Assembly (NCBI RefSeq): GCF_000341285.1
Contig: NW_005178455.1
Location: 17,274 to 81,273 of the forward strand
Direction of reading: 5' to 3'
Source of the DNA: Galdieria sulphuraria
Taxonomy: Eukaryota; Rhodophyta; Bangiophyceae; Galdieriales; Galdieriaceae
Length of the DNA stretch: 64,000 nt
Shown: piece after piece, positions 1-64,000 of the stretch
Layout: the number at the start of each line of letters is the position of its first letter
Numbering within the stretch: the first letter of the stretch is position 1
The notes under the pieces: model-generated
What the model was told of the DNA's origin: nothing
Database searches by the model: none
Seen by the model: the letters and a program-made list of their open reading frames with translations, nothing else
Program-made: the position numbers and the translations under genes

Positions 1-220
1 GTCCAATCAACACAGTCGCCTTTGGGTTGGCCCCTCTTCAATTTCCTCACACCCTTTCCCCACCACCCATTTCCCCCCATCGCAATTTCCCCACTCTCTC
101 CCATTTCCAATTTACCCATCCATAATGGCAATTTTCAAATCAAAATTGCGCGGGCCCATTTACAATCGGCCTCTCTTTCCAAATTGCCCATCTTTCCCAT
201 TAGCAGAAACAATCAGTAAA
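1..220. repeat. C-rich, telomere-like degenerate tract
   Basis: The first ~200 bases are far richer in C than the AT-rich kilobases that follow. They hold repeated CCCATT-type words: CCCATTT at 66-72, CCCCCCAT at 73-80, CCCATTT near 110 and ACCCATCC near 115. The known telomere repeat of the related alga Cyanidioschyzon is AATGGGGGG, whose complement is CCCCCCATT, and a C-rich strand is expected at a left chromosome end. The copies are not in perfect tandem, so this is at best degenerate subtelomeric repeat; a chance C-rich patch is the alternative. Confidence 0.3.
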
Positions 221-3200
221 AAGTGTGTATCTTGGTGCTCAACATATTATGCAAAATCAGACCCAATAGCAACAACAAAATCTTCATTTTACAGTATACC
301 AATATGATTCAACATTGGGTCAATTCTAGAAACAATGGACTCAAACGACTTTCGGTCAACGATCTGTTTAGAATTTGAAAGTAATTTACAACTATCAGGG
401 AAAGAATGTGAAGATTTTCTCTCGTTATGATTCTTGTCAAGCAAACTATCAACTAGATTGTCCTCTGTGTATTTAGATGAAAGAATACTAGTACTCGTTG
501 GTATTTCGTCTGCCAAGTCTACTTGGGTAAATTCTTCCAATAATTCCATACAATCGTGAAGCAATCGGTATTAAATAGACTATCGAGAATATATAAATAC
601 TATATAAACCAAAGTCTAGGGTATAACGACTCTTCTTATGGGACAGAGAGGTTTCGAGTGTCACGATAAAAGATCTTGATGAGTTAAAAGACTCATAATA
701 GACGGACAACCCAGTGTGTTTCAAACAACCTATTTCATTCTGTTAGCACTATCCAATCCAGTCCGTATTTATCTTAAAAATGCACAGTGAAACTACTCCT
801 ATTTATATCACTTACCTTGTATATATCTTTTTCTTTGGTACAACTTGTCTTTGACTCGCAAAACAACAATCTGTCTAAAGTGAATTCTTAAAGCACCTTT
901 TTAAATAGGGTTGTCCTACTACTATCCTCAGACGCTGGAATCAGTCAATTTTACAAATTCAAGTGCGACTATTTGTCAATTGATAAGTAAATGTGCTAGT
1001 ATGACACAAAGCAGTCAATCAATGAATCAACAGAAGCCAAACTCAATTCTTCATCCATAAAGATAACAAAGAGTCTGTTGTGAAAGGCATCCTGTACTAG
1101 TAAAAGCTGTACCAAGTTATCAACTTGATTTTGTAACAGCTTAATATAACAAAGATAAGAGACAACTTTTTTCACCAAAAAAAGCAAACGGACATAACCA
1201 TATATCTCAGCACGACTTGAAGTACTAACAATCAAAGGTTAGGATCAAAGTACTTCTTCGTCAATCTTCTCAAATCACTATGTCGATTCAAATCTTTCAA
1301 ACAACATAAAACCGAATGTTCGCGTTCTTCTATTTAAAATAGGAATGATCTCTAAAGTTGCCGAGCATACAGTTCCTTTCAATTCAGTTGAATTGTCTCA
1401 TAGGCCTATGATTCTGTAGTTAACTGCGACATTATGCATGTCCCACTATCAAATCAATCTTTGATGAACAGATTGGAGTCAAGTGAATTCTATCAAAACT
1501 ATATAAGTCATAACCATAAATCTGGATAGTCTGAAAGATACAAGGATTTTATGAAACCAAGTTACAGGATGAGCTGTATAATAAACAGTGAAAAAAAAAG
1601 TTAAGAGTAAATTCAAATAGCATATAATAGGTACTCTTCAAATACAGTATTCATAACAAGAATATGAATTCAAATGAACAAGGTCAAGTTATTCTATTTG
1701 ACACCGAGTTCAATACAAAAGTGGCCAAGATAGATTGAAGTCCCTCTCTGGACAACTCCAAATTGAGCTTGTAACTAGGCATAACTGATATGATAAATAC
1801 CAAAGGTACTCTCTTTATGACCAACTCGTGTGATTCTATAGATAAGGCGTAGTGAACAAGAGAATGAAAGGTGCTTAAAGAAACCATAAACTATTCTCAA
1901 TTCAACGACATTGATCTGATTCTCTCAAGCAAAGCAATTGGCTTATTCTCTTTCTTGATAGCTGATAATCAGTTTATTTTGCACACTCGCTTATTTCTCC
2001 TCTCAATACAGTTTAAACTCGGTTCAACATAGCCGAAACTATGATCTTTTAAAATCAGTTGAATTTAAACTGATTCCTGGACACTAGCTCACATACCTAT
2101 TATCTCTAGTCTTGTTGATTAGATAGAAAAATATATCCGTTCCACAATTGAGGAATGTATTGAGTTTTTAATATACAGAAAAAGAGTGGTCGTAAAACAC
2201 CAACCACAATTCTAAATAAATGACGAACTACAGAAGGGATAGTATGTCTATTACTCTTCGAGAATAATGCTGTAGTGAGAAGTGTTGTCCCATCTCTTGT
2301 AAGAGTTGCTGTTATTGTTGTCGTCAAATATGCAAATCAGATAGTAAATTCTGCTTTTATAATCATTTCTAACAGTTCATACCAAGACCTCAATAATTAT
2401 TGCAATGGAAATAAATACAAGCAACTTTTTTCCGGTCAAGTTGTTGATTGACATAAGATTGATTAGTTTGAATCTAAAACCATTCGTCGAGTATGATGAG
2501 GAGTGATATCCTTCTTCATGGAATAATAGTATCAAGATCGAGTTGAATCATAAACTTGATATTGTTCTTCCTATAAATGTTATTGTCTACACTTTCCAAA
2601 CCAGTAAAGAAAGTTACAACTATATAAAGAATAATATCTACAGAAATGCAAATAATGATTCTGCAAGTGAGATTGTATATTCCTTGCTTTATTCTACAAT
2701 TTGCCTTTTCGAATAGAAATTTGATTGTCTTCTATCAGTGAAGATTGTATGATATTCATTTTAGATAAAAAAAAGGAAGAAGAAGAATAAAGTCCGTGTG
2801 AAGGATAAAGAATGCCTCAAATATTCAGGTCTTTGAAGCATTGGGCAATTTGTAACGATTAGGGATGTCATGAAATAAACTTACACTAACCATTTTGTTT
2901 TAACAACCTACTTTTTATCTTATGGTGTTCAAATACAGGTCATGCACATCAGTAGAATGGATAAACAAAACAAAGTACCAAAAATATTCTACTGTTACCA
3001 GTATGAGGTAATAGTAGGGAATACTTTTTCTACTAATGACGACCAGAATATCGTTGATGTTTCTAATAGAATCAAAGTCAAGACTTTTGGCTCATAACAC
3101 TATCTCTGTAGTCTATTAAACTAGAAAGACATTTCCTTCTTTTTTCAGCTTATATCTTTCACCATCTATTTTCTTCCAAAGCAAATTGTTGTATTCTTTT

Positions 3201-6200
3201 GTTCAGCGAGTTGCATAAAAGTTGAAATGAAAGGAAACATTTTCTTCATCTTGTACAAAAACATTTCAACATGACAAGAGATTCAATAGCTTGTATCAGC
3301 AAGGTTACTTTGCTTCTTTTCGCAGCTCGTTTCTGACCAATCGTCTACAAACTAGTTGAATCTTCTTCTAAATCAAATGATTCTGTAGTCTATGAATAGT
3401 ATAGTTTATCGTGTCATACTTTTTTACAATAAAAGTTCAGTTTTTAGTGTTCAGTAATTATTACAACTTTCTTGAAAAAATAAGATAACAAGATGATGAC
3501 TACTCTCCGACCAGTCAATAAAAACAAGCAATAGACTCTTAGCAAAATAACTTTATTAAAAAAATAATGATTCTATGACGCAAGTTGAGCTTGGTACCAA
3601 GACAGCAAAACGAGAACGTGCTCCACCAATATTGATAGGAACAATTGGATTCAAACAAAGTTCAATTGAATTCCGTACAGATACAAGAATGGTGGATGCT
3701 GATTGATCTATGCTCATCAATAGTAACATGTTCTCAATAATCCAGAAACACACTGTCACTCAATATGAAAGTCAATCCACAAATGTACCAAAACTGAATT
3801 ATGGACAACCACTTACCCTAATAGTGCAAACAGCAAACAAATATAAATGGGAAAAATTGATGCTCTGCTGCAATTCGGATTCTCTCACCTAGTGATTCTC
3901 GAATGAATTGATCTTCGACTTGATTCTAAGTAATCCAAATAATATTCTGTAAATCATCCTTTTAGAGTAAAGACTAAAATATTTTAGACAAATCAAGATA
4001 ATCTTCAACAATTCGACGCTGAATCAAACATACAAGGAACCTAAAGACCACATAAAACACTGCTTCGAATATAAAGACTCCGTACATAAAACAGCAAGAT
4101 TTCAAATGCAAAGGTACAAAGTCTTTATCAACTCGACAACTACTAGTCAATAAAGTATCAATTCTACCTTAAAGAAGCCATCTTATAAAAACACTATCTA
4201 ACAGAAACTCTATTGGATAACCCAATGTCCACATAATGACAATTCAAACAACTCTCTCTTAGATAACCCTAAAAAGATAACAACGTATATTAGTCTTACT
4301 ATCAAACAATTGATTTTGAATAAAAACGTTGATTCAACTTTTTGTGCATCGAGTTGTGCCGTTATCTTGTCTAACACATTGACTCCATTCATTACTAAGG
4401 CTATATTTCAATAGACAACTTTGAACGTTTCTAACAAGCAACGCATTAAAATGCGAATACTTGAAATAAACTGACATCTGATTCCTGATTCTTGTCTGCC
4501 AAATGACTATACCGTACCCAGTAATGCATGGTTGGAACGAAATGATACAACTAAAAGTACTTCAAAACAAGTAATTATGAATTGAATCAAATACAGTTTG
4601 ACATATTTATATCTGAACAAACAACTAGTTAATATCAAAATATATAAACTAGTAGTAACATATTCGTGGCGCTGCAAAGGTATAATGCGATTCATCGCTT
4701 GAGTAGATTCGCGAAGCTATCTAGGATGAGATGATCAACGAAAACGTATCCATTATCGCAAATAGAGTGCAAGTATCGCGGAGGAATAATTGGACACTCA
4801 AACACTACCAAGTTTTTCTCAAACCAAGTCCTCAGCTCCCTAGTCCTCGGTATCCTTAGTAATAACACTAATACTAGTACTATATGGAAAATAGTTTTTC
4901 TCGGGATAAGGACTAACTCGTTCGATAAATTCAGTATAATCTCTAAAAACTTCAAAACAAGAGATCAACCATAGAGGACATTTCAATAAGCGGATAAAAA
5001 AGAATTGCATCTCGATGAGATATTCAACTAGTAGTCAACCAATAACCAACTCTAACACAAAAAGCCATTTTAAATAAGCAGTATCAAGAAATATCTTACT
5101 TTCTTTCCAATGAACAGTAAATCATTAAATTCAGTATACAATTCAAGTAACATAAAACAGTAACCAGTTTCTTGTCACGCCGATAAAGAAGAAATAAAAG
5201 TGACTTTCTCTTCCTGTTGAGATTTAACTAGAAGTGGTAACATTTAGAGTAATCTAAAGCAAGTGACTATTACTTCCTTCAATACGGCTGTAACCAGAAT
5301 TGTTTCGGATATCACTCTGAAATTAGATTCAAACTCAACTCATCAACAGAAACAAGGTATTGGTACGGCATAAATACATTGTCATTTATGACTTGAATCA
5401 ATTGTGGTAATAGTCCAAAATTAAGAGGCAATGAAAACCACCAAAGGTTGTAAAAAAAGTTCAAGCAACAAAGGATACAATAAAAGTCCTGAAATTAGAA
5501 CATGACTATCAATTTATGTTTTGCTGCTACTTGTGTAAAAATCACAGAATTGATTCTGCTTTTTGTGAGGATCAACCTCAAAATCTATAAATCATATGTC
5601 TCATATTTTAACCCTGTGAAGCCAGGGAAGTATTGATTTACTTCTTTTCCTTGAAGATCTTTCAACTAACCTTTCTATATTATTCAATCGAAAAGTATAT
5701 ACTATGTAAAACATAAATCTGTCTTTTATAACAATTCATATGAATAAGGGAAAACAACCAGTAGGTCGTACTAGGAAGAGTTCAATTTCTATTCCCAATA
5801 GATAGTTTGTAGAGAACTTTGACTGCAATCTTGTCGCTTCTTTCTTTGAATTTACATCATCCCGCAGTCTTTGAATCCTACTTTCTATCATCTTCATCCC
5901 TTTTCTTGTACAATGAGCATTCCACTGTATTTAGAACATATTACAACTCTAAAAAACAAGATCTTCACCATTCTACAATCACACCGATAAAGAAGAGAAA
6001 AAACGAGATAGAGATATTATCTTATCCTTATCAACTAGATGACTACTCCATATGAAGCTGGTCTTAGGGTCGAAAAAGTAAGATGGAAACGTTCTGAAGC
6101 ACAAATACCCAAAAGATGTAGTTTCAACATAAGAACAATACAATATGATCAGATAAATCAGTAGTAGATTCTAGATCACAGAAAACAGTATGTTGTACAC

Positions 6201-8760
6201 TTTCATGATACTGCAAATTCACTTGTCAAAGATTAATTGATTCAACTGACGAAACTATCTCGAATTGATCACTTGGACTATCAATTGCCCACCCCTCCGA
6301 AGGCAACACAACTATCAAGGGACAAAAAGATGCTATGTGATCGAGATTTCCAATGAAAAAAGCTTCTGAAAAGGTTGTACGTCGACGTTTTCGGAAAAGA
6401 AATGACCACTAGTTGCTTCATCATACTATCATGAGATAACAAACAAGTTCGTTTCAAGAATCAAAAGATGAAGATTTTTCTCAAACAGAAACAAGAAAAT
6501 CGAAAATCGACCAGTAAAGCAACTAGATACCCTATTTGTTGTTCAAAATCAGGACCGTATGTAGTTCTACTGATAGTAAGGTACAGAAATAGTCGCAAGT
6601 GTGCAAATAATGCCCTTTTATTTTGTAAAGTCAACAATACAATTTTCCTTTATAATAAAAAATAGGTCAAATTCGTACTTTTATGACAAAAACTATTATT
6701 AATATTCCATATACCACTAACCAATAAACTATGGCTTTCTCTTGTTGTCGTTGTTGCTGTCATTTTACAATTCCAAGTAAATAAAACAATGACAATTCTC
6801 CGCTCATGCCAACAACGAAGAAAAAAGTAAAAGATAGAAACACAAATCATTCTCTTTGTAGAATTGATGACTATGCCATACTGCACTAGGCTCGGGCTCA
6901 TATTTGTTGTTGTTGCTGTGCTGGATTGTAAAGTCAAGTAGCGAACGAATGGATTGATGCAGCTGCGATAATAGAAAAATGCTTTATGGTTCGTGCCAAT
7001 GAGCAAACTACTTTGTTCGTCTGCGTATGCTTTCTAGGAATTATATACCAAAAGTTGGACTTTATCTTCAGAGTCAAACCAAAACTCTAGTCGGACACAA
7101 TGACATCAATGTGTGCACTCGTGTAATATTGTAGAAGCTCAACCAATCCTTCATGAATGTCTTTCAGAAATACTTTGTATACTATCCAAACGCAACCTGT
7201 TTGCACAAAATGTTGTGTCTCCTTTTCACTTTTTGACAGCTACAACTACCACTACTTTCAACAGAATGACCTTCAGTGTGTTGGGAAAAAAACAAATCAG
7301 CAGCACTCTTGACACGGCAAATACTGTTATACACAAGTCGCCTTGTTTCCCATTCAAACAGTACTACTACTGTTACCCTCCTATCCAACTATATAAGGAC
7401 CAAAGACGATTTGCAATAGATGCCTTTCAGAAACACCATCAATACTAGTTCCAACTTTATCACTCTTACGACTTACATATCCTTTTAGACATATTTCACC
7501 CTCGGTAGAACCATTAATTCATAAAAACAAAGCGTTTTTCGAAAACGGACTAATAGCTACAGTCGCCATCGTCACAACTCTTTACCCAGGTGAACACAAC
7601 CAAGATTTTTCAACAGTGTCCTTTTGCTTGCTTTATTTCATGGTTCCCAACAAAGTGAGTATACTTTGAACTGAAAACTTTTCCCGTGCTTTCAAAATAC
7701 AAGTTTATTCAGCTTTCGTTATCTAAAGCCCCACATCCATAATATTTCAAAAGACATACTCGAATCAATAGAGAATTGATATAAAAGCACAACAATACAA
7801 ACAACCATTAAAAATATGCAATGATGGACTCAAGACTTTCCTATGCTATCCTGAGAAATGCCTGTTGCAGAGTTACAGACCGAGTACTACATCTTAAAAA
7901 GAGTCACATAAAAGACAAGAAAACTATCATACGGAAAGTAACTCTGTGAACTGACCAAAACACTCAACTAAGTGTCTGTCTAACTGGTTTCTTGAAAAAC
8001 ATCTTTGAAATATTAACCCAAAGACTGATTCTCAATAATCGACTACAAGACTAGACTGTCAACTGCTAATAAATACGCAAAAATGCCCTGTAACAATTAT
8101 AAGTAAATCTAAATGAACTTGCGAGACAACTAATTGGGTAATGGAGTGAAACTCAACAACAGCTTAAACTCCTTTGTCTTTGCTCTTTTCTTGACAATAC
8201 AGCTCACAACTTTCCATACAAGACCAAAAAAGACATAACAACAAGTCTTGCATAAAGTATGTAAAAGTCAAAGAGATAGCCAATGTTGTACAAATCAAAA
8301 AGATACTACAGTCTATTCGGAACTCAGAGCTCAAGGCGACTCGACGGATTATTATAAAAGAATGGACTGCAAGGCTTAAAAAAGAAACGTAGATAATAGA
8401 AATCCACTTGTCCAACTAAAACAAAGAACGAGTTGGAAATTAAAGTCGGAAAAGTTTCAGAAGTAAACTTGAGCCAAGTTCAAAGCGTTGACAACACTGG
8501 CCCTTCTTAAACTATTGTATAATTTCCAGTCGAATTGATGACGAGAAGAATCGCTATGTATAGTCTCATTTCTACTGGAGGTGTTGTATCTTGCATGGCT
8601 AGTGAGTTTTATGAAAGAAAATAAACTTGGAGGCTTGGAAAAAGCTACTGGAACAATAAATGTGCTGGATACAACCAATCTCACACCATAGTAACGTTGT
8701 GAAAGGAGAAAAATAGTGTTGTAACAAAGTTCCTGTTCAACTTACTATCGACACTGTACC
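221..8760. other. Gene-poor AT-rich region, mostly minus-strand open frames
   Basis: No recognisable gene was found in this stretch. It holds only short open frames of 60-118 codons. Between 289 and 4,955 nearly all of the longer ones lie on the minus strand (289-564, 488-724, 996-1235, 1684-1887, 2106-2327, 3556-3759, 4210-4392, 4507-4695, 4692-4955), as do 8164-8415 and 8457-8684. By eye C exceeds G on the plus strand, as in true minus-strand genes later in the window. Some frames, such as the one ending at 289, have a protein-like composition but match no family I know. Scattered GTT/CAA trinucleotide runs occur near 2,310, 6,735, 6,905 and 7,245. Decayed or very intron-rich minus-strand genes, or plain subtelomeric filler, are both possible. 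Confidence 0.4.
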
Positions 8761-11700
8761 TTTTAACAGAGTTGAGTTTGACAAAACTTGTCTGTAAGGT
8801 GAATTTCAGACTTCCTGTGAACCTCTATTGATAACAAATCAAAAACGGGTTTTGCTGTCACCAGTTTTCGACTCGTTCTCGATCTCAGAATCTTCCTTTG
8901 TTAGCCTCTCAAAGCCTTGGAAAACTGCTTCACAATGTGTAAAATGGTCGTTTTCCAGTTTCAGTGGAAATAATTCTGTTGGCTTTCTGTGTAAGAAATG
9001 TAGCCTTTCTTTCTGTGCAAAATAGGCTCAAGGAATGGTCTTTATGCCACTGTGAACTGCAAAGAAGAAATAATCATATACTCAACCGTAGAATTGGAAA
9101 GTATAGAGAGGACAAGGCTACAACAAAAAACTGACCAAAGGTTTCGAATACTTTTGTCTATGTACAAATACATAAACTATTTACGACAAGGAGGATCGAG
9201 CCTCAAAAGTTACAAGGGTCTCGGTTTGATCTCTACATAAAGAACTTCTAGAGAGTTTTGACTGGTATAAGAGTAAAAGTGGTGGTGCTTTTACTTCTCC
9301 TTACACGTACATTTCAAGATTCACCTTTCTTTATTACTTTGCAAAGAGGAAATGTGAGACTCTTGTCTTTCTACTATTTCTACATTTATATTCTTTTTTC
9401 ACTTTTTTCACTAGTGCACGAAGTTTGTCTTCAACCACCATACAATTTGATGAGATTGATTGACTCAGCAAAAAAAATTGCTTGCGGGTTGAAAGCAACA
9501 TATTATTCTTTGTAGAGCAACTTGGATAAAGCGTTTCACTTCTGTTTCACGTTTGACTCGTCTCTTGTGCAAATGAGCATTTTTGGCATTGATATTTCCG
9601 TTTGTTATACACAAAACGTTGAGTCGTCTTTGATTCTCGTTAGAAATATCCAAAAAGAAGCCTCCACCAGTGTGCCCATAAGGTTATATTTGGCAAGAGT
9701 CTTATGCATAGTGTCTAACGCGAGTAACTTTTTTACATTGACTCACTTATTCAACGAGCTGATGGATGAGATTGGAACAAGAGTAGGAGTCAACTGGAGC
9801 TGAACAAATCGGTACTTGAATTTGCAGAGCTTTTAAAAGTTTTACCTTTCTTTGTATTGGAAGAGATAAAAGGGTTCTTGGACCTATCTAGGTCCTAAAG
9901 CAGCTTTGTAGTTTTTATAGTTTGCTTTCTTATATTTTCATGGTTTGTGGTTCTTACAAAGTTTATCGTAAAGGAGGATGCAGCAAAAGACTTTAAACCT
10001 AAACAGTCACGTTTACCTTCAAAAACACCTCAACTATATAGTCGACTACTTAGGAGAGAGAATTCAACTATATTTCAAATGCTATGATGAGAAACGAGAA
10101 GAGAGTCGATATGACGGACTCAATTTGACTGAATTGAATTTTTTGAAGATAAGTTTTCTCTTGACAGAATCCACAGTATCAAGTATCACAACTGTCTGTA
10201 AGTATTTTCAAAGAAAGAGACCGAATTCTTTGACTCTATTACAGAAATTGGGTATGGATGATACACTTGTATGAGTCAACGTTTTTTTGACATTAGAAAC
10301 AGACAACGTTTCTGAGTTCTGATAAAACCATGCGATATTTTTGATTCTTCTTTTTGCACATTCTATTTGGTTTGTCTTTTGCTATTATCAACTTCTGAGC
10401 TTTAGCGATAAGCTGCTACTTGTTATGATTGTAAGAAAGGAATTTGATGATTGCTGAGACTAAATGAATGCTGTGCTTGCGTGTTTCTGCATTTCTACTA
10501 AATAATACTATTTCAACTAGTGCCCTTGAGTAGACTGCACAAGAGAATGACTTTGTTACTACACTAGTTTAATGTTTCGAGTATTTGGGACGATGTCTTT
10601 GAACAAATTTTACAACTAAAAGCTTTTCGTTGAAAGGCAATTTCTGGTGTCAATGTTGCAAGATTGCAGACCTGCAATGATTCAACATGAATAGACTTTA
10701 CGTCCATATACGTTGAACGTCACTAAAATGCTTGTCTTCAGAAAGTTTGAAAAGGAAGAATAGATGAAGCTTGTTCTCTGCAATAGTTTCAAAATAGTTA
10801 AAAAGCGCTTTTCTTCAATGATCTAGTTCTGAGTTTCAAAGGTAACCCTACTATCAGGTTTTCTCTTTGTTGATTCTTCTTCTTCCAATGCTATACACTA
10901 CCTCCTGTTAAATGCTGTCCTTTATACTCATTCTTGGATAGGTATGGTATCAGATAGGATTGGTGCCGTATTTTAGCTGAGAACTGAACTATGGACTAGC
11001 ACTGTCACTTTGTAATATGGTTGGGTTATTTCGTAATTTTAACTACATATGAAGCTCTTGAAATACTATCAATAATCGCTCTAAGCCAGCATGGAATTTT
11101 TGGTGAGACTCACTATGGTTTCAACTCAGCCTGCAACGAAGATCGACGCTTCTCCCAATTCCGAATAACTATGCTAAGTTGTAAGGCACTCATCACTTAA
11201 TTTGTCTAACCCACTTAATACTCATGTGACAGCTGTATATTACACCATCAGAGGTAAGAATTCAGATCATTCATTATTTTATTATCTCTTAAAGACTTGC
11301 CATAAGAACTTCGAAGCAACAGTTGGATTGGCTCAGATAGAGAAGCCATTTGAATTTTCTCACTTTGTTGGAAAGACATATTTACTAGATAACGATTGTA
11401 CGCTATGAAGTTTACAAATTAGAGTTACGGAAGCAAATTGCATTTAAACTTTCAGCATTTCCTTGTTTCACTTGAAACGCGAACAAGTTCATATCGTCGA
11501 TTCTTCGAAACACTGAGAAACTACTTGCTACTTATACACAGCGTTCTTGAAACTTCTACTTGTCGCCAGACAGAGCACCAAGTCGTCTTTCTAAAATCAG
11601 AAACACTGGTTGAGAAAATTAAAGTTTGTATACTGCTGATATATCAGTCCTTTAAACTTTTAAGGGCTGTTGAAAGCAAGAAAGAGGGGCACAAATATTC

Positions 11701-12350
11701 ATTAAGAGCGTTTGGAAATATATTCTAGAATAGCTGCGCAAATTATTCAAAAGAAACCGGCGGATTTTGAGTGGAGTTGTTCGTCTGAAACAGAAAACCT
11801 CTCTCGCAACTACAGAATTACACCACCTCATACATAACCGAAGGTTTTCTGTGCACTTGGCAGAAAATCAATAAACTATATAACTGCAGAACTCTTTCCC
11901 GTAAACTTTCGGAATAAGAAATAAGTGTAGTAAAGTAATACTTTAAGAAAGCAGTTAGGCACTGTTCTCCACGAAGGTCATCTGACAAAAAAGGACAATC
12001 TTGAGCTCTAAAGAAATTTAAAGAAAGCTTCCTCTCTATATAGACTTGAGGAAATTAAAGCCAACTAACCCTGTTGGAATAAATTCCAATTGAGGAATAT
12101 ATTACTTATCAATGAAGTTGCATACTTGGCTAAGCTAAACTACAGAGTGGAATGTTATTCAGCCTCAAGGAACACCATAGCATCTCGAATAGCAGAAGCA
12201 ATACAGATATTCTTTTCCTTCATAACAAATATATAACACTTTTAAGAGGAGAAACATTCAAAGAATCGTAGTCAGTTGTCTTGAAATTGAGCATCTACGC
12301 TAGAATACCTGCATTCAAACAAAAAAGTAAAGTTTTCAAGTAGAGTGAAG
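8761..12350. other. Gene-poor region, mostly plus-strand open frames
   Basis: No known family is visible. Seven of the eight open frames over 60 codons between 8,828 and 11,728 are on the plus strand (8828-9025, 9052-9240, 9258-9515, 9522-9803, 9978-10274, 11202-11408, 11438-11728), the reverse of the bias to the left. The 98-codon frame at 9978-10274 follows a purine-rich stretch and has a plausible hydrophilic composition, but it lacks recognisable motifs. A short inverted repeat (TTGGAAT, two bases, ATTCCAA) sits at 12,074-12,089. Nothing here can be called a gene with confidence. Confidence 0.35.
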
Positions 12351-13103
12351 CTATTGAAGAGAGATCATCAAAAATTCTTCAACCTTGCAACAGTGTTTCC
12401 GATATACTAGGGGAATTCTACAATACCTCGAAAACAAGGCCGAAGGTACAGATTTATGCTCTTCCCCAAACCATTTGCTGCTTAAAGAACAATTTGACCG
12501 GAAAGGGGGGTAAAATATCCTTACCAAGACTATCATTCAAACGATTACCTCTCTTAGTAAACTCCTGTCTTAAAAAACCTCGAGATTCTACCAACCTTTT
12601 TTTACACTGGAAAATTTTTGACAATGTTGGGGACACTGAAATATACAATATCTTCAAACGTTACCTTCTCAACTTTATAGACTTCCTCCAACTTTTCCAC
12701 AGCAACCGAACCAACAGTTTTGAGGTCGCACTCTTCGTCAAAATTAGGCAAAAAAGGTCATCCAAACATTATTTTACTTACTTTTGTCAATCTTCAAACT
12801 CCCTGATACAAATGTGTGTCTAAGGTCAACAAATCTTCCAAAGTCACTTACACCAACCTGTCTGCAACGAGAAGAACAACTTATCAATAGGTACAAACAT
12901 CAAGGGCTTGTAAAGGTTCTACTCAAAAAACGACAGTATCTTGTTCTCATAATATACTGTTGTTTTCAAGGTGTAGTGTACACCGCTTGTGCAAGAAAAA
13001 GTTGAGTCAAAAGACAAGGCAAAACAGCTAACAACCTTCCAATCATTAATTCAATCTCCTTCAGAACAATTCTTCTAGCACATTTGTCTATGCTTTGCTC
13101 CAT
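12351..13103 (-). CDS. Unidentified small multi-exon gene
   Basis: No family is recognised. On the minus strand an ATG at 13,103 opens a reading (MEQSIDKCARRIVLKEIELM...) that continues through several exons with GT-AG borders: about 13,103-13,036, then 12,861-12,782 (RQVGVSDFGRFVDLRHTF), then a stretch containing VGSVAVEKLEEVYKVEK, then CKKRLVESRGFLRQEFTKR, then a short tail stopping near 12,351. Reading phase is kept across the predicted junctions, giving about 117 charged residues with no signal peptide or membrane segment. The first intron would be ~174 nt, long for this window, so an exon may be missing. The coding appearance of the exons is seen; the gene model is inference. Confidence 0.4.
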
Positions 13104-13771
13104 CGTGTTCCTTTCAGGAAGAAAATTTTTGTGTTAATTAACATTGTCAACATATTTACTTTGAAACTATTTCGGTAGAACATAGTCAACTGTCGTCGTA
13201 TGGCCAATTCTTAATTCATAAAATACAAAAAGTTTGGGTGCCATGCTGGCTCCTCGGCAAAATGGCATAGATATGCCACACCTTGATAAATATTTTGAAC
13301 GACGTTCCTTCCTCAAATATCTGAAGTTGTAAATAGAATAGTTATCATAAGTAACACAGGTTTACCGAAACATACATATAGCTCCCGGAAAATACAAACG
13401 TCAGCAACCCCTTCAGAAATGCTTTGGTTCTGATTTGTCTTAGTTTGAGGAACAGAAAGCGAGCATGGTATACCTCGAGAACTTTTACCAATATCCTGGG
13501 TGGTCTCTTTCCGGCTGGTTGTCAATAACAACTTCTATTTCGACTCTGACAATAACTCTCTGAAGTTTGAGGTTACTTAATCCCACAAGGCTTCACTTTG
13601 TCGAGTTTTTCATGATGTAGAGCCTGTTTTGTTTTCGATATATTTGAAACTTTTAGTCAGCGAAAGAGGTCGCAAATGTGTTCAGGAAACTTTCTTCACT
13701 CTATCTTGAAGTCGTTCGATGAATTGTTTCAATAAGAACTAAAATTTATATTGAGGTATATAATTCCCAAG
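13104..13771. other. Gap with coding-looking fragments, not assignable
   Basis: Between the small minus-strand gene and the plus-strand exons at 13.8 kb there is no complete reading frame. A minus-strand frame of 72 codons runs 13,531-13,313, and another minus frame near 13,560-13,500 reads VIVRVEIEVVIDNQPERD, which looks protein-like. A plus-strand fragment near 13,670-13,735 (SGNFLHSILKSFDELFQ) also looks coding. I could not join these into one consistent gene on either strand. Confidence 0.25.
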
Positions 13772-14064
13772 CTGAAAACTTCATATGAAACAAACTGGCA
13801 AAAATCTTGGTCAAGATGGACAAGGAAGCTGATAGGGCTCTATTTGGAAGTGCATAAAGTCTATTTAAAATTATATAATGGACAACTTCTACTTTGTTCA
13901 AGTCTTTGTTTGCCACATTGAAACTGGAAACAGGAATGAAGAAGAGAATGGAAACAGTGCCAGACATTCTCAATTCCGATAAGCTTGTCGTGCCAATGCT
14001 TGTGGAACATTCAGTGGGCGGGCAATCTGAAGAGGAACGTCCCCAATTGCGCACGCTTAGATAA
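13772..14064 (+). CDS. C-terminal exons of an unidentified gene
   Basis: Two predicted exons, 13,772-13,849 and 13,903-14,064, are in phase and joined by a 53-nt intron (GT-AG). They encode about 79 residues ending at the TAA at 14,062-14,064. The last exon contains METVPDILNSDKLVVPML and a charged tail (GQSEEERPQLRTLR), which looks like genuine protein, but I recognise no family. Upstream exons could not be traced, so the gene is partial here. A 102-codon open frame on the opposite strand (14,054-13,746) covers the same bases and is judged the weaker reading. The stop lies about 90 bp before the start of the repeat protein downstream. Confidence 0.35.
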
Positions 14065-14153
14065 TTTGTAATTTATCGCTATGAAAGCGATCTTTAAATA
14101 CGGCAGGGATACACATCCACATTTAACGTTTCTTCTCTTTGCTTGGAACTGGC

Positions 14154-16172
14154 ATGAAGTTGTTACAATCTTTTTGTTTACTCTCATTGTGCATTATTTT
14201 TTGTTTGAGCCCGCTTTTAGCAGAAGCTGCTGATTACGAGAGATTGTGCCACTGTTTCCAGCAAGATACCAGTGCTTTCGATTTATACAAGCTTGTGGGA
14301 ACGTACTCCGTAACATCATGTTCTTCGTGCAATGAAAAAAACTGTGCAGCCCTTTTTGGAGAACAAGAAAGTGACTATAATAAGCTATGTGCGTATATTG
14401 GAGAAAGTGTTGTCGATGCAGTAGAATCAGTGCTAGAAGGAGATTTCAAGTCAGCTGAAACTTATATGCAGGATTTGATCTCCAATCAAACAACCTTGAT
14501 TGAGAATTATATCGACAAGCTTTTGGGATACTTGAATAATACTTTGGACGGTTTTCGAAATGAAGTAGGAACAAACATAACTGTGATTGAACAAGAAATC
14601 AATGAGATAAATACCACTTTTATAGCACAAGATATCCAAGAGGCCGTCACTCAAATCGAAAATTATGTAAGCAAAGACATCAACGAAGCTATAACGTCAT
14701 TGGAAGTTCAAATACAAAAATATGCAGAGAAGATTGAAGTCAATATCTCAGAACAGTTGGATATTATTGAAACGGATATTGAACAAGTCAACCTTACTTT
14801 GGTATTGGATGAAATTAAGAAATATGCAGAGAAGATTGAAGTTAATATCTCAGAACAGTTGGATATTATTGAAACGGATATTGAACAAGTCAACCTTACT
14901 TTGGTATTGGATGAAATTAAGAAATATGCAGAGAAGATTGAAGTCAATATCTCAGAACAGTTGGATATTATTGAAACGGATATTGAACAAGTCAACATTA
15001 CTTTGGTATTGGATGAAATTAAGAAATATGCAGAGAAGATTGAAGTCAATATCTCAGAACAGTTGGATATTATTGAAACGGATATTGAACAAGTCAACAT
15101 TACTTTGGTATTGGATGAAATTAAGAAATATGCAGAGAAGATTGAAGTCAATATCTCAGAACAGTTGGATATTATTGAAACGGATATTGAACAAGTCAAC
15201 ATTACTTTGGTATTGGATGAGATTAAGAAATATGCAGAGAAGATTGAAGTTAATATCTCAGAACAGTTGGATATTATTGAAACGGATATTGAACAAGTCA
15301 ACCTTACTTTGGTATTGGATGAAATTAAGAAATATGCAGAGAAGATTGAAGTTAATATCTCAGAACAGTTGGATATTATTGAAACGGATATTGAACAAGT
15401 CAACCTTACTTTGGTATTGGATGAAATTAAGAAATATGCAGAGAAGATTGAAGTCAATATCTCAGAACAGTTGGATATTATTGAAACGGATATTGAACAA
15501 GTCAACATTACTTTGGTATTGGATGAAATTAAGAAGTATGCAGAGAAGATTGAAGTTAATGTTACCTCGGATATTGATCAAGCTATAAACACTTTAAAGG
15601 AGTTTGTTGACAGTGTTTCTGTTGATGTTGAGGCAAACATTTCTCTGGATATCAATAAAGCTGTCAAGACGTTGCAGGATAAAGTTGAAGATATCGAAAT
15701 TAACATCACCAAACAGCTTAAATTTATCGGAGACGATATTGAAAACCTGAATGAAACTATTGTGTCGGAGATGTTGAGCTTTGTTGAAAATCTATCCGTA
15801 AATATCTCGATTGATACGAATGAGACTGTGACATCCATTAACAAGACGGTGACGAAGATATTTGAGGAGCTCGAACGCAATCTTAGCTTAGATTTTTACG
15901 ACATTGTTAGTAACGTTAACATTTCTTTGGAGGATTTGGATGATGAAATTTTGAAACTTATCGAGGATATCGCTTCTGAGGTGAAAGAAATTTCTGAGAA
16001 AAATATAACGGTGAAGGTGGAGGATGTCTTGAAGGAGATGCTCAACATTAATCTTAATATTAGTTTGGAGCAACCGACACCTCCAAGAAGGCCAGTTTGT
16101 AACGCATGCCAGCAGCCACCCTGCCCTTACTCCCCATCTTGTCAAATGTACCAACAGCAAGTCGGTTGGTAA
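14154..16172 (+). CDS. Secreted sequon-rich coiled-coil repeat protein
   Basis: An intronless ORF encodes 672 residues from the ATG at 14,154. I chose this ATG because a signal peptide (MKLLQSFCLLSLCIIFCLSP) follows at once; the 15 bases upstream lack an ATG. A Cys-rich segment (residues ~25-75) comes next. Then come acidic, helical, heptad-like sequence and eight full 34-residue repeats plus a partial ninth. Each repeat starts KYAEKIEVNISEQ and carries two N-glycosylation sequons (NIS and NLT/NIT) 16-18 residues apart. More sequons continue in the diverged C-terminal helical part. The tail is Cys/Pro-rich (PPRRPVCNACQQPPCPY). It looks like an extended, heavily glycosylated secreted or cell-wall rod. 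No known family is recognised and the role is inference. It is the first solid gene after the gene-poor left arm. Confidence 0.85.
   Translation: MKLLQSFCLLSLCIIFCLSPLLAEAADYERLCHCFQQDTSAFDLYKLVGTYSVTSCSSCNEKNCAALFGEQESDYNKLCAYIGESVVDAVESVLEGDFKSAETYMQDLISNQTTLIENYIDKLLGYLNNTLDGFRNEVGTNITVIEQEINEINTTFIAQDIQEAVTQIENYVSKDINEAITSLEVQIQKYAEKIEVNISEQLDIIETDIEQVNLTLVLDEIKKYAEKIEVNISEQLDIIETDIEQVNLTLVLDEIKKYAEKIEVNISEQLDIIETDIEQVNITLVLDEIKKYAEKIEVNISEQLDIIETDIEQVNITLVLDEIKKYAEKIEVNISEQLDIIETDIEQVNITLVLDEIKKYAEKIEVNISEQLDIIETDIEQVNLTLVLDEIKKYAEKIEVNISEQLDIIETDIEQVNLTLVLDEIKKYAEKIEVNISEQLDIIETDIEQVNITLVLDEIKKYAEKIEVNVTSDIDQAINTLKEFVDSVSVDVEANISLDINKAVKTLQDKVEDIEINITKQLKFIGDDIENLNETIVSEMLSFVENLSVNISIDTNETVTSINKTVTKIFEELERNLSLDFYDIVSNVNISLEDLDDEILKLIEDIASEVKEISEKNITVKVEDVLKEMLNINLNISLEQPTPPRRPVCNACQQPPCPYSPSCQMYQQQVGW
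14718..15560 (+). repeat. Tandem 102-bp coding repeats (8 full copies plus a partial one)
   Basis: Eight direct copies of a 102-bp unit occupy 14,718-15,533, with a truncated ninth to about 15,560. Copies are almost identical in DNA, differing at a few third positions and one Leu/Ile codon: GTC or GTT before AAT, and CTT or ATT in the second sequon. The unit is a multiple of three, so the array keeps the reading frame. It also leaves a second plus-strand frame (14,722-15,588) and a minus-strand frame (15,508-14,708) open by periodicity alone. Confidence 0.97.
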
Positions 16173-16394
16173 TGCAACAGTGTCAGTTGTAGTTAGTTGT
16201 TGTCGACCTTATTTGAAAGAAAATCCGTAGTCTAGTCATGGTATTATATACACGTGTTTGTGGTTTAGTAAAGAATGTTTCCAGGTTTCACTGAAAGATC
16301 AGCCAGTTTGACTTTCTCTTACGTCCTGTTACAGTAACTCCTTAAAGACTGCAGCTGGGCTTGAAGAAATTCAAGTGTACTCACAACTAACTGT
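16173..16394. other. Intergenic between convergent genes
   Basis: This gap lies between the stop of the repeat protein and the stop of the TRAX gene on the other strand. It presumably holds both 3' ends. I see no further gene or RNA in it. Confidence 0.5.
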
Positions 16395-17333
16395 TTATTC
16401 GTCTTGTTTTGAATGAAACTCCATATGTCTTACATACAGTTGATAGCAGGCATTTTCTACCTTTTGTACATTTATCCGCATCGCTTGGAGTTTGTTTTCC
16501 AAATTGTCGTTCGAATGAGACATGTACACTGCAAGATACTTTATCTCTGCCGACAACTGTCTTAGAAAAGATTCGACTTCAAAGGCCTTTTTGCTTTCGT
16601 TGCGAGATGAGCAGTTGATACAGTATCTCATCAGCTCGCCTGAAACATCGATCATACCTAGAATGTAGTCTTGTACAGATATGAAATGAATGACGAGGTC
16701 GATAACTTCCTATTTCTCGACTTAACTATACAATTGTTGTCTTAATAGATTCTTGCCTCCTCTGAATTTTCCAATAGTGACTGCCACTGTTGTGAAATCT
16801 CAGCGTTTATTTCATCCAAAGTAAGCGCACGACCCTCCGACAAGTAAGAGAGAAAGAGCCTGGCTTCAGTGTATTCCTGTAAAGCTATGGTAAAAACAGA
16901 GTGGAATCTTAATCAAAGGATTAGGTAGGTAAGCCACTCGCAAGATTGATGGAAAGCATACCTAAAATATTCCTCTGCAGACAATTCCGGCAAAAGTAAC
17001 TTACAAATAAGTTGTCTTATATTTTCGAGTTGCTCCTTTGCACTGGAACAAATAGAGAAAAGGTCTTCATCAGCTGCCCTAGTGAGCCATAGTCAGGTTA
17101 TTCGGCCAATGAAAGTATTCAACTTACCTGTGCAACAAATAAATGGCTTTTTTACTTTGGTAAGTTACATCTCTACTGGCTTTCACGAGTCTCTCTCTCT
17201 TTTCGATCTTCTGAAGGTTAGTCCTACAAGTCTACAGAAACAAAAGCATTACCTTTTGATTAAGCTTATCTGCAAGCTCCTCAAAAAGAGAATATATAGA
17301 TACGTCTTTGTGGAACAAAGTCCCTGACAGCAT
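16395..17333 (-). CDS. TSNAX: Translin-associated factor X (TRAX)
   Basis: TRAX pairs with translin to form the C3PO endoribonuclease, which removes passenger strands in RNA interference and trims tRNA fragments. The minus-strand exons start with MLSGTLFHKDVSIYSLFEEL at 17,333. They contain RERLVKASRDVTYQSKKAIY (family RLVKLSRDITVESKR), then LQEYTEARLFLSYL, then DYILGMIDVSGELMRYCIN, then FEVESFLRQL and KVENACYQLYVR, ending near 16,395. The acidic metal-binding residues that make TRAX the catalytic subunit are present: both Glu of QEYTEA and the Asp and Glu of IDVSGEL. At least five short exons are predicted; one intron (about 16,660-16,745) has an unclear donor. The gene faces away from COG6, with 338 bp between the two starts. 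Translin itself is not in the window. Confidence 0.85.
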
Positions 17334-17671
17334 TTTCCAATTCGTATTTCTATTCTAACCATTGATTCCTAAAATGTATTTTGACTATGCTCTTATTCTT
17401 GAAAACTTTAAAACTACAGAAATGAACTGTGAAAACAGCTCCTTCAGCGATTGGCTTAAAAGGAATATCTACAAATTTTCTGTTCACTGTTTCGTCTCTG
17501 CTCAACATAAAACTGTCTGCTGGGATGAAGGAACACATTGTGGTATACTGTCGAAAGAAGCACACACTAAAGATTATGTTTATTCCTATATCACTCATAG
17601 TAAATAGTTTGACGACGAAATGTCTTCGAAACTTCAATAAGAAACACAATGGCCCGACATTTTTTAGGATA

Positions 17672-19945
17672 ATGGAAGGCAGTAGCATTTTACAGCAGAA
17701 AGCAGGAAGAATATTACAAAAGTACTCTCTTTTGGAGAGAGAAAAACTAGGACAGCAGCTAGAGAAGATTGAGCAACAGTGAGTTTACGTGTTCATAACG
17801 TAGAAACTCACTGATCTCTTCAAGTCTTGACTTTGAAAATGTGTCTCAGGGAGGAAGAGGCTCCAACTTGCAAGTCCCTGGCGGTGCTAGTTTGGTGAAG
17901 AACACCAAAAGAGCTATAGATGAGATGGAACCAGTTATCATAGAACTTAACCACCTGAAACAGAAAGTAGTCAATTTGAACTGAGTAACTTTGAAGAAAT
18001 ATTTATACAGCCTTCTTAGGTAGAATGCATTTCGGAAAGTTGCACCAGTCTTGAGAGAGCACTAATGGGTAAAGAGAGAGATAATAGAGATTTCTTTAAA
18101 AGTGTGGTACAAGTGAAGACTATTATTTCCGAAAAGGAGAAGAAAAAGAAGGTTTGATGGCTTTTCTCGATAGTTTAGCTCTTTTGTGAATGTTTCGAGC
18201 AGATTCTTGAGAGAGTGAATAATTTATTTTTCTTAAAGGCAGACGAAGAAGATGCTTTGGAAGGTCCAGTTACAGTTGAGTTTTTTATTGCTGTTCAGAA
18301 ACTCCACACTGCAGCCTCAAGGTCGTCGAAACTGGTCAGAGACTCAAACAGTCCCCTTGGACTTGAATTGTTAGAGGTATCCATTTTTTAAGCGTTTCAT
18401 TTTTAGAGGAATAATGTTTTTATAGTATTACTCAAATAGAAAGGGTTTGGTTTTAGAAAAGTGTTATAGCTTTATTCGAATACGGTTCGAAAGTTTACAA
18501 GACTTTGAAGTAAGCAACGAAGAACTTACTTTACTTCAGAAAGCTTTTTCTTTTCTGCGTGAACAACCAGCTTTGCTTGACTCGTGTCTTCAGGTACTTT
18601 TGTCATAGTCACAAGGTGTAGAGATCTAATAATATCTAGGAAGTGGCGAATGTTCTACGTGGCAAAACTTTAGAGAACTTTGTGGAAGCGCTGACAAAGG
18701 ACGGACTAAGCAGCGACTCAATACAAGATGTTCAGAGGTATACAAATGACATGCTTGCCTTTATACATCATGCTTTTGCGTCACAGTATGAGCTTCTATC
18801 TACGATTTTGGGGTGTGTTCCTTCAACATTACCGTCGTCTAACAATGAGCATGATACACAATTAGCAGATAGAGGAGATTCATCATTCGAATCGTCAAGT
18901 CATTTTAGCAATAATGATGAATTGCAAAGAAAAATTCTCTCAGTCGTCTCGGAGGGACTTTGTCTTCCTTTTCATCGTCGTTTTGAGAAGGCGTTTAGCT
19001 CAAGGATGACTGTAATTGTTTTATTTAAGTTGTCAAATTTGTTAGAATTTTATAGCCAGCTATTTGAGAATTTCATCGGCAAAGATGGTGCTTTTGTCAG
19101 GACATTACTAGAATGCAGTGCACAGTCAATGACTTATTTCTTTCAGGTTTGGAAGGTAGGTTCTTATTGAAATGCGTTTTTGCAATTCCTAAAAGAGACA
19201 GGAAAAATTTGACGTTGTATTGGAGAACTTACCTGCAGTTGATGAAGAGTTGAGTCCACCGTCATTTGTTTATCAGTGTACAAGTCGTTTGTCAGATATA
19301 ATGGATACACTTGATATGAGTCTCCTTTCAGATGAGAGAAAGGAAGGCCACGCGGAAAGCATCCTTTCTTTTGTTATTGAGCATCTGAAGAACTTTTGCT
19401 TTCGATTGAGCCAACAGTTGGACAGTTTGAATTCGAAAGTTTTCATCATCAATTGCTTAGAAAGTGTACGAGTCCCTCTAACAAAGTATAGATTTGCGGC
19501 AACTAAAGTTGAATCCATTACGAGAGAGATTGATCACCATTTAGATCTCTATGTGGAAGATGTTACAAAAGCCTCTCTTGAACAAAGTGGCTTATTAGAG
19601 AAAATATTACGTCTTGAGTCACTATCATTGAAAGAATCAACAGTTTATATCGCGAGTGTTCCAGGCATGGACGCTGAATCTATTGCAATTGCCCTGAAGA
19701 ACTTTTACATGTCGATTCTTTCTGGGCTTGAAATTGAAAAACTATTGAATCCATCATCTTCAGGCAAGCTATCAAGCACCAGGATGCGCTCCCGAGTGAA
19801 GATTGCAATTTCAGAGTCACTTATTTCTGCATATGATTCTTTGTTCGCATTAGTGAATGATCCAAGCAATGGATATGAGGAAGATATTACGAGGAGAATG
19901 GGTGTCGTCGATACGAGTTATGTAAGAATGGCACTCACTACATAA
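17672..19945 (+). CDS. COG6: Conserved oligomeric Golgi complex subunit 6
   Basis: COG6 belongs to lobe B of the COG tethering complex, which steers retrograde vesicles within the Golgi. The reading starts at the ATG at 17,672 (MEGSSILQQKAGRILQKY) and runs through several exons with ~50-70 nt introns, ending at TAA 19,943-19,945. The N-terminal part is coiled-coil. The central exon carries the family's conserved stretch YTNDMLAFIHHAFASQYELL, followed by a long alpha-helical C-terminal half. Large exons at 18,643-19,160 and 19,220-19,945 are open and continuous. Assignment rests on the central motif and the overall helical layout; exact exon borders near 17,780-18,600 are predictions. Confidence 0.8.
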
Positions 19946-19981
19946 TGAGCCTGAAGTCATGTTATTGTGTCTTAGCCGAGT

Positions 19982-20340
19982 TTAATAATAGGCATTCTTC
20001 TTGTTGGTTTTAAAATAAGTTGTCGCCATAGTTCCAGCTTTAGTATTGATAGAAAGAGCCATAGAGATTTGTGATTCTCTCAACACAAAGAACAATCTTG
20101 AATTTTCAGAGGAAAAATTTGCAATTTCATTGATGGTAAACATAGTTTCAGAGTCTCTTTTTGGAGTTTGACTGTTCGCTGAAAGCATATGCAAAGGCAT
20201 TTACGTGATCTAACGAGAAACCAACCCTTCGACAAATCTCTTTGACATGAGAACCCCAAAGAGGACAACAGTGGAACAATATCCAAATTACTAAGTTCTC
20301 GCTTGAAGTTTAAAAAGATACTACTTGTAACATCTCCCAC
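19982..20340 (-). CDS. Small unidentified protein
   Basis: On the minus strand an ATG at 20,340 opens MGDVTSSIFLNFKRELSNLD, followed by LLSSLGFSCQRDLSK. A predicted 47-nt intron (about 20,216-20,170, GT-AG) joins this to ANSQTPKRDSETMFTINEIA and on to a Tyr-Tyr stop at 19,982. The joined product is ~100 residues with no signal peptide or membrane segment. I do not recognise the family. It converges with COG6 (37 bp between stops) and diverges from RAD52, whose start is ~240 bp away. The ORF at the 5' end also reads through the intron without a stop, so the model is uncertain. Confidence 0.4.
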
Positions 20341-20578
20341 TATAGACTCTTAAAATTCAGCTTTCTCCATATTACTGGGTCTATTTCTGAACAAAAAAAC
20401 AAAAAAATAATACAATTCATTCCACTTATATTGGACAATCGCTACGAGTTTTAACAAGACAGATTAAGAAAATAACATAAGATGCTGTGTATAGACTTTC
20501 TATGTAGAACGTCTTGTTTTCTTGAGGGCCACAATTTCAAAATTTAAAAACAATATCTTTCTTGGATTATCAATCACT

Positions 20579-21465
20579 ATGAACGAAGACTGTCCATCTT
20601 TGGAAAGCGACTTCAAACCTAGCTATTTCGGAGCGATTCCTTATGACAAGGAAGAGCGTCAAAAGGTTGCACAACTTCTTTCTGAACCTCTTACGAGAGA
20701 CGATGTTCAAACAAGACCTGGACCTTCTCGACTACCACTCACATATATCAGTGGCTTCAAAGCGATAGACAAGGCTAATAGAGTATTTGGCTTCGATGGT
20801 TGGACTTCACAAATCATGGGCTTTGATATGAACTACAACAAGGAAACTCAGCAAGGAAAACACATATGCTGCTTCACGGTCAGACTGAGAATCACCCTAA
20901 AAAATGGCGCTTTCCGTGAAGACGTCGGAGTGGGTTTTGCTGAAAGCCACAGAGAAGGTGAGAGTTAGGTTTTGAGAATTAAGAGAGAGACTTAAAGTAA
21001 TAAATAGCTGAGGCTATTGAAAAGAGCCAAAAGGAGGCAGTAACCGACGCCTATAAGAGAACCTTGAAGAACTTTGGCGTTGCTCTGGGTCTATGTCTAT
21101 ACGACAATGAACACATAAAAGCGCTGAATTCTCTCGAAGACAGTACGACGAAAGAAAATATAACCTGTTTGGAACAGCCTCGAAACTTCACTTATTCCAG
21201 AAAGACGTCCAACTGTGTTCCTAACGAATATATAGATGTTCGGAGGGATCGACCTGTAAGTTGTTACCCAAGAAGAGGTTCATTTTCAAACTCAGACAGT
21301 CATTCAACCAAGCTTTTCAACGAGTCTGCAGAAAACTGTTCGAAATACAAAGGACTGGAAGACTTTTTATGTTTCCAGAGAAATCAAGAAAGAAGCAAGC
21401 AACTTGAGGAATCTCTTTCAGGTTTAAAACCCTCTGATTTTGAAGACGTGGAGCACATTCTGTAA
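20579..21465 (+). CDS. RAD52: RAD52 homologous-recombination protein
   Basis: RAD52 anneals single strands and loads recombinase during double-strand break repair in the nucleus. Two exons, 20,579-20,957 and 21,008-21,465, are joined over a 50-nt GT-AG intron and give 278 residues. I chose the ATG at 20,579 because the family domain starts soon after. The N-terminal Rad52 domain is clear: FGFDGWTSQIMGFD, FREDVGVGF, then EKSQKEAVTDAYKRTLKNFG and ALGLCLYDN. The C-terminal ~100 residues are hydrophilic and poorly conserved. Human RAD52 has about 418 residues, so the C-terminal RPA/RAD51-binding half is short here. Confidence 0.9.
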
Positions 21466-21631
21466 AGGAGAACAATAAACCAGATAATTCGCCGTTCACT
21501 TGAACATAGTAGACGAAACAGATATCTCCATTCTTGAACGAGTAATAACAAATCCAAAGAAGACTGAAAATATCTGTTTGCTTTGCAATTAGTAGTGCAG
21601 ATTTCAAAGTGGTTTTGGTGGATCCCTCGAG

Positions 21632-22603
21632 ATGTTGCCAAGAACTAAAGCAATTTCTCTATTTGCTCCACTTTCTTCAGAGATACGTTTATATAGTAGT
21701 TGTTTTAAATCAAAGTCCAAACGCAGTCGTACTTGTATTCAAGATACTTGTAAGAATATCTGTGTAAAGTGTTATAGCGTTAGAGCTCAGATGACAAACT
21801 CTAATGTTGACGGAGAAGAAATCTGGCCAGGTCTGAATCGACGTCCTCAACAGTCTTTGGAAAGTTACATCGCAGGTACTCTTTTTCCTTTGTCGTTGGA
21901 AGAAGCCGTACAACAGGCTTCTTCTGCAGTAGTGAAGGCAGCGGAAGACAATTATAAACGTCTGAGAGTTGAGCTACAATATCCAACGCTCAGTACTGTG
22001 GGTAGTTTGCTTGAATATGGAGAACTGGCTTATTTTTGTAATATGGTATGTGAAACGTTTCTTGGACAGTCGAAGCGAGTTCACTTGTTTGGAGATACAC
22101 ACCATATTTTGAACTTGGTGCCGTTTCTTGATACACGACTGTTTAATTCCATTAGTGTCTCCTGTATAGATGATGTACAGTCGGGTGGTCGTCATATAAT
22201 GGAAGATATATGTCTTATTTTGTTACCCAGCAACGTTGGATATGATATGGGTAGAAGAATGGAGAGGATCGAAAGACTTATATATAGCGTTTCTCATAAT
22301 AAGCATATTGTCTTGTTCAATGCTTGTATGGAAGCATGTACAAGCCTTACATGCAGTGGACGTCCTTTCGAGCCAATGATTCTTAATGATTTTCATATCG
22401 CGTACTTTATCCATCCCAATATTTTAAGACAAGGATGCATTCAGTCTTCTTTGCTTCGTTGTTATCCGAGAAATTGGGAATTATTTGTATTAAGACTTCC
22501 AAGAGATATCAGTAGCAAATATTTTTTGGCAAAATCTTTCCCTTCGAAACCTTCCATGGAAAGAATCGAAACAGAAGTCTCTTGTTGTTTTCATTCACTT
22601 TAG
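21632..22603 (+). CDS. DUF1995-domain plastid protein
   Basis: A single-exon ORF of 323 residues. The first ~50 residues are Ser/Arg/Lys-rich with few acidic residues, resembling an organelle transit peptide. The rest matches the DUF1995 layout: a start motif LFPLSLEEAVQQASSAVVKA, a Rossmann-like core, and the segment EDICLILLPSNVGYDM, where the family has its conserved hydrophobic strand. DUF1995 proteins are found in cyanobacteria and plastids; one plant member (LPA3) helps photosystem II assembly, but which role applies here is unknown. The neighbouring genes give no pathway clue. Confidence 0.7.
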   Translation: MLPRTKAISLFAPLSSEIRLYSSCFKSKSKRSRTCIQDTCKNICVKCYSVRAQMTNSNVDGEEIWPGLNRRPQQSLESYIAGTLFPLSLEEAVQQASSAVVKAAEDNYKRLRVELQYPTLSTVGSLLEYGELAYFCNMVCETFLGQSKRVHLFGDTHHILNLVPFLDTRLFNSISVSCIDDVQSGGRHIMEDICLILLPSNVGYDMGRRMERIERLIYSVSHNKHIVLFNACMEACTSLTCSGRPFEPMILNDFHIAYFIHPNILRQGCIQSSLLRCYPRNWELFVLRLPRDISSKYFLAKSFPSKPSMERIETEVSCCFHSL

Positions 22604-22796
22604 TTATGCTTCCAATACTTGTGTAGTTGATGTTAAACAATTTGTCGAAACTATGTAAACTCGAAACATATCGAAATACTTCTGTCAAGTTCAATCTGCT
22701 ATAAATACATCGAAAGAATTTGAAAATACGACAAAAAAAATTAAATCCATTCTATTTATCAGCTTTTCACAAACGATCAAAATTTCATTATACTAC
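22604..22796. other. Intergenic between convergent genes
   Basis: This AT-rich spacer lies between the DUF1995 stop and the 3' end of the guanylate-kinase fusion. It holds no gene that I can see. Confidence 0.5.
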
Positions 22797-24333
22797 TTAT
22801 ATATATGGTCGAAGTAACGACTTTAAATCTTCATAAGCTCGATCTATATCGTCATTCATCACTGTATAGTCAAATATACCGCTTCTCAAAGCAAATAAAA
22901 TTTCTTCCTTTGCTGAACAAAGTCTTCTCTGGATGGACTCTTCATTCTCAGACTTTCGATTTCTCAACCTTGATTCCAAGTCTTCCATAGAAGGAGCTGC
23001 TATCCAAATAAAAGTAGCTCTTAGCATCGACTTCTTTACGGCTTCTACTCCCTGAATATCCAAATCTAATAAGCATATTTTCTTACTATCAATAACCTGC
23101 TTCACAGAATCAAACGAAGTGCCGTAAAAATTTCCGTGAACTTGTGCATATTCGATAAATTTTCCATTTGCAACATCCTCCAGAAACCTTTCTTTGCTAA
23201 TGAAATAATAAGAAATTCCATCTTTCTCATGTTCTCGAGGTAAACGAGTGGTATGAGAGATAGAAAACCCAAAAACATCAGGATAATCATGAAGAAGTTT
23301 TCTAATAAAAGTTGATTTTCCTACACCCGAGGGTCCAGAAAGCACGATGCATGAGGTAGGTTTCTCAGCGCTTTCTGTCGACAAATATTTTTTGTCACTT
23401 GTTTGAATATTCTTTGAAACACCCTGCAACGAACTAAATAACGTTTCAGATGCAGAAAACAGAACAGGTAAACGATACGAAGACAATCCAGCCATAGTGG
23501 CCATCAGATTCCAAATTGAAAAGCTGGACATATTCTTCATACATGCCATACTTGACGACCTCGTTAGGATAAGTTGAGTACAAATTGCTGCAAGTGGAAT
23601 AAGAAGCCTTGCAGAATTCATTGTTGAACGGACAAAGCTAAACGAATCCTTGCCAAGACTGTCTACACTGTCCATCAACAATCGAAGGTACACAAAACCG
23701 AACATAGAACCCAACAGGAAATCCATGGCTAGGCGAAAAGAAACCAAAGAAATAAGAGAAAAGCCTAGTACATCGAATACAACTAATTTACGAAGCCAAT
23801 TTTGTTTCAACCTGTTATATTCTGTCATATGTTGATCACCTGTGATTGAAGCCACTTCAAGGGAAACATTTCCCAAAATGCTCTTTTCCTCAACAAAATA
23901 CATATCTTGAGGGAGTCTTTTCGCACTCACAAGTTTTATCTCACTCAATTTAAACCAGGCTCTTTTTTTACATCGGTCTACTTCATATAGGCCACCGTGT
24001 CGTGGTTTAAGATATCTGACGTCCACGCACTGTTCTTCAAGAGGTCTTCCAACATCAACCTTCTCAATAACACCAAACTAAGAAAAGAATGGCGACTCAT
24101 CATTGCTTAATTTAGTAGAGAAAAGATATTAAACTCACCAGCAGTTGGTTCTTCCACTTTCCAGGACAGCGGCAAACCTGACCTTCTTGTGGCATTTCAC
24201 CTCTACAATTCCATATAGTAACAATGTTTCTTCTATAGTTACATTTGTTAATAGCTTTCCTAAAACAAAACAAATGGATAAATTCCTTTGATATGACTCT
24301 GGGTAGTGTAGGCCATGTGATTAGAAGAAGCAT
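22797..24333 (-). CDS. Plastid-type membrane domain fused to guanylate kinase
   Basis: Two exons (24,333-24,139 and 24,077-22,797, 61-nt intron, phase kept) encode ~491 residues. Residues 1-~40 look like an organelle presequence. Residues ~45-150 form a soluble domain (CRGEMPQEGQVCRCPGKWK, DVRYLKPRHGGLYEVD). Then comes a hydrophobic block with YNRLKQNWLRKLVVFDVLGF and FGFVYLRLLMDSVDSLG, resembling AtpI/CGL160-like ATP-synthase assembly proteins. The last ~190 residues are a complete guanylate kinase: P-loop GPSGVGKST, GMP-binding SHTTRLPREHEKDG, LDLDIQGVEAVK and RNRKSENEESIQRRL. Guanylate kinase makes GDP from GMP and ATP. No stop or start separates the halves, so this is one ORF. The kinase identity is firm; the membrane-domain assignment is inference. 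It shares an 84-bp gap with the divergent RPS26. Confidence 0.75.
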
Positions 24334-24417
24334 TCTTATCAGAGACAACAAAAATTAGAAAAAATCCTTTCCTTGTCCATTCTCGTCGCCGTGGGAAGAT
24401 TTGGTTTTTTGAGCGTG

Positions 24418-24801
24418 ATGACTGTAAAACGACGCTGTCACGGAAGAAACAGAAAGGGCCGTAATCATACTTGTCAAGTTTGCTGTGACGGATGTGGCTG
24501 TAAACTGGCTAAAGATAAGGCAATCAAACGGTTTACTGTTAGAAATATGGTGGATAAGTCGTCCTTGAGAGACCTGCAGGTAAGAGCTTGTATTGAAGAG
24601 GTCTTTTGTAGATTGTATCGTTGCCGTTAGGATGCTTGTATTATCGACAAATATGAACTTCCAAAGTTATATGTCAAGCTGCAATACTGCGTTTCTTGTG
24701 CCGTACATCGGAAGATTGTCAGACCGCGTTCTCGTGAGGAGAGAAAAATACGTTACTCGTCGAGGACAGCGGTATTGGATAGATTCCGTAAAAGAGAGTA
24801 A
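24418..24801 (+). CDS. RPS26: 40S ribosomal protein S26 (eS26)
   Basis: eS26 lies at the mRNA exit channel of the small ribosomal subunit. Exons 24,418-24,579 and 24,631-24,801 are joined over a 51-nt GT-AG intron and give 110 residues, the usual family length. Recognisable blocks are [56 protein letters not shown] and [13 protein letters not shown]. The paired cysteines of the zinc site (CDGC and CVSC) are present. The start is the ATG that gives the conserved MTxKRR opening. Confidence 0.96.
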
Positions 24802-24856
24802 AACATTCTAGTAAAATCACTTTATTTGCAATCGTCTTGTATTGAAAGTAATCATA

Positions 24857-26529
24857 ATGGAATGCAAACTGATTGACCGAGAAGGAACTTTTTCGGGACA
24901 CTTGCCTTTGTCAAATAAGACACTACCTTGTAGGAACTATGTTACTCTGGCAATAATTGGCTGTCAAAGCTCAGGCAAAAGCACTTTGTTCAACGAATTG
25001 TTTGAAACCAAGTTTCCTGTTCTAGACGCAAAGAAGAATGGCAGACAACGTACCACTTTGGGTATTTGGTCAGTACGTTGAGTTTTTTTGGTTTCTTCAG
25101 TTTCGTTTCTAACTATTCCTAGACTACTAAGAATGTGGACCAGCTGCAGAACAAGGAATCCAGTTCTGAACGTGGATGTAGTCGACAACTGGTACTGTTG
25201 GACGTTGAAGGAACAGATAGTAGGGAACGACAGGAACCAACGAAAACTTTCGACCTTTGTACTACACTTTTTTGTTTAACTGTTGCGGACGTTATTTTGG
25301 TAAATCTATGGTTTAGAGATGTGGGAAGACATCAGGCCTCTAATGCTGATCTCTATGCTTCGGTATTCTCCACAACACTAAAATGGAAGGAAATAGAAGG
25401 ATTGGACGTTATGAGAAAGAAGCATTTGAAGACGAGGTTATTGATTGTTATTAGAGACTTTGAAGAAGTAGAAGCTTCAGAAGATCAGGTGAAGTGGTTC
25501 ATTTCGCAAGACTTTAGAAATATTTGGAAAACCGTTGAGAAGCCCAAGTCTTTGGAAGACACTGTCATGGAAGATATTTTCATTTTAAGCTTTCATTTTT
25601 TGCCTAATGTAAAGTACAGGAAAGATGAGTTCGTAAGCTCTGTTTCTAAGTTAAGGGAAAGAATATTACATGACGATGATTCTTGGAGTTCATCCATAAC
25701 TGATTCCCTATGGAAGAAAGAGATTCCTTTGCAAATTTTAGAAATGTTTCTGAAAGAATCTTGGGATCTCATCAAACAACGCCAAGGTCTGAATAATGAT
25801 TTGAATAATATTTCCTATTTTGATTTGAACACACATAAGAAGTGTTCTTTTTATCTTGAGCAGTCATGGAACGAATACAAGTTAATGTTGATTGAGTTTC
25901 AAAGGACAGTTGAAAGGAACTATAGTAAGCCTATCGAAGAATTTTCGAAGGTGGCCAATTCATTGTATAATGAATGTCTGGCATGTTATGATCGCATGGC
26001 AGCATCATTCCGAAATACATCTTCTTATCAACTAAAGCGAAAATTGTTAGGTGTTAAACTGACGAGTGAGTTGCTTGAAGTCCGAAAATTTCAAATTTGG
26101 GCATATCGAGATCAGATACTTCATTCTTTTGAAATAGAGTTCGCTCCTATGATAGGCGCTGTTGGTAATTTCAAGAAGAATGCAGGAAATCTTGTGAAGC
26201 GAAAAGTGAAAGATTTTCAAAAATGTCTAGAGAAGTGCAGAGTTCCTGGAATGTTAAAGGAAGAAGAACTAAATGATTTACAGGATCTCGAACGCACACT
26301 CCGTGACCAAGTACAGGATCGTAGTCGAGAAGGAGAGCTTATGTTTCCAATGGGTCTCTCTTCTGGAAATACAAGTTATTCTAGAAGATCCACACCTTGG
26401 TGGAAGGAATTACTTATCAAGGCTTTTATTCTGTATCTCCAATATCTTCAGTCAAAAGCAAACAAAAGGACGCAACGAAAGAAGATGCAAAATCAAGAGA
26501 GAATACTTCCAAAAGGTCCAACTTTTTGA
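24857..26529 (+). CDS. RHD3/Sey1-like dynamin-type GTPase
   Basis: Plant RHD3, yeast Sey1 and animal atlastin fuse endoplasmic-reticulum tubules. Two exons (24,857-25,072 and 25,123-26,529; 50-nt intron) encode 539 residues. The start [12 protein letters not shown] fits the family opening (QLIDxxGxF). The GTPase has P-loop [12 protein letters not shown], switch [22 protein letters not shown] (G3) and [10 protein letters not shown] (G4 region). A helical middle domain follows. The C-terminus has [17 protein letters not shown], one hydrophobic stretch, then a basic tail. Family members are usually about 750-850 residues, so this one is short in the helical stalk and lacks an obvious two-helix membrane hairpin. 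The family call is firm; membrane-fusion ability is not shown. Confidence 0.8.
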
Positions 26530-26611
26530 GTTGAAAGTTATTTCTTCACAGGAAAGGTTCTTTGGGTGCACCCTTCTAGATAACTTGCTCGTTACTATCA
26601 TATGAAAGCCC

Positions 26612-27274
26612 TTAGGTATGATTGTTTGCGATGCAACAAGTAAACGACTTCGAAGGAGCTCCAAGTTTTCGCAACTCTATTACTACTTGAAATAAGTAGT
26701 CATAGCACTCTGCGTGCGTTTTTGCTTCCTTCCAATCCTTTCCCCAAACATAGACGCCGTGTCTCTCAACGAGAACCGCAAAAGTAGAGGGATATTTCAA
26801 CATAGCTTCCTCTAAGGAAACCGTTAAGTCACCTTCATACGCTGTATTCTTTATTATGGGTACTATAAGTGTATTGTGATAACCCATGCCCCGGATGCCT
26901 TTGATCATCTCCATGTGCGAAATACGAAACTCTTCTTCTTCCGATATCAAAGACGCCAAAACAGCATTAATACTGTGACTGTGAATAACTGCACCTGCTC
27001 CTCTTAGTTCATAAGCTTTCATAAACAGAGGAGCACAAGCTGAGAGTTTCAGCATCTTTCCAACTTGAGGCATCTCTAAGATACGGCCCTGTTCGTCTAA
27101 TACAAAAATGTCTTCAATATGAAGTCTCTCCTTCTGTACTCCGCTGGGTGCCATATAAATTCTCCCATCTTCTTTAATACTTATTCCACCTCCAGTTCCT
27201 GAAACCCATCCAAGTGTATAAAACTGCCTACACAAGTCGACAATAAGAGACTTGGCTTGCTCTCCAATCATCAT
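26612..27274 (-). CDS. mtnB: Methylthioribulose-1-phosphate dehydratase
   Basis: MtnB (APIP in animals) converts 5-methylthioribulose-1-phosphate to diketo-methylthiopentyl phosphate in the methionine salvage pathway, in the cytosol. A single-exon ORF of 220 residues has the class II aldolase fold: GWVSGTGGGISIK near the start, MAPSGVQKERL, zinc ligands in VIHSHSINAVLASL and VERHGVYVWG, and HAECYDYLF near the end. Length is normal for the family. The start (tandem ATGs at 27,274 and 27,271) lies 13 bp from the ThiE start on the other strand, so the two genes must share promoter DNA that overlaps coding sequence. Confidence 0.92.
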   Translation of the reverse strand: MMIGEQAKSLIVDLCRQFYTLGWVSGTGGGISIKEDGRIYMAPSGVQKERLHIEDIFVLDEQGRILEMPQVGKMLKLSACAPLFMKAYELRGAGAVIHSHSINAVLASLISEEEEFRISHMEMIKGIRGMGYHNTLIVPIIKNTAYEGDLTVSLEEAMLKYPSTFAVLVERHGVYVWGKDWKEAKTHAECYDYLFQVVIELRKLGAPSKSFTCCIANNHT

Positions 27275-27287
27275 TCATTCAGAAGGA

Positions 27288-28230
27288 ATGATGGGATTCT
27301 TACCTTTGCTTTGGTTAAAACCAAGACGCACTTTGTCAGAACAAAAACTGGGTGGTAAAAATATTTCAGTGAAGAAGAGACTCAAAACTCGTGTAACTGC
27401 GTCGGTGAAACTTCCTAACAACTCATTGATATTCATCACACCTAATGGATGTTGTCAACAACTCCAGAAACTTGAGGAGACTTGTACTGAGGCTATGATA
27501 GGAGGAGTCTCTGCAATTCAACTGCGTGATATTGAGGGCAACGGTATGTACTCCTATTCCTTGTTCAGCGGAATTTGACTTTTTTTTTCTAGCTGCTGAC
27601 TTTCATAAGGCAGCAATGCGACTCGTCAAGATATTGAATCAAAAGTGTCCTCTTATAATAAACAGAGATATTGAATTGGCGCTGAAAATTGGAGCTTCAG
27701 GTGTTCATTTTGCAGAATCGCAGTTAGGTAGGTGTCTTGTGCTGTCGTTTCGGCTCATTGACGGCTGACGACTGATAAGAAGACCAGGCTACGAAGGAAA
27801 CGGCTATCAACTCTCAACTTTTGGTAGGCATATCTGTACACAGCATATCAAGTGCACGGAAGGCTGTAGAATGGTCTCCTGGTTACATTCAGGTGCGAAA
27901 GAAGACCTAATAATTTTATCAACTAATCTACTTCAGGTGGGTTCTGTCTTTAACACACGGAGCCATCCAGGACAACAGCCATTAGGCCTTTCAAGGTTAA
28001 GGGAAATTCGGAAATCGATTCCTTCCAGTATTCAACTAGTCGCAGTTGGAGGAATTCATTTGGAAAATGTTCACAAGGTTCGCTTTGCAACATATGGAAT
28101 TGAGGTTTATTAACGCCATTCCCAGGTTAAGAAAGAAGGTGTTAGCAATATTGCAGTTATTTCTGCAATTGCACACAATTCCAATCGTGTAGAATACTGT
28201 AGGAAGTTAAAGAAGCTTTTGGGTTCATGA
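27288..28230 (+). CDS. thiE: Thiamine-phosphate synthase
   Basis: ThiE joins the hydroxymethylpyrimidine and thiazole phosphates to make thiamine monophosphate. Four to five short exons with ~45-70 nt introns run from the ATG at 27,288 to TGA at 28,228-28,230. An N-terminal extension rich in Arg/Lys (LKPRRTLSEQKL, KKRLKTRVTASVKL) suggests a plastid transit peptide. The TIM-barrel core follows: IFITPNG, GGVSAIQLRDIEG, CPLIINRDIELALKIGASG, VHFAESQL, LLVGISVHSISSARKA, SVFNTRSHPGQQPLG, VAVGGIHLENV, then VSNIAVISAI. These match the ThiE pyrophosphate- and pyrimidine-binding loops. The last short exons are predicted from phase and motif continuity. Confidence 0.87.
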
Positions 28231-28323
28231 ACCTTTATAGTTACTCGTTGAAATTAAGGATTGTTCCAAGATGAAAAAAATTAAGCAAGCGAAAATGTCG
28301 TATTTGAAGCAAGGTCTCGAATT

Positions 28324-29934
28324 TCAATTATCTATTTGGTGAACACAGCTATCGAATTGAACAGGATAAAATATCAAGAAAACTAAAAGTCCCAAATATC
28401 CGAGTCCGATAACTACTGTTGCTATAATTCCAAAAATGCTTGCTACGGATAATGATGACAGAGCGGATTGTAAAGTACGATTCCCTTGAGCTCCGGCGAT
28501 GAGATATACATTTGCTACTGCTATTCCAAGACCAATAATCCACATAACTACGGAAACCCATTTAGGATTCCTAAAAGATCCCATACAACGTTCTGATTGT
28601 GTGAATTTTAACAAAGGAAAGATAAGAAAAGGAATTACACCAGAAAGAATTGAGGAACCAATAAGTAGAGCTAATCCAGACCCGTTATTTCCTGCAAAGA
28701 TTGCAACAATCAAACCCGGGATTATAGTAATGGTTCTTGTCATGAGGTTTCGTAACCAGAGTGGAATTTTAATGTTAAGGAAGCCCTCCATCACAATCTG
28801 GCCAGCATAGGTTGCAGAGACTGTGGCACTTTGAGCAGAAGCTAATAACGAAATACCAAATAAAATACACCCAACACCAGTTTGTGCGTAGACCGTCTTA
28901 ATTAAGTTACACGTGTCAATGAGGCTTATATTTTGTGGTTTTATCTGGATCAACGGGTTCTTATAAAATCCAACCGCAGCAAGGGATATCAAAGCCAAAT
29001 TGACTACAAAAGCTAGTACCATCGGAAAAATGAACTCTACCACATTGTACACGTACGCAGAGTGTAGTGCCGATTTCGTCAACTCAACGCGCCTCGTTTG
29101 TACTAAGGACGACTGCAAGAAAACATTATGTGGACTCACAGAGGCTCCAATTTGGGAAAGTGCTACTAGAGCAGAACCACTTGGAAGTGAGGGAATGACC
29201 CATCCCCTCATTAAGGCAGTGCCATTCGTATCTACCATAGACCATTGAATAAAGAAAGTCACTGACATCACCAAAATCATAACCATCACAAACAATTCCA
29301 AATAATGGATATTTAGATATTGAAGAGAAAGTATTAACAAAGTAGTTGCAAACGAAAGGAGAACGCCAGCGTATAGTGGCATTTGGAACAAAATTTCACA
29401 AGAAACAGCAAATCCAATGACTTGCAGTAAATCAGTAGCCATCATTGCAGCTTCCGATAATATCCATAAAATGTAACGAATGTAACGTGGATAGTTCCGT
29501 CGACAAGCTTGAGCAAGATCCATCTTGGCATAGAGGCCCAGACGAATGGTCAAAATTTGAATAAATACTTCTACCACACTTGACCACCATATTATCCATA
29601 TCAGCTTATATTCAAAACCAGCTCCTGCTTGGATGTCTCCTTCATAATTTCCAGGATCTATGAGGGCAATGCATATTAGCCAGCCTGGACCTGCGAACTT
29701 TGTTAATCCTCTCAACCAGTTGTAAATACATCGCCACCAGGAACGGATCTTTCTCAGTGCACCAGGAGTTGAATGGATATGCCCACTAACGACCACTTCC
29801 TTATCTGACAAGACTCCATCTAGCTGCATAGATAAATCATTCTTTTCAGAAGCAGAACTTTGGGATAATTTATTATCTGTTACTTCGTTTGTTGTTGTTA
29901 CTTCACTTGCTGTTATTTCGCCCGATTCAGCCAT
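28324..29934 (-). CDS. NRAMP-family metal transporter with altered metal motif
   Basis: NRAMP proteins import divalent metals with protons. A single-exon ORF of 536 residues from the ATG at 29,934 has a long polar N-terminus (~75 residues) and about 11 membrane helices. The TM1 motif is intact (ALIDPGNYEGDIQAG). The TM6 motif, usually an A-x-x-M-P-H-N form with a Met that binds soft metals, reads ASVSPHNVFLQSSLVQTR: the Met is Ser and the following His of LHSxLV is Gln. In known NRAMP relatives without this Met (plant aluminium transporter Nrat1 and bacterial Mg-type members), selectivity shifts toward hard ions. The substrate here is therefore open. Fold and family are firm. Confidence 0.9.
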   Translation of the reverse strand: MAESGEITASEVTTTNEVTDNKLSQSSASEKNDLSMQLDGVLSDKEVVVSGHIHSTPGALRKIRSWWRCIYNWLRGLTKFAGPGWLICIALIDPGNYEGDIQAGAGFEYKLIWIIWWSSVVEVFIQILTIRLGLYAKMDLAQACRRNYPRYIRYILWILSEAAMMATDLLQVIGFAVSCEILFQMPLYAGVLLSFATTLLILSLQYLNIHYLELFVMVMILVMSVTFFIQWSMVDTNGTALMRGWVIPSLPSGSALVALSQIGASVSPHNVFLQSSLVQTRRVELTKSALHSAYVYNVVEFIFPMVLAFVVNLALISLAAVGFYKNPLIQIKPQNISLIDTCNLIKTVYAQTGVGCILFGISLLASAQSATVSATYAGQIVMEGFLNIKIPLWLRNLMTRTITIIPGLIVAIFAGNNGSGLALLIGSSILSGVIPFLIFPLLKFTQSERCMGSFRNPKWVSVVMWIIGLGIAVANVYLIAGAQGNRTLQSALSSLSVASIFGIIATVVIGLGYLGLLVFLIFYPVQFDSCVHQIDN

Positions 29935-30117
29935 AGTAGCTAAAAGCAAAATACAAACTATCGTCTTTTCAACCTCGGGATTCCGAATCTAAGTTGGACA
30001 TGCACGCGTCCTATTCCGATGGACACGAGCGTGACATACTCTTCGACGTGAACAAACAAATCACCAAAACTATTCTGGAACTTTTATTGAGTACAATAAA
30101 AGGAAACTAGCCACAGT

Positions 30118-32010
30118 TCAATTCATTTTTGTCGACGTTTCCACAACTTGTTCGTTTTCAACCAATGGAACCCTAGAGGCCCTTCTTGACTTATTATGAA
30201 CAGGAGAATTATGACGGAACGCGTACTGAGGTCGCAATGTACTGTGTTCCACGTGTCTCTTGTCGTCAACCTTCTTGTCCTTTGCGTCAGTCACGTTGGA
30301 AACTGGTCGTGTTTGTGGTAGAGAGCGACCGCTTAAGATAACTGGTTGTCGCGTTCTATTGTTGTCCGTCAAAAGGGATTTGTTGGTAGTTGGCGAAGCT
30401 TCGCAAGTTCGACGTTTTCCATGTTCATAAAGCCTCGTGAAAACGTCCTTTTTTGGATCTGCTACGAAAGAACTTTTCTTTCTAGAGAGATTGCTAATAG
30501 ATTGGGGTTTCCTTGTTGTCGAGAAATCTTCTTTCTCAGTCTCAACAGTACTTGGAGGAGAGCCTAATTTCACTGAACTTTGTGGTTTGTTGCCTACTGA
30601 TCGCTCTGCTGGCAAGCGACAAGGAATTTTCAGCAACTTCTGGTCTAGAGTCATGGAAGTATTTCGTGACTCCACATGTTTGTTGTTATCCAAAAAGACT
30701 TTTCCGATAGTTTTTGAAGTTGTTCCATTGAGCGCACTATTTCGTCTTTGTAAACTTCTTTCCTGCGTGGCAAAAGTAAATGTACGTGGTATTGTTGCCA
30801 TTCTCTGGTTGGTGTCTTTTGTTGGTTTGAGATCATGAAAGTTGAATGTCTTCGCACAGTTTTGTCGACCTGAACGAATTGTTTTCCTTAAAGCGTTTCG
30901 CTCCGCCTGTATTTTTTGCATTTCTTCTTCCTCATATGTTAATGGAACCCCCTTGAGTGCACGATGAGTGTCAGCTCTTTTCTGGGTATGAAAGATTGGG
31001 GACTCTGGCACCGTGAGGGTTTGACCGTGGACTCGCCGGACCACTTTGACTAGTTGCATTTTAGCATTCGGTTCCGGTCGAAGAGCACGTTCGACACAGT
31101 GTCGCAATCGTCTTTCAGAATGGAATTTCGGTGACTGTGGTATCGTTATACGAGGCTTCCACGATGCTCCAAAATTTTTGGGTGTTCGAGGCTCATTGAC
31201 TTTAGAGTTCATATCTGTCGATGATTTCCTTCTTTCCTTATGTAGAAATGCGCGTTGCTCTGTTCGAAAAGCTGGAGGACCAACACTTCTGTTTTTTCGA
31301 ACACAGGAGAGATTTTGCTTAGATTCCTCGACATGTTGAACTGAATTTGCAGTTTTGCATCTACTTCCTTTCGTCACGATAGATTCATCACACCTGCTGC
31401 CATTGAAGTATTTGTTTTTATGTTGTACTTTGTTCCTATTGCCTGATTCCAACTGCTCTGTTAAAATAGATTTTTCTGATTTCGAATAATGCTTGATATT
31501 CGAGAATCCCTCGTTGCCTTTGATTGGAAATGTTTTGTGCGGTTGTTGATCTACTGGTTGGCTTGAATGACTGTCTCTGCTGTTGCTTAAAGAAGGTGGG
31601 GAAGTTTCTTCCTTCTGCGTGACTGGATATTCTTTCTTTTCCCGATTTTCTTCGACTGAACCCTTGGCATTTATTTGGCCACTATAATTTTCCTTCTCTG
31701 AGGCATTCTTTTCTTGAAAGTGAGTAGTGGAGTCGACTTCACCGTAAAGTTCTTTTCCACTTTGCCCTAAATATCCAGCGTTTCGTTCTCCTTCATTTTT
31801 TGAATCTAGGGAAGATTTCTGCTCTTTAGACCGTATTTCTTGTTGTGTCACCAAGGATTCCTTGACCAACTCAGTCTTTGACTGGAGTTGATCGAACCAT
31901 TCATCGGCACCATCATAAAGAGCTGCCTCAGAAGCGGCTTCTAGTAAGTTAACGTATTTCGGCGCAAGGAACTCATATTTGGGATCATATTCTTCTGCAA
32001 CCTCAGCCAT
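30118..32010 (-). CDS. TPX2: TPX2-like spindle assembly factor
   Basis: TPX2 activates Aurora kinase and nucleates spindle microtubules after release from importin. An intronless ORF of 630 residues is basic and low in hydrophobics. The N-terminus has EEYDPKYEFLAPKYVNLLEA and ADEWFDQL, matching the Aurora-binding motif of plant and animal TPX2 (YEFxAPxF...WF). The middle carries repeats of the TPX2 importin-binding type: ITIPQSPKFHSERRLR, LTVPESPIFHTQKRADTH and ATIPRTFTFATQERSLQRR. The C-terminus is hydrophilic and diverged; no clear canonical C-terminal TPX2 domain is seen. It lies upstream of the NRAMP gene on the same strand, with ~180 bp between them. Confidence 0.75.
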   Translation of the reverse strand: MAEVAEEYDPKYEFLAPKYVNLLEAASEAALYDGADEWFDQLQSKTELVKESLVTQQEIRSKEQKSSLDSKNEGERNAGYLGQSGKELYGEVDSTTHFQEKNASEKENYSGQINAKGSVEENREKKEYPVTQKEETSPPSLSNSRDSHSSQPVDQQPHKTFPIKGNEGFSNIKHYSKSEKSILTEQLESGNRNKVQHKNKYFNGSRCDESIVTKGSRCKTANSVQHVEESKQNLSCVRKNRSVGPPAFRTEQRAFLHKERRKSSTDMNSKVNEPRTPKNFGASWKPRITIPQSPKFHSERRLRHCVERALRPEPNAKMQLVKVVRRVHGQTLTVPESPIFHTQKRADTHRALKGVPLTYEEEEMQKIQAERNALRKTIRSGRQNCAKTFNFHDLKPTKDTNQRMATIPRTFTFATQERSLQRRNSALNGTTSKTIGKVFLDNNKHVESRNTSMTLDQKLLKIPCRLPAERSVGNKPQSSVKLGSPPSTVETEKEDFSTTRKPQSISNLSRKKSSFVADPKKDVFTRLYEHGKRRTCEASPTTNKSLLTDNNRTRQPVILSGRSLPQTRPVSNVTDAKDKKVDDKRHVEHSTLRPQYAFRHNSPVHNKSRRASRVPLVENEQVVETSTKMN

Positions 32011-32497
32011 TCAGAGTAAGTTGGAAACAAAGTGTAGTTCTTCGAGTTGAAAGATAGGCGCGCTCTTACACACGCCCCCACCCACAAGCTCGAAATTCAA
32101 AAAATGCGCGCCCTTACAAGTTCGATGGAGAGAGGGGAATCTTTTTCGAAAATAGAGTTTTTATAGTCTCAGGGACTTAGGCAGAACGAAAGAGGATTCA
32201 CGTATTGACAATGATATTATACATCACAGTGCGAGAGAATGTACTATTGCATCCCTCACAAAGTAGTAGTTATTAAAGTTCATATCATTTGTGACACGGA
32301 TTGGTTCGTAAATTGATCTTTGCCTTCCAATTTACTGCAAAATTATTTCTCGTGAGACTTATCCTGAAAGTCAGCAAGCAATGTTCATGATTGAACACAC
32401 AAATAGTTCTGTCTAAGGATTCGTTAAGAAGAGCGTGAGTTTACACTTTTAGCAAGTCAACTGTTCTCCAGATGACAAACTTGGAACTCTACCTATT
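32011..32497. other. Intergenic, mixed
   Basis: This 487-bp spacer lies between the TPX2 start and the 3' end of the transporter gene. It holds the presumed TPX2 promoter (a C-rich block with CACGCCCCCACCC near 32,070). A minus-strand pairing of GTGATGT near 32,235 with CTGA near 32,172 was weighed as a C/D snoRNA and not accepted, for lack of a closing stem. Nothing else is seen. Confidence 0.4.
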
Positions 32498-33448
32498 TCA
32501 AGATAATGATGGAATTTCAAAACTCTCAGCAGTCCACTTTTCATGCATCGAGTTGGATACAAACGAAAATATTGAAATCAAAATAACAAAAGAGACAAGA
32601 GTTCTACATGAAAAAGGACGGATTTCCCAATTCCTTAAGCTCCAGGATCCTTGCGCTACATAAGTTAGGACTAGAACAAATGTTGGGCTGGAAAAATATG
32701 TCAAGCATAGTTGAGTGACGAGATGACCAATACCCAATAAAATCGACAACAGAAGAGCACATAAGAACTCTCCTTGCATCCAAGGAGGACCCTTTAACCC
32801 GTCGAAAACTGAGAAACTTACGATTCCTACGACAGCAGAAATGAAAAACAATAAGAGATATATCCCATAGAGAAGTTGGATAGGTCCGTATTCTCTTTCT
32901 ATTAAAATTTTCTTCACGCCATTTACGAACACTGCACACGTTGCTCGACTGACTACACATTGCAACCAACCATATGTAATCTCGTCTTCTCTAACGTAGC
33001 ATAGAAAGGAGAGAAGGAGAGCACCGAAAGAAGCCAGTCGAGTGATACATGAGACTTTACTGCGGAATAGCACTTTCTCCATTTCCAGACTGAGGGGAAA
33101 TAAATATACTTTAAAAGGACTCGTTTCCAATATACCTCTCGACTTGAATACAAGGATCCCGCATTTGGCAGATATGAAGAACAATATGGCAAAGGGAAAC
33201 AGTGTACTTATATAAACCAGGTTAAGATGAGGAAGACTTTTTTGCCTCCATTTAGAAACATAACACAACACCGAAACAGCAGCGCCACTTTGAAAGACTA
33301 GCATTAGTTCAGCTGATCGGAAGTCAAACTTTGCAGCAAGCTTTCGGTTCGTTAGGTACTGAAGCCTTGCCAAGAAAGTATAAAAGAACACAAGCGTTAT
33401 CGTTTTTAAACACCTCTTTGCATACTGTTCGGTTTTCTTAGAAACCAT
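32498..33448 (-). CDS. Multi-pass membrane protein, DMT/nucleotide-sugar transporter-like
   Basis: A single-exon ORF of 316 residues from the ATG at 33,448 has about nine to ten hydrophobic segments and short basic loops. The order of helices, the lysine/arginine-rich loop before the middle helices (RSKVSCITRLASFGALLL) and the end segment SPTFVLVLTYVAQGSWSL resemble the drug/metabolite transporter superfamily to which Golgi nucleotide-sugar and plastid triose-phosphate transporters belong. No substrate motif is clear. A substrate cannot be assigned, and another small transporter family is possible. Confidence 0.5.
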   Translation of the reverse strand: MVSKKTEQYAKRCLKTITLVFFYTFLARLQYLTNRKLAAKFDFRSAELMLVFQSGAAVSVLCYVSKWRQKSLPHLNLVYISTLFPFAILFFISAKCGILVFKSRGILETSPFKVYLFPLSLEMEKVLFRSKVSCITRLASFGALLLSFLCYVREDEITYGWLQCVVSRATCAVFVNGVKKILIEREYGPIQLLYGIYLLLFFISAVVGIVSFSVFDGLKGPPWMQGEFLCALLLSILLGIGHLVTQLCLTYFSSPTFVLVLTYVAQGSWSLRNWEIRPFSCRTLVSFVILISIFSFVSNSMHEKWTAESFEIPSLS

Positions 33449-33895
33449 AACAGTTATACCCTACACGCAAATTTAAACATCGAACTGTCAAATATTTCAT
33501 TAACAAAAATTTTTCTAGAGGGGAATTAGCTAGTTGTAGACGTTGTGACTGCCAACTATCTTTCGTGTAACTTTGACAAGCAGACTAGGGAAAATGGAAT
33601 TTGTGAAAGTACGGAATGATAATTTTAGTCTGAAGCTTAAATTGTTCCAATCCAATCAAACAGTTATTTTATGAAACATTGCAGTCAAAGGTCTTTCCTG
33701 GAAAATCTCCTTGAAACACGTGAGAATTGAACAAGCAGTTGGAGGATGTGTTCTGGTCTCTCACAATAAAGCGTTTCTCCGCATGTAATATACCTTCCTC
33801 ATGATGATATGTTTTTAGGCTTCGGAATAGCCACAGTAACTCTGCACCAAAATAAAGCAATTTTCCATTACAATTGTAAGCGCTTTGGCGATTTC
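33449..33895. other. Divergent promoter region
   Basis: This ~450-bp spacer lies between the divergent starts of the transporter and the FtsH-type protease. An in-frame upstream ATG at 33,809 would add 29 residues to the protease, but the ATG at 33,896 gives a better mitochondrial presequence. No other gene is visible. Confidence 0.45.
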
Positions 33896-36442
33896 ATGAA
33901 AAGTTTGTTGGGAAATGTGGTGCTAAGAGTGTCGAGACTTTCACAAGTTACTCCAGTGCTCCAAAGACGAGGCTTGATATGTTTGTTATCTCACAGTGCT
34001 ACTTTCAAAGAAAGTTGGTATATCGAGCCCAAATGCACTGGTCGAACTCACGGATTCATAACAGGAGCAACCAAAAATGAAAAGGGACGCCTTGGCGTCT
34101 TCGTCGGAAGTTGTTACAAGTGTTCATTCGAAAAAGTTAAACTGGGAAATTTTCGTATGCTTCAAAACTCAGTTGTTCATTCTCGTGGAGGACTACTGTC
34201 GTTAGTCCAAACGAACAAGTCAGGTTGTACAACTTCAAGCAGACAATTTTGCTCAGACGAGAATACCAAACACAACAAGTCGAAAAATGAAGATAAGGGC
34301 AGAAAGTCGGAAGCAGAAAGCACAACGGAAACTGAGAAGGATAGTGGAAGGACTGGTTTCGGAAGATTTTATCCCAAATCCAGGAAACTCAATGACAAGG
34401 AGAATAATGAACGGTCATCTTCAGCCAGTGGAGAAGAAAAGTCTAATGAGAAAGGCAGCCTAAATAATGTTCCAGGTGGAAGTCAGTATCAGTTATTTGC
34501 CCTGTTAATTGGAGCTGGATTGTTATTGTCCATGTTATCGTCAAGTAACCAGGATGGTGGAAGTCGTGCACCTGAGACAAGTTGGCAAGCCTTTCGCAGA
34601 GACATTTTGCCAACAGGAAGAGTTTCGAAAATTGTAGTTGTGAACAAAGATGTAGCACGGGTTTATGCTCGTAACGCAAATTCCAAACTTGGTGATCCGA
34701 ACGTAGAAATATGCTATTTTCGGATAGGAGATCTGGAAACTTTTGAAAATAAGCTACAAGATGCTCAAGAAGAGCTAGGCTTTAGTCCGAAGGAGATAGT
34801 TCCTGTCGTATATTCTAATGAAACTTCCTTATTAAGCACTGTCATCGCCTGGTCGCCTACTATCTTACTAATTCTTGTTTACCTATACTTTTTACGAACA
34901 GGTGGTTTCGGTCCTATGGCTGGTGGTATTGGAGGTCCAGGTTCAAGAGGCTCTTCGTCTAGTGCAAGTCGAAACATATTTGGTGTCGGAAAGGCCAACG
35001 TTACTGTCATGAACCGAGATACGAATAAAGTGAGCACAACCTTTAAAGATGTTGCTGGACTGGATGAAGCCAAGACCGAAGTGATAGAGTTTGTTTATTA
35101 CTTGAAGAATCCTGAACGTTACAAGGAAATTGGCGCCAAGATACCGAAAGGTGCACTGTTATATGGACCTCCTGGAACTGGCAAAACTCTTCTTGCAAAG
35201 GCAACTGCAGGAGAATCTGGCGTTCCTTTCTTGACTATGAGCGGCTCAGACTTTATGGAGATGTTTGTGGGTGTTGGTCCAAGTCGCGTCAGGGACCTTT
35301 TTGCACAAGCTCGCAAACTTGCTCCTTGTATAATTTTTATTGATGAAATTGATGCAATTGGTAGAGCTCGAGGTAGAGGTGGACTTATTGGCGGTAATGA
35401 TGAAAGAGAAAATACTTTAAATCAGTTGTTAGTGGAAATGGATGGATTTTCTCCAAATAGTGGTGTTGTTGTGTTCGGAGGAACTAATCGAGCAGATATT
35501 TTGGACAATGCACTGCTTCGACCCGGTAGATTTGACCGTCAAATCTTGATTGACGCTCCAGACATACGTGGCCGCCATGATATTTTCTTAGTGCATCTTC
35601 GTCCTTTGAAAGTTAGTGATCCCCCTGGAATTGAAAAGGTAGCCCAGAGATTGGCAGCATTGACACCCGGTTTTGTTGGAGCGGATATTGCCAATGTTTG
35701 TAATGAAGGTGCTTTAGTGGCTGCACGTGAAAGTGTCAATAAAATCGAGTTGCGTCATTTTGAATCCGCCATAGATCGAGTAATTGGCGGTCTTGAGAAG
35801 AGAAATATGGTTATGTCTCCGGAGGAAAAGAAGACTGTTGCTTATCATGAAGCTGGCCATGCAGTAGCTGGTTGGTTTTTTAGATACGCTTTACCATTAT
35901 TGAAGGTTTCGATTGTACCTCGAGGTTCCTCGGCCCTGGGATATTCACAATATCAACCAAGAGAACAATATTTGTATTCAAAAGAGCAACTGCTGGATAC
36001 TATTTGTATGACTTTAGGAGGGCGAGTCTCAGAAGAAATTTTCTTTCAGAGACTTACCACTGGTGCTGCAGATGATTTTCAAAAAGTGACAAAACTTGCT
36101 TATCAAGAAATAAGTGTCTGGGGAATGAATGATAATGTCGGTCATGTTTCGTTTCAGAAGAGTCCAAACGAAACTCGCTTTTATAAACCTTATAGCGACC
36201 GAACAGCAGCAAGTATTGATAGAGAAGTTCGCGAATTGTTGTCCAATGCTTATCAAAGAACGTATGCATTGCTATTGGAGAAGAAGGAAAGTATTCAGCA
36301 AGTTGCAGAGCTGCTTTTAGAAAGGGAACAAATTGGTTATGAAGACCTTGTTCGTATTTTGGGTAAGAGACCGTTTAAAGAAGTCCGTGATTATGAAGAA
36401 ATCCTTGAACAATCTAAGAAAGAAATCAGTTCTTCACATTAG
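33896..36442 (+). CDS. Mitochondrial m-AAA (FtsH/AFG3-type) protease
   Basis: This membrane AAA+ zinc protease degrades damaged inner-membrane proteins and matures mitochondrial substrates. A single-exon ORF of 848 residues starts at 33,896 with a basic presequence ([20 protein letters not shown]). Two membrane segments flank the intermembrane domain ([15 protein letters not shown] and [11 protein letters not shown]). The AAA module has Walker A GPPGTGKT, pore loop FMEMFVGVG, Walker [18 protein letters not shown] and arginine fingers RPGRFDRQI. The protease has HEAGH with the later zinc Asp in [13 protein letters not shown]. The long presequence and the AFG3-like spacing favour a mitochondrial m-AAA subunit over a plastid FtsH. 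OXA1, which inserts proteins in the same membrane, lies 1 kb away. Confidence 0.92.
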
Positions 36443-36516
36443 TTTGTAGTTGATGGCTTTAATGATATTGAAAAGTCGTCCCATAAACCTTGTGAACTTG
36501 CATATATTTTATGTTG

Positions 36517-37158
36517 TCAATATTGTGGTGGTTGCTCTAACCAGCCACAATTCCTACAAGTCCGAACACTTTCATTTCCATAATATCTCTCGATAATAGG
36601 TGGAAGATCTTTAACTAGATCCACACAGTGGAACGATTCTTCGTACAGTACATGTTGACAGTTTTGACAGTACCAACGAAGCTGATCCTTCTCTTCGGGT
36701 TTCCTTTGTCTTTCTACTACGAGACCAATAGAGCCAGCCTCTCTTTGTGGAGAATGTGGCACGCCAGCGGGTAGACAAAAAGTATCACCTTCCCTAACCG
36801 GTACTTCATAAAACTTGCCTTCGTGAACCACTTTCACAACAAGTGTTCCTGTCACGTTTCGTAACTCTACTTTAAACGTTGGAACAATCTTTACCTGATA
36901 GTTGATAAAAGAACTCTTCGCCACATTCAATATGATAGTCAGTTCTATAGTTGGGACCACAAACGATCATAACCTAGGTAGACAGTCACTGATTTGGATT
37001 CCACAAGTAGTATAACTAACTTTGAATTCTCCAGAGTACAACAGTCGGTTACCCACGGGAGGCTTTAAAAACTGTCTGTTCTCTTCAATCCATTTTTCCA
37101 AGCTGAAAGCTGCCAACTTGCGAGTAGAATTTGTTTCAGTGTTCTCTGTCATGTACAA
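36517..37158 (-). CDS. HAAO: 3-hydroxyanthranilate 3,4-dioxygenase
   Basis: This cytosolic cupin opens the ring of 3-hydroxyanthranilate to give the quinolinate precursor in the kynurenine route to NAD. Three exons are predicted: [20 protein letters not shown]...GEFK, then [20 protein letters not shown] and FFYQLS, then [20 protein letters not shown] onward. Both introns are ~46-47 nt with phase kept. Iron ligands are visible: His in DYHIE, Glu in CGEEFF and His in [10 protein letters not shown]. The C-terminus has two Cys pairs (WYCQNC and RTCRNCGW), the rubredoxin-like second iron site found in bacterial-type enzymes and lost in vertebrates. It shares its divergent upstream region (with a TA microsatellite) with OXA1. 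Confidence 0.92.
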
Positions 37159-37276
37159 GGCAGATAGCGCAACTCATCCACCAATGGAAATCGTTCAACT
37201 TACAATGAACTTCTCTTTTGTACAAATCTACTTATTGAACAATGAGAGTTTTATAAAAATCATAATCTTCCATGCT

Positions 37277-37297
37277 TATATATATATATATATATAT
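37277..37297. repeat. (TA)n microsatellite
   Basis: A ~10-unit run of TA lies between the divergent starts of the dioxygenase gene and OXA1. It probably sits in their shared promoter region. Confidence 0.9.
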
Positions 37298-37363
37298 GTA
37301 TGCATAGCTTATCCATCAACTTCCAATTAAGAGTATATTTCTATTTTCGCCGACCAACTTGGA

Positions 37364-38605
37364 ATGATGCGGTCGTTGTTGCTTCGAGTAGTAACTAAGA
37401 GAATTAGATACACTTCTCTGTATAGAACTTTCTCAAAATGTTCTTCAGATTCCTTTGGAAGCAGAGGGGAAACCTTGAAGACTTTTAAGATTCGCCCGTA
37501 CCAGTCATATACTTCCAACGCAAGGGGCAAAGGTTTGTCTCAGATTTGTTCGTTGAGTACTTCATCTTCTGCACATCCTTCACCGAAATCAGGTCAAGTT
37601 AATACAGTTTCTGAACCCGTTGCGTCAAACTTCCACTTGGAGAATGCTTCAGACAACTTGGGTTCTTTGGATTCACTTCCTAACCAGGCTTTAGAAGAGA
37701 TAGAGTCCAACTGGTTTGATCCAATGGTTTATCTGATACATAGGCTTCACGAGGCGACGGGTTGGCCGTGGTTTGCTTTACTGGCTGGAATGACTTGGTC
37801 TATTCGCTTAATGATGCTTCCTCTGACTTTGGGATCGTTGCGAACTTCTGCCTTACTGAACTCGTTACAACCACAGTTGAAAGATATTCAAGATAAGATT
37901 TCACGTGCTAAAGAAAGAGGCAACTCCGAGAAGGTGGAAGAATATAATAAGAAATATATGGAAATTCTGAGAGTGAACAAGGCCAATCCTATGAAAGCAC
38001 TCTTTGCGCCACTTGCACAGACTCCCGTTTTTATTGCCTTTTTCTTCAGTTTGAGAAAATTGTCACAGATTGAGCCCACCTTCTCCAGCGGTGGAACTTT
38101 GTGGTTTACAGATCTTAGTGCGCCAGATCCATATTATATTCTTCCAGTAGCTTGTAGTAGTATTTTGTTAACGACTCTTCAGTTTGGAGGAGAAACAGCG
38201 TCGACTGCTACCAGTAGAACAGCATTCAATATGATGCGTTTGATGGCTCTCAGTATTATACCCTTTACTTATCAAATGCCGAGTGCTTTGTTTTGTTATT
38301 GGGTACCTAACAATTTATTTTCATTGGCTCAAACTTTATTATTCAAAGTTCCAACAGTACGAAAGGTTCTTAAATTGCCCGACAAGAGGAAAAAAGGAGA
38401 CTCTACAAAGGATAGTCATGCGAAACAAGATGAACAGACAACATTTGATCATTTATATTCTCAAGCAGGTTCGAAAGCTGAACGAGAGGCATTGGCAGCA
38501 TTGTCTTATAATTCAGCAAGAGAAGGAACGAATCCTATTCTTGTCGCTGCAAAACAAGGAATGAAGCCTCGACTCTTAGAAAAGAAAACTCGAGTACCGA
38601 GATGA
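37364..38605 (+). CDS. OXA1: OXA1-type mitochondrial membrane insertase
   Basis: OXA1/YidC/Alb3 proteins insert subunits into the mitochondrial inner membrane. A single-exon ORF of 413 residues starts with tandem ATGs (MMRSLLLRVVTKRIRYTSLY), a basic presequence. The insertase core has five hydrophobic segments: WFALLAGMTWSIRLMMLPLT, a basic hairpin loop (KDIQDKISRAKERGNSEKVEE), PLAQTPVFIAFFFSLRKL, and later YILPVACSSILL and LFCYWVPNNLFSLAQTLLF. The C-terminal tail is hydrophilic and basic (KLPDKRKKGDS...KTRVPR), fitting a ribosome-binding Oxa1 tail. The presequence favours mitochondria over the plastid Alb3 form. Confidence 0.88.
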   Translation: MMRSLLLRVVTKRIRYTSLYRTFSKCSSDSFGSRGETLKTFKIRPYQSYTSNARGKGLSQICSLSTSSSAHPSPKSGQVNTVSEPVASNFHLENASDNLGSLDSLPNQALEEIESNWFDPMVYLIHRLHEATGWPWFALLAGMTWSIRLMMLPLTLGSLRTSALLNSLQPQLKDIQDKISRAKERGNSEKVEEYNKKYMEILRVNKANPMKALFAPLAQTPVFIAFFFSLRKLSQIEPTFSSGGTLWFTDLSAPDPYYILPVACSSILLTTLQFGGETASTATSRTAFNMMRLMALSIIPFTYQMPSALFCYWVPNNLFSLAQTLLFKVPTVRKVLKLPDKRKKGDSTKDSHAKQDEQTTFDHLYSQAGSKAEREALAALSYNSAREGTNPILVAAKQGMKPRLLEKKTRVPR

Positions 38606-38858
38606 ATGAAAAGCCAAACGATTGGATGCCAACTGATTTCTCAAGAATTCCGTGTTGGTTTCCAAATATTTCGTCGCAGTCCCATAATACTTTTTTATAG
38701 TGAAATATGGTGTTTAAGATAATTCTTTCACAACTTTGGATATCTTCCAACCGAATCATTTTAGAGAGGGAAACATACATTGCAATCGAATGCAAGATTT
38801 TGATTGATTTTTTAGTAAACGGTTGGATACAGTTTCTTCAATGATATTCTATTCTGTT
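38606..38858. other. Intergenic between convergent genes
   Basis: This spacer lies between the OXA1 and UTP7 stops. It holds no gene that I can see. Confidence 0.5.
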
Positions 38859-40597
38859 TTAATAATAATTAGATAGAGAAGTCTTTTTCTTCTTCTTCTT
38901 TTCATATAATGAAGACAAAAAGGTGGGTACGCCATCTGGCACAGTAACTGCATTGTGGTTCAATATTGCCTTGTCTCTCGACTGCCGTCTTTCCTCCTTT
39001 TCTTTTGCAAGGCGTTCTTGTAACTCAAGACGACGTTGATCGATAACATTATGTTGCTTCCTTCTTAACTTTGCTGCCAATTTATTCCTACCTCGTTTCC
39101 TCTTCTTCGGACGATCCTTGGGAGTATTTGCATTTCTCTCCAAATGCTTCAGCTCCATTAGACGACTCTGAGGATCCTGTTCTACTGTTCCTATCATTTG
39201 AGGATTCAAAGTGATTGTTGCTGGAGGAAGTTTCTCCAGAAGAAGTCGAACTTCTTTTTCTCTTCTTTGACGTTTCGTTTCGTATGGATGACTTTCAAAA
39301 GTATCAAAATTCGGTTCTCCTGCACCCGGAACAACCATAGATGAGAAACCTGTGGCATGTCCAACTCCTAAAACATCTTCAAAAGGACAGAAGCCTAAAG
39401 AATGAACCTCATTTCCACCTATCAACTCTTTCATATATGGTTTCGGTGTTGTTTCGTCTTTTTCGCTTAAATAATCTTTCCAAATCCATACTTGTGAATT
39501 CATACCAAGTGCAAGTAGTCCACGTTGGCTAACATTCATTTCGGTGGCTACACAAGGCAAAGACCACTGTTTCATTAAACGAAAGGTACGCAAGTCCCAA
39601 ATCTTCACTTTCTTATCGCTTCCAGTTGTGATCATATTCTGTCCCTTTGGATCGAAACCAATACAAGTAACTGGTCCTCTATGTGCGGATATCTTAACCA
39701 ATGGGTTCGAAGTCACTGGAGTCCAGAATGAAATTACACCGTTCTTGTGTCCCAAATGAATGATTCCGTTTTGCATATTCTGTGCCAATACTTTAGTCTT
39801 ACCCATCTTAGTATCCAACTTGGATACGATTGTTCCCAAAGAGGTATCGGTATATATTAAGTTACCATTCTCTAGAGAGCTCACCAATAGCAAATGATAT
39901 GGTAAAAAGGTTAATGCTGTTGGATAACGATGTTCTCTGAGACAATGAAGTTCTATTCCTTGAGCGTCATAAATAAAAGTATATTTTCGCTGAGCAAGTG
40001 CAAAATATTGATCAGTATGTAAGAAGGTAAGGTCACGAATTGTTTCTGATAAATAAAGCTCCGTTTGTAGTTTAGCTTCTCTCCAAAACGTTAAACCAAC
40101 GTGTCCCTTTTTGCCAGCCAACAAAAGAGACCGACTGGAACGAGAGTATGTTACTTTATAAGGACCCAAAATGTCCAAATTCAAGTCAAATATTTTTCTT
40201 TTCGTCTGATCGTCAACCAAACCTTTCAACTTGGCTTGTGTTAGAGAATAAGTCTTCTCCAGCTCATTTTCTGGTTCCAAAAAGCCTTCGTTCTCTGGAA
40301 GCAACACTTCCGCCGCTACTGCCTTTTCAAGAGCTTCTTTTTCAAAGTTGTGGGACTGTTGAAGCAGTCTTTTACTTCTCGAACTGCCTTTCTATATAAA
40401 CAGAAAGCGTCAAATGCAGCTCATCAAGAACAAGTTTTCAATACTCAAGTTACCTTTCCAGTTAGTCTTTCCTGACTTGTTCGTTGATATTTGCCCACTA
40501 TCTTTTTATGCCTTTCTTCCAAATGTTTTTGTTCTTTTGAGTTCTCTCTTTCACCCTTAATAAACTCCTCGGTGTGAATGGAGCCATCGTCAACCAT
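38859..40597 (-). CDS. UTP7: U3 snoRNP / SSU processome WD40 protein UTP7 (WDR46)
   Basis: UTP7 is part of the small-subunit processome that processes pre-18S rRNA in the nucleolus. Two exons: 40,597 to about 40,455 (MVDDGSIHTEEFIKGE...) and about 40,393 to 38,859 after a 60-nt intron; together ~530 residues. The N-terminus is charged. WD40 blades follow: AGKKGHVGLTFWR, HRGPVTCIGFDPKGQNM, TTGSDKKVKIWDLRTF and LALGMNSQVWIWKDYL. The family's BING4 C-terminal block is recognisable by its position after the propeller (GFCPFEDVLGVGHATGFSSM, VPGAGEPNFDTFESHPYE). The end is a basic, KKRKRGRNKLAAKLRRK-type nucleolar tail. A C/D snoRNA candidate lies 250-330 bp upstream on the same strand. Confidence 0.9.
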
Positions 40598-40844
40598 AGT
40601 CAATGGATGAATGTTTTCTCAAATCAGACTTTATAAGTTTAGGAACCATTTCAAAAAATAGGTGTTTTAACCACAAAAGCAAAGACTATTATCTACCTAA
40701 TAAGATGCTCGTTCATTTAAGGAAGAGCTTCAAATACAAACTAGAATGTTAATGAACCGACGCTCGACGTCTTCTTCAGAGTAACCTTTCTATTTAGACA
40801 AGAATCTTAAGTTCATATCAAACAAAATATCGGTTGGAACAAAT

Positions 40845-40922
40845 GGCTCAGTTGGTGGTGCATGTTTCGCATGCATTCTTCACAAGTCCTCAGTCGAACG
40901 AGACCGCGAAATCATCATAGCC
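40845..40922 (-). ncRNA. C/D-box snoRNA, predicted dual guide for 18S rRNA
   Basis: On the minus strand box C (ATGATGA, 40,918-40,912) and box D (CTGA, 40,851-40,848) are enclosed by GGC and GCC flanks that can pair as the terminal stem. An internal D' box (CTGA) is at 40,893-40,890. The bases before D' (GGTCTCGTTCG) are complementary to the conserved 18S stretch CGAACGAGACC. The bases before D (CATGCACCACC) are complementary to 18S GGTGGTGCATG. By the five-base rule the targets are the A of CGAACG and the U of GGUGGUGC, matching the human Am1383 (U30) and Um1326 (U33) positions as I recall them. A 5' splice-site consensus (GTAAGG) lies 28 nt upstream, so it may sit in an intron, perhaps of the UTP7 5' leader. 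Confidence 0.8.
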
Positions 40923-41271
40923 GATTCAGCAACAACATAAATAGTCCTTACCTTGTTTTCATTCGTCGTTATGACTTTACAAGTTGACAACTCAAGATAA
41001 CTTGGCGTCCTCTCCCGTGAGGAAGCGATGTCGGAGCGACACTTTGCCGAAAGAATTTGTCAATCATTTATATATTACTCTTTGGAAACTCTCATCTTGT
41101 GTGAAATAATTTTCTTCTTATATCAAAAGATATGCTCAACATGATGCTTTCACTATTCCATCCTTTCCTGAATGATACAAATAACAACAATAATAACAAA
41201 TCATCCAATGCAAATACAACTGAAAATTACAAAGTCCTTCCAAAATACCACGTTTCCTAAGCAACAAAGAA
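40923..41271. other. Intergenic with possible host exon
   Basis: This stretch lies between the snoRNA candidate and the MED7 stop. It holds the GTAAGG splice donor at 40,951 and two short perfect hairpins (TGTCG-GAG-CGACA near 41,030 and CCTC-loop-GAGG near 41,010). It may contain the first, noncoding exon of the snoRNA host transcript. No protein frame is convincing. Confidence 0.35.
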
Positions 41272-42325
41272 CTACACGTCACTCTTCTCTTCATTCAAAA
41301 TGGACTCTATGGTTTCTCTCATATCCCAATATCTTTCAGAAGAGACACGATCTTCCTTGCAAGTTTCCTTTGGTATATCGTGGGACAAAAAACTGTCCCA
41401 GAATATAATGACTATATCAAGAAAACAAAAGAAACTCACCTGTTAAAACTTTCCTTCCAGTCAAAAGTGGACGATAAGTCTTGTGTATCAGTCTTTAGCG
41501 ACAACAAGACATCGTGACGGCCCTTCCTCAACTTTTCTGCCAAATCTTCTTTCTTCGATACTTGAGAGTTGAAAAGCCTATACGTCTTTAGTATTATCAA
41601 AAAAGAATTCTTGAAGCAAAAAATACTTGTACAATCTCCATTTTGCTTGTTCCAATCGCAGTATGTTCAACAAGTGATAGATATTGACAAACTGTTCTTC
41701 AATGAGTCTCAACTTGAAAGTGTGAAAACTAAAAAAATTCTTAAAATAACTTCTCACCTCCTCTTCTATGGTAGACCAGTCAGGTTTCGAGGTGGTCAAG
41801 TTATCTAAAATGTTCATATAACGCTTCAAGCAGCAAAGAATAAGACGTTTGATGGCTCCAGTCTTTCTGTTCGAAAGTTGAATCACGTCAACTCAAAATA
41901 AAACAAACCCACTTTTCAGTTACTTTGAAAAGAATGGAGTGACCCTGTGACTCTAACGACGCTAAAAGCTCTTTTCCCATCTTTTCAAAATTTTAACACA
42001 AATATTGCTACTAGTGACCAAGGCAGACCTACTTTTCTTGGAACACCGAATATAACAAATTCCGAATCTTTATCAGGAGGCCTTGGAGGATCTACAAGCT
42101 CAGAGACTAGGAATCAACAACGTATAAGAGCTTTCCTAACCTTGAACATACGAACTATCTCGGAAAGGTTCGTACAATCTAGTCAAACATGAAGTTTTGT
42201 ATTGACAGATTATCCTGAAAACTTACTCTTTGGGAGGAAAGGGAAACTGTGGAACCGCCTTCCTCGTTTCCGAACTCATCCACCACAGCTATTAATATCA
42301 CTAATGCAAAAGACTTTTCTCTCAT
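41272..42325 (-). CDS. MED7: Mediator complex subunit 7
   Basis: MED7 sits in the middle module of Mediator and helps RNA polymerase II initiation. The reading runs on the minus strand through six or seven small exons with ~35-60 nt introns. The family's proline motif appears as VDPPRPPDKDSEFVIFG. Next comes the helical core KRLILCCLKRYMNILDNL and the signature RLIEEQFVNIYHLLNILRLE-QAKWRLL, matching the MED7 pattern [27 protein letters not shown]. A hydrophilic C-terminus ends at TAG 41,272-41,274. The N-terminal start at 42,325 (MREKSFALVILIAVVDEFG) and the junction near 41,890-41,950 are uncertain. It diverges from hydroxypyruvate reductase with only ~47 bp between starts. Confidence 0.6.
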
Positions 42326-42372
42326 CGATCTTACCAAAACCAAGTTTCTCTTTTCAAATTCACTTCTAGAAA

Positions 42373-43873
42373 ATGTCGAGTGTTCATGTTGGTGGTGTTG
42401 AGTGGTTGGTTGTACCTATGAAGAATCATTTTATGCATTTGAAAGATATTTTGTAGGAAGATTTACAATCCTCAAGGAAAAAGAAGAGTTCTAGTGACTA
42501 AGAAACTTGTAGGCGATCGCTGGTTGCGAGAACTGGAGGTTAGGTTTGTTTTCATATTTCAAACTTTCTCTAAGACTATATTCAGAACGCAGACTGTCGA
42601 GTTGAGGTATGCGATAGCAGAGAAATCTTGACTAACCAACAAATTGCTGAAGCCATTGGGGATCATTGTAGTGCCGTGATTGGACAGTATGTAGAGGATT
42701 CTGGAGTTGGTTTGTTCTAAAGCGCTTTTAGATTAACTGAAAAGTGGAATGAAGACTTGTTTGGAATACTTAAGAAAGCTGGTGGAGTGGTATATTCCAA
42801 TTTTGCAGTTGGATTCGATAATATCGATATACCTGCTGCAACGAAGCATGGTTGTTGTTGTTATTTCAATTTATACTGTATACCAAAGGGTTCTAGGTAT
42901 TCCTGTTGGCAATACTCCAGGAGTGCTTACGGAAGCAACTGCTGAGATGGCGGTCTGTTTGACCTATGCAGCAGCACGTCATCTTCTTGAGGCCAATCAA
43001 TATCTTATAGAGGGCAAATATAAATCCTGGCTTCCAGATTTATTTCTTGGACAACAAATTTATCGCAAGAAACTTGGTGTGATTGGAACGGGACGAATTG
43101 GAAGTGCATATGCCTTATCGATGGTTCGAGGTAACCTGATGGATATAGTTTACTACGATAAATTTACAAATAAGAAAATGGAAGAACAACTTGAGCAGTT
43201 TAACCAATATTTGAAACAAATTGGAGAAAAGCCTATCGAATATAAGAATGCATCTTCCATGGAACAAGTTATTCGGTAGGTATTATCTTCGTTTTTAAGG
43301 ATAATCATACCGACGAGTACATTTTACCAGAGAGGCCGATATTTTAAGTCTTCATCCCAACTTGGATAGTTCCACATATCATTTGATGAATGCAGAACGT
43401 TTGAAGTTAATGAAACCAAGTGCGATTTTGATCAACTGTGCAAGAGGTCCCATCATTGATGAGGCAGCTCTAGTGGAACATTGCAAACAAAATCCTGGTT
43501 TTGCTGCTGGTTTAGATGTAAGTTTTCATAACAGTTTGATTCGTTTGTGAAGTCATAGTTTGTATAGGTTTTTGAACATGAACCAGCGCTTGCCCCGGGT
43601 CTAAAAGATCTTCCAAATGTTGTTATAGTTCCTCATATCGCAAGTGCTACATTTTGGACCCGTTCTGCAATGGCAACCATAGCATCCTTAAACGTTGCCT
43701 CTATTTTAAAAGGATATCCTTGCTGGTCTTCAGGCGATATGACTCCTTTTGTTGGAGAACCTGGTGGAAATGGTGAGTCACCTTCTCAAGTTCCACCTCA
43801 GGCAGCTCCGAGTATTTTAAACGCAAAGGAGCTGGGATTACAGTCGCTGCAACCATCAAAAGCTGCTTTGTAG
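42373..43873 (+). CDS. HPR1: Plant-type NADH hydroxypyruvate reductase
   Basis: This D-2-hydroxyacid dehydrogenase reduces hydroxypyruvate to glycerate in photorespiration. Seven or so short exons start at 42,373 (MSSVHVGGVEWL) and keep the plant HPR1 order: KIYNPQGKRRVLVTKKL, AVIGQLTEKWNEDLF, GVVYSNFAVGFDNID, IPVGNTPGVLTEATAEM, NAD-binding GVIGTGRIGSAYA, ASSMEQVIREADILSLHP, INCARGPIIDEAALVEH (catalytic Arg) and the Glu/His pair in FEHEPALAPG and VVPHIASATFWTR. The end reads SILNAKELGLQSLQPSKAAL. Plant HPR1 ends in the peroxisomal signal SKL; here the last three residues are AAL, so peroxisome targeting is doubtful. Confidence 0.9.
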
Positions 43874-44033
43874 TTGACAACAGTAAAACTTGGGTATTGC
43901 TTTCATATGCTTTATTACAATGTGACAGTGTTATCCAACACTCGTCTTTCTTAACGAAAAATATACAAAACGGAATGAAAGATACTACAAACGACAAATC
44001 CCAAATATCACTCAAGTCTTGTTCAAAATACTC

Positions 44034-44528
44034 CTAACTTACATCAACTCTCACAGGCGCGGGAATAGGGTTCAAAAGACCACCACCACCACAACGAGGA
44101 CAACGTTCTTTCAGAGAACCCTGACAACGTGTACAATTCATAACGCGACGCCTCTCTGACACTCCGCTTGGAAAAGACCATTTGGTGCATAAACAGTCAA
44201 TATAACCAGTCCCGTCACAAACAGGGCACTTGCTTGCACCTTGCTCAAGCAACTCTGCCTTTCTTCTTTCTTCCATAAGTCTATCAAGTACCGAGAAAAA
44301 CCACAAAGTTGTAGCTACACCAGTTACAAGTAACAAGTTTTTCATCCAAGAATCTGCGGCAAAGACACCATAATCCAGCAGAACCAAAAATTTTCCAGTC
44401 ACGGGTGAACACCTTTTTGAAAGCCTAATATTGGACACACCACTTGACTGTAAAAAGTTGCAGTATGTTGCTCTTTTCCCAAAACGCCTCCAGTTGTAGA
44501 GGCAAGCATAAGTAGGACTCACAAACAT
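44034..44528 (-). CDS. DnaJ-type zinc-finger membrane protein
   Basis: An ORF of ~164 residues from the first ATG at 44,528 (MFVSPTYACLYNWRRFGKR). The N-terminus is basic and may be an organelle presequence. One membrane segment follows (NLLLVTGVATTLWFFSVL). The C-terminal third holds four CxxC pairs of DnaJ type: CPVCDGTGYIDCLC, then MNCTRCQGSLKERCPRCGGG. Such proteins without a J domain include plastid BSD2-like and thylakoid factors that help Rubisco or photosystem assembly; which applies here is unknown. A GTAAGT sits just before the stop, so the true end may be spliced. It converges on the reductase gene and diverges from the next gene (65 bp between starts). Confidence 0.7.
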   Translation of the reverse strand: MFVSPTYACLYNWRRFGKRATYCNFLQSSGVSNIRLSKRCSPVTGKFLVLLDYGVFAADSWMKNLLLVTGVATTLWFFSVLDRLMEERRKAELLEQGASKCPVCDGTGYIDCLCTKWSFPSGVSERRRVMNCTRCQGSLKERCPRCGGGGLLNPIPAPVRVDVS

Positions 44529-44593
44529 GGAAGGTAGACAAGCCTCGCAAAGTAATTGCTGGCCAATCAATGAAATCAATTGAGACCATTCAA

Positions 44594-44967
44594 ATGAGAA
44601 TATCTGAGATTATATTTAGTTACAAGGACGCGGCTCCTGTTCAGGATAGAATGGGTGACATTGAAGTAAGTGTATGTAGCTTCGGAATTTTGTGCTTTAC
44701 ACATAGCACACTCAGACAGTAGTGGAGATAACTTGCTTCTTTGGCACTTCAATTTTAAGATATGGTTGAAATAGTGCGTCGTTAAAGACAGCTATTGGTT
44801 ACACATTCGTATATGAAGAATACAAGGGCCTTCTACTTGTAAAGAAGATAACTGAAAATAAAATAGTTTCGAAGAATTTTCGACTTTTGTGTGCTAGACT
44901 GTATTCATACTCTAGACACAAGAAAATTCAGATAGCAAATGTAACGCTTATTATAGAATTTATGTGA
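44594..44967 (+). CDS. Unidentified small multi-exon gene
   Basis: I do not recognise the family. The ATG at 44,594 opens MRISEIIFSYKDAAPVQDRM, followed by GDIE and a GTAAGT donor. A predicted next exon reads TVVEITCFFGTSILRY, then a 53-nt intron leads to EYKGLLLVKKITENKI. The frame stays open to a TGA at 44,965-44,967, though a further intron may change the end. The first exons look clearly coding; the 3' part is uncertain. The gene is divergent from the zinc-finger protein. Confidence 0.4.
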
Positions 44968-45382
44968 AACAACTCGTGAGGAAATCTCGACTCAACCTGT
45001 ATTTCTTTCAGTAACTATTTGTAGATAAACACCAGACTTAGCAATGATTCAAGGCTACAAGCTTTCGTGTCGAATTGTTTGGCTCAAAAATTACGTTACA
45101 ACAAAGCTGGTGCTTAAAACTGACTCCGAGTTGTATCCAAATTGTTTTTGCAGCAATGTTCTAGAAACCTATTTATCTTTGTTGACTTGCAAGAAAATAC
45201 TGAGGGTTATCTCAAGTGCTGATGTAAGTTAACTTTTAAACTTCTACATTCTCCCGTCTCATCTCATAGCCAAACATATCCAATTTTGTGGGGCTCCTCA
45301 ATCTCCCAATCATAATGAGGGTGCGTTCAAATGGAGAACAAAATTAGATTCACGTAGTAAAAAATTCATTTTAGTGGAGATA
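44968..45382. other. Gap with one open frame
   Basis: A 62-codon plus-strand frame at 45,044-45,232 (MIQGYKLSCRIVWLKNYV...) ends in a GTAAGT donor and could splice to a hydrophobic stretch near 45,270 (NFVGLLNLPIIMR). It may be a later part of the gene to the left, or chance. The rest is presumed promoter of the DUF2358 gene. Confidence 0.3.
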
Positions 45383-46345
45383 ATGTCGGTTTCTTTTGTG
45401 GACCTCCACTTGTTAACAAGAAGTGCACATACGTTGCCTTTTTTTTCTCAAGGGAAAAAGGACTTTCGAGAAACAGGACACCGTTGCGCAAGTAGTAGGT
45501 ATACTTTTCGAAGGTGTTGCACAAGACGGCCTTCAATTGCTGGGTCTCGTCTCGTTTCACGTTTGGAAGGGAAGAACGACTTGTTAGAACGGTTCGACGC
45601 CAGTTCGAAGTATTTGAACAAAAAAAGAAACGACAGAGGTCCTGAGTTTTATGCAAACTTAGGGACAGTTATTGAAACGTTGAGAAGTGACTATTCACAT
45701 ATATTAGAGAAGGACATAGACTACTCGGTTTATGACGAAGACTTGATATTGCGAGACCGAGTGCACGGTCAATATTTGCAAGGAAAAGAAGCATACAAAA
45801 CTGTATTATGGCTTCTGAGAGTCCATACCCATATTGCTTTCCGTCAGGCTTTTACGGACGTGAAAAGTATGTATTATGACGACGACAGTGCCATCATATA
45901 TCTTAGATGGGGAATTCGTGCCGTTCCCAGACTATTGCCTTGGGTAAGTAAAGTCTTAATAAGACTACTCGGCACGGCTGATTTTGTTATTTAGGATGTA
46001 CATCGCCAGCGTTACATTGACGGCCTGTCTATATATCGCCTCAATTGTGACGGTTGGGTTCAGGAGCATATTGTTGACAATGTTTTGCAGACACCCATCA
46101 AACTCCCATCTTTGGTAGAAAATTTGTTAAGTTTGGGAACAATTAGATTGCGTTCGCCAGCTGGTGTTGGCGTTCAAGGGGGTAGCAGTCAGTGTGGTTC
46201 CCAGTATAACAACTTTCTTGCATCAGTCTTAAAAATGTTTGTACAAGACGTTGAATCTGAAAGTGACTGCTCGCGAAGTAGTAAGGAGTCTCGAGTCACT
46301 TTGGAAAATCAGAGAGAGACTAGTTCTGACATGGAAGAAGGTTAG
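45383..46345 (+). CDS. DUF2358 plastid protein
   Basis: Exons 45,383-45,943 and 45,995-46,345 are joined over a 51-nt GT-AG intron and encode 303 residues. The N-terminus (~50 residues, rich in Arg/Ser/Thr) resembles a plastid transit peptide. The DUF2358 domain follows: LGTVIETLRSDYSHILEKDI, DYSVYDEDLILRDRVHG, KTVLWLLRVHTHIAFRQAF, IIYLRWGIRAVPRLLPW and DVHRQRYIDGLSIYRLN, a SnoaL/NTF2-like fold conserved in algae and plants. No enzyme function is known to me. The C-terminus is an acidic, Ser-rich tail. Confidence 0.75.
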
Positions 46346-46856
46346 CGGTTCTGGCGAGAGCCATCCGATATAAACTTTTCTATTGTATATGTGTCTCATA
46401 ATATGTCATAATGTACCTTTATTACTGCAAGTTAAGTAAAAGATCGATTTTCTGACATTTCCTGCTTTTTTTATTGCAAAAAAGGACGTTTTCAGAGCTC
46501 AAAGACAAAAGACTCGTTTCAAGTCATAAGTGGAAAGGAACTTCACATATTATTGCATTTTCACACATGACTTAATAGTGGAACGCTAACTAGTGTCCTT
46601 TCACAACACTAACATTCCTAACTGTTTGTGATGTAACTAATACAGTCGTATGTACAGGAGATTGTTCACGAATATCTCAAATACTTCAAGCTCAAAGATC
46701 AACACAAAAACTGTTTAGAACGATAAAAGAAATTCCGTAAACTCCATTTCAATTGCCTTCTCACTTCAACAATTTACTTGAGTTCAAGACTGCTCATCTC
46801 TAAAATTATACCTCACTTTGATAAGCAAATAGTCCTTCCGATGCGCCATTACAGTT
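46346..46856. other. Intergenic between convergent genes
   Basis: This ~510-bp AT-rich spacer lies between the DUF2358 stop and the Nudix stop. I looked for C/D box pairs and tRNA-like motifs and saw none. A 65-codon plus frame (46,903-47,100) belongs to the antisense of the Nudix exons. Confidence 0.45.
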
Positions 46857-47883
46857 TCAGTTCTTCGTAATCACCTGAGGAACGACAATTTCCTCAAAGC
46901 GAGTGTCTCTGGCATATGTCAACGCCCATTTGGTCTACATATTTTCAGCTTTGACTTTCACTCGTTATGAATACCTTACTGTGGCAAACGCTAAGTTATC
47001 CCAAGGTATCTTTTCCCATGGAAAAAGTTCCACTTCAAGGGTTTCATTGTTAGGAGCAAACTCTTCCAGTTCTGACAGTTCAGACCTAAAAATTAAGTGA
47101 ACCTAGTGCGCGATTTAAATATGTGCTTCTATAACTTGAAACGTGAAGACTACTTGTCCTGCCGATACTAGATTGTAGACACCCAAAAGTTGGCCTTTTT
47201 GTATTTTCAATCCAGTTTCTTCCAATGTCTCCCTTCTTGCACCCTGAAAGCTTAAAAGAGCCACTTGAACAAAAAGTTCCCCTTTGACGCAAAAACTGTA
47301 AACATACCTACTTTCTTCCATTTCCATAAAACCTGCTGGAATAGTCCACTTACCATAGGAAGGTGGAATACCTCGTTTACATAAAATGACAGATGCCTTG
47401 TCCTCCAAAACACAAACTGCACCAACCTAGAGAAATATAAGAAGGACTAAAGAATATACAATCCCAAAGTATTCAGTACGTACGACAACTTTAGGATTCA
47501 CATAGAAGACTGTGTGGCAACGGGAACAAACAGCGCGAACTCGATTGTCTCCTGTCGGAATCTTCCACTCCGCTTTGGAACCGCAGCGCTATATCGTTGA
47601 GAAGACACTAAGCAAGTCAACAAATGACTCATATCTGACATACACTGCAATACTTGATATTTCTGATATACTCTGGAAGTTGATTCTCTCTTTCACTAAC
47701 TAAGGAACTACATAGCAATCTCCTATTTGGGGCTTCATCAAGGCGACTTCTGCCCAACAAAGAGAACAATCTTATTCCCAAAAAATAGGTCATTGAAACA
47801 TTTTTTGTGGTTTCACTATTACAAACGCGCTTCCAGTGTCTCTGAGAATAAAACGCTGTGAAACCGAGGCCAGAACGAATCAT
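46857..47883 (-). CDS. Nudix hydrolase, plant NUDT23-like
   Basis: Plant NUDT23 is a plastid FAD/ADP-ribose pyrophosphatase. Six or so short exons begin at the ATG at 47,883 ([20 protein letters not shown]), a basic presequence. A zinc ribbon follows (KYCSRCG ... [16 protein letters not shown]), then [33 protein letters not shown] and the Nudix box [12 protein letters not shown] (the REUXEEXGU core is intact). Next come [20 protein letters not shown] and [27 protein letters not shown]. The last exon ([20 protein letters not shown]) ends at TGA 46,857-46,859. Motif order matches NUDT23 throughout; substrate preference is inferred from that. Confidence 0.85.
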
Positions 47884-48356
47884 AGGCTTCTCTGATCTAC
47901 ACAACCTCACACGGCATTCTCAAAATTTTATATGAGTCTTTCATTAGCAAATGAAATATAATGTCGCCACAATGGGCTCTCAACGTAGATGCCAACATAA
48001 TACTGCCAGTTCCATCCTATCGTTCTACTCACTTTATAACTATTTCAAAAGAATTCACTTAACAACTTTCCAAATATTAGACACAAAATTTCACGAATTA
48101 CAAAGGCAATTACTTGAGTAACTAAGGCTTGCCATCAACTAAAACGACACTCGATATACAAAAACAGATAAATAGGACGTGTCCTACGTCAGAAAAATAG
48201 AAGAATACTTCAAAAAACAACAACTACGGGACAATAAAGTGCGAAAACTGGTCTATACTCTGTAAACGAAACACACCAAAATCAATATCCGTTTAGGATA
48301 ATTACAAACAACTTGTAGATCATTCGTTTTTTTCTCATACGATGAATAACTCCACC
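47884..48356. other. Intergenic
   Basis: This ~470-bp AT-rich spacer lies between two minus-strand genes. It should hold the Nudix promoter and the XAP5 3' end. No further gene is seen. Confidence 0.45.
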
Positions 48357-49403
48357 TTAATTACCAAAGAAATCTTTTTGAACCCGACCATAGTTCTTCG
48401 ATACATCGAAAACTTCCCACATGGACGCTGGATAAATATGTTTATTCCTTTCGTACCATCTCCGTTCTACAACCTGAAGTAAAAGTAAGCTAAAGCAACA
48501 AAGATTGCTTCCCTTACTAACCTTGGCAGCATGACTATCATCCTTCTCTACTGAAGCATCATTTCGAATCCTTATGTCCTCGTGCACATCAAAACAAAAT
48601 AAAGAACCATTCTTCCCACGTGCTTTCATGCTTATAAGGTCATAAAACGACAAGTGATGGGGAATAATCATATCTTCTTTGATGAACATCAAGTCCTCAA
48701 CCTTACAGTGCTTAAGAGTTGAAACTTTCTGCTGAACTATGCTGAGAAACTTGGCAATAGTTGTACCTTTCTTACAAGACAGCAACTTGCGCTGACCTCT
48801 ACCATCCCATATGCTATATATTATATCAATCTCTTCATTCTTTACGCGTTCTTGTTCACTAAGCCATTGTTGTTTCAGTCGCTCTCTTTCTAGACGTTCC
48901 TCTTGTTCACGGTCTCTGTCTGGTAAGAACGACGTATCTACACCAGGATCCATACCAATTTTTCGGTTTTGCTTTCCAAAGAATCCTTCCTCCTTTGGGG
49001 AAAATACATCGGGCTCCTTGACAATATCTTGACCTGACGTATTAAAACCAACACCATTCGCTTTCTTGGAAGAAGCGAAACGTGTTATTTTGGCGAACTC
49101 CACTGAGTTTTCTTCTTGGTCTTCCAAACTATCTCCAAACGATAGACGACTTAAGTTTGCTCGTTTTACTCTCTTTTTCTTAGTTTCTAACTCTTCTGCT
49201 CTTCTGGAAGCGTTCTGACAAGCTGCTTCTGCCACGGCGCACCTTTCTAAATACTCCCGTCTTGCTCTAAAGTCCTGAAAAGTCACCAATCCAACAGTAT
49301 CTTTTCGAAGCAAATCTTCAACAACATCTTTATGAGCAGAAAATTTATTCGAAAAGTTTGAACCGTCGTGGCTGTTCATGTCGGACAGCTTGCCTTGGTC
49401 CAT
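48357..49403 (-). CDS. XAP5/FAM50 family protein
   Basis: XAP5 (human FAM50A, plant XCT) is a nuclear spliceosome-linked protein; plant XCT affects the clock and small-RNA production. The start at 49,403 (MDQGKLSDMNSHDG) is preferred over the further upstream frame. Two exons are joined over a 48-nt intron (48,521-48,474). The charged N-terminal half is followed by the diagnostic block DPGVDTSFLPDRDREQEERL, IDIIYSIWDGRGQRK, FIKEDMIIPHHLSFYDLISM, KARGKNGSLFCFDVHEDIRI and VEKDDSHAAK|VVERRWYERNKHIYPASMW. The intron is a multiple of three and has no stop, so unspliced RNA would still be translated with a 16-residue hydrophobic insert. Confidence 0.92.
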   Translation of the reverse strand: MDQGKLSDMNSHDGSNFSNKFSAHKDVVEDLLRKDTVGLVTFQDFRARREYLERCAVAEAACQNASRRAEELETKKKRVKRANLSRLSFGDSLEDQEENSVEFAKITRFASSKKANGVGFNTSGQDIVKEPDVFSPKEEGFFGKQNRKIGMDPGVDTSFLPDRDREQEERLERERLKQQWLSEQERVKNEEIDIIYSIWDGRGQRKLLSCKKGTTIAKFLSIVQQKVSTLKHCKVEDLMFIKEDMIIPHHLSFYDLISMKARGKNGSLFCFDVHEDIRIRNDASVEKDDSHAAKVSKGSNLCCFSLLLLQVVERRWYERNKHIYPASMWEVFDVSKNYGRVQKDFFGN

Positions 49404-49806
49404 TTTCAAAGTTCTCTTGTCAACCCACCCCCACAACGGTTCAGTGATCGTCGAGTGACAAAGCATTCGACGTCATCACTAGTCAATAAAACTTTCCAGA
49501 ACGATGAACTCAACCAATCAATAGTTTCAGTATTCGCAAGAAGACGTAAAGTTACAAATTGCTACTCGAATAAAGACTAAAAGTTCAACACTCTATGAAC
49601 ACTAATGCTTCTTTTTGTGATACGTTTGACCCTATTTCCTAAACTCGTGTTTCCTTAAGCGTGCTGATGACAAGTGAATAACTGCTATTACGATAAATTT
49701 CAAAAGTACATGAGATAAACTCAAAACCTTATACTTTACAAGAACCTCAGACATCATGACGCACAAACAAACGATATCTTATATCTCTAGAAAAATATAT
49801 AAAAGC
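49404..49806. other. Intergenic
   Basis: This ~400-bp spacer lies between the XAP5 start and the U1-C stop. It presumably holds the XAP5 promoter and the U1-C 3' end. A 70-codon plus-strand frame (49,368-49,580) is not convincing. Confidence 0.45.
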
Positions 49807-50379
49807 TTATTCGGTCCTTTCAGGTTGCTGGGTGGGTGGTTGAGAAGCGCCAAATGAAGGCGGATACACGGTAGCGTTGCCAGTATAATACGATGGCGTA
49901 AAGGTTTCGTATTGCGTAAACAACGGATTGAATCCTACAGGCAATGTACTACTTGACTGCACCGTCGCTAAATGAGCGTGTCAAACGTGTTTCAAGCAAA
50001 GCCGCAAGCTACACTTACTCGCAAAGCCGTATGTGGGAACAACCAAGCCCAGAGCGACTCGTCTTTCAAAATCATAAACCTGTCAAATTAAGCAACGCTG
50101 CAAGAACGACGAGTATACTTACCACAGCGTCAATCTGCTGCTGCAAGGACTCACCTATAAACTGTCTATAATACTCAGCAACTAGCAGTCGGTGTGAGTA
50201 GCAAGGTACCCAATTCTGAATAGCCGTACTTACAATTCATACGGTGCCTGTTACCATCGTTATGTTGCTTACGTACAGCAGGCTTCCTTGGATTAGCTAA
50301 AAAACACAAAGCAATAGAATACACTTACCGAGTCGTGCGTTAGATAAACATCACAATAGTCACAATAGTATTTGCCCAT
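49807..50379 (-). CDS. SNRPC: U1 snRNP protein C
   Basis: U1-C stabilises U1 snRNP pairing with the 5' splice site. The ATG at 50,379 opens [18 protein letters not shown] 47-nt intron joins this to [16 protein letters not shown], giving the C2H2-type U1 zinc finger (Cys-x2-Cys ... His-x5-His) with the family's HDSPxVRKQHN signature. Further predicted exons read [40 protein letters not shown], then [20 protein letters not shown] and a Pro/Gln-rich tail ending [11 protein letters not shown] at TAA 49,807-49,809. The product is ~140 residues. All exons are under 140 nt and easily missed. Confidence 0.85.
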
Positions 50380-50701
50380 GAAACAATCAGACTACGATTT
50401 TTAATAATCGCATCTTTTCTGTATAGACTCCTTTGAATTTCATTTATACAGTAAGCATAAATATATATGTCTAGTGAAATATTTCGATTTTCAAGTTCAC
50501 TAGTAAAAGGGTGTGAATTATAAAGATCTTCAAATTGGATAGAACAACTATATTATGAAGTAACGACTACAAAGTTTGTACTGTGTAAAGAAAATCGCCA
50601 TTTTAGTTCCTGAAAAGAAATTTCCCATAAAAATCAATGAGAAACCCGGGAAATAGATTTTGAACACAAGGGCATTCTCTCGAAGCTGTTTGTGAATTTT
50701 C
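50380..50701. other. Divergent promoter region
   Basis: This ~320-bp AT-rich spacer lies between the divergent starts of U1-C and the proline-rich CBM48 gene. It holds no further gene that I can see. Confidence 0.5.
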
Positions 50702-52023
50702 ATGGCTACTTCACCACCACCTCCACCACAACCAAAAGGTGCTGGACTACTCGCAAAGCCTCCTCCTCCTCCTCCTATTCCTCCTCCTGGGAGCAAAAAT
50801 ATAGCACGCAGCAATCCGTCAACTACAGCTCAACTTGCCAATAATACGGAATCTCCAGTGCCGCCGCCACCTCCTCCGGTTTCAACGAGTGGAGGAAGGG
50901 CAACAGCGGCTCCACCGCCACCTCCTCCACCATCTTCCAGTGCTGGAACGAAGAGTGTCCCTCCTCCACCTCCGCTTCAAGCTCCAAAAAGTGTGGCAAA
51001 CGTAGCAACGCCTGCTCCACCGCCACCTCCTCCACCATCGTCAAGTGCCGGAACGAAGAATGTCCCTTCTCCGCCACCGCCTCAAGCTCCGTCGAGTGGT
51101 GGGAACGTAGCAAAGGCAATACCACCTCCTCCTGCTCCTCCAAATATTGGAAGCTCAAGTGCTCAAACACAAGTTATAGAAAATTCAAATCGGCAACTAC
51201 CACAAAATTCGTCTAAAGTTCAGGTAAGTTTGATATGATTAAAGATATTGTACTGGATGCCTGAACAGCATCAAGCATTCTCATTTCGTCTCGGCAGATA
51301 TTTCATCATCTGAAATCCAACCTGCAAACCCAAATCAGGGCGAAGCGACATCGCAAAAATCTGCAATGGCAACTTCGGATGTCGGAGCTGATCAGGATAA
51401 GGATAAAGAATTCAATTTGCGAAAACAAAGTTCTCATGGCGATAAAATCAATATGAATCCCAAGGAACCTCAAAAGGTAAGCAATCCTTTATAATACACT
51501 CTGGAAATATCGTTGATTGTCCTTTTAAAAGGCTGCTGTCCCTTCTTCGACAATTCAGCGAAAGAGACAACAGTCCAACTTGTTTTCGAAGTTAAAGCAA
51601 AAGAAACAGCCCACTACAGATCTTGAAAAGGAAGGTGTCCGTACAGAATTTGTTTACGCAGATGGAGCGCAGGAGGATGTATTGTTGTCGGGAGATTGGA
51701 ATAACTGGACTCCTATTCAGATGTATCATGAAGGAGGTAACTAAAGTTTTCTTTCTTATAAGTCAATTAACCGTGATCAAGGTGGAATATGGTCGGTTGT
51801 CACTCTGGTTCCTCCAGGGACTCATGAATTTAAGTTTATCGTGGATGGAGAGTGGCGACATAGCACAAGACATCCAACTGTGGGTATTGATGAAGAAAGC
51901 AAAAATAATGTGAGAGTTGTTAAAGGCCCTCCAACGATACAGCCCAAAATGGAGTTACCAACAAAAATATCAGAGAAAGATCTCACAGACGATCAGATGG
52001 GATGCAACTGTAGCATACAGTAG
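50702..52023 (+). CDS. Proline-rich protein with CBM48 domain and CaaX end
   Basis: Four exons are predicted. Residues 1-~175 are a polyproline region with Ser/Ala spacers (runs of 5-8 Pro, formin- or WIP-like). A polar, charged linker follows (SADISSSEIQPANPNQGEAT...). The C-terminal ~110 residues are a glycogen/starch-binding CBM48 as in AMPK beta: VLLSGDWNNWTPIQMYHEGG, WSVVTLVPPGTHEFKFIVDG and EWRHSTRHPTVG, with the two sugar-stacking Trp and the Lys present. There is no AMPK-beta C-terminal (ASC) domain. The last residues, MGCNCSIQ, end in CSIQ, a CaaX box that predicts farnesylation. It may tie a membrane or actin site to cytosolic floridean starch; that role is inference. Confidence 0.8.
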
Positions 52024-52219
52024 CATTAAGGTCTTATATTTATCGTTCAAAAAGTATGAATAGTTTATCAGTCCATTTGTTCAATTCACGTGCAGAACAA
52101 TACGGATATGACGACAGACTGCTTGTGTGAAGGATGCGTCTCGATTCTTCCAGAGACCACGAGGAGCACATTCCAACTAATAAAATATTTTTCAGTTCTC
52201 ATCAGATAGAAAATCCTAC
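52024..52219. other. Intergenic between convergent genes
   Basis: This short spacer lies between the CBM48 and Nup205 stops. It holds no gene. Confidence 0.5.
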
Positions 52220-55200
52220 TCAACTGACCTTTTGACAAAATGGTAAAATAACATCACGAGCATCTTTCAATATTCTCTCCAGTTGCACAGCTGAATATTT
52301 GTGTCCAAAACTAAACGCAGCAATCTGAGTGTCTATATATTTGTTTGCGTTATTTCACATGCATTAAATGTAAAAAGCTTCGTCTTACTAGGTTCACCAT
52401 ATAACTGATCTTTGCACATGGTCAGAATTCTGTCAATCACTAACAGGCCATTCTCAAGAGCATAAAAACAGACAGTTGCCAGACTTCGAGCATTTGTGGA
52501 ATCTTTCTTGATTGCGGATAACACGAAAGAAGGCTCTGAAGATTACCATATCAGAACAAAAAACTCGAAACATTGATTTCATAGTACCTTGAATATTAGT
52601 TGCATATTCTTCCTTTGTAAAATCAACGAATAATTTGGTTTTCGAAGTATCCCGAGAATACAACTCCATCTTATCCGCTTCTTCGTCAAAAAACTTCATT
52701 TCTGTATAAGCAGCAAATACACATCCACATATCTCACTTAATGACGAGACTACGTTGCCTCTAGTCTTTAAGCCATCCACAGAATCAGGTTTTGAGTTCA
52801 ACGAAAAATTCTTCCACAAACTTGGAAGCAAGTGTAATAAAAACAAATATATTCGTCGACACTGGCAACGGACATAAAGGTAATCTCGTTCCAACAGAGA
52901 ACCTTCCCAAAAGTAAACCATTCTTCTCCATATGGTTTATAGTTGAACGACTTACCGTTTTCCGGATGAAAAACATTATTTCTCGAGAGTTGAATCAAGT
53001 CTGTTGGTTGAATGCGTGGGACATAGGAGCCTTCAATATGTAAGGAAACACTTTTTTCCAGCTGAAATACATCTCTGTCTTGACAAACTCGAAAAATTGC
53101 TTCAAAGCATAGCTTCGTAATCGATGAGATAATAGGAGACTAGACAGTCTTAAGTGTTAATATTCAGTTCTTCTAAAAGAAACTACTTACTGAGGCAGCA
53201 AAAGGTGCAATCAGAACTAGTAGCTGACCCAGTGAATGGACCAACCTTAGATTGCTAATAAAAATAACAAAACCAGGACTTCTCACTATTTGTCTCAAGG
53301 GAGTCTCCATCGCATCCAGACAGGAGAGACATAAATCCAACAAAGATTTCGGAGGCGTCTCTTTCAAAGTATTACAAAGAATGGAACTCGCAGTTTGTAT
53401 CAAAGACGATATTATATGAATACTTGTTTCTACAGGAGCTAGTAGACCAGAGTGAATAAGCAACTCGTCATTGCGAAGACCACTAGAAAGCAAATTGGAC
53501 GATGACTCAAGTCTAACATTCATTTGATGAACAAAACTTCCTCCATCGGCAACAAACTCCATAAACGGAATTAGCGAATTCGTAAACTTTTTTAAGAGTC
53601 ATCCTTCCCGATAATAATTTTAAAGAAAATACCAACTAACCTGGCACTCTGTCAGGACACCCACATCTTCCAACGAAGCCATAGATTTTATCAAACACAA
53701 CAGACTATCCAACAATGGAAGAGCAATAAAACTCTCTTGCTCATTTTCCGTATTCGAGTCATCTGCACGTGCATATCGAACAAGAGAATCAGATGATAAC
53801 AAATTATCCTCGTTACTCCTCAACTGAACCGCAATGCTTCGATAAATACTCCGCTGAAAATGGCCACTAGAAAAAATGTTGTAAAATAACTGTCGCAGCC
53901 TTCCATTTGCTCGCAACAACTGATGAATATCTAAACCAAACTCTCCAAGCATCAGTCGATGAAATACTGTATACTGAATAATGACGGATAGCATTGACGA
54001 ACTAACTGCCAGTTTGGATAGTGAGAGATGATGCCTTGCTTCCGAAATGAAGATATCGATGATCCATTCGATAGTAGTCTTTCGAGAATGGAACGCATGT
54101 TGACTTAAAATGTTAAATATTTGCTTAGCATCTGCAACCTTTTCGCCGGGCTGATTTGTGTCATATGTCATATATTCTGTCAAGTACTGGAATACTGTAG
54201 TAAGACTTGTCCATAACGAAAGACTTGTTGTTGAGGATTCCTTCAGCTTGAGCATCCACAAAATCAAAGTCTTGGTAGCCAAAACAAATATATTATGGGC
54301 ATAGAACATACTCAATCGAGGGATAGAAAGGTCATGAAGTTTCCGCAATAGAAGAAGAACTGTCGCATGAATACTATTGTCCGATAAAAAAGTCTTCGTT
54401 GTTGGTTGTTCTTTGCTTGACATTAAGAAATCGACGAAATTCAGCAACTGCAAAATCCACGAGGAAAGCATTTCTTCCGTATTTGCCTGTTTCTTGGAAT
54501 CCGAACGACACGTGGCAGCAAGCAACAACTGATACCAGCTTGAAAACAAATTTTCGAGTTGTTCAGAATGAATTGTGTCAAACGAGGTAACTATTAGAGT
54601 CAAACTAGAAAAAAGTTCCGATATATGGGATGATACTTCCAACTCTGCTATGTGAATTCCTTCATTTGCATTTCGATATGAATATTCAAAATAACACAAC
54701 GCAATGAGCCGCAATGAAGATGAGAATGATTGGCAAAATAGCGAAGGATCTACAACATGAGAGATGAGATTTTCCTTCGACTGAAGTCCGTAACATGTCA
54801 GTAATTGAGTTAATATTTCCATTTTGTGAAGACCAATATAGCGAAACGCAAATAAACTTGTCGTTTGTCTACTGCAAATCAAGGACAAAAACGACAAGGA
54901 CACAGCCAAGTTCTTGTCAGATAAGCTTTGGCTCTCAGCTAATACAGAGACAACTTTTACAACTGCAGAGAATATTCCTTCTCCAATTGATTCGATGTTT
55001 TCAAAACCTAACAAGTATAAACCTGCTTCTTCATCGAAACTTGTTCCTAACGAACAAAATACAAAATACAATAGAGACTCTAACACTTTGTCTCTTCTCA
55101 AAAACTTCTGCAAGTTTACATCAAAATGTAATGGTTCCCATAACGGTGCCTCAACCACCGAATCTAAAATGCTTTGACATAAGGTTGATCTCGTCTTTTG

Positions 55201-58188
55201 TCGAAGTGTAGAACTCAAACATGTATGAATAAAAGTATTTGAGCAGGCAGCACATGAACAAAGGGTATCTGCTGATGCGTATACCACCAATGAAAATGGA
55301 AATGAACCTAAACCAATGAACGAAAGTAACGACGAAAGATATGTCGATTCGGAAGAGATGAGATCAGAGAGGGAGCCAACAGAAGAAGGTAAAAAGCCTA
55401 GTCGATGACTTTTGAATAGCTCTGTCAAGCGCTGGACGACGATGCAACTACAACAAATGCTTTTGCATATGAATTGTAATAGTTCAAGATGTCCACTATC
55501 GAGTGCATTGATAAGTGCTGCTTCTCCTTCTCCATCTGCGGACATCATTAAGATAACATTATGAAAACAATTACTAGCAACGGATAAAATATTGTCCGTA
55601 TGACAAATATCCGTATAAATTTGGTATATGACAGAGAAATATTGCGAATCTGCCAAACTATTGTGTGCTAGCAACAAAGCAATCAAGCTAGAAGCATTGA
55701 AAGCAAGTTGCCACTTATGTAAGGCAGACAAATATTCCATCTTTTTCCAGTTTGAAATGATAGTTCGGATAGTGATATGTCCAATGTTCTTCAAAATAGA
55801 AATTCCTGCTCCTTCCAATGTCCTTGATCCGGCATAGAGTTGATTAATGTAACCTTTGGCTAAATCCAGCATAGCACAAACAACTTCTAAAGCATCAGGA
55901 TGTTCTATAGCCTGATTGTATTCACGACGAATTCCAATACCATCCCCTCCAAAAAGATGCTCTAATAAGTGAAATGATAATCTCTCCGAACGCATATCGT
56001 TAATAAAATGTATCAGCGAGGCTTTCAACTTTGCAGGAATCTCCAGTAGAGACAATTGCAAACATAGTACTGCTAACTCTTGAATATTACTTTCCGTCAA
56101 CGTGGTTAGCAATAACTGTTCATCAGTCAAAGCACATGCATCGAGAGTGTCAATAAAGGCAGCCAGGGTGAGACCTTCTGCTTCTGACAAATAAAACAAT
56201 TCCTTTGACTCCGCTTCGGTTACTTGTTCACGCCCTTTACTTAAAGCATTACAATAGTACTTTAGTGTGAGATAAATACGTTCCAGTGAAGCAAAAGGAT
56301 GTCCGGAATGACTTAAAAAATTCAAGACCAAACAAGTCATCTGATGTCCTCCTTTTGCAAAGTATTTCAGCATACGAAAAAAAGAAATAACAGTTGAAAA
56401 GAATACGGGACCCGCATATGGGATTTCAGAATTTCGTTCTACAATATCGCCAATTTCAACGACAACATTGCCATAAAAAGACACCAAATTTCCTGACTGG
56501 GCATTCCATATTCGATAAGAATGGATATCACAAACTTTGCAAGCTCTTCCAGTGAGTGAAATAAGATATGCAATCAAACTGGCATTGTTGTTTGCTTCAT
56601 GAGCTTCGGGTTTGACTTGTCGACACTGAAAGAAACTGACCTTCTTGCAAACTCATCTCCACGTCACCATTTTCAACTCTGTCCAGAAGCCTTACGATAG
56701 CTTCTCGACAACGAATACTCAGCATTGAACAAAGGTTTGACAAGTCAACGATATCATATATAAGTTCCGCATAGCCGTCTCTCATCAACCCTACATCTTC
56801 CAATAAACTGCCGTATCCAACATCTAGAAATTCACCTAAATGACTGTCAAGAAACTCAAAAATATGGCCTCGACACGTTAGCTGTACTAATAGATCGATT
56901 AGTGAGTCTTCATCGAGTTGAGATGTCGAATTACAATAAACGAGAAATAGGCAACTCATAAAACTAGGAACAGCTATGGCTCTAGATTCGGGAGAAAATA
57001 AGTCCGTATCACTAGGCACATTCTTTCGCAATATTTCTTCAAGACGTTGCAGAAAATCTCGATTCGATAATAGAAGATTCTTGTCACTACGTTTGGTTCT
57101 GGGATCATACAACTCAACTACTCGGGAGCGATCCAAGGCTGCATTTAACGCTAAAAACAAACTACATACGCTGTTCTTGATATCTCTCACAAAACAAGAG
57201 AAGAGATGAGCTGAGCTTCCATATGAAGATTCTTTTATCCAATGCTGTAATTGGAAATAAAACTCGAGGATTTGTTGGACCAGTTTGAAAAGTTCTACAA
57301 CTTGATCGGAGGTTGACTGGCAAGTATAACACATAAGGAAAACACATAAACTAAGCAGATAAGGCTCGTCAGGAAATAAATAGCCATAGAGTTGATTGCG
57401 GTTCAACTCTATCAAAGCTCTCTCTTGATTATCATAACTCACAGATTCCAGAGCCTTCTTAACAGCATCCTTATCTAAAACATTCAGCCATCTAGAAATT
57501 CTTGAAGTGAGGTTAGAAAATAAGGCTTCTTCTTTGACTAGAATATCTCTAGAATTCAAAATGGCCTAGAAAGATAGGTAAGTTAATCCACACAAACATA
57601 TGTATACCAAAATCTTACTGAAAAAGAAGGCTCTTCTTCAGGTTCCGTTAGCGGAATTCTTAGAATATCTAATAAAGCTCTCAAAATCAATCTTCGTCTA
57701 TCGAGAAGAACTTGTTTCGCCCTTTCAACGGCATTCCTACGAGAAACTGTCATTTCCAACAATCAATTCGTTTCACAACCCACTCAATACTACAAAATCC
57801 ATCCTCGCTTTTGACTTCCCATAATAGCTCAGCTGCTTCTAGCTCATGGATATCCAACGCATCTGTAGAATAGAAACAAAAATATTCATAAAACTAGGCA
57901 AACAAAACCGAGCACTTACCACTCAACAAAATAACAGCCCTTCCAAAATCTTCAGCGACTCTTCTTTTTGAACCTTGTAACACAATCACACCTTCCGATA
58001 TAATTTGCTGCCGCGCTTGTTCGTCCCTTCCTCTATTCAAACTAGTTGGGTACTGCTTGAAAAGAAAAACCGATACTTCCTTACTTTTTTAACTTTGGAT
58101 CAAGAGGATTGGAGAGAACTGAGTGCCATATTCTCAGTTCTTGTGGCTCAATGGTCACAGACTTGAGCAACTCTCTTAAACAACTCAT
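52220..58188 (-). CDS. NUP205: Inner-ring scaffold nucleoporin Nup205/Nup192
   Basis: Nup205/Nup192 is a large alpha-solenoid of the nuclear pore inner ring. The ATG at 58,188 (MSCLRELLKSVTIEPQEL) starts a multi-exon gene: about 1,750-1,850 residues with introns of ~50-70 nt. The N-terminus carries ILLSDALDIHELEAAELL, matching the family's SDxxxLNExxAxELL motif. Large exons at 57,559-56,597 and 56,577-53,620 are all helical. FFRMLKYFAKGGHQMTCL, then LTLAAFIDTLDACALTDEQ and ELAVLCLQLSLLEIPAKLKA align with the conserved Nup205 core. The C-terminal exons end at TGA 52,220-52,222. Nup188 is the main alternative. It starts 27 bp after the predicted stop of the upstream HTH gene on the same strand. 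Confidence 0.75.
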
Positions 58189-58215
58189 ACAAAAGTTTCT
58201 CCACACAAATCTTTA

Positions 58216-60639
58216 TTATGCATTGGAGTCATTCGAAATGTCTTGGTGCGGTTTAAAGAACGCACCCTCTACAAGTGTCGTCTCGGGCTGATATTTGCCG
58301 TATTCAGTTAACTGTTCTGTTATACTCGTCAGAATACTACCGACTTGCGAAAAGTCCAAATTCTAGTATAAACTTTAAGAAACATAAACCAAAATCAAAT
58401 ATTGAAAGCATACCAGGTTCGTACATAATTGTCGCGCAAGTAAACGTATAAATTCCTCTGACAATGGAAAGTCCAACACAAAATTTCCACAATAACTCTC
58501 ATCTCCAAAAAACAAAATGAGTTCAACGGCTTCCTTCCACATTTCCATATCGTCAGTTATGCATATCTGCTGATAGTCAATAGCGGACCTAATAATATTC
58601 TCGCAAATATAGGATAGGTTATTATACTTCTTGTTTGCAGTGCTATCACCCATTCCAATTTTCTCTTCTCCCCCATTTTTTGAAAGTCGTGTGTGTGCGT
58701 TGACTCGTTCGTCTGAGTGTATTATCGGCAGCCTAAGCTCTATTCGTATAGGAGCTTTATGAAACGAAGTAGTTGCTTCTATAAAAGGTTCCAAGTTGGG
58801 ACAGTAATTGTACTCTGCAAGCTCTGGTTGTAATTCACAAGTAGTTGTTACTTTGGGCTGCATTTGTAATAAAGAGGATAAATAGTTTTGGGTTGAACTA
58901 GATTCCTGATGTAACGCAGTATCTATACTGTCTCGATAACGGCGATGTATCTCTTCATCCACATGGTTAACCCAAACGTATTCGTCTGCACTGAATCCGA
59001 CGTTATCTCCAGATTTCTCTTTAGTAGACTCAAGTTGCTTCATATCGTTGTCAGTAAGATGAACTTGTTCAATAAGACAAGCACGCGCAGTATGGAACTT
59101 TTGCAACGAGCAATTGTCGTGGAATGATATCAATTCATCCCTCGCTGCTTCCTTGCACAAATTCTCGCTGCTCACAGGGAGATTTCCACTGCTTTCAGAT
59201 AAAAGTTGCTCTTCCAAGTTGCTGAATGAAATGCTACCAGACGATTCAGTTTGGTCCATAATAAAACTTTCAGTTTCTATGGCGCAAGTTCTAGTTATAC
59301 GATCCCATTCGGTTTGGATGCAAGAATAATCATTGGACTGCGACGTTGTCGTCTGTTTCCCTAGTATCTTTGGAGTTCGTCGTTTCTTGCAAGATTTCAG
59401 TATTCCTGTTCCACCCTGTTCCGATTCTAACAATGGAAGCTCCTTCCGCAATGTTTGATACGCATTTAATATTTTCCAAACAATTTCTCGAGAGAGCTTC
59501 TTGCATTGACCTGACAAATACTTGCCCACAGTATTCTTTCCAATTCTCGCAGCCTTTGCAAATTCTCTTCTCGACAATCCATGGCATTTTAAAAAAGCAT
59601 TGATTTCTTGTCTCCAAGGTTCAAACTCTGCAACCGAATTTGGAATAGATAAACCAACAAACTCTAATAAATCATGGAGTGATCGCTTTCCATGAAAGTC
59701 GGAGAAATCTGGACTTTTTTCAGGCTCTTCAGATAAATAGTAAGGAGGGTCTATAGAAATATGCGATACCCCTCCAGCTCGTGTTTGCTTCCATGCATTT
59801 TGAGTATCACTGCATTTCAAGCACAGTGACCTTCGACAGTTGTCGTCAAAAAGAATGTTTGCATTTGACTCTTCAAGCACTGTGCCACGGCACGCAGCCA
59901 CATAAGAAGGATGCTTAGCATTCAAAAATTGCGAATGTTCTCTGTTCCAGTAAACGCCTTGATTCGCTCTATCCCTTTCTTGCGGATATAACCAATTCTT
60001 CGTCTCTGTAGGATATCTACAACTTTCCGACTTTGACTGAGTATTTCGAATACACCCAGCTTCATTGTTATGCAAAGGTATGAAGCTGGTGTACGAGGGA
60101 AGGTTTCGAAGACTCGGTTGGAACTCTTCTGACGCGGAACTTGACAAGTTCTCCGAATAGGACCCAATAAAGGAAGGTAAAAGTTGACAAGAACATGCTG
60201 TATCGCTCTTATTTAAGGGAGGGAGTTCATCCTTCAAATATTTTTCACACAAGTCTTCCCTCTCTTCCTCCACCAGCTGCACACTTTGAGTGTACACTTC
60301 CAACTCCTCCAGAGCCCTAGCGTTCATTGAGTTTCCAAGCTCATCAATAGTTTTCGCTGAAACATTTTCTTGGGCTCTCCAATACAAACTGCCTTCAACC
60401 AAGTCCGGTAAGGATTCCTGTTCTTGCCAGTTACTTGAAGTTAAAACCTCCTCTGCGAGACCCTTTTCTCCTTGAATCCAGTCCTCGTGTACTACTTGTT
60501 TTTCTTGCATATGAGACGACTCTCTACAAAAAAATTCATATGTAAATAGAGATAATTATCAGGTTTCAAGCTTTGCAACTTACAGCTGGCCAGTAAAATC
60601 ACTCATTGATTCGAAGAAGCTGTCCAACTCGAAAACCAT
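58216..60639 (-). CDS. Large unidentified protein with a single HTH domain
   Basis: No full-length family is recognised. Three exons are predicted: a short first exon from the ATG at 60,639 (MVFELDSFFESMSDFTGQL), a large exon ending near 58,400, and a last exon (NLDFSQVGSILTSITEQL...) to TAA 58,216-58,218, giving ~770 residues. Most of it is polar, acidic and Ser-rich, as in nuclear regulators. Near residues 320-375 one helix-turn-helix of the Cro/XRE kind stands out: INAFLKCHGLSRREFAKAA, then RIGKNTVGKYLSGQCKKLS and REIVWKILNAYQTLRKE. The C-terminal ~100 residues are helical. It could be a DNA-binding regulator; that is inference. Its start directly abuts the stop of a small ORF, and its end lies 27 bp from Nup205. 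Confidence 0.65.
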
Positions 60640-60846
60640 CTAAGAAACCCTGAGTAACGCATTAACAACTAAAAATGGACTTGTCCCAACCTGAAACTTG
60701 AAACAGTTAAGAAAATACCACACGACAAAGAAGCGCAAAACATAACCCAATAATGGATGAGGCCATTGCAAATCCGTCAATTGACTAAAAATCAGCAGAG
60801 ACGGTCGATTGGGAGAGAAACTTGGATGGAGTCTGATGCGGTACAT
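60640..60846 (-). CDS. Small ORF with one membrane segment abutting the next ATG
   Basis: A 68-codon frame from the ATG at 60,846 (MYRIRLHPSFSPNRPSLLIF) contains one strongly hydrophobic segment (LLGYVLRFFVVWYFLNCF). It stops at TAG 60,642-60,640, immediately followed by the ATG of the HTH gene. A 41-nt intron is also possible after FKFQ, giving an end GFLDGFRVGQLLRINE that would overlap the HTH start in another frame. It resembles small ER proteins of dicistronic genes (for example PIG-Y) in size only. It may be a real small gene or an upstream ORF. Confidence 0.4.
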   Translation of the reverse strand: MYRIRLHPSFSPNRPSLLIFSQLTDLQWPHPLLGYVLRFFVVWYFLNCFKFQVGTSPFLVVNALLRVS

Positions 60847-60895
60847 GTCGTTGTAGGAAGCATTGGCTATTGCTGATATCTTGTTCTAGTGGGAA

Positions 60896-63800
60896 ATGGA
60901 TTTGTCACTGTTCGATATCGAGTCAAAAGAGAAAGCTCTTCTCGAACAAATGCAGGTGAGTGGCTATGAGCACGAGTTTATTTTGAGAGTCGACTGTTCA
61001 ATAGGCATATCAAGCAAAGCTGGACGAACTTCGGCGTATAAGAAAGTCTCAGAGAAGAAGACCTAAAAGATTACCATCTTCCGGTTCACTCGACTCCGTG
61101 TAAGCTTTTCATTGAGTGTCCTCAGTGTTGGAGTGCTAAACAGATTGTAGTCCTTCTGGTACCTCGACAACTGCTTCAGAAGCTGCTCCACAATACAAAA
61201 GAGTTATTTGTGTGAGCTTGCAATTGCCTTCGGAAGGAACTTGTTCAAGTAGATCGTTGTTTCAGACAGGACTTGCGAATGGTTGGTTCTGCTCCACTAG
61301 TTTGATATGAGTCACGAGTTTGTTTTGTGATGATATTTGTAGGTATTATTGATTTCCAGTCAATGAATAATTTGCCTTTTGCTTTTGTTGGATGCGCTCC
61401 TTCAACAACTACAGTGGGAAGTCCTAATGCAACAGAAAAACGGAGGTTACATGGAGAACAGTTCTTTCCTGTGCTTTTACCACAAGAAAGTTTTGAACAG
61501 TACTTTTCATTTTGTAGACAAATCTTGTGGAACTTGTTGCATTACAATTTTTCAAAGCTACTAAGTAGCGATGCATTTGAGTTGCACAGAGGATGGTAAC
61601 TTTGAAAGTCGTTTCTTCAAATAGTAAAGTATTCTGACATGACGTAATAGGGAAGTTTATAGAGAAGTTAACATTCAGTTTGCAGAAGCAGTTTGTGAAG
61701 TTTATGAAGACGGTGATATGATTTGGATCCACGATTATCATTTCATGTTACTTCCTGAAATGATTAGAAGTCGTCTATGGTATGCAAAGATTGGAATATT
61801 CTTATATACACCGTTTCCAAGTTTTGAAGTGTTCCGGTCCTTTCCTTGGAGAACTGAATTGCTCTCTGGATTGTTGGGTAACTCCTTCATTTTGTATCCA
61901 TACAGAAAGTTTGAATATTGTCGATCATTTTAGGTTCGAGTTTGGTTGGTTTTCATAACTACGACTCATCAAGACACTTTTCGGAGTCCTGTTCACGTCT
62001 CTTAGGTACAGAAGGAACTCCAAAGGGAATTGAAGTTCGTTCGTTAAACGCAAATGGTCATCTTTGTGAAATTGGAATCTATCCGTATGGGATCGATATA
62101 TTGTCACTGCGCAACTTGGCGAATAAACAGTCTGTAAAGTCGAGAATGAACAGTCTTAAAGAAAAGTTTTCAGGGAAGCAAGTCATTGTTGGTTTGGATA
62201 GATTGGATGATCAATTTGCTGGTATTCCATTGAAACTTTTGGCTTTTTATGAATTATTGAAAAGAAATAGAAAATGGCAACAAAAAGTCGTATTTGTAGA
62301 GGTTCTTTTTTGTTTCTTTCTATAATACATTGTTATTATGACGTATTCTTTTTAGATCGCAGTTGCCTCAGAACGACCATCTCAAACCTGTCTCAAACAA
62401 GCAGAACATGTTTACGAACTCGTTGGACTTATCAACTCTGAGTTTGGAACTTTTGGTTTTTGCCCTCTTCATTTCGTCAACAGGGAACTTAGTCCAGAAG
62501 ACGTTTGTGCTTTATTGTCGATTGGAGATATTTGTATAGTTTCTTCTACAAGAGATGGCATTAGTTTGGTTTCTTATGAGTGGGTAGTAAGTGTATTTGC
62601 TTCTTCTACTCTGAAACTCAGATAAGCTGACTGTGGTCTTCTGTTAGTTGTGTCAGCATTCAGGCAATCACGGTGTTTTGGTTCTCTCCGAATTTTCAGG
62701 ATCAGCGTTATCTTTTTCTAGTGCGCAACACGTAAATCCTTGGAATACGGATGAACTGGTATCGGTTATTGAAAATTCTCTTTCTATGACTCGTCATGAG
62801 CGAAAATTGAGACATGACGTGGCTTATGATTTTGTCTCTACACATACAGTTAAACTGTGGAGTAATAATTTTTTACAAGGTAGGAACAGCATCACTTGGT
62901 CTTTATTTGTTCTGGTTATCATTTCTTGTCTACAGACCTGGAAGAAGTGGAAGATAATCGCCTTAGCACGAAGCAAATTGTATTTTTGGATCCCAACAAA
63001 GTTGTGGAAGCATATCGAAACGCAAATGGAAGACGAATCCTATTTTTGGATCACGGTGGCACTTTGGCTCCATTTCAAAGTATTGTTCCTTTGGCTGGTC
63101 CTGGGGCTTCAGTCGTGCGTAATATACATCGATTGGCGTTGAATTCACAAAATGTATTGATGATTGTATGCGAGAGAGATCGGACAACGGTATCTCGCTG
63201 GTACCAGATTCCAACTTTTGTAGAAAATGAGCAAAGTTTTCACATTTCTTCTTCATTCAATAGCTTTGTTGGTGTAGAACAGTTTTCTGATGCTAATAAT
63301 TGGAAACCAATATCTTCCGTATCTGCATCAGCATCGGATTCCTACTGTTCCTTATCCACCATGGACGATTCCACTATACCCAATGCAGGTTCCAAGATTG
63401 GTCTTGGTTGTGAAGATGGCTTTTTTATTCGACGTTCGGGAATGGAACAATGGGAGGAGTTGCATATCAATGCGTTCAAAAATGTGACACATTGGGAAAG
63501 TTATGTGTTGCCTATATTACAAAATTTTACGGAGCGCACACCAGGTTCAGTCATTGAGAGAGGAGAAGTGTCTTTGACATGGTATTATCAAGATTCAGAC
63601 CCTGACTTTGGAGAGTGGCAAGCGAGAGAATTGCATAAACACTTGGAAAGTATTGTTGTGCAGGTATCATTTCCTTTTATATATAGGTTGGCATAAAACT
63701 GAAATGATTTTTGTTGATAACAGCATTTGCCATTGGATATCGTTACAGGAGATGAACATTGTCGTTGGTTGAAGATACGACCAAATGGTGTGAAAAAGTA

Positions 63801-64000
63801 TATAGCATTGGAAAAAATATTGGAAATGATAGACTACGACTTTGATTTTTTGCTTTGTATCGGAGATGATCGATCAGATGAGGAAACCTTTGAATGGATA
63901 CGTAGTAAAGAATATGCGGGTTGGGATATGGACAAAATATTTACTTGTAGAGTTGGTCGTGATTACCATAGCAATGCTATGTTTATGGTGAATAGCGTTC
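60896..64000 (+). CDS. Trehalose-6-phosphate synthase/phosphatase-like protein (5' part)
   Basis: The gene runs off the window end. From the ATG at 60,896 (MDLSLFDIESKEKALLEQMQ, coiled-coil) at least nine exons with ~50-nt introns encode a GT20 domain, then a TPP (HAD) domain. Synthase landmarks: RVICVSLQLP, FAFVGCAP, EVYEDGDMIWIHDYHFMLLP, KIGIFLYTPFPSFEVFRSFP, VGFHNYDSSRHFSES and SSTRDGISLVSYEWV. The Arg of NRLP is Gln, as in plant class II proteins, and the UDP-binding Lys of the DYIKG motif is lost (LDRLDDQFAGIPLKLLAF). The phosphatase starts FLDHGGTLAP, where the DxDGT motif has Gly for the second Asp. A ~60-residue Ser-rich insert precedes LGCEDGFFIRR; FLLCIGDDRSDEETFE is kept. A regulatory rather than catalytic role is likely. 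Confidence 0.88.

Follow-up and report, generated by a model that had tools for sequence, protein, structure and literature searches.

A predicted two-guide box C/D snoRNA upstream of UTP7 in Galdieria sulphuraria

The Locus and Its Surroundings

The window analyzed here, a stretch of 64,000 nucleotides with a GC content of about 38%, carries on its minus strand a predicted box C/D snoRNA of about 78–80 nt (40845–40924), located upstream of a UTP7 gene on the same strand (38859–40597). The ATG of this gene was placed by eye at 40597, and a short intron lies at about 40453–40392. Its main exon matched Utp7 chains in PDB entry 5wlc (E 4.8e-129), which we take to be from yeast, and WD repeat-containing protein 46 in entry 7mq8 (E 1.4e-107), presumably from human, and a BING4CT domain was found in the product. 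The identification of UTP7 from these matches is solid, and it bears out the preliminary description of the locus, in which UTP7 was the next same-strand coding gene downstream of the snoRNA. On the other side, the upstream neighbor gene seems, by eye, to end near 41272.

Elsewhere in the window, inspection by eye pointed to what are presumably an FtsH-type AAA protease (33809–36442), an Oxa1-type insertase (37364–38605) and an NRAMP-type transporter (28324–29949). A 677-aa open frame on the plus strand (14139–16172) contains many near-identical repeats (KKYAEKIEVNISEQLDIIETDIEQVN...) that look coiled-coil-like by eye; these repeats also hold long open frames in other frames.

Architecture of the Predicted snoRNA

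Direct reading of the minus strand gave a complete C/D set, with the boxes in the order C, D′, C′ and D within a GGC/GCC terminal stem. From the 5′ end, the stem arm GGC plus T (GGCT, 40919–40922) is followed by an exact box C (ATGATGA, 40912–40918, consensus RTGATGA), an 11-nt D′ guide (GGTCTCGTTCG, 40895–40905), an exact box D′ (CTGA, 40890–40893), a box C′ with one mismatch to RTGATGA (GTGAAGA, 40877–40883), a 12-nt D guide (CATGCACCACCA, 40853–40864), an exact box D (CTGA, 40848–40851) and the 3′ arm of the stem (GCC, 40845–40847), which pairs with the GGC of the 5′ arm. A box C (RTGATGA) and a box D (CTGA) joined by a terminal stem, as expected of a C/D snoRNA, are found here, and each guide sits one base from its box and has a length of at least 10 nt (12 and 11 nt). 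The boxes C, D′ and D and the GGC/GCC stem had already been recognized in the preliminary description and are all present; box C′ is an addition to it, and of the two 11-base guides that it proposed, the D′ guide indeed has 11 nt but the D guide has 12. Taken together, these features very probably correspond to a two-guide box C/D snoRNA of the ordinary guide type, encoded on the minus strand at 40845–40924 of a eukaryote with a compact genome.

It should be noted that the spacer TGCATG (40875–40870) can form a 6-bp hairpin of −6.3 kcal/mol with CATGCA (40864–40859), the first half of the D guide. Six base pairs were reached by 77 of 20,000 shuffles of a 14-base spacer, made of 12 real bases and two of the C′ box. 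Such a hairpin could hide half of the guide and compete with rRNA pairing, and to that extent it counts against the snoRNA reading.

Targets of the Two Guides on 18S rRNA

The guides were compared with seven eukaryotic 18S loci from public contigs (L001–L007), all called eukaryotic SSU by Rfam, which represent the rRNA of other eukaryotes and not that of the host. Two of them (L001, 3632–4543, and L002, 4059–4305) are eukaryotic 18S sequences on IMG/VR “viral” contigs, perhaps chimeras. The other five (L003–L007) are on contigs filed as bacterial genomes, and therefore probably reflect contamination of those records. Target positions were numbered on L005, a yeast-like 18S of 1800 nt.

The 12 nt of the D guide are perfectly antisense to conserved 18S sequence, with U1269 of L005 at position +5, and the 11 nt of the D′ guide likewise, with A1326 at position +5; the two targets are thus 57 nt apart. 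Computed energies of the guide–18S duplexes were −23.8 kcal/mol for the D guide and −21.1 kcal/mol for the D′ guide. The 12-mer at the uridine site was intact in all seven loci, although the independent count is five out of five, because the pattern used to fetch L001 and L002 contains 11 of the 12 target bases. At the adenosine site, the 9-base core was intact in six of the seven loci and the full 11 bases in three; the match to the D′ guide accordingly ran to 11 nt in three loci and to 9–10 nt in three others, and the target was absent in L002, whose sequence diverges from that of the other loci at this point (possibly an insertion or a chimera). Complementarity to conserved 18S segments and a spacing of about 60 nt had been announced previously; both hold in substance, but the measured spacing is 57 nt and the conservation of the D′ site is incomplete.

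Both +5 nucleotides correspond to positions listed as methylated in published tables. U1269 of L005 is the equivalent of human Um1326 and Arabidopsis U1273, and A1326 that of human Am1383 and Arabidopsis A1330. In these sources, the uridine appears as yeast Um1269 (guided by snR55), human Um1326 (U33), Arabidopsis Um1270 (SnoR34) and Dictyostelium Um1264 (CD29) (PMC8817022), the yeast position being numbered Um1267 elsewhere (PMC3511168). The adenosine is listed as Arabidopsis Am1327 (SnoR32) and human Am1383 (PMC3511168), whose equivalence we derived from their common position 57 nt downstream of the uridine; in the numbering of a later Arabidopsis RiboMeth-seq table (U1273 and A1330), the two sites are likewise 57 nt apart. 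The sources disagree on human position 1383, with regard to both the guide and the nucleotide letter: one names “snR53” as the guide of Am1383 (PMC3511168), and the other assigns SNORD30 to 28S A3804 and to 18S “C1383” (PMC6466398).

One might suppose that only the U33-type uridine guide is functional, the D′ match being decorative or aimed elsewhere. In line with this, the yeast and Dictyostelium tables consulted list the uridine methylation with no adenosine counterpart, and the D′ match is shortened to 9–10 nt in three of the seven loci and lost in one. Against this stand the 11-nt length of the D′ guide, its exact CTGA box, the right nucleotide at +5, and the listing of the adenosine equivalent as methylated in the human and Arabidopsis tables, so that we consider a uridine-only RNA unlikely. 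As for a D′ guide aimed mainly at the LSU, neither guide pairs over more than 8 nt with the LSU sequences compared, which were partial fragments that may not reach the equivalent of 28S A3804, and this possibility was not favored.

Relation to Family Models

When 221 bases around the candidate were submitted to Rfam, SNORD33 (RF00133) was the best of the 16 matches listed, aligned end to end over 40842–40925 with 24.8 bits (E 0.02), below its cut-off of 44; snoU30 (RF01283) reached 16.9 bits for a cut-off of 45. A search of the whole window returned no family at its cut-off and nothing up to E 2. Guiding at the equivalent of U1326, as by SNORD33, is predicted here from complementarity, through the +5 position of the D guide (U1269 of L005). 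Judged from its sequence, the candidate is a snoRNA predicted to work like the U33 type with an added D′ guide of the SnoR32/U30 type, and it falls outside both Rfam families by their own thresholds.

The preliminary description had joined U33-like and U30-like specificities by the +5 rule. The nucleotides are indeed those assigned to human U33 (U1326) and U30 (1383), but the label “U30-like” was overstated, considering the low snoU30 score, the additional 28S target of U30 (A3804) and the assignment of the equivalent adenosine to SnoR32 in Arabidopsis.

Controls Against Chance

A strict scan, with rules chosen after the candidate had been seen, asked for exact C, D′ and D boxes, three Watson–Crick stem pairs and guides at most 1 nt from their boxes, with four 18S targets. 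It returned a single structure in the window, bearing both guides, against an average of 0.33 strict structures per dinucleotide shuffle. Among 3000 such shuffles, none bore two guides of 9 nt or more, and five did so at 8+8 nt. Under lax rules, which allowed one mismatch in the C box and in D′, G–T stem pairs, guides up to 3 nt from their boxes and SSU, LSU and 5.8S targets, the window held ten candidates at 8+8 nt (shuffle mean 6.5) and a single one at both 9+9 and 10+10 nt, which is the snoRNA described here; 110 of 200 shuffles reached 9+9 nt, and 11 of 200 reached 10+10 nt. Because lax rules are often satisfied by shuffled sequence, significance depends jointly on the exactness of the boxes, the length of the guides and the fact that the target sites are known ones. 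A further control on the exact pattern (none in 100 shuffles) was set up after the fact and says little. A scan of the window for further C/D candidates with rRNA guides gave, apart from this snoRNA, only a single-guide one with 10 nt of complementarity on the plus strand (17895–17984), which was rejected, the shuffles yielding on average 3.07 such structures and the window two.

These controls bear on the explanation that boxes and rRNA-like words came together by chance, or that the element is the dead copy of a snoRNA. The 10+10 matches in lax shuffles and the strict criteria fixed afterwards speak in its favor; however, no strict shuffle reached even 9+9 nt, the C, D′ and D boxes are exact, and both +5 positions are equivalents of known methylation sites, so that chance is unlikely and this explanation as a whole appears highly improbable.

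Paired guides were also searched for as an exact pattern in three scans of IMG/VR and GTDB genome contigs, with no match, which is weak evidence because these collections are not eukaryotic.

The UTP7 Leader and the Candidate Intron

The preliminary description had invoked a GTAAGG donor upstream of the snoRNA as a sign of intronic origin. This motif is present on the minus strand (40951–40946) and, together with an acceptor at 40790, brackets the snoRNA within a candidate intron of 162 nt (GTAAGG...AAATAG, 40790–40951). Splice sites were scored with a rough model built on 17 short, uncurated introns of the window (45–74 nt by design, median 55 nt), a set that replaced an earlier survey of 24 clusters with many long, unlikely pairs. 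Between 41274 and 40597, the donor at 40951 had the best score (5.5) and the acceptor at 40790 the second-best (6.32), in a near tie of three (6.34 and 6.31 for the others). This donor is moderate, being surpassed by 16 of the 17 training donors and equaled or exceeded by 161 of the 3777 minus-strand GTs in the window, and the candidate intron exceeds in length every one of the 17 training introns, which were limited to 45–74 nt. An intronic origin is thus only plausible. On balance, excision of the snoRNA from an intron in the UTP7 5′ leader appears somewhat more probable than other origins, and its co-transcription with UTP7 is plausible.

A real snoRNA could also be expressed as an independent transcription unit, or from a short non-coding host transcript upstream of UTP7. 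This alternative, which we regard as less probable though a serious contender, would be in accordance with a TATATAAA stretch near 41070 and with upstream ATGs in the leader between 40789 and 40598, both noted by eye, as well as with the modest rank of the donor; by contrast, the bracketing of the snoRNA by the top donor and the second-best acceptor of the region argues for the leader intron.

Removal of the intron 40951–40790 would leave an ATG just before the donor that opens a 19-codon frame (MKTRKV..., 40962–40741, minus strand). By eye, this frame stops at a TAG (40743–40741) and may be a short upstream ORF of UTP7.

Proposed Function and Implications

From a mechanistic point of view, fibrillarin and the other usual core proteins would bind to the C/D and C′/D′ motifs. 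2′-O-methylation would then be directed by the D guide to the 18S uridine that corresponds to human U1326 and yeast U1269, and by the D′ guide to the adenosine that corresponds to human A1383, 57 nt downstream. The snoRNA itself would, somewhat more probably than not, be released from the leader intron upstream of UTP7. We infer expression, protein binding, methylation and intronic processing alike from the genomic sequence. The complete scheme, in which one snoRNA combines two 18S specificities assigned to separate RNAs in the human and Arabidopsis tables, can span two sites 57 nt apart on one pre-18S molecule and comes from the UTP7 leader intron, is rather doubtful as a whole.

If this scheme were true, a guide and a ribosome assembly factor would have one promoter in common. 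With the candidate, the red algae, a lineage for which our literature searches listed little snoRNA work, would also gain a snoRNA aimed at two conserved sites of 18S rRNA, and its pairing of guides suggests a reshuffling of such pairs from one lineage to another. The occurrence of an A1383-type guide beyond the human and Arabidopsis tables would moreover be informative about how old that methylation is. The principle of C/D snoRNA action would be unchanged.

Comparison With Known snoRNAs

The 18S uridine target is common to the candidate and, in the literature, to SNORD33/U33, yeast snR55, Arabidopsis SnoR34 and U33, Neurospora CD34 and Dictyostelium CD29, and the SNORD33 consensus CAUGCACUACCAUCUGA is nearly identical to the D-box guide. 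The second sites differ: Arabidopsis U33 and SnoR34 are listed there with 25S sites (G3292 and G2918, respectively), whereas the D′ guide of the candidate points to an 18S site 57 nt away, and Neurospora CD34 has one listed target where the candidate has two. Arabidopsis SnoR32 resembles the candidate in being assigned to the equivalent of human A1383 and in having another listed 18S site in the vicinity; in that table, however, which pools gene variants, this second target is U1266 and not U1273. SNORD30/U30 has 18S position 1383 in common with the candidate, and is listed for 28S A3804 as well; the snoU30 consensus contains the same UCUCGUU core, but lacks the U33-type D guide.

Paired targets were looked for in published work (PMC8053127, PMC6461891, PMC8817022, PMC3511168, PMC6466398, PMC5122169, PMC2780460, PMC2656528, PMC5880011), among which one (PMC5122169) includes one red alga, C. 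merolae, in its trees. The equivalents of U1326 and A1383 were absent as a pair on one RNA from the tables for human, yeast, Arabidopsis and Dictyostelium consulted in these main texts. Pairs of close targets are nevertheless familiar: six Arabidopsis snoRNAs are named with two sites 11–18 nt apart in one study (PMC8053127), and with such precedents for neighboring rRNA targets on a single snoRNA the surprise is small. Each guiding job of the candidate is thus known from other organisms, and what looks unusual is only their pairing on one RNA, beside a ribosome-assembly gene.
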